Notes under the pieces: model-generated
Seen by the model: the letters and a program-made list of their open reading frames with translations, nothing else
What the model was told of the DNA's origin: nothing
Database searches by the model: none
Source: Nitrococcus mobilis Nb-231
Lineage (GTDB): Bacteria > Pseudomonadota > Gammaproteobacteria > Nitrococcales > Nitrococcaceae
Assembly: GCF_000153205.1 (NCBI RefSeq)
Contig: NZ_CH672427.1
Location: 3,154,596 to 3,218,595 of the forward strand
DNA length: 64,000 nt
Direction of reading: 5' to 3'
Program-made: the position numbers and the translations under genes
Shown: positions 1-64,000 of the stretch, piece after piece
Position numbering within the stretch: the stretch's first letter is position 1
How the letters are laid out: every line of letters starts with the position of its first letter

Positions 1-501
1 TTCGGCATCGGCAACCCGCAGGCGCAATTGATGTTGATCGGCGAAGCACCCGGGGCGGAGGAGGATCGCCGGGGTGAACCCTTCGTCGGGCGTGCCGGCA
101 AGCTACTCGATGAAATGTTGCGTGCAATCGGCCTCTCACGCGAGAGGGTCTACATCACTAACGTGTTGAAATCACGGCCTCCGAACAACCGGGATCCAAC
201 GCCGGATGAGGTGGCGGCCTGTGAGCCCTACCTGCGGCGGCAGCTGGAGTTGATCGCGCCCAGCCTGATCCTCGCCCTAGGCCGGATTGCGGCGCAGTAT
301 CTGCTCAAGAGCACCCAGTCATTGGGACGACTGCGCGGCGCCTGGCACCATTATGGACCACGCGCAACGCCGTTGCGGGTCACCTATCACCCGGCCTATT
401 TGCTGCGCAGCCCCGCAGACAAGCACAAAGCCTGGCAGGATCTCAAGCAGGTCCGACAGTGCTTACGCCACGCGAGTCCGTCCACGGGAGTCGTGCCATG
501 A
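1..501 (+). CDS. Uracil-DNA glycosylase, family 4-like (5' truncated by window edge)
   Basis: Removes uracil from DNA in base-excision repair. The frame is open from base 1 ([10 protein letters not shown]...), so the start lies outside the window. Visible family motifs are [23 protein letters not shown], the RPPNNRDP loop and the late THPAYLLR-type segment (here TYHPAYLLR). Family 4 enzymes bind a [4Fe-4S] cluster with four cysteines; the third normally sits in a KCRPP motif, but here it reads KSRPP (codon tca), while the following Cys in AACEPYL is kept. The two N-terminal ligands are not visible. The stop overlaps the start of rimI (ATGA), suggesting translational coupling. Family assignment is confident; whether the cluster is present is uncertain. 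Confidence 0.88.
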
Positions 502-980
502 GCGCTGAGCCCCGCGAGTTTTTCACTCTCATCCGGCCGATGCGCGAGGCCGACCTCGGCGAGATCATCGCCATTGAGCTGGCTGCCTACGAGTTTCCCT
601 GGACCCGCGGTATATTCAGAGACTGCTTGCGCGTGGGCTACGATTGTTGCGTGCACATGTTCGCCAATCAGATCGTGGGCTATGTCGTACTGCGCTACGG
701 CGCCGGCGAAGCTCACATACTCAACATCGCGGTTGGTCCGCAATGGCAGAACCGCGGGTTTGGTAGAAACCTTTTGCAACGCACGTTGCGCCAATCCGCT
801 CGGTTTGGCGCGCAGACGTTATTCTTGGAGGTGCGCCCCTCCAACGCTGCGGCGTTGCATCTTTACCGCAGCGTCGGATTTTGTGTCGTAGGGCGACGAC
901 GGGATTACTATCCGAGCCGCCGGGGGCGAGAAGATGCCCTCATTCTGGGGCTCGAGCTTGTAACGCCCGCCACGGGTTGA
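498..980 (+). CDS. rimI: Ribosomal protein S18-alanine N-acetyltransferase (RimI-like GNAT)
   Basis: A 160-residue GNAT-fold acetyltransferase predicted to acetylate the N-terminal alanine of ribosomal protein S18 from acetyl-CoA. Evidence is the RPMREADL start, the FPWTRGIF segment typical of RimI, the acetyl-CoA loop QNRGFGRNLL and the C-terminal AALHLYRSVGF segment. The ATG at 498 overlaps the upstream glycosylase stop; an in-frame start at 459 is possible but adds residues absent from the family. RimI activity on S18 is known for E. coli; other GNATs of this subfamily act on different N-termini, so substrate is inferred. Confidence 0.88.
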   Translation: MSAEPREFFTLIRPMREADLGEIIAIELAAYEFPWTRGIFRDCLRVGYDCCVHMFANQIVGYVVLRYGAGEAHILNIAVGPQWQNRGFGRNLLQRTLRQSARFGAQTLFLEVRPSNAAALHLYRSVGFCVVGRRRDYYPSRRGREDALILGLELVTPATG

Positions 981-988
981 ATCGGGCC

Positions 989-2341
989 ATGGCGCATGAG
1001 GACCACTCGGGTATGCGTGCTCAGGGTGGGCCAGATACCCTGGGAGATGTGGTGCCCTTCCTGCGGCCAATAAACGGGTTTTCACTGTGGTCGCGAGCGG
1101 TGTGGGGGTGGGCGCTTTACGATTGGGCCAATTCTGCGTTTGCGACCGTGGTGCTGGCCGGGTTCTTTCCATTGCTGTTCCATGATTTCTGGAATATTGG
1201 CCTCAGTGGGGCCGAGTCCAACCTCCGTTTAGGTTGGATTAACGCCGTGGCCGGCCTAGGTATCGCCTTACTCGCGCCGGTGCTTGGTGCCGTGGCGGAT
1301 CGCGCCGGGGCTAAAAAGCGCTTTTTGGTTGTCTTTATGGTCTTGGGGGTGCTCGCGACCGCTCTGCTGAGCTCGGCACCGGGCGGCGCCTGGGTGCCGG
1401 CCGCAAGCCTTTATATTTGCGCCATGATCGGCTTTGCGGGGGCGAATGTGTTCTACGATGCGCTGCTGCTTGCGGTCGCTCCCCCTGAGCGCTGGCATTT
1501 CGTTTCAGGGCTGGGTTTCGCCATGGGCTATTTGGGAGGCGGGCTGCTTTACCTCGGTTGCGTACTGGCCGCCTTGAACCCGCAAGCATTCGGTTTCGCC
1601 GATGCCACAGCGGCTGCCACGACGGCTTTTCTTGCCACAGCGCTTTGGTGGGGCGTCTTCTCGATACCACTGATTCTTTTCGTTCGAGAGCCGGCCCGGG
1701 CCGCACGTGCACGTCGGCGGGTATGGGCCCGTGGGTTTGCTCAGCTCGTCGAGACCATTCGCCACCTGCGCACTTTCCGCGTGGTTGGGATTTTTTTGAT
1801 CGCTTACTGGCTCTATATCGACGCGGTCGGCACGGTGATCCGGATGGCGGTGGCTTACGGCCGCTCGCTCGGCTTTGCGCAAAGTGAGCTTATCGTGGCG
1901 CTGCTTATCACCCAATTCGTTGGGTTCCCCGCGGCGATCCTATTCGGCTGGCTTGGGCAGCGCATCGGTCCTCGGCGCGGAATTTATCTCGGCTTGCTCG
2001 TCTACGTCGGGGTGTGTCTCTGGGGTGCGCTGATTCGTGAGCCTTGGGAATTTTTTTCTATTGCCGTGCTGGTGGGATTGGTACAAGGAGGTGTTCAGGC
2101 GCTGAGCCGTTCCTTCTATGCGCGGCTTATTCCGGCCGATGCAGCGGGAGAGTTCTTCGGCTTCTATAATCTCATGGGTAAATTCGCCGTACTTATCGGC
2201 CCCCCACTGTTTGGGTTGTTCGGAGTCTGGTTTGGTAATCCACGCTATTCTATGCTGGCCTTGATCCTCCTCTTGGTGGCCGGTGGCGTGCTGCTCGCAC
2301 GCGTCCACGAATCCGAGGCCCCGGCGCGGGCCTTGCGCTAG
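989..2341 (+). CDS. MFS permease of the UMF1/Atg22 type
   Basis: A 450-residue inner-membrane transporter with about twelve hydrophobic segments. The N-terminal WALYDWANSAFATVV segment is the hallmark of the UMF1 (Atg22-like) branch of the major facilitator superfamily; VLGAVADRAGAKKRF is the cytoplasmic loop between helices 2 and 3. Yeast Atg22 exports amino acids from the vacuole; the substrate of bacterial members is mostly unknown. The ATG at 989 is 8 bases after the rimI stop, so it is probably co-transcribed. An open frame extends upstream to 881 inside rimI but has no family similarity. Confidence 0.85.
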   Translation: MAHEDHSGMRAQGGPDTLGDVVPFLRPINGFSLWSRAVWGWALYDWANSAFATVVLAGFFPLLFHDFWNIGLSGAESNLRLGWINAVAGLGIALLAPVLGAVADRAGAKKRFLVVFMVLGVLATALLSSAPGGAWVPAASLYICAMIGFAGANVFYDALLLAVAPPERWHFVSGLGFAMGYLGGGLLYLGCVLAALNPQAFGFADATAAATTAFLATALWWGVFSIPLILFVREPARAARARRRVWARGFAQLVETIRHLRTFRVVGIFLIAYWLYIDAVGTVIRMAVAYGRSLGFAQSELIVALLITQFVGFPAAILFGWLGQRIGPRRGIYLGLLVYVGVCLWGALIREPWEFFSIAVLVGLVQGGVQALSRSFYARLIPADAAGEFFGFYNLMGKFAVLIGPPLFGLFGVWFGNPRYSMLALILLLVAGGVLLARVHESEAPARALR

Positions 2342-2483
2342 TTTATGCCGCTTGGCCGGGTTAGCGGGAGCCACTCGCCGGGTAGCACCAAGCGCCAACC
2401 GAGCCGAGCGTGGCGAGTGTCTGGATCCACGGAAAACGCTATACTAATATGTAATTTGAATGAAATGCATGAGGAGGGTTACC

Positions 2484-2723
2484 ATGAACGCGGATACCCA
2501 GAAGCAAGCCGTTCCAGCCGAGCAACCGAGGGTGAGTACCTGGCAGGTGATCAAGAGCACCCTTGCGGCTGGCTTTGGCGTGCAGTCGGAGGCGGCGCGG
2601 CAACGTGACTTTACCCACGGCCGCCCGCTCCATTTTATCATCGCCGGTGTCGTCGGCACGATTCTCTTTGTTCTGACGGTCGCTATGATCGTTCGTGTGG
2701 TCCTCCATATGGCCGGTGCTTGA
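2484..2723 (+). CDS. DUF2970 small membrane protein
   Basis: A 79-residue protein with the DUF2970 pattern: a soluble N-terminus, then WQVIKSTLAAGFGVQSE, the RDFTHGRP turn, and one C-terminal hydrophobic helix (FIIAGVVGTILFVLTVAMIV). The start at 2484 is supported by a strong ribosome-binding site (GAGGAGGG) just upstream. The domain is widespread in Beta- and Gammaproteobacteria with no assigned function. It sits alone between the MFS gene and the convergent ArnT-like operon. Confidence 0.85.
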   Translation: MNADTQKQAVPAEQPRVSTWQVIKSTLAAGFGVQSEAARQRDFTHGRPLHFIIAGVVGTILFVLTVAMIVRVVLHMAGA

Positions 2724-2765
2724 GCCCTCGGGTAGGCGCCTTTTGATTTCGCTCATGGAGGAGTG

Positions 2766-4382
2766 CTAGTTCATTTCGGCAATGAGTTCGACGCGTTGCG
2801 CGAGCGTCGTCGACGGCCAAACGGTCAGCCATTCGCTGTGGTAGGGCTGGGCATAATGCGGGGTAACTGCACCGGCGGTGTTGGGTCGATGCTCGAAGTA
2901 GGCCACCACGTAGCCGTCGGGATGTGCCTGTGCCCAGCTCAGAACTTCGGTGGATCCAAGCACGGTGATCGGTCGGGTCAGGCGCCCGAGAAATTGGAAG
3001 CGGTTGTGGTATTTACCGACGTGAGCTACCGGTGCATCGCGGGCTTGGATCGCCGCAATATATCGTGCGGCGTCGCTGAGATCGTAATAGGGCGCGGCCG
3101 CGCGGCCGATCCCGATCAGCAAAACGGCGATTAGAGCAATGGCGGCACCGGTAAGTAGCCGTGTTTGCTTTTCAAGGCTACCCATCGGTAACAAAGTGAT
3201 CAGTGCGCAGGCCACCACCAGCAGCGCTGTGTAGGGCGATATGGTGGCTACCCAGGCGGGAAGATCGTGATGGGCGGCGTTTTGCGCCGGAACCCAGAGT
3301 AGGATCCCCGCGACGATCAGTAATACCGCGCCAACGGGCCATTGATCACGCCAGCCGCGGTGGTTCGGTTCATCGTCGAGGCCGCGACTGGTCAATAAAG
3401 CAAAGCCGGGCAGCAGCGGCAACAGGTAGTGGGCCTGTTTGCCGCTGACGAGGCTGAAACCGAGGAAGGCCGGGATCAGCCACGCAAGCAACAGCCGTGT
3501 CTGCCACTCGCTGCCGTGGCGTAATCTCATCAGCGCTCGCCACACCGGCGGCCACACTGACCAAGGGAAAAGCACCAGGGGCAACCACGGCAGATACCAA
3601 TAGAATGGGTGGCTGTGGGCGAAAGAATCGACTAAGCGTCCCGCGCTTTGTTTCCAGAAGATCGTCTGGGCATAGTCGCTCCCGCCCTGCAAGGCCGCCG
3701 GCACGGCCCAGGCTAGTGCAATGGCGGCACCGATCGCAAGCGCTCCGAGTAATCCCATATACCAGCCTCGCCAACCGATACGGCCACGTTGTGGATGCCA
3801 ATACGGCGCGAGTACTGCCAGCGGCAGAGTGTGGAGTAGAACGACCGGCCCCTTGGCGAGGACGCCAAGCCCGATACCAAGGCCTGCCAGCAACCAACTG
3901 CTGGGCGTTTGGTCGCGCGCCGCTGTCACGATCCCGGTGACGGCGAGGAGCACGCAAGCGGCGAGTAGGACATCGAACATGACGATCGGGGTCCACAGAC
4001 TCCAGAGCAGGCTCCCGAGCAGGATCGTCGGTGCCAGATAGGCGATGGTTTCGCGCTGCGGCCACAGCCGCCGCGCCAGGCGCATGGTGAGGAACAGGCT
4101 GAGCAGCGAGCACAGCCCGGTGGCTAGGCGTGGCCACCAATCGCTGACCCCGAATGCCAGCCAACCGGCCTGGAGGAGCCAGAACAGCAGTGGCGGTTTT
4201 TGTGCATACGGTGCGCCGTTGTTGAGCGGCACGAGGTACTCGCCGCGGTGAAACATCTCCCAGGCGACGCCGGCATAACGGGTTTCATCCACGGGCAGCA
4301 GGGTAAAGCTCGACAGCATAGCAGTGAGTAGAACACCCCCGCCTGCAAGCCATAGAGCGGGATAGTCGACGCGGCGGCTCAT
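2766..4382 (-). CDS. ArnT-like GT-C glycosyltransferase (PMT/GT83 family)
   Basis: A 538-residue polytopic inner-membrane transferase. The N-terminal periplasmic loop has the acidic signature of the family (LLPVDETRYAGVAWEM, then APYAQKPPLLFWLL), where the Asp-Glu pair is the expected catalytic or metal site. About a dozen hydrophobic helices follow. Relatives such as ArnT move a sugar from an undecaprenyl-phosphate carrier to lipid A or another periplasmic acceptor. The ATG at 4382 overlaps the LAB_N stop (ATGA). The preceding GT2 gene probably makes the lipid-linked sugar. The sugar itself cannot be read from sequence. Confidence 0.85.
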   Translation of the reverse strand: MSRRVDYPALWLAGGGVLLTAMLSSFTLLPVDETRYAGVAWEMFHRGEYLVPLNNGAPYAQKPPLLFWLLQAGWLAFGVSDWWPRLATGLCSLLSLFLTMRLARRLWPQRETIAYLAPTILLGSLLWSLWTPIVMFDVLLAACVLLAVTGIVTAARDQTPSSWLLAGLGIGLGVLAKGPVVLLHTLPLAVLAPYWHPQRGRIGWRGWYMGLLGALAIGAAIALAWAVPAALQGGSDYAQTIFWKQSAGRLVDSFAHSHPFYWYLPWLPLVLFPWSVWPPVWRALMRLRHGSEWQTRLLLAWLIPAFLGFSLVSGKQAHYLLPLLPGFALLTSRGLDDEPNHRGWRDQWPVGAVLLIVAGILLWVPAQNAAHHDLPAWVATISPYTALLVVACALITLLPMGSLEKQTRLLTGAAIALIAVLLIGIGRAAAPYYDLSDAARYIAAIQARDAPVAHVGKYHNRFQFLGRLTRPITVLGSTEVLSWAQAHPDGYVVAYFEHRPNTAGAVTPHYAQPYHSEWLTVWPSTTLAQRVELIAEMN

Positions 4383-4675
4383 TCGCTCGCCTGCTTCGTC
4401 TCGGCTGCTGGGTAGCGCTCGCAGTGTAGGAAATAGAGGTTGCGGGCATAGATGAACAAACCGCCGAGCTGTCCGACGATGAACACCGGGTCCTGGCGGT
4501 GCAGCGCGTAGGTGAGTAAAGTCGCCCCGCCGGCGATGCTGAAATACCAGAACTCCACCGGAACCACGCTGCGGCGGACTCGTTCGCTGCGCAGCCACTG
4601 AACCAGAAAGCGCATGGAGAACAAGGCTTGGCCGGCGAAGCCGACCGCCAACCAGGCCATGGATTCGTTGCTCAC
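4379..4675 (-). CDS. Lipid A biosynthesis N-terminal domain (LAB_N) membrane protein
   Basis: A 98-residue protein matching the stand-alone LAB_N domain: GFAGQALFSMRFLVQWLRSE, then VPVEFWYFSIAGG, and a last helix with FIVGQLGGLFIYARNL. Three to four membrane segments are expected. The GTG at 4675 is chosen because a textbook ribosome-binding site (GAGGAGGAAA) lies 5 bases upstream and because it overlaps the GT2 stop (GTGA). The domain is found between ArnC-like and ArnT-like genes in many proteobacteria, which suggests a role with lipid-linked sugar handling; biochemical function is unknown. Confidence 0.85.
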   Translation of the reverse strand: MSNESMAWLAVGFAGQALFSMRFLVQWLRSERVRRSVVPVEFWYFSIAGGATLLTYALHRQDPVFIVGQLGGLFIYARNLYFLHCERYPAAETKQASE

Positions 4676-5400
4676 GGCGTTTCCTCCTCGATCGCGGCGA
4701 TGCAAGGCCGATGTTGGAGCCACAGCACACCCGCCAGATCCACGAGTCCGACCCACAGCCGATCGAACAAACCATATTTGGAGCAACCGTGCAGCCTGGG
4801 TCGATGGCGCACCGGCACCGTGATCACCACGCCGCCGTCCCGGCGGATCAAGGCGGGGAGAAAACGGTGCATGTGGTCAAAATGGGGTACGTTCAGCAGC
4901 GCATCACGGCGAAACAGTTTGAGTCCACAGCCGGTGTCCACAGTGGCGTCGGCGAGGATGCGTCGGCGTACCGCGTTCGCTAGCCGGGAGGCGAAGCGTC
5001 GCCGCCAGCTGTCGGCTCGGTTCAGGCGTTGGCCGGCGACCATTCGCAGCTCGCCCGGCAGATTCTGCACGCTATCCCGTACCCTGATGAGCTTTGGGAT
5101 ATCGATCGGATCATTCTGGCCGTCGCCGTCCAAGGTAACGATCCAGTTGGCGCGAGCGGCACGAATTCCACTAAGCAAAGCCGCACTTTGGCCGCAGTTG
5201 CGCAAATGACGGATTACGCGCAGCCGTGGATAATGCAGGCGCAGGGTACGCAAGCGTTCACGGGTGCGATCAGTGCTCGCGTCGTCGACGTAGATCACCT
5301 CATAGTCACCGCAGACAGCCAAAGCAGTGGTCACTTCCCTGAGCAGCACTTCGATGTTGTCCTCTTCATTGTATACGGGGATAACGACACTCAGGTCCAT
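4672..5400 (-). CDS. GT2 glycosyltransferase, dolichol-phosphate mannosyltransferase/ArnC-like
   Basis: A 242-residue cytoplasmic-face glycosyltransferase of family 2. Motifs are SVVIPVYNEEDNIEVLL at the N-terminus, YVDDASTDRT, and the metal-binding TLDGDGQNDP. The family transfers a sugar from a nucleotide donor to a polyprenyl phosphate. Unlike ArnC it has no obvious pair of C-terminal membrane helices, so it may rely on the LAB_N partner for membrane association (inference). It is first in a three-gene overlapping operon; an ATG at 5400 starts the conserved domain directly. Confidence 0.87.
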   Translation of the reverse strand: MDLSVVIPVYNEEDNIEVLLREVTTALAVCGDYEVIYVDDASTDRTRERLRTLRLHYPRLRVIRHLRNCGQSAALLSGIRAARANWIVTLDGDGQNDPIDIPKLIRVRDSVQNLPGELRMVAGQRLNRADSWRRRFASRLANAVRRRILADATVDTGCGLKLFRRDALLNVPHFDHMHRFLPALIRRDGGVVITVPVRHRPRLHGCSKYGLFDRLWVGLVDLAGVLWLQHRPCIAAIEEETP

Positions 5401-5560
5401 GCCTAGACCTCGATTACGGGTTTTGCACTCCATTGGATCAGGCCGATCCGGCTCGGCGAGGACGCGTCGTTGCAGAGCTTGTTATCGGGTCATGACTACT
5501 ATCTTGATGTGGCAGATTGCCACCGTGGCGGTTGCGCACGTTCGCCTGTCAACCTTTGGT

Positions 5561-8320
5561 TTAAATGGCGCGCACGCGCTGATACTGTTGGTCGAGCCGG
5601 CTCAGCGCCGAGCGCAATTCAGCGAGCTTGGTGCGTTCCTTTTGCACCACCGCGGCTGGTGCTTTGGCCACGAAGTGCACGTTGGCCAATTTCTGCTCGG
5701 TTCGATCGAGATCTCGGGTTAGCCGTTGCCGTTCTTTGTCCAAGCGTAGCAGCTCGGCCGATTTGTCGATCAGCCCGGCCATCGGCACCAATATCTCCAG
5801 CTCGCCGACCAGTGCCATGGCGGATTCCGGAACGGTGTCCTCGTGTGTCAGATAGGTGATGGACTCGAGCCGAGTCAATGCATCTACGAAGGCGCGGTGG
5901 TCGGTCAATCGCTCCCGCTCGACTCGGTTTGCATGGCGCAGCAGCACTGGCACGGCTCGACCCGGTGGTATGTTCATCTCACCGCGAATACGACGCACAC
6001 CGAGGATAAAGGATTGCAGCCAGGCAAGCTCGGTTTCGGCCGACTCGTCTAGGCGCTCGTCCGCGGGTTTGGGGTAGGGTTCCAGCATAATAGTTGTGCC
6101 GGTTCGCCCGGCCAGGGGTGCGACGCGTTGCCAGATCTCCTCGGTAATGAAGGGTATGAACGGATGCGCCAGGCGCAGCACGGTTTCCAGCACGCGCACC
6201 AGAGTGCGTCGGGTCCCTCGCAGTTGGGCTGGGTCATCCGAATGCTGGAGGGTGGCTTTGGATAGTTCCAGGTACCAATCGCAATACTCGTCCCAGACAA
6301 ACTCGTAGAGCGCTTGGGCGGCATGATCCATCCGGTAGCCGTGGATGCCGTCGATGATCTCCTGTTCCGCTCTTTGCAGTCGTGAGATGATCCAGCGATC
6401 GGGCAGCGCAAGCTTGATTGCGCCACCCTCGAGCCCGGCATCGTGGCCTTGCGTGTTCATGAGCACGTAGCGAGCGGCATTCCAGAGCTTGTTGCAGAAG
6501 TTGCGGTAGCCTTCCACCCGGCCCCGATCGAAGACTATGTCACGGCCGGTCGTGGCGAGCGAGGCGAAGGTGAAGCGCAGCGCATCGCTGCCGTGCGCGA
6601 CGATACCACTCGGATAATGCGTTCGCGTAGCGCGTTCGATCATGGGCGCGAGCTGCGGCTGCATCAACCCGGTGGTGCGTTTGGTGATCAGCGCGTCGAG
6701 CTCGATGCCATCGATGATATCCAGCGGATCCAGGACGTTACCCTTGGATTTGGACATCTTCTGGCCGTCGGCATCGCGCACCAGCCCATGGATGTATACT
6801 TCCCGGAAGGGTACGTCGCCCATGAACCGCAGGCCCAGCATGATCATGCGGGCCACCCAGAAGAAAATGATGTCGAAACCGGTGACCAGCACACTGGTGG
6901 GGTAATAACGCCGCAAGGCCTCGGTCTGCTGCGGCCAACCCAGGGTAGAAAACGGCCAGAGGGCGGAGGAGAACCAGGTATCCAGAACGTCCTCATCCTG
7001 GCGCAGTGCAATGTCACCGAGCTCGTGCTTGTCTCGTACCGCCGCTTCGCTGTGACCTACGTAGACGTTGCCCTCGGCATCGTACCAGGCGGGTATCCGA
7101 TGGCCCCACCAGATCTGGCGGCTGATACACCAGTCCTGAAGATTGCGCATCCATTCGAAGTAGGTTTTGCTCCAGCTCTCCGGTAGGAAGCGGATCCGTC
7201 CGGATTCCACGGCGGCGATGGCGGGACCGGCCAGTGTCTCGGTCTTCACATACCACTGATCGGTGAGATAGGGTTCGAGGACGGCACCGCTGCGGTCACC
7301 GCGCGGGACCGTGAGCCGATGGGCGTCGACGCGTTCCAGCAGACCGAGTGCCTGCAAGTCGTGCACGATTTTCTCGCGCGCCTGGTAGCGATCCAGGCCA
7401 CGATAAGTCGCGGGAGCAGTGTCGTTGATCTGTGCCGCCGCGGTGAAGACGTTAATTAACGGCAACGCGTGGCGCTCTCCTACGGCGTAATCGTTGAAGT
7501 CGTGCGCCGGGGTGATTTTCAAGCAGCCACTGCCGAATTCGGGGTCGACATAATCATCACCGATGATCGGGATCTCGCGTTCGGTAAGCGGCAGGCGCAC
7601 AGACTCGCCAATAAGGTGTCGATAGCGGGGATCCTGCGGATGCACCGCCACGGCAGTGTCACCGAGCATTGTCTCCGGGCGAGTGGTCGCCACCACGAGA
7701 TGGGCTCCGCCCCGCGCCAATGGGTAGCGGATGTGCCATAGATGCCCCGCCTCCTCCGCTGCAACCACCTCGAGGTCGGAGACGGCCGTGTGCAATACCG
7801 GATCCCAATTGACCAGACGCTTGCCGCGATAGATGATTCCTTCGTCGTACAACTGCACGAAGACCTCACGCACGGCGGCGGAGAGTCCGGCGTCCATGGT
7901 AAAGCGCTCGCGTTGCCAGTCCACGGAGGCGCCCAACCGGCGCAGCTGTTGAGTGATGGTGCCACCGGATTGTGCCTTCCACTGCCAGATTCGGTCGATG
8001 AAAGCCGCGCGGCCGAGGTCGTGGCGCGTCATGTCCGCGGCGTTGAGCTGGCGTTCAACCACCATTTGCGTTGCGATGCCGGCGTGGTCGATGCCCGGCT
8101 GCCAGAGGGTATCTCGACCTTGCATGCGATGATAGCGGATCAGGATATCCATGATGGTATCCTGGAAGGCGTGCCCCATATGTAGGGTGCCGGTGACGTT
8201 GGGGGGCGGGATCATGATGCAATAGGGCTCACCCTGACCTGACGGCGCAAAATAGCCACTGGATTCCCACAGTTCGTACCAGCGTGCCTCGATTTTGCTA
8301 GGGTCGTACGTCTTCTCCAT
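5561..8320 (-). CDS. valS: Valyl-tRNA synthetase
   Basis: A 919-residue class I aminoacyl-tRNA synthetase that charges tRNA-Val. The HIGH-type motif (TLHMGH, residues 45-50) and the KMSKS loop (residues 521-525) are both intact, the editing (CP1) domain lies between them with [17 protein letters not shown], and the C-terminal end forms the tRNA-binding coiled coil (about residues 850-919). Length is normal for bacterial ValRS. It is downstream of pepA and holC on the same strand, the usual gammaproteobacterial order; a 109-base gap after holC leaves room for its own promoter. Confidence 0.97.
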
Positions 8321-8429
8321 GGATGCCCCGGTTGCCTTTGTGTTCGAGGAAAGCAGTACTATAACCCACTGTTCCCGGTAGCGGGCGCCAATAGGCGCCT
8401 ACGCCGCCCGTGCCGCACGGCCGCAGGGC

Positions 8430-8864
8430 TTAGGGCGGCGCCAGCCGATGGTAGGTGGGCTGCGCGCCGTCGTTGCGGTAACAGCGAAAGCGCTCCCGTG
8501 CAAGCTCCAAGCTTTCCGGCTGTTGTGTGACGATTTCGGCTATCCGGCTGAGCCGCTGCCAATGATTTGGGCAGTGCGCCGCTAGGTTGATCAGCAGATC
8601 GACGGCAAGGCGTGGCGGTTGCTCGCCAAGTACCACGGGCTCGTCGTCCGCTTGCCCGAGCGTCGCATGTGGCACGAAGCTTCCGGCTCGAAAGGTCCAC
8701 AACTGCAGATCCAACGCTTGCGTCAGCGCTTTGTCGCCGGTGAGTATAAATACCCGGTAACCCTGCCGATAGGCTTTCTCGGTGAGCCGACAGCAGAAGA
8801 GCTCGCGTGCTGCAGCCGCGACTGTGGTCAGCACGTAGAAATCGATACGCGGTGTTTGCGCCAT
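8430..8864 (-). CDS. holC: DNA polymerase III chi subunit
   Basis: A 144-residue protein of the HolC family, the clamp-loader accessory subunit that binds psi and single-strand-binding protein during replication. The N-terminal RIDFYVLTT strand, the KAYRQGYRVFILTGD segment, LWTFRAGSFVPHA and the late RYR motif match the family. It lies 5 bases after the pepA stop and ahead of valS, the conserved pepA-holC-valS arrangement that makes the call safe despite low family conservation. Confidence 0.9.
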   Translation of the reverse strand: MAQTPRIDFYVLTTVAAAARELFCCRLTEKAYRQGYRVFILTGDKALTQALDLQLWTFRAGSFVPHATLGQADDEPVVLGEQPPRLAVDLLINLAAHCPNHWQRLSRIAEIVTQQPESLELARERFRCYRNDGAQPTYHRLAPP

Positions 8865-8869
8865 ATCGA

Positions 8870-10369
8870 CTAGGCTTGCATTCGAGTGCGATCAAGAAGG
8901 TATTGGACCAGCAGAGGCACCGGTCGGCCGGTTGCCCCCTTTTGTTCACCGCTTTTCCAGGCGGTGCCGGCAATATCCAGATGCGCCCAGCGCTGCTTCT
9001 TGGTGAAGCGGGACAAAAAGCAGGCGGCCGTGATGGTGCCTGCGCCCCGTCCACCAATGTTCGCCATATCGGCGAAGTTACTCTTGAGCAGCTCCTGGTA
9101 TTCGTCCCACAACGGTAACTCCCAGGCCCGATCACCGGTGCTGTTACCCGCTGCCAATAGCTCGTGTACCAGAGCTGGATGATTGCCGAGTAAACCGTGC
9201 GCGTGATGCCCCAGCGCAATGATGCAGGCTCCGGTGAGCGTGGCGAGGTCAACGATCGACTCGGGCTCGAATCGCTCGGCGTAGGTGAGCGCATCGCATA
9301 GCACCAGACGTCCTTCAGCGTCGGTATTGAGAATCTCCACCGTCTGCCCCGATAGTGTGGTGACAATATCGCCGGGCTTGCTGGCGTTGCCGTCCGGGAG
9401 ATTTTCGCTCGCCGCCACGACGCCGACTACGTTGATCGGCAGCGCCAGCTCGGCGATGGCCTGGAGCGTACCGAATACGCTGGCGGCTCCGCACATGTCG
9501 AACTTCATTTCATCCATGGCCTGGCCCGGTTTGAGCGAGATGCCGCCGGAGTCGAAGGTTATCCCCTTGCCGACCAGGACATAAGGGCGCGTTTCCGCCT
9601 CCGCGCCCCGGTAGTGCAAACTTATGAGCCGCGGTTCCTGCTGGCTGCCGCGTGCCACCGAGAGTAAAGCGCCCATCCCTAGGTCTTTCATCTCCTTGGG
9701 GCCGAGGATTTCGACGTGCAGCTTCTGGGAGCGATCGGCTAGCTCCCGCGCCTGCTCGGCGAGATAGCTCGGTGTACAGATGTTGCCGGGCAGGTTACTC
9801 AAATCCTTTGCGAGCGTCATGCCTCCAGCAATGGCGCTGCCGATTTGCGCCGCCCGCTCTCCGGCACCGAGTTCGCGGCGGTTCGGTACGCTCAAAGTGA
9901 GCTTACGTAGCGGTCGCCGCTGGGTCTCCTGCTTGCTTTTGAGCTGATCGAACCGATACAGCGCGTCGGTAACGCTGATTATCGCATCGCGAACCCGCCA
10001 GGCGGCGTCGCGGCCTTTGACGTTGAGATCGGTTAAGTAGGTGACCGCTTCCACTGCGCCACCATCCTGCAATTGACTCGCCATTGTGGCAAGCGCCTGG
10101 CGATAAGCGCGGTCGTTGAACTCTCGCTCGCGACCACAGCCGATTATCAGCACACGATCACTCAGAACGTTTGGTACATTGGTCAGCAGCAGGCTCTGGC
10201 CCAGCTTTCCTTCCAGATCGCCGCGGCGCGCGAGACCGGAGATAAAATTGTTGCTCACCTTGTCCAGTTGAGCGGCGGCCGAGGAGAGTCGACGGGGCTC
10301 GAAAACACCAACAACGACGCAGGCAGAGCGCTGTTTTTCCGGATTGCCGCTTTTGACCACGAATTCCAT
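8870..10369 (-). CDS. pepA: Leucyl aminopeptidase PepA (M17)
   Basis: A 499-residue cytosolic di-metal aminopeptidase; in E. coli it also binds DNA as an accessory in Xer recombination and in carAB control. The metal and catalytic residues sit in [29 protein letters not shown] and the M17 signature [10 protein letters not shown]. Length is typical. It is transcribed divergently from lptF across about 155 bases, a very common gammaproteobacterial layout, and heads the pepA-holC-valS group. Confidence 0.97.
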
Positions 10370-10525
10370 CGCCGACTCCTTGTGTTTATTGAAAAAATAC
10401 TGTAATGGCAGCGCACGCTGTAGCGATGCAGCAATCGCCCGGAAAGGGGGCGAAATGGCCTTTAAACTCTATCGTACTGCAGTTAGGGATGCATTTTGCA
10501 GGGTAATGCATATTCAGGCAGGTTT

Positions 10526-11626
10526 GTGAATATAACTCGGATTAGCCGTTATGTGGTGGCAGAGGTCGGTTGGAGCTGGTTAGCCGTAACCGTAGTCCTG
10601 CTGGTGGTGCTTTTGACCAATCGGCTGATTCGTTTTCTAGCCGATGCCGCTAGCGGTGATATCCCGGCCAATCTCCTCTTCACCCTGTTGGGCCTGAAGG
10701 CCCTGGCCAATTTGGGCACGGTGCTGCCGGCCAGCTTTTTCCTGGCCATCGTGATGGCGATGGGACGCTTGTATCGCGACTCGGAGATGGCCGCTTTAGC
10801 GGCCTGCGGAGTCGGACCGCGGGAGCTCTGCCGGGCGTTGTTGCTGTTGGCCGTACCATTGGCTCTCCTGGTGGGCTATCTGTCGCTGGTATTCGGTCCC
10901 TGGGCTGAGGGTACGGCACAACGAATCGTGGCTGAGGCTCAGCAGTCGAACCGTCTTCAGGGTGTGCGCCCTGGGCGGTTTCTCGATTTGGGAGCCGGCT
11001 CGGCGGTGGCCTACGTCGCCTCGATCGATGCCGAGGGGATCATGCATGGCATCTTCGCTCGGGCCGAGCAGGACGGGCAGCCGGTGTTGATTGCGGCCGC
11101 CCGGGCTCGGCGGGAAGTAGATCCCGAGACGGGGGCGAGATTTTTGGTGTTGCTCAATGGGCAGCGTTATCAGGGCGTACCTGGGCAGCGCGCGTGGCGG
11201 GTGATCCGCTTTGGTCAGCACGGCTTGAGTCTGGGTGGGTCGGAGCCAGCGCAATTCAGCGCCGCCCGCGATGGACTCACCAGTTGGCAGCTTTGGCACT
11301 CCGAGGATCGGGCCGCCTGGGCGCAACTGCAGTGGCGGCTGTCTATGCCACTGGTCACCCTGGTGCTCACGCTGTTTGCCCTGCCGTTGAGTAAAAGCGC
11401 ACCGCGGGACGGGCGCTACGCGAAGTTGCTGTCTGCCGTGTTGGTCTATGTGCTCTATTTCAACCTCCTCAAGGTGGCCCAAGGTTTGTTAAGTCAAGGA
11501 CGTTACCCAGTGGGCCTTGGTCTTTGGTGGGTGCACGCGCTCATGTTGGGCGCGGCCTTGGCGGCACTGCAGCTGCGATTTCAGATCCTGCATCGAGTGC
11601 CGGTCGGCTCTGGGAGGAGGCGATGA
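10526..11626 (+). CDS. lptF: LPS export ABC transporter permease LptF
   Basis: A 366-residue inner-membrane permease of the LptB2FG complex, which extracts lipopolysaccharide from the inner membrane for transport to the outer membrane. Six membrane segments flank a periplasmic beta-jellyroll (about residues 130-260). The family N-terminus ISRYVVAEVGW and the LTNRLIRFLADAA segment start right after a GTG at 10526; a TTG at 10496 is an alternative that adds ten atypical residues. The stop overlaps lptG (ATGA). Confidence 0.95.
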   Translation: MNITRISRYVVAEVGWSWLAVTVVLLVVLLTNRLIRFLADAASGDIPANLLFTLLGLKALANLGTVLPASFFLAIVMAMGRLYRDSEMAALAACGVGPRELCRALLLLAVPLALLVGYLSLVFGPWAEGTAQRIVAEAQQSNRLQGVRPGRFLDLGAGSAVAYVASIDAEGIMHGIFARAEQDGQPVLIAAARARREVDPETGARFLVLLNGQRYQGVPGQRAWRVIRFGQHGLSLGGSEPAQFSAARDGLTSWQLWHSEDRAAWAQLQWRLSMPLVTLVLTLFALPLSKSAPRDGRYAKLLSAVLVYVLYFNLLKVAQGLLSQGRYPVGLGLWWVHALMLGAALAALQLRFQILHRVPVGSGRRR

Positions 11627-12699
11627 AACTGATCGACCGTTATATAGCGCGCAACGTAACCGCCGGCACGCTGATCGTGTTGTTGGTGATCGTCTCACTC
11701 GATCTGCTGTTCAATTTTCTCAAAGAAAGCCAAGACAGTGGGCAAGGGGATTACACTGTGTGGCTGGCGCTGCTCTATGTGCTGCTTACGACGCCTTACA
11801 GCGCCTACCAGGCGTTTCCTTTCGCCACGCTCATCGGTAGCCTGATCGGGCTGGGCGGACTGGCGGCCCGCTCGGAGCTGGTGGTCATGCGCGGCACTGG
11901 GATGTCGGCGTTGACTATCGCGCGCCCTCTAGTCATGGCGGGCCTGTCGCTTGCGCTGCTGGCCATGGGGGTCGGTGAGTGGCTGGCGCCGCGAACCGAC
12001 CGGTTGGCTACGGAGCTGCAGACGCGCGCCGTCGGCGGGCAGTTATCGGCGGGCGGTGAATCGGGCTTTTGGGCACGCGACGGGGATCGTTATGTCCATG
12101 CTCGGCAGGTGCCCGAGGCGGATGTGCTGGAAGATCTCCAGATCTATGCTTTCCAAGGCGTTCGTTTAGACCACATTACTACGGCGTGGCGCGCTCATTA
12201 CGAGCAGGGAGTTTGGATGTTGCTTGCTCCGGTTACCACGCATTTCGCCGCCGATGGCAGCGTTCGTGTCAGCCGCGCAGCCAGCGCCCGCTACCGCAGC
12301 GAGCTCAAGCCCGATATGCTCGATGTGGTGGTAGTCGAACCCGAGGTTCTTCCCATTACGCAGCTGTGGATCTACACGCGTTATCTAGAGCGCAACGGGC
12401 TCGACAGCAGCCGTTATCGGTTGGCTTTCTGGGTGAAGGTGGCTACGCCGCTTGCTACCGTAACCATGTTGTTGTTGACGGTGCCGTTGGTATTCGGCTC
12501 GTTGCGTAGCGCCAACATGGGTCAGCGCATATTCATCGGCGTGCTGATCGGCATTGCTTTTTTTCTGTTGAACCGGCTGCTAAACCGAGCCGCAATGGTC
12601 TTTGGTCTGCCGCCGCTGGTGAGCGCGCTGGGGCCGACGGTCTTGTTCTTAGGCATTGCGCTCGGTAGCCTCGTGCGGCTGTCGCGGCGTAGCGTGTGA
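11623..12699 (+). CDS. lptG: LPS export ABC transporter permease LptG
   Basis: A 358-residue partner of LptF with the same layout of six helices around a periplasmic jellyroll domain. The start MKLIDRYIARNV is typical and is preceded by GGGAGGAGG; its ATG overlaps the lptF stop. Motifs include TPYSAYQAFPFATLIG and SELVVMRGTGMS, the cytoplasmic coupling region that contacts the LptB ATPase. The lptB gene is not in the window, as is usual. Confidence 0.95.
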   Translation: MKLIDRYIARNVTAGTLIVLLVIVSLDLLFNFLKESQDSGQGDYTVWLALLYVLLTTPYSAYQAFPFATLIGSLIGLGGLAARSELVVMRGTGMSALTIARPLVMAGLSLALLAMGVGEWLAPRTDRLATELQTRAVGGQLSAGGESGFWARDGDRYVHARQVPEADVLEDLQIYAFQGVRLDHITTAWRAHYEQGVWMLLAPVTTHFAADGSVRVSRAASARYRSELKPDMLDVVVVEPEVLPITQLWIYTRYLERNGLDSSRYRLAFWVKVATPLATVTMLLLTVPLVFGSLRSANMGQRIFIGVLIGIAFFLLNRLLNRAAMVFGLPPLVSALGPTVLFLGIALGSLVRLSRRSV

Positions 12700-12705
12700 G
12701 CGGGC

Positions 12706-13182
12706 TCAGTGGCGTTTGATAATCACTCGCGTGCCGGAGAGACGGTCATGCCAGGCGAGATGATCACGGTCCACCAGCGACCAAAAGACCCCGACACCGA
12801 GTGGCAACCAAGCGGCCAGCGCCGCCAGGAAGCGCACTGCGGCGTCGCGCCAGCGCAGCCGCCCGCCATCGGCCCGGATCAGGTGCAGACGCCAGGCTTG
12901 CATGCCGAGGGTACGGCCGGCACGGCCCCAAAAACCCACGAAAAAGACAAATGCGACCAGCAATAGGCTGATCTGGTAACAATGGTAGACGGGAGAACCG
13001 CCGGGGGTGATCGCCTCGCCGTGGCGGGCGAGGAGCCACAGCACCGTGGTGATCATCCACAGCGCAAGCAATACCAGGGCATCGTAGAATCCCGCCGCCA
13101 GGCGCCTGAGTAGGCCCGCTGTTGGCAGTTCGAGTAAGCCTTGGTGGGTTGGGGTGTTGCTTGCCATAATGGGCGGCATCAT
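12706..13182 (-). CDS. RDD family membrane protein
   Basis: About 158 residues with the RDD fold: the first helix begins RRLAAGFYDALVLLALWM (an R-x3-x3-D arrangement), the second RDD-type element is TLGMQAWRLHLIRADGG, and the protein ends with WHDRLSGTRVI, a strongly conserved RDD terminus. Three membrane segments are expected. The role is unknown; some relatives affect ion exchange. It converges with lptG, 6 bases apart. Neither ATG at 13182 or 13179 nor a GTG at 13194 has a convincing ribosome-binding site, so the exact start is uncertain. Confidence 0.85.
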   Translation of the reverse strand: MMPPIMASNTPTHQGLLELPTAGLLRRLAAGFYDALVLLALWMITTVLWLLARHGEAITPGGSPVYHCYQISLLLVAFVFFVGFWGRAGRTLGMQAWRLHLIRADGGRLRWRDAAVRFLAALAAWLPLGVGVFWSLVDRDHLAWHDRLSGTRVIIKRH

Positions 13183-13220
13183 TGCAAAGACCACACGCTG
13201 GCAGGTGTGCTGTCGGAAAA

Positions 13221-13296
13221 TGGCGCTCCCACGGGGATTTGAACCCCGGTTTCCGCCTTGAGAGGGCGGCGTCCTAAACCACTAGACGATGGGAGC
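13221..13296 (-). tRNA. tRNA-Glu (anticodon CTC)
   Basis: On the minus strand a 76-base cloverleaf folds with acceptor stem GCTCCCA/TGGGAGC, a D arm with GTCT/GGAC, an anticodon stem CCGCC/GGCGG around the loop CTCTCAA (bases 13258-13264), and a T arm CGGGG-TTCAAAT-CCCCG. The 3' CCA is encoded (13221-13223). The anticodon CTC reads GAG. The overall sequence closely follows bacterial tRNA-Glu; the common TTC isoacceptor is not in this window. Confidence 0.95.
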
Positions 13297-13408
13297 GTGG
13301 TTGAGCTTGGCGGTATCCGCGCCGCCTTGTTCGCAAACGAAGCCTGCACCTTGCTACAAAGGTTGGTATTATACGCGCACCTTGCGAGCGGACAAGTCGT
13401 GGGAGTAC

Positions 13409-14716
13409 GTGACGGAGCTTGCTGCCATTCACCACGATCCTGTCGTCATTTCCCGATCCGAGCATGGCATTTCGCGGGCCAATATCAGTCGAAACGCGCT
13501 GAAGGTGCTGTATCGGCTGAACAAGGCCGGCTATGCCGCTTATCTGGTTGGTGGCGGGGTTCGTGATCTCTCCCTCGGCCGTGAGCCGAAGGACTTCGAT
13601 GTTGCCACCGACGCGCGGCCGGAGCAGGTCAAGCAGTTGTTCCGCAACTGCCGTCTGATCGGCCGGCGCTTTCGCTTGGCGCACGTGTATTTTGGCTCTG
13701 AAATCATCGAAGTGGCTACGTTTCGGGCTCTTCAAGAGGCCGGAGAGGCGGATGAGCAAGCCCGTGTGCTGGAGAATGGGCGACTCCTGCGTGACAATGT
13801 CTTCGGTACCATCGAAGAGGATGCGTTGCGCCGCGATTTCACCGTCAACGCCCTCTACTACCACATTGCCGATTTTACCTTGGTGGACTATGTAGGCGGC
13901 ATGGCCGATCTGCGCTGCGGTGTGCTGCGGCTGATCGGCGCTGCCGAGGTGCGCTATCGTGAGGATCCGGTGCGCATGCTCCGAGCCGTGCGTTTCGCGG
14001 TGAAACTCGGCTTTCGCATGCACCCGGAGACGGCTGAGGCGATTCCTCGCATGGCGCATCTTTTGGGCCATATTCCGCCGGCACGGTTATTCGATGAAAC
14101 GCTCAAGCTCTTTGTCACCGGCATGGGGCTCGAGGCTTTCGAGTGCCTGCGTCACTACGGCTTGTTTGGGTACCTGTTCCCCGCTACCGAAGCGGTGCTG
14201 TCGGGCGATGAGTTCGGTGCTGCGCTCGGGTTCCTCGCGCGCGCGCTCGCCGATACCGATCGTCGGGTCGCCGAGGGCAAATCGGTGACGCCCGCTTTCT
14301 TGTTCGCCGCGCTGTTGTGGCCATCGATTGCGCAGCGCTTCACTGCTGCGGAGCCTCATGCGGTTGGCTCCATCCAAGAGATTCAGGAAGCCGCCGGCGA
14401 GATTTTGCAAGACCAGACGCGGTGCGTGAGCATTCCCAAGCGTTTTTCGATCCCCATGCGCGAGATATGGTCGCTGCAACCCCGTTTCGAGCGGCGCACG
14501 GGTAAGCGGGCGCTGCGGCTGCTGAGCCATCCGCGGTTTCGCGCCGCCTATGATTTCCTGTTGCTGCGCGCTGAGGCCGGGGAGGTGGAGGCGGAGCTGG
14601 CGCACTGGTGGACGCAGTTGCAGCAGGCCCCGGTCGAGCAGCGTACGGAGATGGTCGGGCGTCGCCGGCGCTCCGGCACTCGGCGTGGCCGGCACAAGGG
14701 CAGCGATACCGTCTGA
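13409..14716 (+). CDS. pcnB: Poly(A) polymerase I
   Basis: A 435-residue nucleotidyltransferase that adds poly(A) tails to RNA 3' ends and promotes decay. The nucleotidyltransferase core has LVGGGVRDLSLGREPKDFDVAT with the catalytic acidic pair, FRNCRLIGRRFRLAHV specific to PcnB, and RRDFTVNALYY. The arginine-rich C-terminus (RRRRSGTRRGRHK) is characteristic. The GTG at 13409 is chosen because GGGAG precedes it; the open frame extends to 13289, but that would overlap the tRNA-Glu gene on the other strand. It overlaps folK (TGATG). Confidence 0.94.
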   Translation: MTELAAIHHDPVVISRSEHGISRANISRNALKVLYRLNKAGYAAYLVGGGVRDLSLGREPKDFDVATDARPEQVKQLFRNCRLIGRRFRLAHVYFGSEIIEVATFRALQEAGEADEQARVLENGRLLRDNVFGTIEEDALRRDFTVNALYYHIADFTLVDYVGGMADLRCGVLRLIGAAEVRYREDPVRMLRAVRFAVKLGFRMHPETAEAIPRMAHLLGHIPPARLFDETLKLFVTGMGLEAFECLRHYGLFGYLFPATEAVLSGDEFGAALGFLARALADTDRRVAEGKSVTPAFLFAALLWPSIAQRFTAAEPHAVGSIQEIQEAAGEILQDQTRCVSIPKRFSIPMREIWSLQPRFERRTGKRALRLLSHPRFRAAYDFLLLRAEAGEVEAELAHWWTQLQQAPVEQRTEMVGRRRRSGTRRGRHKGSDTV

Positions 14717-15213
14717 TGGCTGCCAAGGCACCGACGCGGGTGTTCATCGGTCTGGGCAGCAATCTTGCCGGGCCGGTGCAGCAAGTGCGCCAAGCATTGC
14801 GTGCGCTCGCCGGCCTGCCGGCGACTCGGCTGCAAGCACATTCCTCGTTGTATCGGAACCCTCCGATGGGTCCGAGGTGGCAGCCGGATTACGTCAATGC
14901 GGTTGCCGAGTTGCGCACCGCCCTCAGGCCACGCGCACTGCTCGCGGCGTTGCAGCGGATCGAGTCACACCAGGGGCGCAACCGTAATACGCTGCATTGG
15001 GGGCCGCGCACGTTGGACCTCGACATACTCCTGTGGGGGAAGCGACGGCTGAAATTGCCGGAGCTCATCGTGCCCCATCCCGGTGTTGCGCAGCGCGCTT
15101 TCGTACTCTGTCCGCTTGTCGAGCTGGCGCCCGGGCTCGATATACCAGGTTACGGCCGTATCGAGCAGTTGCTTGCCGACGTCGATGGCGAGACGTTGAC
15201 GCGGGTCGGCTGA
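14716..15213 (+). CDS. folK: HPPK, 6-hydroxymethyl-7,8-dihydropterin pyrophosphokinase
   Basis: A 165-residue folate-pathway enzyme that transfers pyrophosphate from ATP to 6-hydroxymethyl-dihydropterin. Visible motifs are FIGLGSNL near the N-terminus and the signature RTLDLDILLWG (about residues 97-107), followed by VPHPGVAQRAFVL. The ATG shares a base with the pcnB stop, so the two are probably translationally coupled, as in many Gammaproteobacteria. Confidence 0.96.
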   Translation: MAAKAPTRVFIGLGSNLAGPVQQVRQALRALAGLPATRLQAHSSLYRNPPMGPRWQPDYVNAVAELRTALRPRALLAALQRIESHQGRNRNTLHWGPRTLDLDILLWGKRRLKLPELIVPHPGVAQRAFVLCPLVELAPGLDIPGYGRIEQLLADVDGETLTRVG

Positions 15214-15312
15214 TCGATGCAGAGAGTCCCGCCCGTATCTATGGATGCGGCTTCAATGCACCACCTTATGCGCTGTACAGTAGCTTTTTCCCGCGATAGG
15301 GAGCGATGTGTG

Positions 15313-16137
15313 ATGGCCGTCGAGAAATCGAATAAGCGCGCCGCGCCGAGCGTGAATGTTACCCGTTTGCTGCAGATGAAAGCCGCCGGCGAGGTGATTG
15401 CGTGCCTTACCGCCTACGATCACAGCCTGGCCTGTGTGGTGGACGAGGCCGGCGTCGACGTGATCCTGGTCGGTGACACGCTCGGTATGGTCATTCAAGG
15501 GCATGAGACGACGCTCTCAGTGAGCGTCGACGACGTCATTTACCACACCCGGTGTGTGGCCGCCGCCCACCGGCGGGCGTTGATCATGGCCGATATGCCG
15601 TTTATGAGCTATCTCGATGAAGCCACTGCGCTGCGCAACGCCGGGCGACTCATGCAAGAGGGTGGCGCCCGCATGGTGAAATTAGAAGGTACGGCCGATC
15701 AGGTCAGTATCGTAGCCGCCCTCGCGCGGGCGGGCGTCCCGGTCTGCGCGCACCTGGGCTTATTGCCGCAGCGCATTCATAAGCTCGGCGGCTATAAGGT
15801 CCAGGGTCGTGACCGAACGAGCGCGCACGCCATGATCGACGATGCCCACGCCCTGGAGGCGGCGGGGGCGGATTTGTTGTTGGTGGAGTGCATCCCCGCT
15901 GCGCTTGGGGAGCGATTGGCGCATGAATTGCGCATCCCTGTCATCGGAATCGGGGCGGGGTCAGGCTGTGATGGCCAAATTCTGGTGCTCCAGGATCTGC
16001 TCGGTATTACGCCGGGTCGACCACCGCGGTTCGCCAAGGATTTCATGACGGGGGCGGGTAACGTTCAGACCGCGGTGCAGGAGTATGTGGCGGCCGTCAA
16101 GGCGCGCCGCTTCCCGGACGAGGAACATTGTTTCTAA
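15313..16137 (+). CDS. panB: 3-methyl-2-oxobutanoate hydroxymethyltransferase
   Basis: A 274-residue enzyme for the first step of pantothenate synthesis (ketopantoate from alpha-ketoisovalerate and methylene-tetrahydrofolate). The metal and substrate residues lie in LVGDTLGMVIQGHETTL and MADMPFMSY, with VKLEGT and AHLGLLPQ following. The ATG at 15313 follows a GGGAG; frames extending upstream to 15217 lack family similarity. First of a panB-panC-panD group. Confidence 0.96.
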   Translation: MAVEKSNKRAAPSVNVTRLLQMKAAGEVIACLTAYDHSLACVVDEAGVDVILVGDTLGMVIQGHETTLSVSVDDVIYHTRCVAAAHRRALIMADMPFMSYLDEATALRNAGRLMQEGGARMVKLEGTADQVSIVAALARAGVPVCAHLGLLPQRIHKLGGYKVQGRDRTSAHAMIDDAHALEAAGADLLLVECIPAALGERLAHELRIPVIGIGAGSGCDGQILVLQDLLGITPGRPPRFAKDFMTGAGNVQTAVQEYVAAVKARRFPDEEHCF

Positions 16138-16163
16138 TGTGCTTTAAATAAGGGCATTGGCGC

Positions 16164-17024
16164 ATGCGGATCGTGCGGCGAATCCCCGAGCTGCGCTCGC
16201 TGGTACGCTCTTGGCGAGCGCAACGGCTCACGGTCAGCCTCGTGCCGACGATGGGCAATCTGCACGAAGGTCATTTGGCGCTGGTGAAAGTGGCGCGTGA
16301 GCATGGCGATCGGGTGGTGACGAGCTTATTCGTCAACCCCACCCAATTCGGTGCGGGAGAGGATTATGCGACCTATCCGCAGAGCCTGGAAATCGACTGT
16401 GCGCAGCTCCGGGCGCTGGCAGTAGACGCCGTATTCGCACCCGCCGTGCAGGAGATGTATCCGGCGGGCATCATGGGGCACACCCAGGTGGATGTTCCGG
16501 CGCTCTCCGGGATTCTCTGCGGTGCTTTCCGTCCCGGCCATTTTACCGGTGTGGCGACCGTAGTGGCCAAGCTGCTCAATGTTGTCCAGCCGGATAGCGC
16601 CGTGTTTGGACGTAAGGACTATCAGCAGCTGTTGGTGATCCGGCGCCTGGTGGCGGATCTCGATCTGCCCGTGCGGGTCATCGGGATGCCGACCGTGCGT
16701 GAGCCGGATGGACTGGCCCGCAGCTCACGCAATGCCTATTTGAAGCCCTCGCAGCGTGCGCTGGCGCCCGAGCTTTTCCGCACATTGACAGCGCTGAGGC
16801 AGGCATTATTCGAGGGGGAATCGAACTTCCGGTTGCTGGAGGCGCGCGGCAGCAAGATGTTGATGGACGCGGGCATGCGCCCGGAGTATGTGGCTATTCG
16901 GCGCGGCGCGGATTTGCGTGAGCCATGCCGGGACGATCTCGAGCTAGTGGTGCTCGCGGCGGCCTGGCTCGGCGAAGCCCGGCTGATCGATAATGTGGAG
17001 GTGTCGTTGAACCGCTGCGGCTGA
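16164..17024 (+). CDS. panC: Pantothenate synthetase
   Basis: A 286-residue ligase that joins pantoate and beta-alanine using ATP. Signature segments: VPTMGNLHEGHLALV (the HIGH-like ATP site), FVNPTQFGAGEDY, CGAFRPGHFTGVATVV and FGRKDYQQL. Length is normal. It lies 26 bases after panB and is almost certainly in the same operon. Confidence 0.96.
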   Translation: MRIVRRIPELRSLVRSWRAQRLTVSLVPTMGNLHEGHLALVKVAREHGDRVVTSLFVNPTQFGAGEDYATYPQSLEIDCAQLRALAVDAVFAPAVQEMYPAGIMGHTQVDVPALSGILCGAFRPGHFTGVATVVAKLLNVVQPDSAVFGRKDYQQLLVIRRLVADLDLPVRVIGMPTVREPDGLARSSRNAYLKPSQRALAPELFRTLTALRQALFEGESNFRLLEARGSKMLMDAGMRPEYVAIRRGADLREPCRDDLELVVLAAAWLGEARLIDNVEVSLNRCG

Positions 17025-17108
17025 CCGTGGATAATATGCTGCCCTGCAATATGCAGCGGGTTGCCGGCTGCGAAGCAACCAGCTGGGATGCTGACAGAGG
17101 CGAACGCT

Positions 17109-17489
17109 ATGTATTTGACTATGTTGAAATGTAAGCTCCATCAGGCGCGGGTGACCCATGCTGAGCTGGAATACGAAGGATCATGCGCCATCGACGCCGA
17201 TCTGCTCGCGGCGGCCGGTATTCATGACTACCAGCAGATCCATATCTACAACATGGCCAACGGCGAGCGGTTCGCGACCTACGCCATTCGCGCCGAGAGC
17301 GGATCGCGAATCATCTCGATGAACGGTGCAGCCGCGCACAAAGCCAAACCCGGCGATCGGGTGATTATTTGTTGTTATGCCCTCATGCCCGAGGCCGATC
17401 TGGAAGGCCATCAGCCGGTGCTGGTCTATTGTGACGAGCAAAATCGCATCAGCCACACCCGCAACCCCATCCCTCGACAAGTCGCCTGA
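17109..17489 (+). CDS. panD: Aspartate 1-decarboxylase precursor
   Basis: A 126-residue proenzyme that makes beta-alanine from aspartate. It self-cleaves between Gly and Ser in YEGSCAID (Gly24-Ser25) to create the pyruvoyl group. [10 protein letters not shown] and ISMNGAAAH are family motifs. The ATG at 17109 follows GAGGCGAACGCT; earlier in-frame starts add 16 unrelated residues. Completes panBCD. Confidence 0.96.
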
Positions 17490-17560
17490 AGCCAGTGCGT
17501 GCTGGTGAGCTTTGCCCTTGCCTAGCGCGACTTGGTCTTCTCTGCGACCCGGCGTGACCG

Positions 17561-18634
17561 TTACGACTTATCGCTCTGCCGGGCGAGGGCCCAAGCGACA
17601 TGCTCGCGCACCAAGGCAGAAGGGTGCTGCGAGCGTGCGCGCAGGACGTCGCGCGCGGCCTCATCGCACGGCGAGTTGCCCAAGGCGACCGCCAGATTGC
17701 GTAGCCAACGTACGTGGCCCAAGCGGTGAATTGCCGAGCCTGCGGTACGTTCCAGAAACTCCGCCTCATCCCAGCGCATGAGCGCGGTGAGCGCAGCGGT
17801 ATCCAGGCCGTGACGGGGGCGAAAGTCGGCCTCGTCGGTGGGGCGGGCGAATTTGTTCCACGGACAGACGGCTTGGCAGTCGTCACAGCCGAACACCCGG
17901 TTGCCGATCAAGGGGCGCAATGACTCGGGGATGCTCCCTTGGTGCTCGATCGTGAGATAGGAGATGCAGCGGCGGGCGTCAAGCTGGTAAGGCCCAACAA
18001 TCGCCCCGGTCGGACAGATGTTCAGGCAAGCCCGGCAACTGCCGCAGTGCTCGCTACTCGGGGCGCTTGGTGGCAGGGGTAAGTCCGTGAAAAGCTCGCC
18101 GAGAAAGAAATAGGAGCCGGCCTCTCGGCTCAGCAGTAGGGTATGCTTACCGATCCAGCCCAAGCCCGCATCACGGGCCAGCGCCTTTTCCAGCACCGGG
18201 GCACTGTCGACCAACGCCCGGTAGCCGAATGGCCCGGCGGTGGCTTCGATCCGGTGTGCAAGCCGTTGCAGGCGTTTGCGCATGAGTTTGTGATAATCAC
18301 GCCCCAAGGCGTAGCGGGCAATAAAGGCACGGCGAGCGTCCTGCAGGACCCGCGCGTCGGGCTCGATTCCCGGTGGTCGGTAGTTCAGCCGCACAGAGAT
18401 CACCCGCAAGGTGCCCGCTAGCAGGCGCTGGGGACGCGCCCGCTTGACCCCGTGTCGAGCCATATAGGCCATCTCACCGTGGAAGCCACGGCGCAGCCAC
18501 TGCAGTAGGCGTGCCTCGTCGACGGCCAGGTTGGGTTTGGCGATACCCACCCGGTCGAAACCAAGCTCCTGGCCCCAGCGTTTGATGTCTCGGGCCAGGG
18601 CGTGGAGATCGAGAGCCGGCCGTGCGTCGTTCAT
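17561..18634 (-). CDS. queG: Epoxyqueuosine reductase
   Basis: A 357-residue cobalamin-dependent Fe-S enzyme that reduces epoxyqueuosine to queuosine in tRNA, the last step of the pathway. Two ferredoxin-type cysteine clusters are visible, CGSCRACLNICPTGAI and CDDCQAVCPWNKFA, and a HEAT-like C-terminal tail follows. It starts 16 bases from a long inverted repeat and is divergent from nnr. Convergent with panD. Confidence 0.95.
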   Translation of the reverse strand: MNDARPALDLHALARDIKRWGQELGFDRVGIAKPNLAVDEARLLQWLRRGFHGEMAYMARHGVKRARPQRLLAGTLRVISVRLNYRPPGIEPDARVLQDARRAFIARYALGRDYHKLMRKRLQRLAHRIEATAGPFGYRALVDSAPVLEKALARDAGLGWIGKHTLLLSREAGSYFFLGELFTDLPLPPSAPSSEHCGSCRACLNICPTGAIVGPYQLDARRCISYLTIEHQGSIPESLRPLIGNRVFGCDDCQAVCPWNKFARPTDEADFRPRHGLDTAALTALMRWDEAEFLERTAGSAIHRLGHVRWLRNLAVALGNSPCDEAARDVLRARSQHPSALVREHVAWALARQSDKS

Positions 18635-18649
18635 CGGCTTATTGTACTG

Positions 18650-18699
18650 GGGCCTGTTAACAATTATCCGCGGCGTCGCGGGTAATTGTTAACAGGCCC
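18650..18699. repeat. 23-bp inverted repeat with 4-base loop between queG and nnr
   Basis: Arms 18650-18672 and 18677-18699 are reverse complements except for one mismatch (T/C at the eighth base from the loop side of the left arm), around the spacer GCGT. The core contains GTTAAC and AATTA. No T-run follows on either strand, so it is not a simple intrinsic terminator. It sits between two divergent genes, where a terminator is not expected. It could be an operator, an RNA hairpin or a small palindromic interspersed repeat. Confidence 0.75.
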
Positions 18700-18807
18700 T
18701 GAAGACTTGCCTAAGTAAAGCCCTCCTTGTGATTGGGGTAAAAGACTACTTACGATAGCCGTTGTTCGTTCTGCGCAGTGGCTGGATTCGCGGATGGGGT
18801 GGCTATA

Positions 18808-20292
18808 ATGGCACCTATGAACGATCTGCCGCGTGAGCTCTATCGAACTGAGCAGAGCCGAGAGCTGGACCGACTTGCCATCGAGGTGTACGGCATCCCC
18901 GCCTATACGCTTATGGAGCGAGCGGGCCGTGTGGCCTATCGAGTGCTGCGCCGGTGTTGGCCGCAGGCGCGGCGGATTTGTATCGTCTGCGGCGGGGGCA
19001 ACAATGCCGGCGATGGCTATGTGGTGGCTCGCTTTGCGCTGCGCGACGGTTTGACTGTGCGCGTACTGACGCTGGTTGACCCGGAGCGCTTGCAAGGCGC
19101 AGCCGGCACGGCGGCCAAGGCCTACCTCGAGCTCGCTCGAACCGAGCCGTTTACGGCGGAGGCGCTCGGTGAGGCCGAAGTCATTGTCGATGCCTTGCTC
19201 GGCACCGGGCTGGATCGTCCGGTGGAAGGGCGTTTTGCGCAGGCGATCGCGGCGATCAATGCAAGGCATCTGCCGGTGCTGGCCGTCGATATCCCATCCG
19301 GTATTCATGGCGATACCGGGCAAATCCTGGGCCTGGCGATAGGCGCCAGCGTCACGCCGACCTTTATTGCCCTCAAGCAGGGCTTGTTTACCGGAGCTGC
19401 ACCGGATTGTACGGGCGAGGTGATATTCGGCGATTTGGAGGTGCCGCCGGCGGTCTTGATCGGTATCGAGCCGGCTGCGCGCCGAATTACCGCCGCTGAC
19501 GTGAATCCTCATCTTGCGCCAAGGCAGCGCACGGCCCATAAGGGACGGTTTGGGCACGTTCTGGTCGTGGGTGGCGACCGGGGCATGGGAGGCGCCGTGC
19601 GCTTGGCCGCGGAGGCGGCTTGTCGGTTGGGCGCAGGGTTGGTCAGCGCAGCGACCCGGGCAGAGCATATAGCACCGATTCTCGCCGCGCGCCCAGAGAT
19701 CATGTGCCGCGCTGTAGCCGGCCCGGAGGATCTGGAGCCGCTGTTGGCTCGGGCAACGGTGGTGGTGCTGGGTCCTGGTTTAGGAAGCAGCACCTGGAGT
19801 CAAGCGCTGTTTGAACGCTGTGTTGCCTTCGACGGTCCGCTGGTGATCGATGCCGATGGCCTCAACCGCCTCGCGCAGGCACCGCCGCGACGCGGTGCTT
19901 GGGTTCTGACGCCCCATCCCGGCGAGGCGGGTCGCTTGCTCGGCTGTTCTGCTGCCGAGGTGCAGGCCGATCGGTTTGCAGCTGTGGCAGCGTTGCAGTC
20001 CCGCTGGGGCGGAGTGGTTGTTCTCAAGGGGGCCGGTAGCTTGATCCGCAGCCCGGCGCTAACGTGGCTTTGCGATCGCGGCAATCCGGGGATGGCGAGC
20101 GGTGGCATGGGTGATGTGCTCAGCGGGGTTGTTGGTGGGCTGCTGGCCCAAGGTTTGAATTGCGAAGCGGCAGCTGTGAGCGGGGTCTGGCTGCATGCCC
20201 GCGCCGCCGACCAGGCAGCGGGGGATGGGGCGCGTGGTCTGTTGGCCACGGATCTGTTCGAACCTCTGCGCCGCCTCGCCAATCCGAAATGA
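18808..20292 (+). CDS. nnr: Bifunctional NAD(P)HX epimerase / ADP-dependent dehydratase
   Basis: About 494 residues combining an N-terminal YjeF_N epimerase (CGGGNNAGDGYVVAR) and a C-terminal ribokinase-like dehydratase (GRFGHVLVVGGDRGMGGA, VLGPGLG, TPHPGEAGRLL and GNPGMASGGMGDVLSG). It repairs hydrated NADH and NADPH. Two ATGs, 18808 and 18817, are possible; a TATAAT at 18804-18809 overlaps the first, so if that is the promoter the transcript would start near 18817 and be leaderless. Its stop overlaps tsaE (ATGA). Confidence 0.93.
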   Translation: MAPMNDLPRELYRTEQSRELDRLAIEVYGIPAYTLMERAGRVAYRVLRRCWPQARRICIVCGGGNNAGDGYVVARFALRDGLTVRVLTLVDPERLQGAAGTAAKAYLELARTEPFTAEALGEAEVIVDALLGTGLDRPVEGRFAQAIAAINARHLPVLAVDIPSGIHGDTGQILGLAIGASVTPTFIALKQGLFTGAAPDCTGEVIFGDLEVPPAVLIGIEPAARRITAADVNPHLAPRQRTAHKGRFGHVLVVGGDRGMGGAVRLAAEAACRLGAGLVSAATRAEHIAPILAARPEIMCRAVAGPEDLEPLLARATVVVLGPGLGSSTWSQALFERCVAFDGPLVIDADGLNRLAQAPPRRGAWVLTPHPGEAGRLLGCSAAEVQADRFAAVAALQSRWGGVVVLKGAGSLIRSPALTWLCDRGNPGMASGGMGDVLSGVVGGLLAQGLNCEAAAVSGVWLHARAADQAAGDGARGLLATDLFEPLRRLANPK

Positions 20293-20750
20293 CTCGCCAG
20301 CGCTGGTTGCCCCGGCCGCAGGCCACGGAGGCGCTCGGTGCCCAACTCGCGGCGGCTCTGCCGATGCGCTGCCGTATCGATCTCACCGGCGAGCTTGGTG
20401 CAGGGAAAACGACCCTGGTCCGGGGCTTGCTGCGGACGTTGGGCCATATCGGGCCGGTGCGCAGTCCTACCTATACTTTGATCGAGCCCTATCAAGTGGC
20501 CGAGCGCCGCCTTTATCACCTGGATCTGTACCGTCTTTCAGACCCCGAGGAGCTTGAATACATTGGCCTGCGCGACTTGCTGGGCGAGTCCGCCGTACTG
20601 TTGGTCGAATGGCCTGAGCGGGGAGGGCGGGTGTTGCCGATGGCTGATCTGGTCATCGCGCTGAGCGTCGTCGAGTCGATGCGACTTGCGCAGTTGACGG
20701 CTCACACGCCGGTCGGCATGGCGCTACTCGCTCGCTTGCCGAGTGGTTGA
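20289..20750 (+). CDS. tsaE: tRNA t6A threonylcarbamoyladenosine biosynthesis ATPase TsaE
   Basis: A 153-residue P-loop protein that works with TsaB and TsaD to install t6A37 in ANN-decoding tRNAs. The Walker A is GELGAGKTTLVRGLL, followed by SPTYTLIEPY and the YHLDLYRL segment typical of TsaE; VEWPERG matches the conserved late motif. The ATG overlaps the nnr stop, the classic nnr-tsaE-amiC-mutL order. Confidence 0.95.
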   Translation: MTRQRWLPRPQATEALGAQLAAALPMRCRIDLTGELGAGKTTLVRGLLRTLGHIGPVRSPTYTLIEPYQVAERRLYHLDLYRLSDPEELEYIGLRDLLGESAVLLVEWPERGGRVLPMADLVIALSVVESMRLAQLTAHTPVGMALLARLPSG

Positions 20751-20867
20751 GAATAAACACAAAAACATGAGCCTATCTATAGGCAAATACGGAAAAAATA
20801 GATTGAAAACACCCGCGCGTTATGGCTAGCTACCGGGAAATGCCGCGGCATAACAACACGGCCGGAA

Positions 20868-22142
20868 ATGAAACGTTGGTTGATATTCGCCTTATTATAC
20901 TGCGTTTGTACGGGAGCGCTGGGTCGACAGGCGAGCGTCGAGCGAATCCGCACCTGGGCCGATTCGGATCATACGCGGGTGGTTTTCGATCTCTCGCAAC
21001 CGGTCGAATATCGTCTGTTTACGCTCAGTAATCCCAGCCGCGCGGTGCTCGACATCCAATCTGCTGCATTTGCCGAAGATTTGCTCGAAGCCACCGAGCC
21101 GGTCGGTGTGCTGGGGGGGATCCGCAGCGCCATCCGCAACGGCTCTGATCTACGAGTGGTCTTTGATCTCATGCAGGCCGCTCGGCTCAAGAGCTTTTTG
21201 GTCAAACCGAATAAAACCTACGGCAACCGTCTCGTGGTGGATTTCGAAAAGCCCCAGGGTTTGCGCGAACCAGTAAAGACCTTGGTTCAGCAGCGCCGGG
21301 AGCTGGTGGTCGCCATCGATGCCGGTCATGGGGGAGTGGATCCCGGAGCCATCGGGCAGCGCGGAACATTCGAAAAAACGATCACCCTGGCCATCGCCCA
21401 GAAGCTTGCTGAGTTGATTTCCGCGCGCTCGGGTATGCGCGCGGTGTTGACTCGCGAGAGCGACGACTACGTCGGCTTGCGTGAGCGCACCCGGCTGGCC
21501 AGGCAGGCCCACGCCGATCTTTTTATATCGATCCATGCCGACTCGATCGGTGATAGCAGGGCGCGAGGGGCGTCCGTCTATGTGCTCTCGCCCCATGGCG
21601 CCTCGACCGAGGCCGCACGGCTGCTGGCACAGCGGGAGAATTCTGTGGATCGCATCGGTGGGGTTTCGCTGGACGGCAAGGATGACCTGGTCGCTACCGT
21701 GCTGGTCGATCTCTCCCGAGCGGCCACGATCGAGTCGAGCACTCATCTTGCGCAATCCATGCTTGCGGTTCTCGATGACGTTGGGGAGTTGCACAAGAGC
21801 TCGGTGGAACGGGCTGGCTTCGCCGTACTCAAATCACTGGACATGCCCTCGGTGCTGGTTGAAAGCGCATTTATCTCTAACCCCCGCGAGGAGCTTCGGT
21901 TACGTAGCAGCCGTTTTCAGTGGAAGCTCGCTCGAGCGTTGGAGCGAGGCGTCAGCGATTACATCGAGGAATTCATGCCGGGTAGGCGCATCATGGTCAG
22001 CGCCCATGAGTACGTTGTGCGTCGCGGTGATACCTTGAGCGCCATCGCGCAGGAGTACAACGTAAGCGTCAAACAACTGCGTAAGCTCAATGATCTGAAC
22101 GGCGACATCATTGCGATCGGCAGTCGATTGGTAATCCCTTAA
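20868..22142 (+). CDS. amiC: N-acetylmuramoyl-L-alanine amidase (AMIN-Amidase_3-LysM)
   Basis: A 424-residue periplasmic amidase that splits septal peptidoglycan during cell separation. In order: signal peptide (about 1-20), AMIN domain (about 23-125) for septal targeting, Amidase_3 catalytic domain (about 145-365) with zinc-binding AIDAGHGGVDPG, Glu in GTFEKT and ISIHADS, and a C-terminal LysM domain (EYVVRRGDTLSAIAQEYNV) for glycan binding. AmiB/AmiC-type architecture with LysM is common in this lineage; which of the two it corresponds to is not resolved. Confidence 0.93.
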   Translation: MKRWLIFALLYCVCTGALGRQASVERIRTWADSDHTRVVFDLSQPVEYRLFTLSNPSRAVLDIQSAAFAEDLLEATEPVGVLGGIRSAIRNGSDLRVVFDLMQAARLKSFLVKPNKTYGNRLVVDFEKPQGLREPVKTLVQQRRELVVAIDAGHGGVDPGAIGQRGTFEKTITLAIAQKLAELISARSGMRAVLTRESDDYVGLRERTRLARQAHADLFISIHADSIGDSRARGASVYVLSPHGASTEAARLLAQRENSVDRIGGVSLDGKDDLVATVLVDLSRAATIESSTHLAQSMLAVLDDVGELHKSSVERAGFAVLKSLDMPSVLVESAFISNPREELRLRSSRFQWKLARALERGVSDYIEEFMPGRRIMVSAHEYVVRRGDTLSAIAQEYNVSVKQLRKLNDLNGDIIAIGSRLVIP

Positions 22143-22262
22143 CGAAACACTTTCTTTTGCGCCGATGCGCGCGGGTGTCTTGCCGAACCGCTCGGGCGGA
22201 CGTTTGGCGCCGCGCCGAAAATCCACTCCGCGAGCTGACTCGACCCGCCGATCTTCGGCATA

Positions 22263-24170
22263 ATGCCGTCTATGAGTCAGTTAAGCGACGATACTCCCTT
22301 ACCTCAGATACGGGTCCAGCGTTTACCGCCCCAGCTCGTCAATCAGATCGCGGCCGGCGAAGTCATCGAGCGCCCGGCGGCGGTTGTAAAGGAATTGGTG
22401 GAGAATGCGTTGGATGCCGATGCGGGTCGGATCGAGATTGTGGTTGAGGGCGGCGGCAAGCGACTCATACGTGTTCGCGACGACGGTGTCGGTATGGGGC
22501 GCGAAGATTTGCGCTCGGCCGTCGGCCGCCATGCGACCAGCAAGATTCGGGATCTGATCGATCTTGAGCGCATCGCCAGCCTCGGATTTCGGGGTGAGGC
22601 CCTGCCGAGTATTGCCTCGGTGGCGCGTTTGACGCTCACTACCCGTAGCCGCGCTGAGGATCATGGTTGGCGTCTGGAGCTGAACGGCGGGGAACTGCTC
22701 GATGAGGTGGCGCCAGCGCCGCATCCGCCGGGGACCTCAGTGGTGGTTCGTGATCTGTTTCACAATATTCCGGCCAGGCGCAAGTTTTTGCGCACGGATC
22801 AGACCGAGCTGCGCCATATTCAGGGCCTAGTCAAGCGAATCGCTCTGAGTCGGCCCGACGTGGGATTCGAACTGAACTGCCATGGTCGCTGTAACTATCG
22901 ACTTGCGCCGACCGGCACGAGCGTTGAGCAGGAAGCCCGGTTGGCGGAGCTGTTGGGGCGTGAGTTTGTCGGCCAGTCGCTCGTTCTGGATGCCGAGGCG
23001 GCGGGATTGCGGCTCCACGGATGGATCGGTTTGCCGAGTGCGGCCAGAGCGCAGACCGATTTGCAGTATCTCTATCTCAATGGGCGCATGATTCGGGATC
23101 GTCTGGCCGGCCATGCCATTCGCCGCGCTTATGCCGATCTCCTATATAAGGAAAAACACCCCGTTTATGTCCTCTACCTCGGGATGGATCCGGCGGAGGT
23201 GGACGTAAATGTCCACCCGAGCAAGTATGAAGTGCGCTTTCGCGAGCCGCGTCTGGTCTATGATTTTCTGTTTCATCAGTTGCATCGGGCGTTGGCTCAC
23301 CCCAATGGCGCCGCCGAAGGCCGGCGCTACCGGGCTGCACCCAAGCGTACCTGCGTCGACTCGCCGCAGGAGCAGCAACCCACTTGCCACTCACCATGGC
23401 AGTCTTCCATCGCTTTCCCAGTAGCCGAGGCAACCCAGCTTTATGCGGCTGCTGGTGAGGCACGGTCGGCCGGTGAGCCGATCGGTAACGGCGAATCAAC
23501 CTGGGGGAGTGAGGGTGATTCTCTAGCATTATCGCGCGCGCTACCTCAGCACCCGGTGCCAGCGGCAGGGCGGGGCGAGGAGGCCACCCCACCGCTGGGT
23601 TATGCAGTGGCTCAGCTGCATGGTGTTTACGTGCTCTCGGAGGATGCCGCCGGGCTCATTCTGGTGGATATGCATGCTGCTCATGAACGTATTGTCTACG
23701 AACGGCTCAAAGACGAGCTTGATCGAGAGGGTCTTGCCGGGCAGGCGTTGCTGGTGCCACTGCGGGTTGGTGTGACGCCGGCGGAAGCGGATGCGGCCGA
23801 AGACTGTGCCGCTCTATTCAGGCGCTTGGAGTTCGAGGTTGATCGAGCCGCTCCGGACGTGCTGGTCGTGCGCCGCATCCCGGCGCTGCTGGGGCAGATC
23901 GACATCACGGCTTTGTTGCGCGATGTGCTAAGCGGCCTTTTGATCCAAGGGGTGGGTGGTCAGCTCGAGGCGGTGATCAATCAAGTGCTGGCCACCATGG
24001 CTTGCCACGGTTCGGTGCGCGCGCAGCGTCGCCTCACGATCACGGAAATGAATGCGCTGCTGCGCGACATGGAGCGAACCCGTAATATCGGTCAATGTAA
24101 TCACGGTCGACCGACCTGGACGCGGCTTACCTTGGCGGAGCTGGATCGACTATTCCTGCGCGGTCGTTGA
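22263..24170 (+). CDS. mutL: DNA mismatch repair protein MutL
   Basis: A 635-residue GHKL ATPase that links MutS to downstream steps of mismatch repair. N-terminal ATPase motifs are NQIAAGEVIERP, ENALDADA, DDGVGM and GFRGEALPSI. The C-terminal dimerisation domain has the endonuclease-type motif DMHAAHERIVYE (from about residue 469) in the D-x-H-A-x2-E-x4-E pattern, but whether this protein nicks DNA is not certain, since E. coli-type MutL lacks that activity. Start could also be the ATG at 22272. Confidence 0.96.
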   Translation: MPSMSQLSDDTPLPQIRVQRLPPQLVNQIAAGEVIERPAAVVKELVENALDADAGRIEIVVEGGGKRLIRVRDDGVGMGREDLRSAVGRHATSKIRDLIDLERIASLGFRGEALPSIASVARLTLTTRSRAEDHGWRLELNGGELLDEVAPAPHPPGTSVVVRDLFHNIPARRKFLRTDQTELRHIQGLVKRIALSRPDVGFELNCHGRCNYRLAPTGTSVEQEARLAELLGREFVGQSLVLDAEAAGLRLHGWIGLPSAARAQTDLQYLYLNGRMIRDRLAGHAIRRAYADLLYKEKHPVYVLYLGMDPAEVDVNVHPSKYEVRFREPRLVYDFLFHQLHRALAHPNGAAEGRRYRAAPKRTCVDSPQEQQPTCHSPWQSSIAFPVAEATQLYAAAGEARSAGEPIGNGESTWGSEGDSLALSRALPQHPVPAAGRGEEATPPLGYAVAQLHGVYVLSEDAAGLILVDMHAAHERIVYERLKDELDREGLAGQALLVPLRVGVTPAEADAAEDCAALFRRLEFEVDRAAPDVLVVRRIPALLGQIDITALLRDVLSGLLIQGVGGQLEAVINQVLATMACHGSVRAQRRLTITEMNALLRDMERTRNIGQCNHGRPTWTRLTLAELDRLFLRGR

Positions 24171-24175
24171 CGCAC

Positions 24176-25117
24176 ATGTCCACGCCCATTCCGGTTGTTT
24201 TCCTCATGGGCCCGACCGCCTCCGGCAAAACAGCGGTGGCGGTGGAACTCGTTGCGGCGCTGCCTTGTGAGATCATCAGTGTCGACTCGGCACTGGTCTA
24301 TCGGGAGATGAATATTGGTACCGCTAAACCCTCCGCGGAGACTCTGGCGATCGCCCCGCATCAATTGATCGATATTCGCGATCCCGCTCAATGTTATTCC
24401 GCAGCGGAATTTCGTGATGAGGCGTTGTCCTTGATTAAAGCGATTCACGCCCGGGGGCGCATCCCGCTGCTGGTGGGCGGCAGTATGCTGTATTTTCGTG
24501 CTTTGGTCGGGGGGTTGGCGGATCTTCCGGCGGCCGATCAGCAGCTTCGAGCCTCTCTTGAGAGGGAGGCGCAGTGCGCCGGCTGGCCTGCACTGCATGG
24601 GCGCCTGGCGCGGCTGGATGCAAAGACCGCGGCCCGCTTGCACCCCAACGACGCGCAACGCATTCAGCGGGCCTTGGAGGTGTACGAGTTGACAGGGGAG
24701 ACACTGAGTGATCTGACCCGCAGGCACGCCTCGGAACAATTGCCTTTCCCATTGATCAAATTCGTTATGGCACCGGCCATGCGCGAGGTGCTCCACCGGC
24801 GTATCGAGGCGCGGTTTCGGCGAATGTTGGCCAGTGGTTTCGTGGACGAAGTAGCCGAGCTACGTGGTCGGGGCGATCTCGATTTAAGTAAGCCGTCGAT
24901 GCGAGCGGTGGGTTACCGACAGATATGGCGCCACCTGGAGGGGAGCTATGATTATAATACGATGATTGCGTGCGGGGTTAGCGCCACCCGGCAGTTTGCC
25001 AAGCGGCAGCTCACGTGGCTACGGCGTGAGCGCGGTGCGGAATGGTTCGATGCGAACGGACCTTACGCTCGTGTCGTGGCCAGGCTGAAACAAAGGTTAG
25101 ATACCGTTTTAGGGTAA
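24176..25117 (+). CDS. miaA: tRNA dimethylallyltransferase
   Basis: A 313-residue enzyme that adds an isopentenyl group to A37 of tRNAs reading U-starting codons. The P-loop GPTASGKTAVAVEL, SVDSALVYREMNIGTAKPS, GGSMLYFRAL and the C-terminal AVGYRQIW are all present. The ATG at 24176 is preferred over a TTG at 24167 that overlaps the mutL stop. Stands before hfq as in most Gammaproteobacteria. Confidence 0.96.
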   Translation: MSTPIPVVFLMGPTASGKTAVAVELVAALPCEIISVDSALVYREMNIGTAKPSAETLAIAPHQLIDIRDPAQCYSAAEFRDEALSLIKAIHARGRIPLLVGGSMLYFRALVGGLADLPAADQQLRASLEREAQCAGWPALHGRLARLDAKTAARLHPNDAQRIQRALEVYELTGETLSDLTRRHASEQLPFPLIKFVMAPAMREVLHRRIEARFRRMLASGFVDEVAELRGRGDLDLSKPSMRAVGYRQIWRHLEGSYDYNTMIACGVSATRQFAKRQLTWLRRERGAEWFDANGPYARVVARLKQRLDTVLG

Positions 25118-25255
25118 AATCAAGCCAATACTGCTATGCTAACTCATACTCATAAAAGTTCGGATGCGACGGTGTCCAGGCAAGGATGCGACGGTGGGCA
25201 TGCTGCGATGGGCCCGGATAACAACAAGCTGCCAAGTGCACGAGGAGTCACTGGA

Positions 25256-25513
25256 ATGGCCAAGGGGCAATCACTTCAGGAGCCGTTTCTTAACGCCCTT
25301 CGCAAGGAAAAAGTACCAGTTTCTATTTATTTGGTGAACGGCATCAAATTGCAGGGCCAAATCGAGTCTTTCGATCAATTCGTGCTTTTGTTGCGCAACA
25401 GCGTCAGTCAGATGGTCTACAAGCATGCCATCTCCACCATCGTACCGGTGCGTAACATCAGGCCCCACCAAGCGGATGATCGCGGTAGCAACGATATCGG
25501 CAACAAATACTGA
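25256..25513 (+). CDS. hfq: RNA chaperone Hfq
   Basis: An 85-residue Sm-like protein that forms a hexameric ring and matches small RNAs to mRNAs. Sm1 ([21 protein letters not shown]) and Sm2 ([10 protein letters not shown]) are canonical, with a short acidic/polar C-terminal tail. The ATG at 25256 is preceded by GAGGAG; the open frame continues upstream to 25136 but without Hfq similarity. The 138 bases after miaA may hold its own promoter. Confidence 0.97.
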
Positions 25514-25517
25514 GCTG

Positions 25518-26831
25518 ATGGGAATGGATGCGGCGCCGGCCCGGCTCTTTGCCCGTCCGGACGGGGGAGAGCGGGCGATCCTGGTTCAGCTCGACAGTGG
25601 TATCGTCGACCTCGATGAAGCTTTTGTGGAGCTGGCCGCGCTGGCAGAAACTGCCGGTGCTGTGGTGGTGGATAAGCTTGTCAACCGCCGCGCGGCCCCT
25701 GACCCGCGTTACTTTATCGGCAAGGGTAAGGTGGGTGAGCTCGCCGCGCGGATTCGCGAGACGGATGCCAATCTGGTTTTGATCAATCACGGGCTCTCGG
25801 CGGTCCAGGAGCGTAATCTGGAACAGGCGTTCGGCGCTCGGGTATTGGATCGTACCGGTTTGATCCTGGATATTTTTGCTTTGCGCGCACGCTCTCACGA
25901 AGGCAAGCTGCAGGTGGAGTTGGCCCAGTTGCGCCATATCGCAAGTCGTTTGGTCAGAGGATGGAGCCATCTGGAACGCCAGAAGGGCGGTATCGGCTTA
26001 CGAGGCCCCGGAGAGACCCAGCTCGAACTGGATCGGCGCCTACTTGGGCAGCGTATCAAGCAGCTCGAAAAGCGGCTTACGAAAGTGCGCCGCCAGCGCG
26101 AGCAGGGCCGCCAGGCCCGGCGCAAGCGCGAGTTTGTGACGGTCTCCTTCGTAGGCTATACCAATGCCGGGAAATCCGCTCTGTTCAACCGCTTGACCGA
26201 ATCGCATGTCTATATCGCGGACTTGTTGTTTGCGACATTGGATACGACACTGCGTCGAATCGAGCTGCCGGGCTCGGAACAGGCCATCATCGCCGATACG
26301 GTCGGCTTTATCCGTGAGCTTCCACATCAGCTGATTGCCGCTTTCCGTTCGACGTTGGAGGAGGTGGCTCAGGCGGATTTGCTGCTGCACGTGATCGATA
26401 TCGCCGACCCTCTGCGCGAACAGCGGCGGTGGGAGGTGGAGCGGGTTTTGTCAGATATCGGTGCCGGCGATATTCCCGCTCTGCTGATTTTCAATAAGCT
26501 CGATTTGAGTGGCGGTCCGGCTCGACTCGAACGCGACGGAACCGGTCAACCCGTTGCTGTCTGGGTTTCGGCTCAGACTGGCGAGGGCATGGAGTTGCTC
26601 AGAGCGGCGATCGCAGAACGCATTGGCCTCACGCGAGTGCATGGCCGGGTCCGGCTCTCGCCCACCGAGGGTCGTCTGCGCGCTCGGCTCTATGCGCTTG
26701 GCCAGGTGCGCTGTGAGCGTATCAGCGAGCAGGGTGTCTGTGAGCTGGAAGTGGATCTGCCGCAACGAGAATGGGCCCGGTTGCGTCGGCAGGATGGGGC
26801 CAGCATCGAGCTATGGCCGGCGGATCATTGA
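25518..26831 (+). CDS. hflX: Ribosome-associated GTPase HflX
   Basis: About 437 residues. The N-terminal HflX domain (DPRYFIGKGKVGEL, FDRTGLILDIFA-like segment with RTGLILDIFALRARSHEGKLQVELAQL) is followed by a coiled linker and the G domain with GYTNAGKSALFN, DTVGFIRELP and FNKLD. In E. coli it splits stalled or heat-damaged ribosomes. Starts 4 bases after the hfq stop; ATG at 25518 or 25524. Confidence 0.95.
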   Translation: MGMDAAPARLFARPDGGERAILVQLDSGIVDLDEAFVELAALAETAGAVVVDKLVNRRAAPDPRYFIGKGKVGELAARIRETDANLVLINHGLSAVQERNLEQAFGARVLDRTGLILDIFALRARSHEGKLQVELAQLRHIASRLVRGWSHLERQKGGIGLRGPGETQLELDRRLLGQRIKQLEKRLTKVRRQREQGRQARRKREFVTVSFVGYTNAGKSALFNRLTESHVYIADLLFATLDTTLRRIELPGSEQAIIADTVGFIRELPHQLIAAFRSTLEEVAQADLLLHVIDIADPLREQRRWEVERVLSDIGAGDIPALLIFNKLDLSGGPARLERDGTGQPVAVWVSAQTGEGMELLRAAIAERIGLTRVHGRVRLSPTEGRLRARLYALGQVRCERISEQGVCELEVDLPQREWARLRRQDGASIELWPADH

Positions 26832-27047
26832 GCGGATGTTGCGACGACAGCGCCGGGCTCTTTAACATGGGCGGCTTGTCCCAATGTCCGGGGTGTCGAT
26901 TGCCTCGGCAATAAGTCTCGATCTCTCTTACATGTGGCAAAGGGCAGCTCGATCTCCCTTAAGAGCGGCTGCCTGCTGCCTGCGAGTCAAGCCAGAAAAT
27001 GCCAGCCCGCCGGGTCGGGTGCGTGCAAAGCAACTACGGAGTGGTAC

Positions 27048-28283
27048 ATGAGCTGGAACGATCCGGGGAGCGGAAACCGAGATCCATGGGGGGGGCGCCG
27101 CGACGATCAAGGGCCGCCTGACCTCGACGAACTCGTCCGCAAGCTCAAGGAACGCTTCAAGCAGCTGTTTCGCCGGGGCAATGACCGTGGCGATGGCGGT
27201 GATGGTGGTGGGGCGCCTCGTCGAGGGGGGGGCGGAGTAATCGGTATTGCCATTATTTTGGCAATTGGGGCGACCATTTGGCTGCTGTCCGGTTTCTACA
27301 TCGTTGACCAGGGCTGGCGGGGTTTGGTGACCCGCTTCGGGAAATACACGGCAACCACTTTGCCGGGGCCGCACTGGCATCTGCCCTATCCCATCGAGCA
27401 GGTGTCTCAAGTCAATGCGGAGCAGCGGCGTCGGCTCACGATCGGCTATGGCGTTATCGGCCCTGGGCGCGCTCGGCCGGTACTCAGCGAGGCGCTGATG
27501 CTTACCGAGGACGAAAACATCGTCAACGTGCAGCTCGCTGTTCAGTATCATGTCTCCGATCCGGCCAAATACGTCTTCAACTTTAGCGATGCGGATCAGA
27601 CACTAAAAGACGTTACCGAGAGTGCCTTGCGTGAGGTGATCGGCAAACATGATATGGACTTCGTCCTGACCCGCGGTCGAGCGGAGGTGGCCGCTGAGAC
27701 GCAGTCGATGATCGAGAGTATCATCGATCGTTACGAACTCGGTCTTGAGGTGGTGACTGTAGCCATTCAGGATATCCGGCCTCCCGAGCAGGTTCAAAGC
27801 GCTTTCTCCGATGTCAACAAGGCACGCGAGGATGAGCAACGCTTGATCAATCAGGCACAAAGCTATCGTAATGCCGTCCTTCCCAAGGCCCAGGGCGAGG
27901 CGGCGCGAATCAGCGAGCAAGCAGCCGGCTACCGGGCCGAGGCGATTGCGCGTGCCGAGGGTGACACCAGCCGTTTCAGCCAGATCGCCAGCGAATACGC
28001 CAAAGCGCCGGAAATCACGCGCGAGCGGCTCTATCTTGAGACGATGGAAGGGGTGTTCTCCAGTGTTGGCAAGGTGGTAGTGAGCGATACGAAGGGCGGC
28101 CAGCCCTTTATGTACCTACCATTGGATCGCATGCTGGAGCGTGCCCGCAGCCAGCAGCAGAGCAAAGTTGGAACGCGCGCGCCGGCGGCGAAGGCTGCTC
28201 CTGCGGCACCGTCCGCCGCCAAAGATAACGAGGCGGCTGCCAGCCAACAGAGCAACCGGTCGCGCTCGAGAGAGGTTCGCTAA
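27048..28283 (+). CDS. hflK: FtsH modulator HflK (SPFH/band 7)
   Basis: A 411-residue inner-membrane protein of the HflKC complex, which cages FtsH and modulates its proteolysis. The glycine-rich N-terminus (MSWNDPGSGNRDPWGG), one membrane segment (about 65-85) and the SPFH domain with FYIVDQGWRGLVTRFGKY are typical; a coiled coil and an alanine-rich tail follow. The ATG at 27048 has GGAG upstream; the frame extends to 26934 without family similarity. The 216-base gap after hflX holds no visible gene. Confidence 0.95.
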   Translation: MSWNDPGSGNRDPWGGRRDDQGPPDLDELVRKLKERFKQLFRRGNDRGDGGDGGGAPRRGGGGVIGIAIILAIGATIWLLSGFYIVDQGWRGLVTRFGKYTATTLPGPHWHLPYPIEQVSQVNAEQRRRLTIGYGVIGPGRARPVLSEALMLTEDENIVNVQLAVQYHVSDPAKYVFNFSDADQTLKDVTESALREVIGKHDMDFVLTRGRAEVAAETQSMIESIIDRYELGLEVVTVAIQDIRPPEQVQSAFSDVNKAREDEQRLINQAQSYRNAVLPKAQGEAARISEQAAGYRAEAIARAEGDTSRFSQIASEYAKAPEITRERLYLETMEGVFSSVGKVVVSDTKGGQPFMYLPLDRMLERARSQQQSKVGTRAPAAKAAPAAPSAAKDNEAAASQQSNRSRSREVR

Positions 28284-29155
28284 TGCAGAAGCTCATGTCT
28301 AGTATCGTGTTCGTGGCACTGTTCGCGCTGGTACTTTTCTACACTGGGACTTATACCGTCGGTCAGGCGCAAAAGGCGATCAAGTTTCGTCTGGGCGAGA
28401 TTATCGACACCAATATCGCCCCGGGCTTGCATTTTCAGTGGCCTCTTGTCAACAACGTCAAGAAGTTCGATGCCCGCGTCCAGACGTTGGACGAGGAGCC
28501 GCAGCGATTCATGACGGTGGAAAAAAAGAACGTAATCGTCGATTCGTTTGTGAAGTGGCGGATCGAAAATGTCGGTGACTACTACACCACCGTTGGGGGG
28601 CAGCCGGCGCGCACCAATCTGCGTCTATCAGAGATTCTTAGGAACGGCCTGCGCAGCGAATTCGGCAAGCGTACCATCAACGAGGTCGTCTCCGGTGATC
28701 GCGCCCAGCTTATGAAGATTTTGCAGCGCGAGACCGATCAAGCGGCCGAGTCGCTTGGTGTGGAGGTGGTGGATGTGCGCATCAAACGAGTCGATCTGCC
28801 GGAGGACGTCAGCGATTCAGTATATCAACGGATGAGTGCCGAGCGAGAGCGGGCGGCGCGTCAGTATCGGGCCGAAGGCAAGGAGGCTGCCGAGCGCATA
28901 CGGGCGGAGGCGGATCGGCGTCGGCAGATCATCCTGGCCGATGCCCACCGCGATGCCAAGAAGATTCGCGGCGAAGGTGACGCTAAGGCGGCGGAAATTT
29001 ATGCTCAGACCTACAGTCGCCATCCGGATTTCTATTCGTTCTATCGAAGCCTGACCGCGTATGCTAAGGCTTTTGATCGTAAAGACGATCTGTTTGTGTT
29101 GTCGCCGGATGCCGAATTCTTCCGGTACTTCGATCTGGGCGAGAAAAAGCCGTAA
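28283..29155 (+). CDS. hflC: FtsH modulator HflC (SPFH/band 7)
   Basis: A 290-residue partner of HflK with an N-terminal membrane anchor (about 7-24) and SPFH domain (VGQAQKAIKFRLGEI, GLHFQWPLVNNVKKFDAR, EPQRFMTVEKKNVIVDSFVKWRI). The late segment AYAKAFDRKDDLFVLSPDAEFFRYF is characteristic. Its ATG shares a base with the hflK stop (TAATG). Confidence 0.96.
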   Translation: MQKLMSSIVFVALFALVLFYTGTYTVGQAQKAIKFRLGEIIDTNIAPGLHFQWPLVNNVKKFDARVQTLDEEPQRFMTVEKKNVIVDSFVKWRIENVGDYYTTVGGQPARTNLRLSEILRNGLRSEFGKRTINEVVSGDRAQLMKILQRETDQAAESLGVEVVDVRIKRVDLPEDVSDSVYQRMSAERERAARQYRAEGKEAAERIRAEADRRRQIILADAHRDAKKIRGEGDAKAAEIYAQTYSRHPDFYSFYRSLTAYAKAFDRKDDLFVLSPDAEFFRYFDLGEKKP

Positions 29156-29211
29156 TTGGGGTTGGTTCGTAGTCTACGTTATAGATGATATAAAGCTGGA
29201 TAAAAGGGCAA

Positions 29212-29400
29212 ATGGGGCAGGAGCTGATCACTGCGGTTGCGCTGGTGCTGGTCATCGAGGGGATTCTCCCTTTTCTCAGCCCCAACCTGTTGCGGCGTAT
29301 GATGTTTCAAGTGGTCCAGCAGAACAATCGAACGCTGCGGATCACCGGCTTAGTGACCATGCTGGCCGGCTTGATCCTGCTGTATCTGGTACGCCATTGA
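29212..29400 (+). CDS. yjeT: DUF2065 small membrane protein (YjeT-like)
   Basis: A 62-residue protein with two hydrophobic helices and the DUF2065 pattern (VLVIEGILPFLSPN, then LLRRMMFQVVQQ). It lies between hflC and hisZ/purA, the same place as E. coli yjeT between hflC and purA. Function unknown; constant neighbourhood suggests a link to HflKC (inference). Confidence 0.9.
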   Translation: MGQELITAVALVLVIEGILPFLSPNLLRRMMFQVVQQNNRTLRITGLVTMLAGLILLYLVRH

Positions 29401-29424
29401 GCCGACCCATGGAGCTGTTCCGCC

Positions 29425-30624
29425 GTGACCGAGCATGATTTCGCCAAGGTCAACCGCTGGCTGTTGCCCGATGGGGTGGACGAGATTCTCCCGCCCCAGG
29501 CTTTTGCTCTGGAGCGCCTGCGCCGGGAGCTGCTCGATTGTTATTATCGTTGGGGTTACGATTTGGTAATGCCACCGACGATCGAATATTTGGAGGCATT
29601 GCTCACGGGGGCCGCGCACGATCTCGATCTCCAGACCTTCAAGCTCACCGATCAGCTGACCGGGCGGATGATGGGTGTGCGGGCTGATATCACACCGCAG
29701 GCCGCCCGCATCGATGCCCATCAGTTGCGGCGCGATTGTCCGGTGCGTTTGTGCTATCTGGGCGCAGTGCTGCAGACGCGACCAGAGGGACCGGGGAGTT
29801 CTCGCAATCCGCTGCAGATCGGCGCCGAATTATACGGTCATGCCGGGTTTGAAAGCGAAGCCGAAATCATCGCCTTGATGCTGGAGACACTGCGAATTGC
29901 CGGTGTCGTGCAGCCGCATTTAGACCTTGGACACGTAGGTATTTTTCGCGGCCTCACTTCCCAGGCGGGGCTGGGTCCAGATGCCGAGATGCGCTTGTGG
30001 GATGCCTTACAGCGCAAGGCCGGAACGGAGATCGAGGCCATTCTCGCCGAGTTCGATGTAGCGGAGTCGCTGTACAGTATGCTCGCGGCGTTGCCGGAGC
30101 TCAGCGGTGGTCTCGAGGTTTTGGAACGGGCGAATGCCGAGCTGATGCCCGCGCAGGATTGTGTACACCAGGCGCTGCGTGAACTTCGCAGCATCGCTAA
30201 CGCTCTGCAACACTGGCTGCCCGATGTGCCACTGCATTTTGATTTGGGTGAGCTGCGTGGCTATCAATACCACACGGGGGTCGTGTTTGCCGCGTTCGTT
30301 GCTGGGCACAGCCATGAGGTAGCGCGTGGGGGCCGCTATAATCACATTGGCCGTGTATTCGGGCGTTCCCGGCCCGCAACAGGGTTTAGCGCCGATCTCA
30401 AGACTCTGTTTGCGCTTAGCGATCGCGGTCAGCAGCCGCCAGTGCTCGGCATCGCCGCACCATGTGATGACGATGCGGCGTTGTTGGCGGAGGTGAGTAA
30501 ACTTCGCCAGGCGGGTGAGCGGGTGGTCTGGTTGCTGCCGGGGCACGAGGCTGAGTTGCACGAGCTGGGTTGTAATCGCAGGTTGGTCAATCTGGGCGGC
30601 TGTTGGCAGGTGAAACCGGCTTGA
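29425..30624 (+). CDS. hisZ: ATP phosphoribosyltransferase regulatory subunit HisZ
   Basis: A 399-residue paralogue of histidyl-tRNA synthetase without tRNA charging. It activates and gives feedback control to short-form HisG at the first step of histidine synthesis. Evidence: WLLPDGVDEILPPQA, GVRADITPQAARI, and the degenerate HisRS motif 3 region GGRYNHIGRVFGRSRPATGFS. GTG start at 29425. Its presence between hflC and purA is common in Gamma- and Betaproteobacteria that use short HisG; hisG is not in the window. Confidence 0.93.
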   Translation: MTEHDFAKVNRWLLPDGVDEILPPQAFALERLRRELLDCYYRWGYDLVMPPTIEYLEALLTGAAHDLDLQTFKLTDQLTGRMMGVRADITPQAARIDAHQLRRDCPVRLCYLGAVLQTRPEGPGSSRNPLQIGAELYGHAGFESEAEIIALMLETLRIAGVVQPHLDLGHVGIFRGLTSQAGLGPDAEMRLWDALQRKAGTEIEAILAEFDVAESLYSMLAALPELSGGLEVLERANAELMPAQDCVHQALRELRSIANALQHWLPDVPLHFDLGELRGYQYHTGVVFAAFVAGHSHEVARGGRYNHIGRVFGRSRPATGFSADLKTLFALSDRGQQPPVLGIAAPCDDDAALLAEVSKLRQAGERVVWLLPGHEAELHELGCNRRLVNLGGCWQVKPA

Positions 30625-30789
30625 ACGTTTGTGGTACAGTACGCGGCTCTTGCGGCAAGCCCGCTCGGCCTGAGTAAATAGGTAAGAGAGCTTAAGGTCT
30701 ATAACCTTGGCTGAAATCGGCAGGCTCTGACTTGCCAAATCGGATACGATCTTGTAATGCGTTGGTCTGTAGCTCGAGGAGCGAGCTGA

Positions 30790-32097
<1,308 letters not shown>

Positions 32098-32171
32098 AGT
32101 GCGCGGGTAGGCGTGGCCCCGTGTACCGGCGGCCCAATAAGTCCGACAGTCGATTTGCGCCTCGACCTCGT

Positions 32172-32522
32172 TCAGCGGTCGTGCTGCTTGGCAAGTACGT
32201 CGTTCACTGTATCCAGGGCGAGGGTGGAGTGAGCATAAGCGCCGCCCGCACGCATTTCGCAGGCAACCCAAATCGCTTCCATGATTTCCTCCGCGCTGGC
32301 GTTCTCGCGCAGTGCCGCCTTGGTATGGCCGCGGATGCAGTATGGGCATTGGGTGACATGAGCAACCGCGACGGCGATCAATTGTTTGCTCTTGGTGGAT
32401 AGGGCGCCGTCGGCGAACACTTGCTTGCTGAAAGCTTGAAACGCCTGGTGTGTATCGCAGGCCAATTTGGCGCGTTGCTGAGTGATTTCAGCCGATGCAT
32501 GGGGATAAAGCTCCTGCGTCAT
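32172..32522 (-). CDS. Carboxymuconolactone decarboxylase-family, AhpD-like protein
   Basis: A 116-residue all-helical protein with the AhpD-type redox motif C-x2-C-x3-H (TQCPYCIRGHTKAAL) preceded by KQLIAVAVAHV, matching the CMD family. Members act as alkylhydroperoxidase partners or small disulfide reductases. The rest (ENASAEEIMEAIWVACEMRAGGAY) is standard. Convergent with purA; specific role unknown. Confidence 0.88.
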   Translation of the reverse strand: MTQELYPHASAEITQQRAKLACDTHQAFQAFSKQVFADGALSTKSKQLIAVAVAHVTQCPYCIRGHTKAALRENASAEEIMEAIWVACEMRAGGAYAHSTLALDTVNDVLAKQHDR

Positions 32523-32795
32523 GCGCTTTCTCCAGATTAGGGTAGAGAGGCTGCGTCTTTAACTGATCTGTTGTTAATTCCTCTGTCAGGCCAACAACCA
32601 CCCCATTTTAATTTTACGCGGTGGGCCGAGCCTTTGATAGGGCTGCAATGAAGCCGATCTGCTGCGGGGGTGGTTTCTCTAGTCTTTGGATGGTGCGTTG
32701 CAGCGATGTTTGCAATTAAGTATCCGATAGCGCAACTGCCGACGAAGAGGGGTGCGGTGGCGGCACTACGCCAGCGGCAGCCACAAACAGCGGAG

Positions 32796-33539
32796 TTAGC
32801 GTTTGCGCAAAACTTTGCCGGCAAACGCAAATGAGCGGCGTGGCACCCGGCGGGCCACGAGCCAACACAGCGAGGCCCAAGCCGCGCCCGCCGTCCAGCC
32901 GGCCAGCACGTCGGTGGGCCAATGGATGCCGAGGTAGACACGGCTTATTCCCACGAGCACCGTAACGAGCGCCGCGACCAGCAGCAGGTAGAGCTTCAAG
33001 CGCCACTCCGGTTCGATCCGAGCAAGCAGCGCAGCCAAGGTGAGGTAAGTGACCGCGGCCATCATCGAGTGGCCGCTGGGGAAACTGGCCGTATAGACAC
33101 TGACTTCGGTGGGTACCAGGTCGGGGCGCGGCCGTTCGAAGCTCGTCTTGAGCAAGTTACTCACCAACAAGCCACCCGGCACTGCGACCGTGATGAACAA
33201 AGCCGTACGAAAGCGCTGCGAGAGCAGCAGATAGCCGGTTGCTCCCAAGATGATCAATGTCACCATCGGAATGCCGCCGAGCGCCGTAACATCGCGCACG
33301 GCCTCCTCCACCCAGGCGGGTCCGAGCGGATCCGAGCGATCGGCTGGATTGCGCAGAGCGAGCAGGATGGCCTCGTCGAGGCGATGGGTATCGCCTTCGA
33401 CGACGTCCTCGGCCAGTTCTACGAACCCCCACGTCCCGCCGGCGCAGACCATAACGGACAAGAGCACGGCCAATTCGTGGCGAGCGAGCCATGTTAGCCA
33501 CGATAAGGCCACGCTGCCAAATTGTCGGGTTTTATTCAT
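32796..33539 (-). CDS. PAP2-family membrane phosphatase
   Basis: A 247-residue polytopic protein with all three acid-phosphatase motifs: KTSFERPRPD (motif 1), SFPSGHSM (motif 2) and SRVYLGIHWPTDVLAG (motif 3, catalytic His and Asp). Such enzymes dephosphorylate phosphatidic acid, PGP or undecaprenyl pyrophosphate. About six helices; active site facing the periplasm. The 273 bases between it and the AhpD-like gene show no gene that can be supported. Confidence 0.9.
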   Translation of the reverse strand: MNKTRQFGSVALSWLTWLARHELAVLLSVMVCAGGTWGFVELAEDVVEGDTHRLDEAILLALRNPADRSDPLGPAWVEEAVRDVTALGGIPMVTLIILGATGYLLLSQRFRTALFITVAVPGGLLVSNLLKTSFERPRPDLVPTEVSVYTASFPSGHSMMAAVTYLTLAALLARIEPEWRLKLYLLLVAALVTVLVGISRVYLGIHWPTDVLAGWTAGAAWASLCWLVARRVPRRSFAFAGKVLRKR

Positions 33540-33784
33540 GAGCTACCTCCTCCGGGCGTTCCCATTGCGGTGGACCTGTCGGGGTGGGGGGTGTGAGCGA
33601 TACGAGCCATCCTGTTGACGATCTCAACCGGGCCGCTGAAAGTGTGTTGTCCTCTCGCTAGGCCAGGTAAGGCGATAATAGCGGCAGAGGTGCTTGGTGT
33701 GGGGGTGGCGGCTTGTTTTTTCGTCGCCTCAATATGGAACCGATCTCTGGCACAATGGTTCGAGTCCATTTGGCGGAGGGCAGC

Positions 33785-34858
33785 ATGGTGGCAACGCAAG
33801 GCGCCCCGGAAACGACGCTCGACGGCGTTCTCGCCCTCGACGAGGCGCAAATACTCGTCCTCGTTGATAACGAAACCGATACCCTATCCAGTGTCGATGA
33901 AGGTGTACCTCAGATCCCCGAGGTCATCCAGCATGTGACGAGGATGCCGGTGAGCCGGATTTATCAAGGGCAGGCGGGCAAAGTCGTATTCGATCGACTG
34001 TGCTGTGCCTGCCACGGCCTCTCCGTTTTGGTCACTGGGCGGCGTGGTAACGAGACACGCACGCTGCTCTTCGATGTCGGCCCCTATCCGGATGTTTGGT
34101 TGGACAATGCCCGGCGTCTCGATGTCGAGCTGGCGGCCATCGAGTGCGTCTTTCTCTCCCACTGGCACTTCGATCACAGCGGCGCTCTACCCGAGGTCGT
34201 TGCCGCGATCAGTCGAGCCCGCGAAGTGGCCGGCTTGGATGCCCCGGTAGTCGTGGACTTGCATCCGGATCGCCCCGACCAGCGCGGCGTGCTCTTGCCG
34301 AGCGGGGAGATGCTACTCTTACCCGAAGAGCCGCGCTTCGATGAAATCGCCAGCGGCGGCGGGCGGATTGCCACTCACGCCGATGCGCATACGCTAGGCG
34401 GGGGCTTTTTTTTCGGCAGCGGCGCCATTGCGCGCGTCACGGATTATGAAACCGGTCTTGCAGGCCATCACACTTTTCGAGGCGACGCGGGCATGGCCGA
34501 TCCGCTGATCATGGACGAGCGTTATGTCGCCGTCTGGGTTAAAGGGCGGGGCGTGACGGTGCTCTCGGCCTGTTCCCATGCGGGCATCGTCAACGCCTGT
34601 CTGAGTGTTCAGGAACAGTTCCCGAATACACCCCTCGACGTGGTGCTCGGCGGCTATCACCTCGCCGGTAAGGCGATGGAGCCGCGCATTGAACCAACCG
34701 TGCGTGATCTCGCCCAACGGATTCTGCCGCGCGTCGTCGCCCCTGGCCATTGCACCGGCTGGCGGGCCAAGGCGCGGCTTGCAGATACTTTCGCGCCGAG
34801 GCATTACGGCCCAAGCGCGGTGGGAACCTTATACCATCTTGTTGCGATGACCGCCTGA
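33785..34858 (+). CDS. Metallo-beta-lactamase-fold hydrolase (COG1237-like)
   Basis: A 357-residue MBL-fold protein. The metal-binding loop is SHWHFDHSGALPEV; later ligand candidates are His in CSHAGIVNA and in GGYHLAG. The order resembles the archaeal-type family once annotated as methanopterin-precursor beta-ribofuranosylaminobenzene synthase relatives; in bacteria the substrate is unknown. The ATG at 33785 has GGAGGG five bases upstream; earlier in-frame starts at 33713 and 33734 lack one. No neighbour clarifies the role. Confidence 0.8.
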   Translation: MVATQGAPETTLDGVLALDEAQILVLVDNETDTLSSVDEGVPQIPEVIQHVTRMPVSRIYQGQAGKVVFDRLCCACHGLSVLVTGRRGNETRTLLFDVGPYPDVWLDNARRLDVELAAIECVFLSHWHFDHSGALPEVVAAISRAREVAGLDAPVVVDLHPDRPDQRGVLLPSGEMLLLPEEPRFDEIASGGGRIATHADAHTLGGGFFFGSGAIARVTDYETGLAGHHTFRGDAGMADPLIMDERYVAVWVKGRGVTVLSACSHAGIVNACLSVQEQFPNTPLDVVLGGYHLAGKAMEPRIEPTVRDLAQRILPRVVAPGHCTGWRAKARLADTFAPRHYGPSAVGTLYHLVAMTA

Positions 34859-35123
34859 CCGCGCTCATGTGCTGCGCCAGCAGGCTCGGATCGATCGAGC
34901 GGATTCAAACAAGCACACAGCTGAGGCCGGTTTGCCCGGTTGCCAGTGAGCTTTTAATCGGCACCATTCGATCCGGGCCATGAGATTGGATTTGGGTGCA
35001 ACCTCCTGCCGGTAGCCGAGAAAAATGAACGGCCGGCCGGCCGACAACGTCTTCGCTCGGAATCGGTCAGCGCGGGCGAAGTTTGCTGTCTCCCGTGCTT
35101 TCGGGCGTAAGATTTGGAGGGGC

Positions 35124-36149
35124 ATGAACGAGACGACGTTATGGTCGTTACCCGTGAGCATTGCCGTCTTCGTGGGCGGGGCACTGCTCACGATCGGGCT
35201 TGGCATTCGACTGTCGCAAGCCGGCAACGAACTTGCGGACCGGACAGGGTTTGGTGAGGCCGTATTCGGTTCGATTTTCTTTGGGGGCATCATTTCGCTG
35301 TCCGGAATTGTCATGACGGCAACCGCCGCCGGCAATGGCCAAGCTTCGCTCGCTTACAGCAATGCCGTTGGCGGCGTTGCCGCGCAGATCCTTGCGCTTG
35401 GTATCGCGGATATTGCTTATCGACGGGCGAATCTGGAGCACGCCGCGGCCTCACTACCGAATGCGGTTTTCGCAGTCGTGCTTGGCTGGCTTTTGTGCAT
35501 CGCCTTGCTGGCGAGCTTCGCACCACCGGTCACCCTCTTTCAGGTCAATATCGCCTCCTTGGTGCTCGTGGCCGTTTATGTTTTCGGCCTGCATCAAGTT
35601 CGGGCCACGCACAGTGATCCGCAATGGCATGCCAAGCAGACGGACCAAACTGTGGCGGATCGGCCGGAAGCGCTTTCCAATCGCAGCACCGCGGGACTGT
35701 GGGCGGATTTCGCACTGTCCGGATTAGCCGTATCCGCAGGCGGTTGGGCTATCGCGCGAGCGGCTATCTCGCTCGTACAACAGCTGGATTTGGATGCAAG
35801 CTTCGTCGGTGCCTTTTTAATGGGGGCCGTCAATGCCATACCCGAGACCGTAACCGCCGTTGCAGCGGTGCGAACCGGCGCGTTGACGCTCGCCGTAGGC
35901 GGCGTGTTGGGCGGCAATGCTTTCGACGTGCTGAATCTCGCAGTAGGCGATGTCGCCTATCGTGGCGGCTCGCTCTATCATGCTGCGGATCGAGATGATC
36001 TTTTTGTGACCCTTACCAGCCTGCTAATGACCTTGATCGTACTCGGCGGCTTGCTGCGACGCGAACGGCGCGGGCCGCTGGGCATCGGCTTCGAAGGTGT
36101 CGCGCTGGGAGCCGTGTATGCGCTTATGGTGGTTATCACAATAATGTAA
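35124..36149 (+). CDS. Ca2+/cation antiporter (CaCA superfamily)
   Basis: A 341-residue membrane protein with about ten helices and two inverted alpha repeats: GFGEAVFGSIFFGGIISLSG (residues about 36-55) and a second with FLMGAVNAIPETVTAV followed by GGVLGGNAFDVLNLAVGD. The Glu in the second repeat (PE) is the usual cation-binding acid; the first repeat has Ser-Gly rather than the common PE, so its selectivity may differ. Relatives swap Ca2+ for Na+ or H+. Start ATG 35124 is preceded by GGAGGGG. Confidence 0.82.
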   Translation: MNETTLWSLPVSIAVFVGGALLTIGLGIRLSQAGNELADRTGFGEAVFGSIFFGGIISLSGIVMTATAAGNGQASLAYSNAVGGVAAQILALGIADIAYRRANLEHAAASLPNAVFAVVLGWLLCIALLASFAPPVTLFQVNIASLVLVAVYVFGLHQVRATHSDPQWHAKQTDQTVADRPEALSNRSTAGLWADFALSGLAVSAGGWAIARAAISLVQQLDLDASFVGAFLMGAVNAIPETVTAVAAVRTGALTLAVGGVLGGNAFDVLNLAVGDVAYRGGSLYHAADRDDLFVTLTSLLMTLIVLGGLLRRERRGPLGIGFEGVALGAVYALMVVITIM

Positions 36150-36192
36150 GCCGCCGTGCGCCGCATTCCTGGCTGTCGTCAGGAGGCTACGA

Positions 36193-36246
36193 CGCCGCTG
36201 GGTGGCGAAGGCCAAGCTTTCTCTCAGCCTATAGCACCCAGCGGCG
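36193..36246. terminator. Inverted repeat between convergent genes, possible bidirectional terminator
   Basis: Perfect 12-base arms CGCCGCTGGGTG (36193-36204) and CACCCAGCGGCG (36235-36246) enclose 30 bases. It lies between the converging CaCA gene and the DUF4168 gene, where a shared terminator would be expected. No T-run follows either arm and the loop is long, so intrinsic termination is doubtful. Confidence 0.4.
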
Positions 36247-36258
36247 CAAGCGGGGGCT

Positions 36259-36594
36259 CTATTGGTGCTTGAGGAGACGCTCGCGGAGCTTGGGATCGTT
36301 CTGCGCCGCTTGCGTGATTCGATTGTATTCGGGCACCGTCAGGCCGGTAGCGATAACCGCCTGCGCCATCTCTTGGCGGGCTTGGTTCCGTAATTCCGTG
36401 GCCTTCTCCCGGTCCTGAACTTCACCCAGGCGCTCACGGTATTCCTGGCTGATGCCCGCGACCTTATTCTGAGCTTGGGTATATTGCTCCAGCTTCTGCT
36501 GGGAGAGGTTAGCGCCATCCTGCGCGTACGTTACCGGGACCACGGTCAGCAGTCCGATCGTCAGCACCAAGACAACGCGCTTGGTAATGCTCAT
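36259..36594 (-). CDS. Secreted DUF4168 protein
   Basis: A 111-residue protein with a clear signal peptide (about 1-24, ending VTYAQDG). The remainder is helical and charged with QQKLEQYTQAQNKVAGI and the late ATGLTVPEYNRITQAAQND segment, which matches the DUF4168 pattern. Exported to the periplasm by prediction. Function unknown. Confidence 0.8.
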   Translation of the reverse strand: MSITKRVVLVLTIGLLTVVPVTYAQDGANLSQQKLEQYTQAQNKVAGISQEYRERLGEVQDREKATELRNQARQEMAQAVIATGLTVPEYNRITQAAQNDPKLRERLLKHQ

Positions 36595-36691
36595 TGGTAT
36601 GCTCCCTAAAACGCCTTAGTCAGAAAAGAACGGATGCTCCGCTCTTCAACGATACAAATGCAATAAAAGCGCCAATTTTGAATCCACTTCA

Positions 36692-37525
36692 GGGCTTGTT
36701 GAGGAGGACGACCGCGTTGTCGGGGTGCGCGTGCGCGCGCCGCAGGGCGAGGTGGCGATCCGGGCCGATTTGGTGATCGGCTGCGATGGTCGGGATTCGG
36801 CGGTGCGCGCTGCCGCTGGGCTGCGTGTGCGGGATTACGGTGCGCCGATGGACGTGCTGTGGTTTGTCTGTCGCGCAAGGACAGCGATCCGCAAGACACC
36901 TTCGGCATCATCGGAACAGGGCAGATGATGGTGCTGCTCAACCGCACCGACTATTGGCAGGCTGCTTATTTGATACCCAAGGGCGGCGCCGATGCGCTGC
37001 GCGCGCAACCGATCGATGAGTGGCGCGGCACCATAGCGAAGCTGGCGCCGTTTATCGCCGAGCGCACCGATACTCCAGCGTCGTGGAATGACGTCAAGAC
37101 ACTGGAGGTGCGCCTCGATCGCCTTGAACGCTGGTATCGGCCCGGCCTGCTGCTGATCGGTGATGCCGCGCACGCGATGTCGCCCATCGGTGGTGTCGGC
37201 ATCAATCTGGCGATTCAGGATGCGATCGTGACGGCCAATACGCTGGTGCCGCTGCTGCGCGAGCAGCGCCCGATCACGGAGAGATCGCTACGCGCGGTAC
37301 AGGATCGGCGCCTGCCGCCGACCCGACTCATCCTGGCGGCGCAGCTGCAGATCCAGAAACGCGTAATCTCGCGCGCTGGTGCGATCCGGGCGTCCGCTGG
37401 AAATGCCCGCGATTTTGCGTTGGCTGCTGCGGTTCCGCACGGTACGCCATCTCCCCGCCCGGCTGTTCGGTTATGGTCCGCGTCGCGAGCACGTGTACAC
37501 GGACGACTACCTTTCACGGGCGTGA
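36692..37525 (+). pseudogene. FAD-dependent monooxygenase remnant (5' truncated, two frameshifts)
   Basis: Reads as the C-terminal two thirds of a PheA/UbiH-type flavin monooxygenase. Fragment 1 holds ADLVIGCDGRDSAVRAAAGL (the DG motif). Near 36863-36867 one base appears lost: frame 1 ends DVLWF and the match continues in the next frame with LSRKDSDPQDTFG up to the GD motif LLIGDAAHAMSPIGGVGIN. Near 37374 the frame shifts again, after which LVRSGRPLEMPAILRWLL and the closing YTDDYLSRA with stop at 37523-37525 are read. The FAD-binding N-terminus is missing; the left border is at about 36692. Not functional. Confidence 0.8.
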
Positions 37526-37643
37526 AGCAGCCGAGCCGAGCGTAGGGCGCTCATCCGTCCTGGAAGTACCTTGATCGCACCGAGAGCCGCGCGAAAGTTA
37601 TACTGTCCGGCCCGAGTAGCCACGCCGAGAAGAGAAAACAGCG

Positions 37644-38207
37644 ATGAATGCTCGACTTTTTGCTTTTGTAGGCGGTGAGATCGGTTCTTGGCGTGTGATC
37701 GAAACCAAAACCGTCGCCGGAGAGGGTCTTGCCGAGGTTAAGCGATTGAACGTGGTCAACGCAGCGGTTCCTCTGCTACCTGACGATGCCCAATGGCTCC
37801 TCCGCGGGGTGACCAGCAATGAACGCTACGTCACCCGTTCGGAACGGGCTCAGCTCACGGCTAAACAACCGGTTTTAGGCCGTCGCCAAGCTACCTGCGC
37901 AGCCTTCATTCCCATTCGAAAAACCGCATCGTGGTGGAACCTAGCCCAGGACGAACGCCGAATGATCCTGGAGGAAAGCTCCAACCACATTAAAACGGGG
38001 CTGAAGTACCTGCCTGCGGTCGCTCGCCGCCTCCACCATTGCCGCGACCTCGGCGGCGACGCCGAGCCGTTCGATTTTCTTACTTGGTTTGAATATGCAC
38101 CGTCCGACTCCGCTGCCTTTGACGAATTGGTCGCCGAACTGCGCGCGTCGCAAGAGTGGACGTACGTTGATAGGGAGATCGACATGCGCTTGGCGCGTGA
38201 TGAGTGA
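37644..38207 (+). CDS. cld: Chlorite dismutase-family haem protein (short, dimeric clade 2 type)
   Basis: A 187-residue protein that follows the short Nitrobacter-type chlorite dismutase along its whole length: WLLRGVTSNERYV, AFIPIRKTASWWNLAQDERR, HIKTGLKYLPAVARRLHH, PFDFLTWFEYAP and the closing EWTYVDREIDMRLAR. The proximal haem ligand is expected at His115 and the distal catalytic Arg at Arg128, thirteen residues later, the spacing known from characterised enzymes; Lys93 and Trp97/98 are also kept. The enzyme class splits chlorite to chloride and dioxygen. Physiological substrate here is inferred. Stands alone between two pseudogenes. Confidence 0.88.
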   Translation: MNARLFAFVGGEIGSWRVIETKTVAGEGLAEVKRLNVVNAAVPLLPDDAQWLLRGVTSNERYVTRSERAQLTAKQPVLGRRQATCAAFIPIRKTASWWNLAQDERRMILEESSNHIKTGLKYLPAVARRLHHCRDLGGDAEPFDFLTWFEYAPSDSAAFDELVAELRASQEWTYVDREIDMRLARDE

Positions 38208-38229
38208 AAATTGCTGGTTACGGCCAGCG

Positions 38230-38548
38230 ACTGCGCCGCGCCGCCGGCTAATTACCACCTCGAGCCCGGCCTCAATTTCCACCGGCCTTGCTTCTTTCCC
38301 ACCGAGAAAATCGAAGCCAAAGGCCGTATCCGCAAGCACCACCACTACAATCGGATGATGATGACCCCTACGATAAGCTCAAATCACTCCCCCATGCCTC
38401 TACTACCTCAAAGCCGGCCTCACCTTCGAGTAACTCGATGCAACTGCTCACGCTATCAGCGACAATGAAGCCGCCTGCGGCCTCAGCCAGGCCAGGAGCT
38501 GAACTGTTCCATTTTATCAATAAGTTCCGAAACCTGGCCGCCTGAACC
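38230..38548 (+). pseudogene. Integrase-type transposase C-terminal remnant
   Basis: A decayed C-terminus of an integrase-core (DDE) transposase. In successive frames one reads CFFPTEKIEAKGRIRKHH, then after a frameshift YDKLKSLPHAS, YLKAGLTFE (followed by a stop), LDATAHAISDNEAACGL and finally ELFHFINKFRNLAA before a stop near 38545. This order (a TPY-KLKSLP segment, a YLKPGITFE segment, then SDNEAA) is typical of the tail of such proteins. At least two frameshifts and two stops; the catalytic core is absent. Confidence 0.6.
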
Positions 38549-38599
38549 AGCTCACTTACTACCATCGTTCAGGCTTATCTCTGGATTGAAAAGGACTGT

Positions 38600-38830
38600 G
38601 TGCCGAATTACAGCGCTGAATTCGCCGCGTCAGCACGCCGCACAAGAAGCAGGCGCAGAGGATTCTCCTGAGTGCCGAGGCTCTGGCCCAGCAGCGCGAT
38701 TGTGCGCCGAGTTGGGGGAGTCTGAGGCTGGCGCGCGCGGTTTATGCCGACCGGCATCTAGGGGCTGCACCGGGATAAGACGCGTAGACCGGGCAAGGCA
38801 CCGGTTTCGCACAGCTAAGTCAGCCCGCCA
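38600..38830 (+). pseudogene. IS630-family transposase 5' remnant, copy 1
   Basis: Nucleotide-level paralogue of the remnant at 41945-42290: both run from GTGCCGAATT through ACAAGAAGCAGG, TTCTCCTGAG, GCCGAGGCTCTG and GGCACCGGTTTCGC-like segments. Copy 1 lacks about nine bases after the AAGAAGCAGG and has many substitutions and stops. It encodes only the helix-turn-helix head of the transposase. The catalytic part is missing. Confidence 0.65.
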
Positions 38831-39016
38831 TGACGGCATAACTCAAAATCCGCGAGCCTCCGATAAACTCGGGGCGGTTTCCTTTCGTCTCAGGTCTTCT
38901 CGCCACCCGGCTCCGCCATCATGAGGGAGGCGCTTATCCGGTCCAGTTACTGCCCAAATCATGGGGATCAGCTTCAGTTTCCCTTCCTCCTCCGCTTTCG
39001 AAGCAGGATTACAGGA

Positions 39017-40552
39017 TTATGGGAGCTTGCCCCGTCCGATTATCGCCCAAAGCGGCTTTCCTCCGTTCCGCCGTGCGAACTCATTCCAGTCGACGACCAG
39101 TTTGCCGCCACGCGAAGCGTGGGAGCTTTCGTGGTTTTGCAGCCATTCGAGGCAGGCCCGGTCGACGTGCACCAGGCCCCCGACGTGCAGGTGAATCTCC
39201 GCGTCGTTGGGTAGCCGCTCGATTGTCTCCGCGAGTTCCGGCAAGCGCACGAAGGTCGCTGCACCATGCAGGTCCACCTCGTAGCGCCGTTCACCCGTCA
39301 GAGTGACGTCGATCTCCAGGTAGCTAAGCGTGCGTACGAGCTTGATGAACGAGAGCACCACGCCCGTGATGATACCGGTCAGCAGATCGGTGAGCACGAT
39401 TACGCTTAGCGTCACGATGCAGATACCGAACTCCACGCGGTCCAGGTTCCACATACGCCGTAGGGCGGATATGTTGAGCAATCGGTACCCCGTGTAGATG
39501 AGGATGGCAGCTAGCGCCGAACGCGGAATGAGCTCGAGTACCTGCGGAAGCGCCACAACGAGACCCAGCAACCACACACCATGCAGAATTGGCGAGAGGC
39601 GAGTCCGCGCGCCGGCCTCGATATTGACGGTGCTGCGCACGATGACGCCGGTCATCGGCAGCGCACCGACTACCCCCGCCAGCGTGTTGCCTATGCCTTG
39701 CGCCAGGAGCTCTTGGTTGTATTTGGTCCGAATGCGGTTTTGCATCCGGTCGACGGCGGCCGAACACAAAAGCGTCTCGGCGCTGGCCACCAGGGCGACG
39801 GCCATGGCGTCGCCGAAGACAAGCGGTTCGGTCAAGCGTGCAAAGTCACCGGGGGCCGGGATGTTCATGTTGTGGATAAGGTTCTTAGGCACCTCCACGT
39901 AATGAACGTCCAGCCCCACGATCGCTGCTATGACGCTCGCCACGATCACTCCAACCAGCGGGCCCGGAATCGCTCGCAACCATTTTGGCCGGAGTTTGTT
40001 CCACGCTATTAGCGTCAGTAGGGTTACTAGGCCCAGCATCGCCGCTAGGGCAGTGGCGTCCATAGGAAAGATTCCCGTGTGGACGGCCTCGGGAATCGAG
40101 ATCAGGTTTATGATCCCACTGCCCTGCGGTTCCTTGTTCATCAGCACATGGAACTGGCTGGCGAAGATCAGTACGCCGATGCCTGAAAGCATGCCCTGGA
40201 TGACTGCGGGCGAGACAGCGCGGAACCAGGGGGCGAGTCGCAGCATGGCGGCGGCCGCCTGGATGAGCCCGGCGGCAAGCACCACGACACCTAGCATTTC
40301 GAGACCGTGCCGCTGGACGATATCCCAAATCAGTACCGTCAGCCCCGCAGCAGGGCCACCCACCTGTAGCGGCTGGCCCGCCAGCGCTCCGACAACGATT
40401 CCGCCGATTATACCGGTGATCAAGCCCAGGCCTGGCGGAACTCCGGATGCAATGGCGATACCCATACACAGTGGAAGCGCCACGCAGAAGACCACGATTG
40501 AAGCCATCAAGTCGGGGAAGAAGGTGCCGCCTGCTCTGCCCTGCTCACTCAT
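39017..40552 (-). CDS. SulP-family anion transporter with C-terminal STAS-like domain
   Basis: A 511-residue inner-membrane transporter. The SulP core has ALPLCMGIAIASGVPPGLGLITG and VGGPAAGLTVLI, with about 12-14 helices to residue 420; the C-terminal region (about 430-511) with AEIHLHVGGLVHVDRACLEWL resembles a STAS domain. Relatives carry sulfate or bicarbonate; no carbonic anhydrase or sulfate-assimilation gene is adjacent, so the anion is unresolved. ATG at 40552 begins the SulP consensus; the frame extends to 40642. Confidence 0.9.
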   Translation of the reverse strand: MSEQGRAGGTFFPDLMASIVVFCVALPLCMGIAIASGVPPGLGLITGIIGGIVVGALAGQPLQVGGPAAGLTVLIWDIVQRHGLEMLGVVVLAAGLIQAAAAMLRLAPWFRAVSPAVIQGMLSGIGVLIFASQFHVLMNKEPQGSGIINLISIPEAVHTGIFPMDATALAAMLGLVTLLTLIAWNKLRPKWLRAIPGPLVGVIVASVIAAIVGLDVHYVEVPKNLIHNMNIPAPGDFARLTEPLVFGDAMAVALVASAETLLCSAAVDRMQNRIRTKYNQELLAQGIGNTLAGVVGALPMTGVIVRSTVNIEAGARTRLSPILHGVWLLGLVVALPQVLELIPRSALAAILIYTGYRLLNISALRRMWNLDRVEFGICIVTLSVIVLTDLLTGIITGVVLSFIKLVRTLSYLEIDVTLTGERRYEVDLHGAATFVRLPELAETIERLPNDAEIHLHVGGLVHVDRACLEWLQNHESSHASRGGKLVVDWNEFARRNGGKPLWAIIGRGKLP

Positions 40553-41018
40553 GAGATCCCTCGGATTGTTCGACCGAACCTCGTCGGGTGGGTGTGGAAA
40601 TCGGCTGCCCACACATAGCACGCATAATAGACCCTTCTCCACAGAATTCCTCTTAAATTTACTTCAGCCATATCGGTGAAAGAGCATTAAGAATCATGCC
40701 AAAATGGCACTTAATTAAGACGTAACTCACTGAAAATAAAGTGTACTAAGGAATGCGTTGAAAGAGCTACGCCAGGATACCCCATAACGTATTGTTGCTA
40801 CGTAAAATTATGGCAGATCGATATGTGGCTATTTCAACAACCGCCTTAGTGGGAACCTAAACAAGGACGGCGCAAACGCATTGTCGAAACCGATCCAAGC
40901 CGGCAATTGGCGATTTGCCCTCATCACAAGTCATTGAAATCGTTTCGCGTCGTTTTTTGAGTCTCCAATTTGTAATCAATTGATATAATAGAAATTATTT
41001 GTTTAAATAAGTGCCGTT
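40553..41018. other. AT-rich intergenic stretch, no gene found
   Basis: 466 bases upstream of the SulP gene and directly left of the group II intron. It is clearly richer in A+T than the surroundings, especially 40640-40860 and 40960-41012, and has no open frame with family similarity. It must include the SulP promoter (minus strand) and forms the 5' exon side of the intron. I see no RNA gene or strong repeat in it. Confidence 0.6.
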
Positions 41019-41764
41019 GTGCGCGAGGGAAAGTCTGGGTATCTGGAATCAGCCATGAGATGTGATTGTGAAATTATGCGATGGAACCCGGTGGGAGTAA
41101 CCCACCCGGCAAAGACTGCCCATCAGCCGGAAGCGAGTCTTGGGTGGCGATGTGGCGACCCCCGTCACGAAGCGTAGACAGCGAGTGAACAGGCCGTGTG
41201 ATTGAGCCTCGAAACACGCAACTCGGGAGCCGACGTCTTAATGGCGACGCAAGGCAGCACGGAACCACCGCGCTGGCAAGGTGGCGAAGTCCCGGCGGGG
41301 TCGGAGAGCGGGGCATGAGCACACCGGGGTTCCCCAGGAGCCTGGGAGAGACTGACGTTTCCACCGAGCAACGGCGAAGGGGAAGCCGAGAAAGAAAACC
41401 CCAGATCCCGTCAGGGACATCGGTGACGGCGAAGCGAACGACAGATGTCAACGGTGGTACGCACGGACGAGGGAAAACCGAAGTCCGTAAGGATGGGCGT
41501 CAGTTGTCGGAGCTTTTGATAGTACCGTAGAAGCGGGGGAATGCTGCCCTGGCAGACCCCGTGGAGGGAAGCGGAAGCCGGTAAAGAACAACCGTTGGAG
41601 TGCAACCTGAGTGCCCAGGAACTCGACAACGTGTCAACGAAAATCCAGCGGATAGCGCAACAATCGCGCAGTTAACATTCTGCACCGAGGAGCCGGATGC
41701 GGTAGTCCCGCACGTCCGGTTCTGTGGGGGTTCGGTCCGGTTCCGCCGGACCGTTCTACCCGAC
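41019..41764 (+). mobile_element. Group II intron lacking its reverse-transcriptase ORF
   Basis: Begins with the 5' consensus GTGCGCGAGG at 41019 and ends near the domain VI hairpin TCGGTCCGG/CCGGACCG followed by CTACCCGAC at 41764. The interior has group II segments such as AAGCGAGTCTTG, TGAGCCTCGAAAC and a domain V at about 41690-41723. At 41631 a GTG opens a 14-codon frame reading STKIQRIAQQSRS and then stops; this matches the usual start of an intron-encoded protein, so nearly the entire maturase gene has been deleted, with the ribozyme ends kept. At about 746 bases it is an ORF-less derivative that could only move with a maturase supplied in trans. Exact ends need mapping. Confidence 0.8.
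41690..41723 (+). ncRNA. Group II intron domain V
   Basis: The 34-base hairpin starting GAGCCGGATGCGG and closing with GTCCGGTTCT matches the most conserved part of group II ribozymes, including the AGC catalytic triad at 41691-41693. The GAGCC/GGTTC and CGGA/TCCG pairings are intact, so catalytic function is not excluded. Domain VI follows at about 41731-41764. Confidence 0.8.
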
Positions 41765-41944
41765 GGGATCATGCCATATCTATTTCGGACGATCCGGCTG
41801 GCTGACTCTCATCCATTGCTGGGTGTCAGCATATGATATGGCACAGCGCAGTACTCGATTCGCAGTAAGTGGCACATGGTGCAATAAAATCTGCCGCTAG
41901 TGCACCGTTTGGAACATATCGTTAGTTTTGTGCTCTCTTCGTGC

Positions 41945-42290
41945 ATGAGCATAGAGATTACTTTGAACGAAGCCGAGCGTGCCGAATTGCAACGCTCGAT
42001 TCGCCCCGGCAGCACGCTGCACAAGAAGCAGGTGCAGCGGGCGCAGAGGGTTCTCCTGAGAGCCGAGGCTCTGCTCAGCAGTGCGATTTTGCGCCGGGTT
42101 GGGGTGAGCGATCCAACGCTGGCACGAGTGGTTTATTCAGGCCGGCATCGAGGGCTGTGCCGGGATTAAGACGCGCAAACCGCACAAGGCGCCGGTTTCG
42201 CAGGCGAAAATCAACGAGGTGCAGACTCTGACGACCACCGACGTCCGCTCGGGGTGGGCGATCAGCAAGGCTCAGACTCGTCGTCCTTGG
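41945..42290 (+). pseudogene. IS630-family transposase 5' remnant, copy 2
   Basis: The ATG at 41945 opens a frame reading MSIEITLNEAERAELQRSI, then QRAQRVLLRAEALLSS and LRRVGVSDPTLARVV, the helix-turn-helix head of IS630 transposases, ending at a stop at 42169. After a frameshift, KPHKAPVSQAKINEVQTLTT (42176 onward) continues the linker. Sequence similarity stops near 42290, before the DDE domain. A paralogous remnant lies at 38600-38830. Confidence 0.75.
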
Positions 42291-42320
42291 TGGCGATAAG
42301 GCAGATTTTGCCGGCGGTAC

Positions 42321-42734
42321 TCATTTTTCGAGCTTGGCCAGCCGTGGCCGTTCCCCCTCGTCTCCTTCGGATGAGTGCGTATATGGGGCAGATGAATCGG
42401 CTTGCCGCAGGGCTGTCAGCCCGAGCCAAATGCGGCCATCCTCGAGCTTGACCGGAAAACGTGGCACACAGCCTTTATCCGGAGCCACTGCCTTGCCGTT
42501 ATCTAAGTGGATGTTCAAACCGTGCAGGGGGCAGGTGACGGTTGTGCCATGCACCATGCCCTCGGAGAGCGGTCCGTTTTTGTGCGGGCAGCGATCCAGC
42601 AAGGCGAAAATCTCCCCCGTTCGGGTTTTGAACAGCGCAATCGGGCCTCGGGCCGTCTTCACCACCCGAGCGCCTAGCACGGGGATGTCATCGGGTTTGC
42701 CCACGGCGATCCAATTCGTTGTCGGGCGGTCCAT
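42321..42734 (-). CDS. nirD: NAD(P)H nitrite reductase small subunit
   Basis: A 137-residue Rieske-type small subunit of assimilatory or detoxifying NADH-nitrite reductase. Here the full Rieske ligand set is present: C-x-H in RCPHKNGP and C-x2-H in CPLHGLNIH, although some NirD proteins lack it. A polar tail follows about residue 110. Its ATG shares a base with the nirB stop (TGATG). Confidence 0.93.
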   Translation of the reverse strand: MDRPTTNWIAVGKPDDIPVLGARVVKTARGPIALFKTRTGEIFALLDRCPHKNGPLSEGMVHGTTVTCPLHGLNIHLDNGKAVAPDKGCVPRFPVKLEDGRIWLGLTALRQADSSAPYTHSSEGDEGERPRLAKLEK

Positions 42735-45166
42735 CAGCTCACCTCCTGTAAGGTTTGGAATTTATCGGCATGGCATTTGTCGGCATACTTCGCCCAGGGA
42801 TCCTCCTGGGCTTGGCGCTGGGAGGCATGGAAACGTTCGGCCAGGCTCTTGCGCCCGGCCGCGTCGTCGACCAGGCGCTGTTTCACATAGCTCAGCCCCA
42901 CCCGCTCGATCCAGTGTGCGGTGCGCTCCAGATAACGCGCCTCCTCACGGTAGAGCTGCAGATAGGCGGCGGCGTATTCCTTCACCGCTGTGGCGCTCTC
43001 CACCCGGCACAGTACTTCGGTGGCGCGCACCTTCATCCCGCCGTTGCCACCTACATGGATCTCCCAGCCGGAGTCGATGGCCACGACCCCCAGATCCTTG
43101 ATGGTGGCTTCGGCGCAGTTTCTGGGGCAGCCGGAGACGGCCATCTTCACCTTGTGCGGCGTCCAGGTGCCCCAACACATCGTCTCCAGCTCGATGCCCA
43201 GCCGGGTGGAGTCCTGCACTCCGAATCGGCACCATTCCGTGCCCACGCAGGTCTTGACCGTGCGCAGCGCCTTGCCGTAGGCGTGTCCGGAAACGAAACC
43301 GGCTTTGGAGAGATCACCCCAGACCTTAGGTAAATCTTCTTTCTTCACCCCCAGCAGGTCGATGCGCTGGCCGCCGGTGACCTTTACTGTGGGTATCTGA
43401 TAGCGTTCTGCTACATCGGCGATGGCCCGCAGTTCGGCAGGGTTCGTCACCCCGCCCCACATCCGCGGCACTACCGAGTAACTGCCGTCTTTTTGGATAT
43501 TGGCATGCATGCGCTCGTTGACGAAGCGGGCCTGGGCATCGTCGATTGCCTCGCCCGGCCAAGTGACGATCAAGTAATAATTAATGGCCGGTCGGCATTT
43601 CTCACAGCCATCCGGGGTCTTCCACTCCATGAAGGCGAAAACCGCCTCCAGGCTGGTCAGGTGGTGTCGGCGGATAGTCTCGCGCACCTGGTCGTGGCTG
43701 TGATCGGTGCATCGGCACAGCGGGGTGATGGCAGGGGTGGCGTAGTTGCCAACGGTATTTTGGAGGATCTGCTGCACCAACCCGGTACAGGAGCCGCAGG
43801 AAGCCGATGCCTTGGTGTGGGCGCGCACGTCCTCCAGAGTGAACAGGCCTTTGCTGACAATGGCCTCCACGATTGTGCCTTTGCAGACTCCGTTGCAGTC
43901 GCAGATCTGAGCGGAATCCGGCAGATCCGCCGTTTGCCGTACGCCACCGTGGCCGGAGTCGCCCAGATTGGCCTGGCCGAACAGCAGTGTGCTGCGGATA
44001 TCGTTGATGGGGGTTGCGTCGCGCATCATCTGGAAATACCAGGCACCATCGGCGGTATCGCCGTACATCACCGCCCCGACGATCTGCGCGTCCCTGATCA
44101 CCAGCTTCTTATAGACCCCGGCGCTCGAGTCCTGCAGCAACAGTTCTTCACACTCCCCCCCGCCCTGGAAATGGCCGGCCGAGAACAGTTCCACACCGGT
44201 GACTTTGAGCTTGGTGGAAGTCACTGAACCCTCATAGTAACGATAGCCCAGTTCGGCAAGCTGGTTGGCGCAAACCTTGGCTTGTTCAAAGAGAGGGGCA
44301 ACCAGACCGTAACACTGGCCGCGATGCTGCACGCACTCGCCCACGGCATAGATGCGCGGATCAAAAGTCTGCAGGGTATCCGAGACGACCACCCCGCGCT
44401 CGCAATAGAGGCCCGCCCTTTGCGCCAGCGCCGTGTTGGGGCGAATGCCCACGGCCATGACCACTAGATCCGCGGGGACCTCCGAGCCGTTGGCAAAGCG
44501 CACCGCTTGCACCCGACCATCGCCTACAATCTCGGCGGTTTGGGCCTTCATCAAAAACCGCATGCCGCGTGCCTCCAGGGAATGCTTGAGCAACTCCCCG
44601 GCTGGTCGGTCTAGCTGGCGCTCCATCAGGGTCTCTTCCAGATGAACCACAGTGACCGTCATGCCCTGTTTCATCAGCCCATAGGCCGCCTCCAGCCCCA
44701 ACAACCCCCCGCCGATGACCACCGCCTCTTTCTGGCGGCGGCTGGCGGCGAGCATGGCTTCCACATCATGGATGTCGCGATAAGTCAGTACTCCGGGTAG
44801 GTCGTTGCCCGGCACCGGGATGATGAAGGGATTAGAGCCGGTAGCCAGCAGCAACCGATCGTAGGGCGCCGACGTACCGTCGGCGGCGATCACCCGACGG
44901 TGGAAGCGGTCGATCTCGATGACCTCGCAACCGCTATGCAGCGTAAGGCCATTTTCCGCATACCATTCCACGCGGTTCAATATGATGTCGTCCACTGTCT
45001 GATCGCCGGCCAGCACCGGGGAGAGTAGGATACGGTTGTAATTGCCGTAAGGCTCGGCACCGAAAACAGTGATGTCGTATCGGTCGGGGGCGATGGCAAG
45101 CAGTTCTTCGATGACCTTCATGCCAGCCATACCGTTACCTACCAATACCAGCCGCTCTTTACCCAT
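42734..45166 (-). CDS. nirB: NAD(P)H nitrite reductase large subunit
   Basis: An 810-residue cytoplasmic enzyme reducing nitrite to ammonium. In order: FAD domain (LVLVGNGMAGMKVIEELL), NAD-binding GGGLLGLEAAYGL, a BFD-like [2Fe-2S] region (CDCNGVCKGTI and CGSCTGLV, about residues 420-460), a ferredoxin-like nitrite/sulfite reductase repeat, and the sirohaem-[4Fe-4S] cysteines CVGTEWCRFG and CPRNCAEA (about 640 and 680). ATG at 45166 follows GGAG; an upstream ATG at 45181 is possible. No nitrite transporter or nitrate reductase is nearby. Confidence 0.94.
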   Translation of the reverse strand: MGKERLVLVGNGMAGMKVIEELLAIAPDRYDITVFGAEPYGNYNRILLSPVLAGDQTVDDIILNRVEWYAENGLTLHSGCEVIEIDRFHRRVIAADGTSAPYDRLLLATGSNPFIIPVPGNDLPGVLTYRDIHDVEAMLAASRRQKEAVVIGGGLLGLEAAYGLMKQGMTVTVVHLEETLMERQLDRPAGELLKHSLEARGMRFLMKAQTAEIVGDGRVQAVRFANGSEVPADLVVMAVGIRPNTALAQRAGLYCERGVVVSDTLQTFDPRIYAVGECVQHRGQCYGLVAPLFEQAKVCANQLAELGYRYYEGSVTSTKLKVTGVELFSAGHFQGGGECEELLLQDSSAGVYKKLVIRDAQIVGAVMYGDTADGAWYFQMMRDATPINDIRSTLLFGQANLGDSGHGGVRQTADLPDSAQICDCNGVCKGTIVEAIVSKGLFTLEDVRAHTKASASCGSCTGLVQQILQNTVGNYATPAITPLCRCTDHSHDQVRETIRRHHLTSLEAVFAFMEWKTPDGCEKCRPAINYYLIVTWPGEAIDDAQARFVNERMHANIQKDGSYSVVPRMWGGVTNPAELRAIADVAERYQIPTVKVTGGQRIDLLGVKKEDLPKVWGDLSKAGFVSGHAYGKALRTVKTCVGTEWCRFGVQDSTRLGIELETMCWGTWTPHKVKMAVSGCPRNCAEATIKDLGVVAIDSGWEIHVGGNGGMKVRATEVLCRVESATAVKEYAAAYLQLYREEARYLERTAHWIERVGLSYVKQRLVDDAAGRKSLAERFHASQRQAQEDPWAKYADKCHADKFQTLQEVS

Positions 45167-45356
45167 GACCCGGATCTCCAACTTGGGTTTGCCATTTGCT
45201 TACCCTGTATGCAGCATGTGTGCCAATATCGGGTATACCGATCAATCGGCTGTTTTATGAAGAATTTTTTATAAAAGAGCAGGGACGAAGCGGACTGATG
45301 GGGAGGTTGCGTGGTGCGCTGCAGCGATGGGTGCACCAAGATGAGACAGATCGCGT

Positions 45357-46661
45357 TCATCTGTGGTGGAGCTGAACCGCATGCCGTGGCGTGAGATCAG
45401 CGCGGATATTGCGCCAGGTATCCGCGCAGGCCAGCTCCGCGGCTCGCTCGAGCCGCAACGCCAGCACTGTCAACGCCACCTGAGCGTGGATGCGGTGGAC
45501 CGCCCAGTGGTAGACCGGGCGCATGCGCAGGCCGCTCTTGAGTCTCCGCCAAGCCTCCTCGACGCATTGGAGCTGCTTGTAGCCCAGAGCCACGTCCTCG
45601 GCGGACAAAGTATCATCATTGCTGTGGACGACGAACTTGCCATCGAGCCGCTCGGCAGCTTTGACTCGGGTCGCATCGATAACGGGCTGGCCCGCCTTGG
45701 ACAGGCGCAGGTAGCGCCCATAGCGGCGGCTCGCACGTAAGGCGCAGACCCGCTTGCTATGGCCGGGCGTGCACGGATCTCGCAGGCTCTCGATCTCCGC
45801 TTCGAGCTCGCATAGCACCTCCCCACGGTGGCGGCGCTGGCGTTCGGCCTCTTGCGGGTTGTAGCACATTACGTAGCGTTGCCGACGCTCACCGTTACCG
45901 ACCGTGACCTCTTTGACCTGAAGGTTCTCAGCCACCGGCCGATAGCGCCCCGGCCGGCTGACCACCTGCCGGTCGACTTCGCCACCCCGATGCACCGGCA
46001 GACCCTCACGCGTTACGGCGAGCCCGACCACGATCTGCGGGGCATCGCTGCGCCCGTTCTTCGAGTGGCCCCGCTGTCTCGGGGCTGGGTAGCGTTTGGC
46101 GCCAGCGGGCAGGCTGCCTCGCACCGTGTTTGCTTCGCCGGCGCCGGCATCCGCTTCGTCGATCTCGAAGTGCAGCGAGGTGGTGTCATAGAAGATGGGC
46201 TCCACATCGGCGTTGAGCAGGTCGGCCACCCGGAAGTAGATCGCCTGCTCGATGGCCTCCTTGTTCACCTCGAGGAAGTCCATCGCCCGATAGAGGTGGT
46301 GGAGCTCAAGCGTCTCGGTCCCGGCGATGCCCAGACGCTGCCAGAGCTGCTCAAGGACATACACATCGCCGTAGGGCCAGGCCTCGACTAGGCGCCAATC
46401 GGGCTGCTCGGCGACGATCTCCTCAGGCGCGCAGCGGCGCAGGATGCTGCGCGCCAGCCGGCGCAGGCGCTCGGCAACCGCCGGATCATCGGCCCGCCCG
46501 CAGTTGAACACCACGCGGATCTTGGATTGGCGCTTGATAGGGTCCCAGACACTCTCGGCGAGCTGAAGGTGCGTGAGCGTCGAGCCGTCGGCGCGCTTTT
46601 GGCGAGTTTCACGCAGATAGATGTACGCGATAATAAGCCAATCACAGCTACACCACCGCAC
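45357..46661 (-). pseudogene. IS1634-family transposase with internal deletions
   Basis: An open frame of 434 codons that matches IS1634 transposases (about 550-600 residues) but with parts removed. The N-terminus YLRETRQKRADGST, the first catalytic Asp in FYDTTSLHFEIDE and the late SNDDTLSAEDVALGYKQLQ...EEAWRRLKSGLR (catalytic Glu region) are intact. Two in-frame gaps are inferred: one after EQLWQRLGI, and one where GLAVTREGLPV joins directly to RGGEVDRQVVSRPGRY, which removes the segment with the second catalytic Asp. The C-terminus ends early at RHAVQLHHR. Most likely inactive. Confidence 0.75.
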
Positions 46662-46925
46662 TATACACTAATCCATGTACGTGTAATTTCGCGGGTTGTA
46701 CGTGCGGCTCGGCTACCTAACGCCCTGAAATTCCACGCCTCAGCGCACGCCACTCAAGAGAATCTGTACGTGGAGGTGTCAAAGTCGGGCTAAACCGTGG
46801 CTTGGCTTTCAAGGGGAGCAGGATAAGCGCTCATAGAGAGGCCGCATATAAGGATGCAGTCGGACCGTGAACTGGTATCCACACCACGTATCTTGCACGT
46901 CAAAGGGGGTCCATATAAGGACCGA

Positions 46926-47318
46926 CTAGCTATGACAGTTGTATTTGCAACACAATCTATGGTTTTGAATATGACCAAAAGCGATCATTGCCGCACCAAT
47001 TAACGTCGCTATTTTTTCGCCGTTTTCACCTAATAAGTCGTGCCCTAAAAATGCAGTAGTGATAAGAGTAGCTAAGCCTATAAACCCTGATGTTCCCACT
47101 CGCCAATTTTTATGTTTTCGACATCCTATTGCTAGTGCAATAATGCTTGCCGGCAAAACTGCTATTAATATTTTTTGATGAAATGCTTCATCTCTAAGCG
47201 GTGTTGCGGCTAATGCAGGCAAAATGACCATTGCTATTGGAACCAAAACACAATGAACTGCGCAAATAATTGAAAACCCAATAGCTACTTTATCCATTGC
47301 TACTTGTATTTTCTCCAT
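46926..47318 (-). CDS. MerC-family membrane protein
   Basis: A 130-residue inner-membrane protein with four hydrophobic segments. The N-terminal ICAVHCVLVPIAM with its Cys, and the C-terminal HRLCCKYNCH cysteine-rich tail, follow the MerC pattern, whose founding member imports Hg2+. The gene is markedly AT-rich with A/T-ending codons, unlike its neighbours, which suggests foreign origin. ATG at 47318 has GAGAGGA upstream. There is no merA, merR or merT nearby. Flanked by IS remnants on both sides. Confidence 0.78.
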   Translation of the reverse strand: MEKIQVAMDKVAIGFSIICAVHCVLVPIAMVILPALAATPLRDEAFHQKILIAVLPASIIALAIGCRKHKNWRVGTSGFIGLATLITTAFLGHDLLGENGEKIATLIGAAMIAFGHIQNHRLCCKYNCHS

Positions 47319-47369
47319 TTTTTTCCTCTCGTAAATATAAGCCGCAAATAAATATGGGTTCTTAGGCCA

Positions 47370-47787
47370 AGCCGCGTAGCGGATCTTGGGGTACTTGAAA
47401 TAAGCCTGGCCGCGGGCCGGGCGTCTTCGCAGCATCCGCATGTGTGCACAAGCCTGGGTTTCAAGCTCGCCGCTGTTGCGGCGCCGCCGGTATTCGACCA
47501 ACGCCGTCCATGCGATCGTCGTCGAGATACTCATTGGGATTGAGTTCCGGGGAGTAGGCCGACAGGTAGAAGAGCTCAATGCGATCACAGTGGCTAGCCA
47601 CCCACTCACGAACTTTGTGGGCGTGATGCATGCGCAGGTTGTCGACGATGAGAAAGACCTTGGCACCGGTTTCCTCGATGAGTCGGCGCAAAAAGCGAAT
47701 GAGCACCTCGATGGTGAAATGCCGCTTGGCCGCGCATTTGTTCCAGCGTGGTATCGGCAAAATGGCGAGCATCGTTCTCATCACCAA
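47370..47787 (-). pseudogene. IS630-family transposase 3' remnant
   Basis: Minus-strand remnant of the DDE domain. One frame reads RHFTIEVLIRFLRRLIEETGAKVFLIVDNLRMHHAH-type sequence and then RIELFYLSAYSPELNPNEYL; after a frameshift another reads HMRMLRRRPARGQAYFKYPKIRYAA, the usual end of IS630 transposases, at 47370. The normal stop is replaced by a junction running straight into the leader of the MerC-like gene. The N-terminal half is absent. Confidence 0.75.
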
Positions 47788-47833
47788 CTATCCACCCAAA
47801 TTGACGACATCCTTAATTGAATGCACTTTTATT

Positions 47834-48200
47834 TTATTGCTGGGTTAATACTGCCACATGCACCCTGCGGCCGCGTCGACGCGTATAGCCAACGTGGCCG
47901 GCGCGCGGTCCGCGCTGGCATCTGGATTGCAGCGTGCGAGCTCTCTCCACTAGGGCGCTGGGTTGGTTCCGGCTTCTTTGTGCCACGCGGATTATCGCGC
48001 CCAGGTCTCCGAAACCATGGCCTCGAAGCAGCCCTACTTCACCCAAGGGCGGCTTTGTTGGTAGACCATCCCCCAGGTCGAAAAGCGTTGGGCAGCAGTC
48101 GCTGCGGCGCATCCCCCCGCACGAGCCAGTGCAGGACATTGAAAATCTCGGGTGGGCCGTGCCGGCGTTGTGGCGCGGACGCGTTCATGAGGCTTAGGCA
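47834..48200 (-). pseudogene. IS5-family transposase N-terminal remnant
   Basis: Minus-strand frames carry pieces of an IS5-type transposase: FNVLHWLVRGDAPQRLLPNAF in one, then in another LGAIIRVAQRSRNQPSALV followed by ARTLQSRCQRGPRAGHVGYTRRRG. These match the wr-LPN-PPW and DSRTLQST...RAGYDG..RRRG motifs of the family with several frameshifts and substitutions, including loss of the catalytic DSR Asp. The fragment ends at about 47834. Confidence 0.6.
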
Positions 48201-48235
48201 CGGAACCGCCTCCGATAAGAAGTTCATAGTACGCT

Positions 48236-50374
48236 CTAAAAATAGTAACTCGCTCCCACGCCTAAGGCGCGTCCGCGATGCGGTGCTCCGGTTCTCACTC
48301 CGGGGGCGAGCTGATAGCCGGACAGGTCATAGCGTTCGTCGAGAAGATTGTTGCCATAGAGGTAGAGTTCGGTGCTGCCGGTCAGCAATGCCACCCGGAT
48401 ATCCACCAGGTCGTAATGATCCAGGTTGAAATGATTCTGTGGATCAGCGGGCCGGGCGCCGACGTGGTGGTAACCCAAGCGGGCTTTCAGCATCGGCAAT
48501 TCCAACCCTAGCATCTCGGGGAGGTTGCGCTGGTAGCTGAGAGCCAGATCGCCGCTCCAGCGAGCCGCATTGGGAACGCGGTTTCCGGAGCGGACATCGC
48601 CGCCCTGCACGCCGATGGCATCACTGGTAATTTGCGCGTTGATGTAACTCACCGACCCGGATAGCGCCAGATGCCGGTTCAGGTTCGCTGTCCCTTGCAG
48701 TTCCGCGCCCCAGCTTCGGGTATCGGCGTTGATGGCTCTGATGGCCTGGGTGGCTGCGTCAAAGCCCAGCAGGTGGTCATCCTTGACGCGGCTGAGGAAG
48801 GCGGCGCCGTTGAGGGCGTATTTTCGCTGGGAGGTTTCCAGCTTGAAGCCGACTTCCACGTTGTCCACGACGGCAGCTTCGGTCGGTTTGCTGTCCTCGA
48901 CTTGGGTGGTGTAGTCACTGAACAGGCCGGATTTATAACCTCGTGCCAGCGTGCCGTAGAGGTTCAGAGTCGGAGTGAGAGCGAAGGACAGACCGGTCCG
49001 TCCGGTAGTGTAGTCGTCGTCGAGACGGCGGTCATCGTGCTGCCAAGCGCCGTTGAAATAGTCCGCCTCATAGGTTTTCCGGTCCCACGTGTGGCGCACC
49101 CCGAAGGTCCAGTCAAGGGTGTCGGTGAGCGGATAGGTGGCTTCTCCGTAGAGCGCGGAGCTGCGGGTTTCAAAATCCCGGTTCTGTTGGGTACCGGTGG
49201 TTTCGACTACGGAATCGAAATCGCGCTTGGAGCGGGACGTATACAAACCGATCACCCAGAAGTTCGATGCGCCGGGCAGGGAGGACCAGCGCAGCTCCTC
49301 GCTGACTACCCGTTGTCCGAAGTCGTCCTCTCTCATGAACTCCATTGGCATGCCGAACAGCGCCTCGTTGATTCGCCGTCCGAAGCCTGTGACCAGAAGC
49401 GCATCCGTTCTCAGCAAAGCGGTGATGGAGGTGAGACGGCTTGTTGCGAAATCGTGGTGAATGTTCGCGGAGTAACGTTCCACTGTATTGCGATTATCGT
49501 CGAAGAGACCCGGTGTGATATCGATCTCGGTCGGATTTCCGAAGGGATGCAGCGCTTGCACGGCGGCACCGCTCCGGATGCGCTGTCGTTCGGCGATCAA
49601 AAGGGCGGTGGTGTTCTCGCCGGCATTCCAGAGCAAGCTGCCGCGGTAGGAGAGCAAACGGGGTTCGGAAATCGGCTCGCCGTCATTTACGTTCTCCACC
49701 CAGTGATCCTCTTGGCTTTGACGAAGGGCGAAGCGAGCGCTGAGACTTTCGGTGATCGGGCCGCTCAAGGCGCCTTCAAGGCGATATTGCTGGGACTGCC
49801 CTTGAAGCCCGTACTGCCTGAATTGCCCGTACCGCCCTCGAAGATAGCCTTCGAGGTAGGGGGTGGGCTTACGACTGATCACGTTAATGGCACCGGCTTC
49901 GCTGTTGCGGCCGAACTGGGTGCCCTGGGGGCCCTTGAGGACCTCCACGCGCTCCATATCCAGAGTGGCCAATGAGAGTTGGCGGGCGGACATCGCCACG
50001 CCGTCAACGTTGAGGACCACGGAGCCGTCTTCCTGGCTGATCTGATTAAGCGATCCTACTCCCCGAATCAACACATTGGCATCGTAGGGCCCTGAGGAGC
50101 TGACGTTCACGCCGGTAGTGTCACGCACAGCGGTTTCCAGGTCCGGGTCTCCCTTCGCGTCCAAAGTATCACCGTCGATCACGCTGATACTGAATGGCAC
50201 GTCCTTCGCCTGCTCCTCACCGCGGCGGGCGGTGACCTTGATGCTCTCCATTTGGTGGGGAGGTGCCGCTTCATCGGGCTCGCCTTCTGTACCGGCAGAC
50301 GACAGCGGCGGCGGCAGCAGTAGAGTAAGAACTAGAACCACGCTTGACTGGGAAGGGCTCAATGACCTAGTCAT
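48236..50374 (-). CDS. TonB-dependent outer-membrane receptor, FyuA-like, likely siderophore uptake
   Basis: A 712-residue outer-membrane receptor: signal peptide (about 1-28), TonB-box region (MESIKVTARR, about 42-51), plug domain (VLIRGVGSLNQISQEDGSVVL, VEVLKGPQGTQFGRNSEAGAINVI) and a 22-strand barrel ending in the BAM signal SYYF. The plug resembles the FyuA branch, which takes up yersiniabactin. It stands in the same locus as an aryl-capped thiazoline-type NRPS, so uptake of that ferric siderophore is the natural inference. An inverted repeat is found 17 bases before the start. Confidence 0.85.
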   Translation of the reverse strand: MTRSLSPSQSSVVLVLTLLLPPPLSSAGTEGEPDEAAPPHQMESIKVTARRGEEQAKDVPFSISVIDGDTLDAKGDPDLETAVRDTTGVNVSSSGPYDANVLIRGVGSLNQISQEDGSVVLNVDGVAMSARQLSLATLDMERVEVLKGPQGTQFGRNSEAGAINVISRKPTPYLEGYLRGRYGQFRQYGLQGQSQQYRLEGALSGPITESLSARFALRQSQEDHWVENVNDGEPISEPRLLSYRGSLLWNAGENTTALLIAERQRIRSGAAVQALHPFGNPTEIDITPGLFDDNRNTVERYSANIHHDFATSRLTSITALLRTDALLVTGFGRRINEALFGMPMEFMREDDFGQRVVSEELRWSSLPGASNFWVIGLYTSRSKRDFDSVVETTGTQQNRDFETRSSALYGEATYPLTDTLDWTFGVRHTWDRKTYEADYFNGAWQHDDRRLDDDYTTGRTGLSFALTPTLNLYGTLARGYKSGLFSDYTTQVEDSKPTEAAVVDNVEVGFKLETSQRKYALNGAAFLSRVKDDHLLGFDAATQAIRAINADTRSWGAELQGTANLNRHLALSGSVSYINAQITSDAIGVQGGDVRSGNRVPNAARWSGDLALSYQRNLPEMLGLELPMLKARLGYHHVGARPADPQNHFNLDHYDLVDIRVALLTGSTELYLYGNNLLDERYDLSGYQLAPGVRTGAPHRGRALGVGASYYF

Positions 50375-50390
50375 CGAAGGGCTCCAATTT

Positions 50391-50406
50391 TGACGCTATT
50401 GCGTCA
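50391..50406. promoter_or_regulatory. Palindrome TGACGC-N4-GCGTCA before the TonB receptor
   Basis: Perfect six-base inverted repeat TGACGCTATTGCGTCA at 50391-50406, ending 17 bases before the receptor start (minus strand). It lies in the leader of the receptor gene, where a repressor or a hairpin could act. No Fur-like box is evident in this 266-base gap between the receptor and the exporter gene. Function is an inference. Confidence 0.5.
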
Positions 50407-50640
50407 CTTTTGAGTCGGGCGATTGCCGCCGAAATATCATCGGGACTGCGTTATAGGGCCTTGCCGTTCCGGGTGGGGAACGGTGAGACTGGGATAGTCA
50501 GAAGTGTGAGAGCTCGCGTCGGGAGTCCGGCTTGCTCTGCTCGGCGTGAGTCGGAGCGAGCACGGCGAGACGGCGAATCAGAGCGAAAACATCGCGTCTG
50601 TCCTGGCCTGACCAAAACGCCTCATGGATCGGGTCTTCTT

Positions 50641-53600
50641 TCACTCGACATTCGTATCTCCGAGCCATGGCTTATCGTGTGATTCGCTGTGTTGCGCAAA
50701 CCGGGGATAGGCGGGCCAGTTGTCGAGTAAAACGCCGGGGTTTTTTTCAGTATCCCCGGAGACGGAAATGATCCGCCCCTCCCGTCGCACCAGGCGGTGA
50801 TAGTCCGCCGGTGAAGGCAGGGGTTGCCAGCCGCCGTCCTGCCAGCGCCAGCGCTCACCCTTGGGACTAAAGCTGAGGGGCGGCCCGAGTAGTCGGCTTG
50901 CCGGTTTCGCGCCTAGGCGAGCGGTCAGGGCGGCCGCCAGATCCTGCCGGTGTCGAATGTCGGCGAGCAGGCTGTTCAAATCAGACGAGGTTTGGCGAAC
51001 GGTCCAGCTCAAGGCCGCAAGAGGAGCATACTGGCGCGCCCAGCCGGTGGTCGGCGCGTTCTCCAGGGAAGACACCGGGATGCTGCTGTTAACGAGGCTC
51101 TGAGTAGCGGTTTCCGCGCGCCGCTGAATAACGGCTCGCAGGGCTTTGATGCCGTTTTCATCGCCCACGCATAATAGCCCGACAGCCCCAGCAACACCCC
51201 AGCTGAGCCACGCCGAGCCATGGCCGCGGCGCAGATCGCTGGCGCTGGTCAGGTAATGGCGTGCCATGGCCTCGGCGATATGAGCCTGACGCAGCCAGCG
51301 CCCGGTGCCTTTGTCCGCTACATCCCAATTCGGGGCCTCGCTCAGTTGCAGCACGTCCTGAGCAAGGCGAGTGCCTCCCAGCCCGCGGGGCCACTGCACC
51401 ACATCATTGATTTCGATACTGGTACCCAGGCGCCGAGAAACGCAGGCTTGCATCAAGCGGACGTCGTCAGCCACGCCTTTCGCCACATCGGCCCGACTCG
51501 GGTCGCTGGTCACATTCAGGTCATCGCGTTTCAGTGTGTAGGCGCCGTCGGGCAGGAATAGGCTGAAGCCCAGAGTCCCCCGGGTCTGTCCCTGCTCGGA
51601 CCATATCTGGTCCGCGCGCCGGACGTTCAACTGCCATCGCCATTGTCCGAAGGGCGCGACGCCTTGGGTGGGGACGGCGGCGGAGGCCGACGGCGGGATG
51701 AATTCAGAGGTCAAGTCATAGCGTGTCCTCTCCGCAGGAGCACGCACGGCACGGTCGGGGTCGATGCCTAGCCGGGGGACCACCCAGTCGGCGCGCAGCC
51801 ACACCTGATTGCCGCCCAGCACAGGGAGATGGTCGTTGGTGGGCCAGCCGGAGAGAGACAGCGTCCAGTCCAGCTCGACCTGGCAGCCGTGGTCGGCGCA
51901 GCTGCCTAGAGGCAGAATCAGATGGTCATGGGCCGCGGTGGCGCTGGCTGGCTGATCGTTCACCTGCACCGAGGTGAGAGAGAAACCCGGTGGCAACTCG
52001 GCGTGTAACACACCCGTATCAGCATGGACGTCATTGATTCGCCAATGGCCCTGCACTTCCCGAGTCAGGGTGTCGAGGTCTAGGATCAGTTCGCCGCCGC
52101 CCGCCGTGAAATCACCGCTGGTGCGCGCTGTGCTCCGCTCCCAACCGACTTGATCCCGCTGTTCCTGTTCGGCGGAGCGATAGGCTCCATCGGTCACCAA
52201 ATTTTGGTGCAGCAGGGCGCCGGTGGCTATGACCCCGAGAAGGGCGATCAACCCCAAGCCACCGATCGGGCCGGGGACTCGCATCCTGACTTCCCGCAGG
52301 CGGCCGAGTTTTCCGCGCGGCAGCACCAGGCCGGCAAGGGCCACGAACAGCGCGGCCACCCCCAGTTTGTAGCCGTCCATGGCTAGCAAGTAGGCCCGCC
52401 AGGGCTCCCATCCGGTCAGTGCGGAAAAGTGGATTTGCACGGGAATCCCGAATTTGTACGGCGGGTAGTGCACTAATGCCAGTTCGTTGTTGAGGACCAG
52501 GGTAAAGGTCACCAGCATGGAAGCGGCATAGGCGAGGCCGGGGCGCCGAATCAGGGCATGAACCAGCAGCGCCAACATGGCGAGTTCCAGCAGGGCCGGG
52601 GCCATTACCAGGGTTTGGTAGATGAGGGTGGTTCCCAGGGCCAGGCTCTCGGGAGTGACCAGCGCCGTCACGATCAGCCCGGCCACGCCTGGCAGCAAGG
52701 CCAGGATCAGGGTGATCAGCACCAGGGTTAGGGTGAGGGCGAACAGACGCACGAAAGCTGGGGCGGGAGCGGCGTCGAGGATGTCCTTTAAGCCTTCCAC
52801 ATCGTCTTGCCGCGATATCAAACCGGCAATGGCGGCCACCAGGAAGGCGGTGACCAGGTAGATGGTAGTCATCAGCAGCGGCAATAACCGATCCGGGTGG
52901 GGCTGAAAGGGGCCTTCCGCGTGCCATATCACATGAACGAACGCGGCCATTACGCCTACGCCCACCAGCAGGGCAGCGCCGATCAAAGTGGCGCGTGTCC
53001 GTAGTGTTTGCCGCAGCCGCCAGTGGGTCTCGGTGGCGGTCGCATTCCACCATCGGGGAGTCTGCGCCGGCCCGGGATGGGTTTCCGGGCACACCAGCTC
53101 CGGCATTCTGGCGGCGTGCCGGGAGGGACGCTCGGTGCGTTCGAATATCAGTGTCTCGCGGCGCACCCGGGTCACCAACCATGCCAGCCCTGTGATCGGG
53201 AGAGCGCACCAGAGCCCTCGGTTCAGCAAAAATTCGCGGCTTATCGGCAGCAGAGCCTGACTCTTCTGTTCGGGTGTCCAACTTTCCACTTGAGCATGAG
53301 TGAGGGTGAACAGGGATGGGTCCAGGACAGCCGCCAGGAAGGGATTAATGTCTCCCCCCTCCAGTACCACGACGGCGATCATCCACAGCAGCATCAAAAC
53401 CGCGGACAACCCGAATGCACCGGCCATGCTGCGCGTGCGCAAAGTGATCATGAAGTACAGCGCGCCGATGCCGAAAGCGCTCGGTACGACCAACCACAAC
53501 CAACTGAACCACAAAGCTTGCCAAGCGGGGGCGGTGATGGTGCCGGTCGGCACCAGGTCCAGCCAGGACAGCAGCGGAGCGCACAGGAAGCCGACTATCA

Positions 53601-53973
53601 CCGAACCGCCCAGCAGCGTGCCGACCATCGCGGCACCTAGAAAACGTCCGAACAGCAGTGAACGCAGAGAGATGGGTGCGGACAGCACGATCTCATGCAG
53701 ACTGGCCTGACGGTCCCGGAGCAGCGCTTGCGCGAACACCCACGCCCAGGCAAAAAACAAAAAGAACATGCAACCGGTGCTCATCAGATAGATCAGGCTC
53801 GGAGCATTGCGGGGAATGTCCGTGGCCGCCATTTTTTCCATGTATTCTGCGTTGGTGAGGGACATCAGCAGATAGAGCGGCAGGCCGAGTAGGACCAAGG
53901 TGACGATCCCGCTTCGCAGTCCCGCGCGCAGTTCATGGCCGGCTTCGTAAAGGATCAAAAGCAAGGCTTTCAC
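50641..53973 (-). CDS. ABC-2 type permease fused to a degenerate M1-peptidase-like domain
   Basis: An 1110-residue protein. The first 570 residues have about twelve hydrophobic helices in two halves separated by a soluble loop, matching a duplicated ABC-2 permease; the soluble half (about 600-1110) has the plan of an M1 aminopeptidase. At the expected HExxH site (about residues 895-907) the sequence is RQAHIAEAMARHYL, so the zinc motif is lost and the domain is probably not a peptidase. GTG start overlaps the ATPase stop (GTGA). With the ATPase it likely forms an exporter, perhaps for the NRPS product. Confidence 0.75.
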   Translation of the reverse strand: MKALLLILYEAGHELRAGLRSGIVTLVLLGLPLYLLMSLTNAEYMEKMAATDIPRNAPSLIYLMSTGCMFFLFFAWAWVFAQALLRDRQASLHEIVLSAPISLRSLLFGRFLGAAMVGTLLGGSVIVGFLCAPLLSWLDLVPTGTITAPAWQALWFSWLWLVVPSAFGIGALYFMITLRTRSMAGAFGLSAVLMLLWMIAVVVLEGGDINPFLAAVLDPSLFTLTHAQVESWTPEQKSQALLPISREFLLNRGLWCALPITGLAWLVTRVRRETLIFERTERPSRHAARMPELVCPETHPGPAQTPRWWNATATETHWRLRQTLRTRATLIGAALLVGVGVMAAFVHVIWHAEGPFQPHPDRLLPLLMTTIYLVTAFLVAAIAGLISRQDDVEGLKDILDAAPAPAFVRLFALTLTLVLITLILALLPGVAGLIVTALVTPESLALGTTLIYQTLVMAPALLELAMLALLVHALIRRPGLAYAASMLVTFTLVLNNELALVHYPPYKFGIPVQIHFSALTGWEPWRAYLLAMDGYKLGVAALFVALAGLVLPRGKLGRLREVRMRVPGPIGGLGLIALLGVIATGALLHQNLVTDGAYRSAEQEQRDQVGWERSTARTSGDFTAGGGELILDLDTLTREVQGHWRINDVHADTGVLHAELPPGFSLTSVQVNDQPASATAAHDHLILPLGSCADHGCQVELDWTLSLSGWPTNDHLPVLGGNQVWLRADWVVPRLGIDPDRAVRAPAERTRYDLTSEFIPPSASAAVPTQGVAPFGQWRWQLNVRRADQIWSEQGQTRGTLGFSLFLPDGAYTLKRDDLNVTSDPSRADVAKGVADDVRLMQACVSRRLGTSIEINDVVQWPRGLGGTRLAQDVLQLSEAPNWDVADKGTGRWLRQAHIAEAMARHYLTSASDLRRGHGSAWLSWGVAGAVGLLCVGDENGIKALRAVIQRRAETATQSLVNSSIPVSSLENAPTTGWARQYAPLAALSWTVRQTSSDLNSLLADIRHRQDLAAALTARLGAKPASRLLGPPLSFSPKGERWRWQDGGWQPLPSPADYHRLVRREGRIISVSGDTEKNPGVLLDNWPAYPRFAQHSESHDKPWLGDTNVE

Positions 53974-54851
53974 GCTGTCGCTCCCGTGCGCTCCAGTGCC
54001 AGGTAGTAGACATCCTCGAGTCGCGGGGGGCGGGGAGCGAAGCGATCATCCGGCGCCTGTTCGCTGTGGCATATCACGCGAGCACCGCGAGGGTGGGGCA
54101 GGACGCGAAGGGCAGTGTCTGGAATCGCGTCACCCCGTTCGAGCGCGGCTTCCCAAATCGACCCTTGATAGGGGGCGGCCAGCGACGCCGGTGTGCCCTC
54201 GACGAGCAGTTTGCCGCCGGCTAGTATCGCCAGGCGGTCGCAAAGATTTTCCACGTCCTCGACGATATGGGTGGAAAGCAGCACGATGGTGTTCGTTGCG
54301 GCTTCGGCCAGAACGCGATGAAAATGATTGCGCTCGGCGGGGTCCAGGCCAGCGGTGGGTTCATCCACGATCAACAGGCGTGGTGCGCCGATCAGTGCCA
54401 GAGCAATACCAAAGCGGCGCAGCATGCCTCCGGAAAAGGTGGACACCGCTTGATGGGCCCTATCTCTCAAATTGACCTTATCAAGTAGCACCTCCACCTC
54501 ATTGCGACGCTCCAAGCGTTGATGCCGGCCTTTCAGCCAGGCGAATCGTTCCAGCAGGTTTCGAGCCGGGATTCCCGGATAAGCGCCGAGTTGCTGTGGC
54601 AGGTAGCCGAGTCGCTGACGCAGATGATCCGGGCGTGCGAGCACGTCCTCGCCATCGAGAGAGAAGCGTCCGCGGTCCGGGACCTGTAGCGTGGCGAGAG
54701 TCCGCATCAAGGTGCTTTTGCCAGCCCCATTGGGACCCAGCAGGCCGTACATTCCGGGTGCCACATGCAGCGTCACGCCATCCAAGGCGCGCACGCCGTT
54801 ACCGTAGGTCTTCGCCAGGTCCTCGATGACCAAGCCGGTTGGTTTCGCCAT
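53970..54851 (-). CDS. ABC transporter ATP-binding protein
   Basis: A 293-residue ATPase with Walker A GPNGAGKSTLM, Q-loop YLPQQLGAYPG, signature STFSGGMLRRF, Walker B LLIVDEPTAGLDP and H-loop STHIVED. The C-terminal extension is of the kind that accompanies ABC-2 permeases. Start ATG 54851; a TTG at 54890 is possible. The stop overlaps the GTG of the permease gene, so they form a coupled pair. Divergent from the AraC regulator, sharing about 170 bases of regulatory DNA. Confidence 0.9.
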   Translation of the reverse strand: MAKPTGLVIEDLAKTYGNGVRALDGVTLHVAPGMYGLLGPNGAGKSTLMRTLATLQVPDRGRFSLDGEDVLARPDHLRQRLGYLPQQLGAYPGIPARNLLERFAWLKGRHQRLERRNEVEVLLDKVNLRDRAHQAVSTFSGGMLRRFGIALALIGAPRLLIVDEPTAGLDPAERNHFHRVLAEAATNTIVLLSTHIVEDVENLCDRLAILAGGKLLVEGTPASLAAPYQGSIWEAALERGDAIPDTALRVLPHPRGARVICHSEQAPDDRFAPRPPRLEDVYYLALERTGATA

Positions 54852-55023
54852 GAAGTGGATTCCCAAAAAAGAAGCCTTACTGAACGGCAAGGCTTCGAGG
54901 TCGACAGAGGTTAGGAAACGCTTTATACAAGGTAAATTTTTTCATTTGTTGTTCCGCCCGAATCAGCTGTTTTTATACCCGGATCGGTTCATTTGTGTAT
55001 TCATGAAGCGGAGGTTCATTGCA

Positions 55024-56055
55024 ATGGAGATTTCTCGCATGTCCATAAATCAATCCACCTTGGCGCGGAGGGAACTGTCCGCGATCGCATTGCTTTCCAA
55101 CACTTCGATCATCGATCTGGAGCCATCGTCAAACTGCCGATTGTTGCGAACATCATTGCAGGACGGGGTGGAACTACTGGTTTGGCAGGGCCAGTTCGAG
55201 AATCCGGTGACCATGAATGTCTGTGACGATAGTGGGAGAATCCATTTCTCTTATTCCTTGCGGGGGGGATTCCAGAGTTGGTTCGATGACAGTGATCCGG
55301 AGCACGTCCATACGGTTCACGAGGGGGACGGTTGTATCAATTACAATCCGGGCCGATCCGGTGGGTTCCGCCAGCATGGGGAGTTCGAAAGCGTCACCGT
55401 GATGATGTGTCCGGAGGTGCTCTCTCAGTGGGTTGGGGAGCTGAGTGTTCTGTTGGAACGTTCGATCAGTTTGGGGCGTTGTTTTGCCCATTGTCTGTGT
55501 AGCAACGCGGAGTTGAGAGCCACCGCTCACGCACTCAGCAAGGCATTGCGGGTTTCCGACCTGTGCCCCGAGGATGCCAGCAACCGGAAGCGATTGTGGC
55601 TTTTCGGCAACAGTCTGGTATTCGTCAGTCTGTTGTTGGAAACGCTTGAATCCAATTCCCAATGCGCCTGCGATCTGTCGCTTCCGGATCGGGAAAAGCT
55701 GATTCGGGCTCGGGAATTGTTGTTGCGAAACCTCAGTCAGGCGCCCACCATCGATGAGCTGGCCAGGGCCTCGAATCTGACTGTGATCAGACTGAAGCGG
55801 GGTTTTCGCCGGCTTTTTAACAATAGCGTTTATGGTCTTTTTCAGCGCGAACGCATGCATGAGGCACGCCGCCGCCTCGACACCGAGGGCCAGCCGGTTC
55901 TCAGGGTAGCCGTCGAGTTAGGCTACACCAATGCCAGTCATTTCGCTGCTGCTTTTTATAAGGAATTTGGCGTTAACCCGTCCACATTCAAGCGTCGGCA
56001 ATGCCGAAAAAAGCGGTCGAACACAGTGAACGGACTCGGGTTCAAATCATCTTGA
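55024..56055 (+). CDS. AraC-family regulator, PchR-like
   Basis: A 343-residue transcription factor. The C-terminal AraC/XylS double helix-turn-helix (about 230-325) has PTIDELARASNLTVIRLKRGFRRLF and VAVELGYTNASHFAAAFYKEFG. The N-terminal sensor half has no metal or sugar motif; PchR-type regulators bind their own ferric siderophore there. Start ATG 55024 has GGAGG upstream; an ATG at 55003 is possible and the frame extends back to 54826. Its position, between the exporter and the NRPS, suggests it activates the locus. Confidence 0.85.
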   Translation: MEISRMSINQSTLARRELSAIALLSNTSIIDLEPSSNCRLLRTSLQDGVELLVWQGQFENPVTMNVCDDSGRIHFSYSLRGGFQSWFDDSDPEHVHTVHEGDGCINYNPGRSGGFRQHGEFESVTVMMCPEVLSQWVGELSVLLERSISLGRCFAHCLCSNAELRATAHALSKALRVSDLCPEDASNRKRLWLFGNSLVFVSLLLETLESNSQCACDLSLPDREKLIRARELLLRNLSQAPTIDELARASNLTVIRLKRGFRRLFNNSVYGLFQRERMHEARRRLDTEGQPVLRVAVELGYTNASHFAAAFYKEFGVNPSTFKRRQCRKKRSNTVNGLGFKSS

Positions 56056-56122
56056 TTCGGGTAGAGCCGTGACAGTAAGTGGATATCATTCACTCCGAAT
56101 GATCCTTTGCTGACGGTGAACC

Positions 56123-59100
56123 ATGAATGATGTCACTGATGTGCCGGACCTGCGCGCTCGGGTAGCGGAGGTTCTTGATCTTCCCGTTGAAGCCGTCAGC
56201 AAGGACGGCAACCTCATCGAAATGGGGATCGATTCGATCACCATGATGCGGCTGGCCAGTGAATGGTGCCGCCAAGGCTATGGAATCAGCTTTGCCGAGA
56301 TGATCTCGGATCCAAGAGTTTCAGCCTGGCGAACGATCATTTCGGAGAGTGAGCGGGAAGCACCGCGGACGGACAGCGGCATGGCCGTTGATGAGCAGGC
56401 ACCGTTTGAGCTCGCCTTAATGCAGCACGCGTACTGGGTGGGGCGTACAGGTGAGCAGTATCTCGGCGGTGTCGCCGCCCATTTCTACAACGAATTCGAT
56501 GGTGTCGGCGTGGAAGCCGCGCGTCTCGAAGCCGCGGTTCGCGCGCTGATCGAACGCCACGGCATGCTGCGGGTGCGCATCACCGACGATGGCCGCCAGC
56601 GTATTCCCGCCGACAGCCTCTGGCCGGGTTTGACCGTTCATGACTTTCGCACGCTGGACGTCGGGGACGCAGAAAAAGCACTTGAAGAGCTACGCCAGCG
56701 GCTTTCTCACCGGCAGATGAATCTGGTCGCAGGAGAGGTGTTCGATGTTCAGCTTTCCTTGTTGCCCGCTTCCCTTCGCCCTGGCGCCACTCGTATTCAT
56801 TTCAATCTGGACATGGTCGCCGCCGATGCCTTGAGTCTGCGTACGTTGTTGAAGGATCTGGCTTATCTGTATGCGGGCCGGGAATTGCCTCCCATCCAGT
56901 ACAGTTATCCACAGTATCTGGCTGACCGCGAAGCCGCGTTGTGTCAGCCGGATCGGGCAAGCGCATTGCGGAACGACCGGGCTTACTGGTGGCAACGACT
57001 CGATCAGATGCCGGCGGCACCACGCCTGCCGGTGGTCGGCGCGGGTGAGGAGCGGAACGCAACGCGAGTGGTGCGCCGACACAGATGGTTGGCGCCGGAT
57101 TCAGTTCGAGCCTTCGAGGCGGCGGCCCGGCAGCATGGTTTGACGCCCGCTATGGCGCTGGCGGCTCTGTTCGCCGAGGTCCTGACCGCTTGGAGCGCCG
57201 AACCCGCCTTTCTGCTCAATCTCCCTCTGTTTAATCGTGAGCCGCTCCATCCTGAGGCCGATCTCCTTGTCGGCGACTTCACTTCCTCAGTGTTGTTGGA
57301 GTGGCAGGGCGGTGCTGGGGGGACTTTCGTCGAGCGGGCCACCGCGCTGCAGGCGCGCTTTCATTCGGATGTGCAACACAGCGGTTTTTCCGGCGTCGAG
57401 GTACTGAGGGAGCTTTCCCGTCGTCATGGCGAGCGGTGGCTGGCTCCGGTGGTTTACACCAGTGCCTTGGGGCTGGGGGAGCTTTTTCCCGACATTGTCC
57501 AGGAGTGTCTTGGCCGTCCTTCCTGGATTATTTCCCAGAACCCGCAGGTCTGGCTGGATGCTCAGGTCACGGAACTCAATGGCGGCTTGCTGGTGAATCT
57601 GGATGCGCGGGAGGATGCCTTCGAGCCGGGTGTGCTGGATGCCTTGTTCGATGCGCACGGCCGATTGTTGGCCGATCTGATCGACCGCCCCCAGGTCTGG
57701 AACCAACCGGTTTCGCCGTTGTTGCCCGATGCCGCTCGGAAACAGCGGGAGGCGATCAACGCCACCGGAACGCCGGTATCTGGTCGCCGTCTGCATGACG
57801 GCTTCCTGGCCTTTGCCGAAGCCGAGCCGCAAGCGCTGGCGCTGCTTTGGGAAGAGCATGGGGCGTTGTCCTATGGCGAGCTACGGCGTCAAGCGATGGC
57901 CGTCGCCGGCTATCTGGTGGCGAAAGGCGTGCGACCGGGGGACGTGGTAGCAGTGTTGCTGCCGAAGGGGCCGGAACAGATTATCGCCGTGCTCGGCACG
58001 CTGGCGGCGGGAGCGGTGTACCTGCCAATCGGTGTGGACCAGCCGGCGGCCCGGCGCGAACGCATCCGGCGCGCCGCCGCGGTGCGCCTGGTGCTCGATG
58101 CCTTGCCGCAGGACGCTGAGCCGCTGGCGGCGCCCGTGCCTGGTTCGGATCAAGACCTCGCCTACATCCTTTACACCTCTGGTTCTACCGGCGAGCCCAA
58201 GGGCGTGGAGGTGCCGCATCGAGCCGCCATGAATACCATTGAAAATTTGAATCGCCGCCTGGAGCTATCCGGCGCCGATCGAATTCTGGCGCTGTCCGCT
58301 CTCGAGTTCGATCTCTCGGTTTTCGATATTTTTGCCGCTCTTTCCGTGGGAGCCGCCGTGGTTTGCGTGGACGAGGCCGAGCGCCGGGATGCGGCGGCCT
58401 GGAATCGATTGATACGGCGCCATGGGGTTAGCCTCCTGAATTGCGTACCCGCGTTGCTGGACATGATGCTGAGCGCGCCGAACGATGAAAGCGGGCCGGT
58501 GACGCTGCGGGCCGTGTTGCTTGGGGGCGACAAAATTCCCCCGAATCTTCCCGGCAGACTGGCGAACTGGGCGCCGGGGTGTCGTTTCATTGCACTGGGG
58601 GGCACCACCGAGACGGCCATTCATTCCACTTTCTTCGAGGTTACGGAAACCCGGCCCTCCTGGCATTCCGCTCCCTACGGCAAGCCTCTGGGCAACGTTT
58701 GCCTGAGAGTGGTGGACGCTTTGGACCGAGACTGCCCGGACTTCGTTCCGGGCGAGCTCTGGATTGGCGGGGAAGGGGTGGCCCGGGGCTATCGCGGGGA
58801 TCCGGAAAGAACCGCCCGCCAATTTGTCGTGCATGACGGACGGCGCTGGTATCGCACCGGGGATCAGGCTCGCTATCGCTCGGACGGTAACGTCGAATTC
58901 CTAGGACGCCTCGACCAGCAAATCAAATTGCGCGGTCATCGCATCGAGCTTGGTGAAGTGGAGGCGGCCCTGGTTTCCGGTCCCGGGGTCGGTCAGGCCG
59001 TGGCGTTGGCGGTCAAGCAGGGCCTGGTGGGCGTTATTACGTTGTCCGGCCGTAATCAAAGTACGACGGGCGCGGGCGGGTGGCTGGACCTGCAGGCCCC

Positions 59101-62100
59101 CCCGGCGGCGTTTCAGCCGCTCCGGGAGCACCTGCGCGAGACGCTGCCACCGGCGATGGTGCCGGTAAGCCTTTACTGCTGCTCCGAATTGCCGCTTACC
59201 GCCAACGGCAAGGTTGATCGCAAGTCGTTGGCCCGCCTCATTGAGCAAAGTGCCAAGGCGGCAAACCCGACGCTCGTCGTTCCCCCCGAAGGCGAACTGG
59301 AACGTCGTGTGGCCGAAATCTGGTCCAGGCTGCTCAAGGTGTCCGCAGTAGGGCGCGATCAGAACTTCTTTTCCCTCGGTGGCGATTCGCTGCTTGCCAC
59401 CCGGATGGCACGACAACTTGGCGAGCTCGGCATTGCGGGTGTGCGTCTGGCGGCGTTGTTCGAGAATCCGACCCTATCGGAGTTCGCCGCCACTCTGCAC
59501 CTCGGCGGTGCTCCGGCGCTGATGCAGGAGTGGCACGCGGATGTCGAAAACCGCTATCAGCCGTTCCCGCCTACGGAGGTGCAGCACGCCTATTGGATCG
59601 GCCGGGATCCGGGGCTGGTGCTGGGTGGTGTCGGCTGCCATTTTTACCGCGAGTACGATGCCGGGGATCTGGATATCGCACGGCTGGAAGCTGCGGTGAA
59701 TACCCTAATCGGCCGGCATGAGATGTTGCGCGCGGTGTTCGATGAAGAAGGTCGCCAGCGGATTTTGCCCGATGTGCCGCGTTTTTCCATCAAAATCGAT
59801 GATGCGGAGGGCCGTTGGGACGAGGTCTGCGACGCGGTGCGTGCGGAAGCCTCGCATCGAGTGTTCGACCCTACACGCTGGCCGTTGTTCGACATCCGCG
59901 CGATACGTTCGCGACAGGGTACGCGTCTGGCGATTAGTCTGGATAATATGATCGTCGATGCACTCAGCATCGTGATGTTTTACGCGGAATTGAGTCAGCT
60001 TTATCAGCAACCCGATGCCTCTCTGCCACCGATATCTTTGTCGTTTCGCGATTACCGGCTAAACAGTGCACCTTCGCCGCAGGCGCTGCAGACAGCCCGG
60101 GAATTCTGGCTGCGCAAATTGCCGGAACTGCCGCCGGCACCGGAGCTGCCGCTGGCCCGTAACCCGGAAGAAATCGGCGTGCCGCGCTTTGTTCGTTACC
60201 AGGGAAGCCTGGACGCCACAACCTGGTCCCGTCTGACGAACTGGGCCCAGCTCGAGGGTGTCACCGCGTCGGCTATTCTACTGACCGCCTTCGCCGAGGT
60301 GTTGGGCCGGTGGAGTTCTAGCCCGGACTTGACGCTGAATCTGACTCTCTTTGATCGCCAGGAATGCCACCCCGACATTCACCGGGTGATGGGTGACTTC
60401 ACGTCCTTGACACTACTTGGTTACCGGGCACGGAACACCGATAGCTGGCTTGATCGCCTTCGGCGAACACAGAAAGAACTGGGGGAGGCGCTCGATCATC
60501 GTGCATGCTCAAGTGTCGCACTGTTGCGCGAGTTGGCCCGGGATACTGGGGATGCCATGGTGTCCATGCCGGTGGTGTTCACCAGCGCTTTGGGTGTCCC
60601 CGGTGGCACCGCTTTTCCGGAAAGCGGCCCTTTCAGCCGGCAGGTCTGGGGCGTTACGCAGACACCACAGGTGTGGATAGACCACCAGGTGGTAGAAGCG
60701 GATGGCGGCATCGCATTGAACTGGGACGTGGTGGAGGACCTCTTCCCCGGTGGATTGATCGCCGATATGTTCGATGCCTATCTCCGTTTGTTGCATCTGT
60801 TGGGCGATATGGACTGGCGAATGCCGCCGCCGGACCTGATGCCGTTGGGTCAACGCGAAGTGCGCCGACAGGTCAATGCCACTACCGCGCCGCTTCCTCA
60901 GCACGCCTTACACGACCGCTTCTTTCAGAACGCACGGGAAAACACCGACTGGATTGCCTTGCGATGGGGGCGGAGCGGGACGCGGAGCTACGGCGAACTG
61001 GCCGATAGCGCGCTGCGGGTGGCTGCGGAATTGATACGCGGTGGCGTCTCTCCGGAGGAGGTGGTGGCGGTGCATCTGCCCAAGAGTCCGGATCAGATCG
61101 CCGCTGTATTGGGGGTGCTGGCCGCCGGTGCTGCCTATTTGCCCCTGGGCATGGATCAGCCGGTCGCCCGTCGTGATCGGGTGTTGCGGCGGGCCGGTGT
61201 TCGCCGGGTGGTGACCGACTCGAACCAATCCTGGCCGGACCAGGTATCACCCTGTTTGTTTTCCCGCATACGGGCCGTCGAGCCCTTGCCTGAACCTGTG
61301 TCGGTGGCCACGGATCAGCTGGCGTACGTGATTTTTACTTCCGGCTCCACCGGTGAACCCAAAGGCGTGGAGATTACTCACCGCGCTGCCCTGAATACGA
61401 TACTCGATATTAACCGCCGCTTCGGTGTCGACGCGCAGGATCGTGTGCTGGCGGTATCAGCCCTGAATTTCGATCTGTCGGTCTACGACATCTTCGGTCT
61501 TCTTTCCACCGGCGGTTCGCTGATTCTCATCGACGAACAGGCGAGACGCGAGGCCCGCGACTGGCACGAACTGGCGCGACGACATGGTGCGACCATTTGG
61601 AACAGTGCTCCGGCTTTGTTGGAGATGTTGTTGACGGTCAGCGATCAGTCCTCGCCACCGGCGCCGTTGCGTCTGGCTCTGGCTTCCGGCGACTGGATCG
61701 GTTTGGATCTGCCCAGGCGTCTCACCGCCCGCTTCCCCGAATGCCGTTTCATCGCTTTGGGCGGTGCCACCGAAGCGTCGATCTGGTCCAATTTCTATGA
61801 GGTCGAGACGGTGGATGCCGACTGGCGTTCCATTCCCTACGGGCGACCTCTGTCCAATCAGCGTTTCCGTGTGGTCGACGAGCAAGGGCAGGATTGTCCG
61901 GACTGGGTCAGCGGTGAACTGTGGATCGGTGGGGACGGTCTGGCGCTCGGCTACCGTGCCGACCCTGAGCGCAGCGGCGCGCGCTTCGTTACCATTAAAA
62001 CGGGTCGCGACGATACCACGGGCCGATGGTATCGGACCGGTGACCGGGCCCGCTACTGGCCGGACGGCGTGTTGGAGTTTCTCGGTCGGATCGACGATCA

Positions 62101-62695
62101 GGTCAAAATTCGCGGCCATCGTATCGAACTTGGAGAGATCGAAGCAGCGCTTCTGGAATGCCCCGGCGTTGACCATGCGGTCGCGCTCGTGCTGCGTGGG
62201 CCGGCTTCAACGGCGCGACTGGTAGCTGCCGTGGTGGCGCCACCCGGGCACCCGGTCCCCGATGGCGACCTTCTGCATTCGCACCTGATCGGAATATTGC
62301 CGCCGCCGATGGTTCCCGAACACATCGAGGTGATGGATGCCTTGCCGCTGACCGCCAATGGCAAGGTGGATCGTGCCGCGCTGGCGGAATGCTTCAAAAG
62401 CCCCGCTTCGAAGGACGAGAGTCAATCCGGGCCGCCGCAGGGCGAGTGGGAACAGCGCGTCGCTGAGATCTGGGAAGCACTGCTAGAGGTGCCTTTTCCA
62501 CAACGACAGCACAGTTTTTTCGAACTGGGGGGCGATAGCCTTTTGGCAACCCGTTTTACCGAAACCCTGTGCCGCCGCTATGGAGTGACTTTACCCCTTC
62601 GTCACCTTTTTACCCAGCCTATGTTAGCGGATGTGGCGGTGGCCATCGAAGTCGAAGCGGCGCGCGCCGTGGATACAGAAGAAGGCGCCCTGTGA
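56123..62695 (+). CDS. Non-ribosomal peptide synthetase, ArCP-Cy-A-PCP-Cy-A-PCP
   Basis: A 2190-residue assembly-line enzyme. Domains: aryl carrier (about 5-75, Ser38 in GIDSIT); Cy1 (about 93-520, DMVAAD at 230-235); A1 (about 550-1040, Tyr684 in YTSGSTGEPKG); PCP1 (Ser1089 in GGDSLLA); Cy2 (D-N-M-I-V-D, 1274-1279); A2 (about 1600-2095); PCP2 (Ser2139). All Cy domains have DxxxxD rather than HHxxxDG, so they cyclise Cys/Ser/Thr. Aligned to the GrsA code positions, A2 gives D-L-Y-N-L-S-L-I-W, the canonical Cys code; A1 gives D-L-F-N-L-G-L-I-H. No methyltransferase or epimerase is inserted. Resembles PchE and HMWP2 but with an extra A domain. Confidence 0.92.
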   Translation: MNDVTDVPDLRARVAEVLDLPVEAVSKDGNLIEMGIDSITMMRLASEWCRQGYGISFAEMISDPRVSAWRTIISESEREAPRTDSGMAVDEQAPFELALMQHAYWVGRTGEQYLGGVAAHFYNEFDGVGVEAARLEAAVRALIERHGMLRVRITDDGRQRIPADSLWPGLTVHDFRTLDVGDAEKALEELRQRLSHRQMNLVAGEVFDVQLSLLPASLRPGATRIHFNLDMVAADALSLRTLLKDLAYLYAGRELPPIQYSYPQYLADREAALCQPDRASALRNDRAYWWQRLDQMPAAPRLPVVGAGEERNATRVVRRHRWLAPDSVRAFEAAARQHGLTPAMALAALFAEVLTAWSAEPAFLLNLPLFNREPLHPEADLLVGDFTSSVLLEWQGGAGGTFVERATALQARFHSDVQHSGFSGVEVLRELSRRHGERWLAPVVYTSALGLGELFPDIVQECLGRPSWIISQNPQVWLDAQVTELNGGLLVNLDAREDAFEPGVLDALFDAHGRLLADLIDRPQVWNQPVSPLLPDAARKQREAINATGTPVSGRRLHDGFLAFAEAEPQALALLWEEHGALSYGELRRQAMAVAGYLVAKGVRPGDVVAVLLPKGPEQIIAVLGTLAAGAVYLPIGVDQPAARRERIRRAAAVRLVLDALPQDAEPLAAPVPGSDQDLAYILYTSGSTGEPKGVEVPHRAAMNTIENLNRRLELSGADRILALSALEFDLSVFDIFAALSVGAAVVCVDEAERRDAAAWNRLIRRHGVSLLNCVPALLDMMLSAPNDESGPVTLRAVLLGGDKIPPNLPGRLANWAPGCRFIALGGTTETAIHSTFFEVTETRPSWHSAPYGKPLGNVCLRVVDALDRDCPDFVPGELWIGGEGVARGYRGDPERTARQFVVHDGRRWYRTGDQARYRSDGNVEFLGRLDQQIKLRGHRIELGEVEAALVSGPGVGQAVALAVKQGLVGVITLSGRNQSTTGAGGWLDLQAPPAAFQPLREHLRETLPPAMVPVSLYCCSELPLTANGKVDRKSLARLIEQSAKAANPTLVVPPEGELERRVAEIWSRLLKVSAVGRDQNFFSLGGDSLLATRMARQLGELGIAGVRLAALFENPTLSEFAATLHLGGAPALMQEWHADVENRYQPFPPTEVQHAYWIGRDPGLVLGGVGCHFYREYDAGDLDIARLEAAVNTLIGRHEMLRAVFDEEGRQRILPDVPRFSIKIDDAEGRWDEVCDAVRAEASHRVFDPTRWPLFDIRAIRSRQGTRLAISLDNMIVDALSIVMFYAELSQLYQQPDASLPPISLSFRDYRLNSAPSPQALQTAREFWLRKLPELPPAPELPLARNPEEIGVPRFVRYQGSLDATTWSRLTNWAQLEGVTASAILLTAFAEVLGRWSSSPDLTLNLTLFDRQECHPDIHRVMGDFTSLTLLGYRARNTDSWLDRLRRTQKELGEALDHRACSSVALLRELARDTGDAMVSMPVVFTSALGVPGGTAFPESGPFSRQVWGVTQTPQVWIDHQVVEADGGIALNWDVVEDLFPGGLIADMFDAYLRLLHLLGDMDWRMPPPDLMPLGQREVRRQVNATTAPLPQHALHDRFFQNARENTDWIALRWGRSGTRSYGELADSALRVAAELIRGGVSPEEVVAVHLPKSPDQIAAVLGVLAAGAAYLPLGMDQPVARRDRVLRRAGVRRVVTDSNQSWPDQVSPCLFSRIRAVEPLPEPVSVATDQLAYVIFTSGSTGEPKGVEITHRAALNTILDINRRFGVDAQDRVLAVSALNFDLSVYDIFGLLSTGGSLILIDEQARREARDWHELARRHGATIWNSAPALLEMLLTVSDQSSPPAPLRLALASGDWIGLDLPRRLTARFPECRFIALGGATEASIWSNFYEVETVDADWRSIPYGRPLSNQRFRVVDEQGQDCPDWVSGELWIGGDGLALGYRADPERSGARFVTIKTGRDDTTGRWYRTGDRARYWPDGVLEFLGRIDDQVKIRGHRIELGEIEAALLECPGVDHAVALVLRGPASTARLVAAVVAPPGHPVPDGDLLHSHLIGILPPPMVPEHIEVMDALPLTANGKVDRAALAECFKSPASKDESQSGPPQGEWEQRVAEIWEALLEVPFPQRQHSFFELGGDSLLATRFTETLCRRYGVTLPLRHLFTQPMLADVAVAIEVEAARAVDTEEGAL

Positions 62696-62746
62696 GTATC
62701 TGACCGCCCCGATTTCTCACCCAGGACACACAGGGAGTCTTACATT

Positions 62747-64000
62747 ATGAACGCCAATGCCTTGATTGAGGAACTGCAAGGACTCGGAGTGGAACTCTGG
62801 GCAGAGGAGGAGCAACTGCGTTTCCGTGCCCCCAGAGGAGTACTTACCGAGGAAAAAATTGCGGTGTTGCGTACTCACAAAACGCAGATCATCGATCTGT
62901 TGCGCACGGATAAGGCGGGAGCGGTGGCGGCGGACGCCCAGGCTCGCCATGAGCCTTTTCCATTGACCGAGGTGCAGGAGGCCTACCTGCTCGGACGCAG
63001 CGAATCCTTTGGTTTTGGGGGCGTGGCCTGCCACGGCTATCTGGAGGCGATCTACCCGGAACTTGATCCAGCCGCGTTGCAAGATGCCTGGAACGATCTG
63101 ATCCACCGCCACGATATGCTGCGCGCGGTGATCAGCGCGGACGGCTACCAGCGCGTGCTGCCGGAAGTGCCATGCTATCGGATCGCGGTGCAGGACGGCC
63201 GGGACTGGGCGCCTTCCGAGTTGGAGCAGCATCTACGTGCGTCCCGCGCGGAGATGGACCATCGCCTTTACGACACCGGCAAGTGGCCGTTGTTTGAACT
63301 GCGTCTGACGCGCACCCGTGGTGGCGACATTCTTCATTTCTCCTTGGATGCGCTGATCGCGGACTGGGCCAGCGCCGGCATTCTATTCTCCGAGTTGAAC
63401 CAGATACTTCGGGGGCACGGTGACACCTTGCCCGCTCTGGACATCAGGTTCCGCGACTACCTGCTGGCCGAACGGCGGTTGCGCGACGGTGTTGCCTATC
63501 GCAGAGCCCGGGATTACTGGATGGATCGGGTGGAGGCTTTGCCCAGTGCGCCGGAATTACCGCTCTTGTCTCGAACCGCGGTGGAGAACCGCGCGCGCTT
63601 TCGGCGTCATCATTGGCGTCTGCCACGCGGTCATTGGGAGGCGCTGCGGCGACAAGCCTCCATGTTCAGCCTGACCGCCTCCAATGTGGTGCTGGCCGCT
63701 TATGTTGCGGTACTACAGCGCTGGAGCCGATCTCCTCACTTCTCGCTGAATTTGACCCTGCTGAATCGTCAACCGCTGCATCCTCAGGTCAACCGTTTGG
63801 TAGGGGATTTCACCTCGGTCAGTCTGTTGGAAGTGCCTGCTTTCGGCGGGCGCCCGTTTCATGAGCAGGCGGCTGTTCTGGGCGAGCAACTGTTCGCGGA
63901 CCTGGACCATCGTCTGTTTTCTGGCGTGGAAGTCATTCGCGAAATCAGTAGACGGCGTGGCCACGAAGCCGCTTTCATGCCGGTGGTGTTCACCAGTGCC
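62747..64000 (+). CDS. Second NRPS, docking domain plus heterocyclization domain (3' truncated by window edge)
   Basis: 418 codons are visible, open to the window end. Residues 1-55 (ALIEELQGLGVELWAEEEQL ... EKIAVLRTHKTQIIDLL) resemble a TubC-type N-terminal docking domain. A Cy domain follows, from about residue 65 (FPLTEVQEAYLLGRS), with DALIAD (201-206) as the DxxxxD motif and VVFTSA at the right edge. ATG at 62747 has GGGAG upstream, 51 bases after the first NRPS. It would accept the PCP2-bound intermediate and form a third ring. Remaining domains are unseen. Confidence 0.9.
   Translation, partial: MNANALIEELQGLGVELWAEEEQLRFRAPRGVLTEEKIAVLRTHKTQIIDLLRTDKAGAVAADAQARHEPFPLTEVQEAYLLGRSESFGFGGVACHGYLEAIYPELDPAALQDAWNDLIHRHDMLRAVISADGYQRVLPEVPCYRIAVQDGRDWAPSELEQHLRASRAEMDHRLYDTGKWPLFELRLTRTRGGDILHFSLDALIADWASAGILFSELNQILRGHGDTLPALDIRFRDYLLAERRLRDGVAYRRARDYWMDRVEALPSAPELPLLSRTAVENRARFRRHHWRLPRGHWEALRRQASMFSLTASNVVLAAYVAVLQRWSRSPHFSLNLTLLNRQPLHPQVNRLVGDFTSVSLLEVPAFGGRPFHEQAAVLGEQLFADLDHRLFSGVEVIREISRRRGHEAAFMPVVFTSA

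Follow-up and report, generated by a model that had tools for sequence, protein, structure and literature searches.

The first adenylation domain of a mupirochelin-type NRPS cluster in Nitrococcus mobilis is predicted to activate serine or threonine rather than cysteine

Cysteine has been called for the first modules of the sorangibactin, kasichelin and mupirochelin synthetases (for the last by two of four programs), and labelling, products or MS are reported to give serine or threonine. The first adenylation (A) domain of sorangibactin, SrbC, was assigned to Cys by antiSMASH, yet isotope feeding led to the incorporation of one labelled Ser (PMC10127202). The cyclization (Cy) module of kasichelin, KasH, was predicted to take Cys by antiSMASH and Thr by other programs, and the product is reported to contain Thr (PMC12305651). 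For the first A domain of MchA two programs returned Cys and two returned Thr, and the first residue of mupirochelin was taken as Thr from MS/MS (PMC10080011). In the madurastatins a salicyl-Ser unit (as an oxazoline) comes first, followed by Gly, beta-Ala and OH-Orn, and their synthetases are described as having modules for Gly, beta-Ala and OH-Orn, an N-methyltransferase and a final module that lacks an A domain (PMC10779116, PMC10951976). The madurastatin serine was found as D-Ser without a known epimerase, and the authors leave its epimerisation open (PMC10779116). Ser- and Thr-derived rings both occur among closely related nocobactin-type siderophores, and in Nocardia the A domain of each strain's NbtF homologue is considered to make the choice between them (PMC7413640). 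The coelibactin product has never been isolated, and its methylated dihydrooxazole is a prediction. The Ser/Thr-type aryl-oxazoline module itself is already known as a kind.

The Cys pocket of PchE is given as DLFNLSLIWK in a cryo-EM study, which describes S301 and W331 as lining the pocket and reports that two pairs of hydrophobic residues, including I846:W847, narrow it for the cysteine side chain (PMC8807600). In Table 1 of PMC3672683, eight of nine rows marked Cys or Cys? have N278 and that of EqbE has Asp; F239 is a residue of PchE itself (Table 1 of PMC3672683; PMC8807600).

Here we describe an NRPS cluster in a stretch of 64,000 nt from Nitrococcus mobilis Nb-231, referred to as the window. 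The features of NRPS1 and its neighbors are collected in Table 1. NRPS2 was read beyond the window end, its full span being L009:343-5844, with the A3 code DLYNLSLIW and the TE motif GYCLGG. An initial annotation had read the code of the first A domain (A1) from D730, L731, F734, N773, L799, G801, L825, I833 and H834, given A2 of the same protein as DLYNLSLIW, and placed a Cy domain ahead of A1. We found all nine residues and their codons as described; the A2 code is correct and A3 reads identically, and the Cy domain is present with its DxxxxD intact as DMVAAD. The proposed alignment to PchE was carried out with chain 7EMY, which aligned with A1 gap-free in the code segments. As the A10 lysine is present, A1 is predicted to be active.

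Table 1. Positions of the features in and around NRPS1, numbered from the first letter of the window.
Feature	Position	Strand	Basis or remark
TonB-dependent receptor (role of mchQ)	48236..50374	-	Pfam
1110-aa protein, no Pfam match, in the place of mchP (membrane protein)	50641..53973	-	Position
ABC transporter ATPase (role of mchO)	53970..54890	-	Pfam
AraC-family regulator (role of mchR)	54826..56055	+	Pfam HTH_18; NCBIfam matches listed all under cut-offs
NRPS1, 2190 aa, ArCP-Cy1-A1-T-Cy2-A2-T	56123..62695	+	ORF; Pfam AMP-binding x2, Condensation x2, PP-binding x3
Phosphopantetheine motif MGIDSI of the aryl carrier protein	56222..56239	+	Sequence motif
Cy1 core motif DMVAADA (DxxxxD), form seen with G301/H331 A domains	56810..56830	+	
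A1 core domain, code DLFNLGLIH	57758..58975	+	
A1 code codons D730..H834	58310..58624	+	G301 = G801 (58523-58525); H331 = H834 (58622-58624)
A10 motif NGKVDR, catalytic lysine K1030 (codon from 59210)	59204..59221	+	
T1 carrier motif LGGDSLL	59375..59395	+	
Cy2 core motif DNMIVDA, form seen in Cys modules	59942..59962	+	
A2 core domain, code DLYNLSLIW (Cys)	60875..62155	+	
NRPS2 start, TubC docking-Cy3-A3-MT-T-TE, 1833 aa	62747..64000	+	Extends beyond the window to L009:5844

Among solved chains PchE (7EMY) comes closest to the A1 core, although linear gramicidin synthetase outscores it when a longer stretch of A1 is used. A1 shares seven of nine code residues with the PchE Cys pocket DLFNLSLIW and differs only by S301G and W331H, its Gly and His occupying the places of S813 and W847 of PchE. 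Identity is 6/9 to DLYNLSLIW and 4/9 to DLYNMSMIW of HMWP2, and again 4/9 to each of DFWNIGMVH and DVWHLSLID, which we take to be the Thr and Ser codes. The canonical Thr code DFWNIGMVHK has F236, W239, I299, M322 and V330, all absent in A1, so that only D235, N278, G301 and H331 are shared, and V236, W239, H278 and D331 of the canonical Ser code DVWHLSLIDK are all missing. That A1 is a canonical Thr or Ser domain was rejected, as such domains form separate sets in the A-domain tree. Residues 278, 301 and 331 had been put down as Thr-type by the initial annotation. This is right for G301 and H331, but N278 is common to Cys and Thr codes, and therefore only G301 and H331 depart from Cys. Consequently we do not count N278 as evidence for Thr, nor F239 as unusual, since Cys domains have the former and PchE has the latter.

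Over the nine positions A1 thus resembles Cys more closely than it does any textbook code for Ser or Thr, which speaks against a Ser (or Thr) reading. A1 could be a relaxed cysteine domain making a thiazoline as the first ring, as in pyochelin and yersiniabactin, and the antiSMASH calls of Cys for SrbC, MchA and KasH fit this explanation. We nevertheless find it highly improbable. A1 lacks the S301 and W331 of the PchE/HMWP2 type and has G801 and H834 there, and both of these changed residues belong to the lining of the cysteine pocket in the PchE structure (PMC8807600). SrbC and KasH, the Cys-called domains for which products are in hand, are reported to take Ser and Thr. The clade of A1 and the motif of Cy1, described below, also argue against Cys. 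With His and Gly in place of the pocket Trp and Ser, a hydroxyl group would find both space and a side chain able to hydrogen-bond with it, which suggests that a Cys pocket may become a Ser/Thr pocket via two residues.

The code had been regarded as a one-off hybrid of Cys and Thr, but it recurs. Relatives were taken from one scan of 84,980 species genomes and from plasmid searches, and among the matches listed, which are a sample, the working set comprised 97 loci with 262 distinct A domains, 87 of them with a Cys-like code by our filter; it holds few biochemically tested domains. DLFNLGLIH is found in eight of the 262 among the matches listed, namely in the window, L012 (same genus), L013 (same order), two Embleya, Actinomadura soli, Tsukamurella and Pseudonocardia. 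Variant codes among these matches are DLFNVGLIH and DAYNTGLIH (Nocardia), DLWQLGLVH and DLYQLGLVH (coelibactin type), DLYSMGLIH (Pantoea, Nocardia fusca and Allokutzneria), DLYNLGLIH (Streptomyces) and, more distantly, DIMHPGLTH (Mycobacterium sherrisii). In the 87 Cys-like codes listed the 301/331 pair is S/W in 56, G/H in 19 (the type to which A1 belongs), G/W in two and something else in ten, with no S/H at all. These pair counts led us to reject a chance pairing of G301 and H331. Both G/W domains (DAFQMGVVW and DMYNFGVLW) lie outside the DL[YFW] type among the matches listed. Several rows are near copies (window/L012, L023/L122 and L024/L124/L032), so the counts overstate independence. No characterised Cys domain with G301/H331 was found among the 87 listed A domains with a Cys-like code. 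Nearer to the window, a search of the class with A1 under a strict limit returned no other genome among 369, and a search of the order returned three of 54 genomes, the window's own included; of four further genomes in the genus, one has the same NRPS at 95% identity.

The search also brought up some observations of a different kind. A plasmid of Pantoea sp. At-9b (L026 4258-13851) encodes two consecutive DLYSMGLIH modules and then a Cys module, which could indicate a bis-oxazoline siderophore; the Cy of its second module reads DSMMLD rather than DMxAxD. Klebsiella pneumoniae plasmid CP032834.1 carries at 65312-66907 an NRPS stretch that by BLAST is 52% identical to A1 and 58% to the A. soli domain. 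G301 is also seen within a DMYNF background, in L041 (DMYNFGVLW), L051 (DMYNFGIIC) and L052 (DMYNFGLIH), the last lying outside the oxazoline clade.

A tree of 96 A domains unites 19 of its 21 G301/H331 domains in a single clade with an SH-aLRT of 99. The same 19 domains stay together at an SH-aLRT of 95 when the 34 columns that we take to be the pocket positions are removed (95 rows, PchE left out). Both trees are quick ones without bootstrap, and their rows were picked by code; other codes and rows below 380 aa were dropped, and Ser, Thr and Gly are represented by at most seven rows each. The 21 G/H rows include L036 (DIMHPGLTH) and the second domain of L033, which the Cys-like filter had left out, and the 19 domains of the clade are not the same 19 as those of the filter. 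The two G/H domains outside the clade, L052 and the second domain of L033, have other codes. A1 lies inside this clade, apart from A2 of the same protein and from PchE and HMWP2, and the tree lacking the pocket columns and PchE gives the same picture. The clade is nested inside the Cys-type A domains, and therefore most likely arose from them; for the same reason we rejected a swap of A1 from a canonical Thr domain. The G/H domains are a clade of Cy-A modules, nearly all of them at the aryl-capping first position.

The Cy domains differ along with the A domains. DMxAxD is present in 17 of the 19 Cy domains preceding G301/H331 domains and in one of the 40 preceding Cys-type domains, rows without D at both ends (two G/H and nine Cys) having been set aside and the Cy of PchE being absent. 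The exceptions are DMVVCD in L125 and DSMMLD in the second Pantoea module on the G/H side, and DMLAVD in the third module of L032 on the Cys side. A1 is itself preceded by an ArCP and a Cy domain with this motif, so that Cy1 has the form of the G/H modules and not that of Cys modules. In the Cy tree, seven Cys-type Cy domains, including Cy1 of HMWP2, fall together with those of the G/H modules, and all seven have DLL; assembly-line position thus seems not to be the cause of DMxAxD. Leu or Met has been described as commonest after the first Asp, with no link to substrate given there (PMC9547227). In the main text of the open-licence papers searched, we found no paper with the code letters or the Cy motif letters, and what may be new here is the pairing of the Cy motif with the A code. 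On balance we lean, if only slightly, towards the view that DMxAxD together with G301/H331 in an otherwise Cys-like pocket separates oxazoline from thiazoline starters of phenolate siderophores, that the clade arose once from Cys Cy-A modules, the Cy and A domains having switched together from thiol to hydroxyl, and that clusters called Cys-Cys-Cys and bearing this two-domain signature, including that of the window, would make aryl-oxazolines.

A link to serine comes from Actinomadura soli (L030/L120), where a stand-alone ArCP-Cy-A-T module carries the DLFNLGLIH code. An NRPS of 3967 aa, encoded about 6 kb downstream, contains four C domains, four T domains and one MT domain but three A domains, and therefore no fourth A domain. 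These three read DILQLGMIW, IDTTISLGD and DMENLGLIN, which we take to be the codes for Gly, beta-Ala and OH-Orn. Judged by module content, the A. soli starter module sits in a madurastatin-type cluster. In the genus of A. soli 42 of 65 genomes gave a match at E <= 1e-200, of which 39 at 79% identity or more, and the best 30 loci carry DLFNLGLIH in 29 cases and DLYNLGLIH in one (L129 is A. soli again). Nine downstream flanks of these relatives were read. A Gly-code domain was found in seven, accompanied by the beta-Ala code in four and the OH-Orn code in one, several of these flanks ending early; the other two had no A domain and no madurastatin-type NRPS. The A core of A1 is 60% identical to that of A. 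soli. In the 34-residue pocket the identity is 31/34 to A. soli, 30/34 to Embleya and at most 23/34 to the nearest Cys-type domain.

The initial annotation had proposed that activation of Thr (or Ser) yields a (methyl)oxazoline beside a thiazoline. A hydroxy amino acid and a Cy-made oxazoline beside Cys-derived rings are indeed very likely, but Ser is better supported than Thr, because madurastatins have serine at this place and a cluster of their type shares the nine residues and 31 of the 34 pocket residues. This link to serine runs through A. soli, which is likened to madurastatin producers by its genes. A methyl-oxazoline from L-threonine, as proposed for mupirochelin, is unlikely for A1 in our view, even though G301 and H331 are those of the presumed Thr code DFWNIGMVH, because the madurastatin-like module with its nine identical residues is of the serine type and A1 has neither F236 nor W239 of the Thr code. 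Threonine was nonetheless taken from MS/MS as the first residue in mupirochelin, whose cluster is alike in gene content (PMC10080011), and is reported to be incorporated by the antiSMASH-Cys module of kasichelin (PMC12305651). Clade membership alone leaves the methyl group unfixed, because the mupirochelin and kasichelin modules take Thr (proposed and reported, respectively), the coelibactin ring is predicted to be methylated and the nocobactin type is split between Ser and Thr. A1 might also be promiscuous for Ser and Thr, perhaps also Cys, and give mixed oxazoline and methyl-oxazoline congeners, seeing that close relatives of the nocobactin type carry Ser- or Thr-derived rings. The authors of that study tie ring type to each strain's A domain and not to mixing (PMC7413640), and the pocket is nearly fixed among the DLFNLGLIH members, 27 to 33 of 34 residues being identical to A1. 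Such mixing appears quite improbable, and as it overlaps with the serine and the threonine readings its probability is not to be added to theirs.

Taken together, we predict that A1 very probably activates Ser or Thr rather than Cys, and that it is probably a Ser-activating (possibly Thr-activating) A domain of the aryl-oxazoline type. As A1 belongs to a family known to pick Ser or Thr, the product should start with an oxazoline and not a thiazoline.

Downstream of the NRPS genes lie genes for two ABC proteins, a saccharopine-dehydrogenase-like protein and two methyltransferase proteins, then an Irp3-like thiazolinyl imide reductase (TIGR01761, 334 bits) and a VOC/glyoxalase-like protein. These are followed by an aryl-AMP ligase (nearest to DHB_AMP_lig, 623 bits, under the cut-off of 724), a thioesterase, an isochorismate lyase and an isochorismate synthase. 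Also downstream of the window is a 782-aa ORF (L009:11494-13839) with a C-terminal methyltransferase; its first ~430 residues lack a Pfam match and on visual inspection resemble a degraded adenylation domain to which the MT has been fused. Elsewhere in the genome (G000:C1:760892-787461) there is another large NRPS region, which comprises at least seven adenylation domains.

Domain order, codes, clade, Cy motif and gene content are direct readings; every substrate and every ring in the following pathway is what we infer. Judging by their families, the isochorismate synthase and lyase would make salicylate, which the stand-alone ligase would load onto the N-terminal ArCP. A1 would adenylate L-Ser and load T1, and Cy1 would condense the salicyl group with Ser and cyclodehydrate the product to a hydroxyphenyl-oxazoline. 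Two rings derived from Cys would follow, through Cy2-A2 and Cy3-A3; the Irp3-like reductase would probably reduce at least one of them, and one or both would probably be methylated. The TE, in which GYCLG has Cys at the nucleophile position in place of Ser, would then release the product. We rejected an oxazole made by a P450, as the genome has none: no P450 match was obtained in the whole genome, while the control was positive in 7 of 14 genomes. Because of this, the ring should stay an oxazoline.

Compared with known systems, A1 shares with the A domain of PchE (pyochelin, 7EMY) the module position and the seven code residues, F239 among them, but PchE has S301/W331 and activates Cys whereas A1 has G301/H331. 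With the madurastatin starter (Mad63/ReneQ/Mds21 type, here A. soli) NRPS1 shares ArCP-Cy-A-T, the code DLFNLGLIH and the Cy motif DMVAADA, but there Gly, beta-Ala and OH-Orn modules come next, and here two Cys modules. At the level of the whole cluster, the window has the set of the mupirochelin/sorangibactin/coelibactin-like clusters, consisting of ArCP-Cy-A-T-Cy-A-T plus Cy-A-MT-T-TE, a saccharopine dehydrogenase and an Irp3-like reductase, together with their TE with a Cys nucleophile; the P450 of the SrbH, MchH and CYP105N1 type is absent. The TE motif GYC[LMS]G is also present in L024, L025, L026, L028, L032, L047 and L127, and was not found in L125, nor in L124, where the locus ends inside the gene. 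The coelibactin-type cluster of Streptomyces sp. NBC_01320 (L024/L118) has the same NRPS pair, an A1 of the same clade with G301/H331 and the TE motif GYCLG, but its A1 code is DLWQLGLVH and, unlike the window cluster, it has a P450 and a salicylate synthase. This P450 matches 3TYW/4FXB with 797 bits, which is presumably CYP105N1.

The srb cluster of sorangibactin (Sorangiineae MSr11367) is described with NRPSs of seven and five domains, as in the window, and with a saccharopine dehydrogenase, two MTs, an Irp3-like reductase, a VOC protein and a TE with a Cys nucleophile, all of which the window cluster shares (PMC10127202). It differs in the P450 SrbH, held to make the oxazole, and in having a single Irp9-like salicylate synthase where the window cluster has two enzymes. 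The G301/H331 pair is probably the feature that misled the predictors for the matching modules. If those modules carry it, the pair and DMxAxD would correct structure predictions for metallophore clusters in at least two phyla. Recognising the pair also helps to place the P450-less, mupirochelin-type cluster of the window. The mch cluster of mupirochelin (Pseudomonas sp. NCIMB 10586) has, by its described families, the family order of the window cluster apart from the P450 mchH: both have two NRPSs, two ABC proteins, a saccharopine dehydrogenase, two methyltransferases, a thiazolinyl imide reductase, a VOC protein, an aryl-AMP ligase, a thioesterase, an isochorismate lyase and synthase and an AraC regulator, and on the opposite strand an ABC ATPase and a TonB receptor, with an unassigned protein of the window in the place of the mch membrane protein (PMC10080011).
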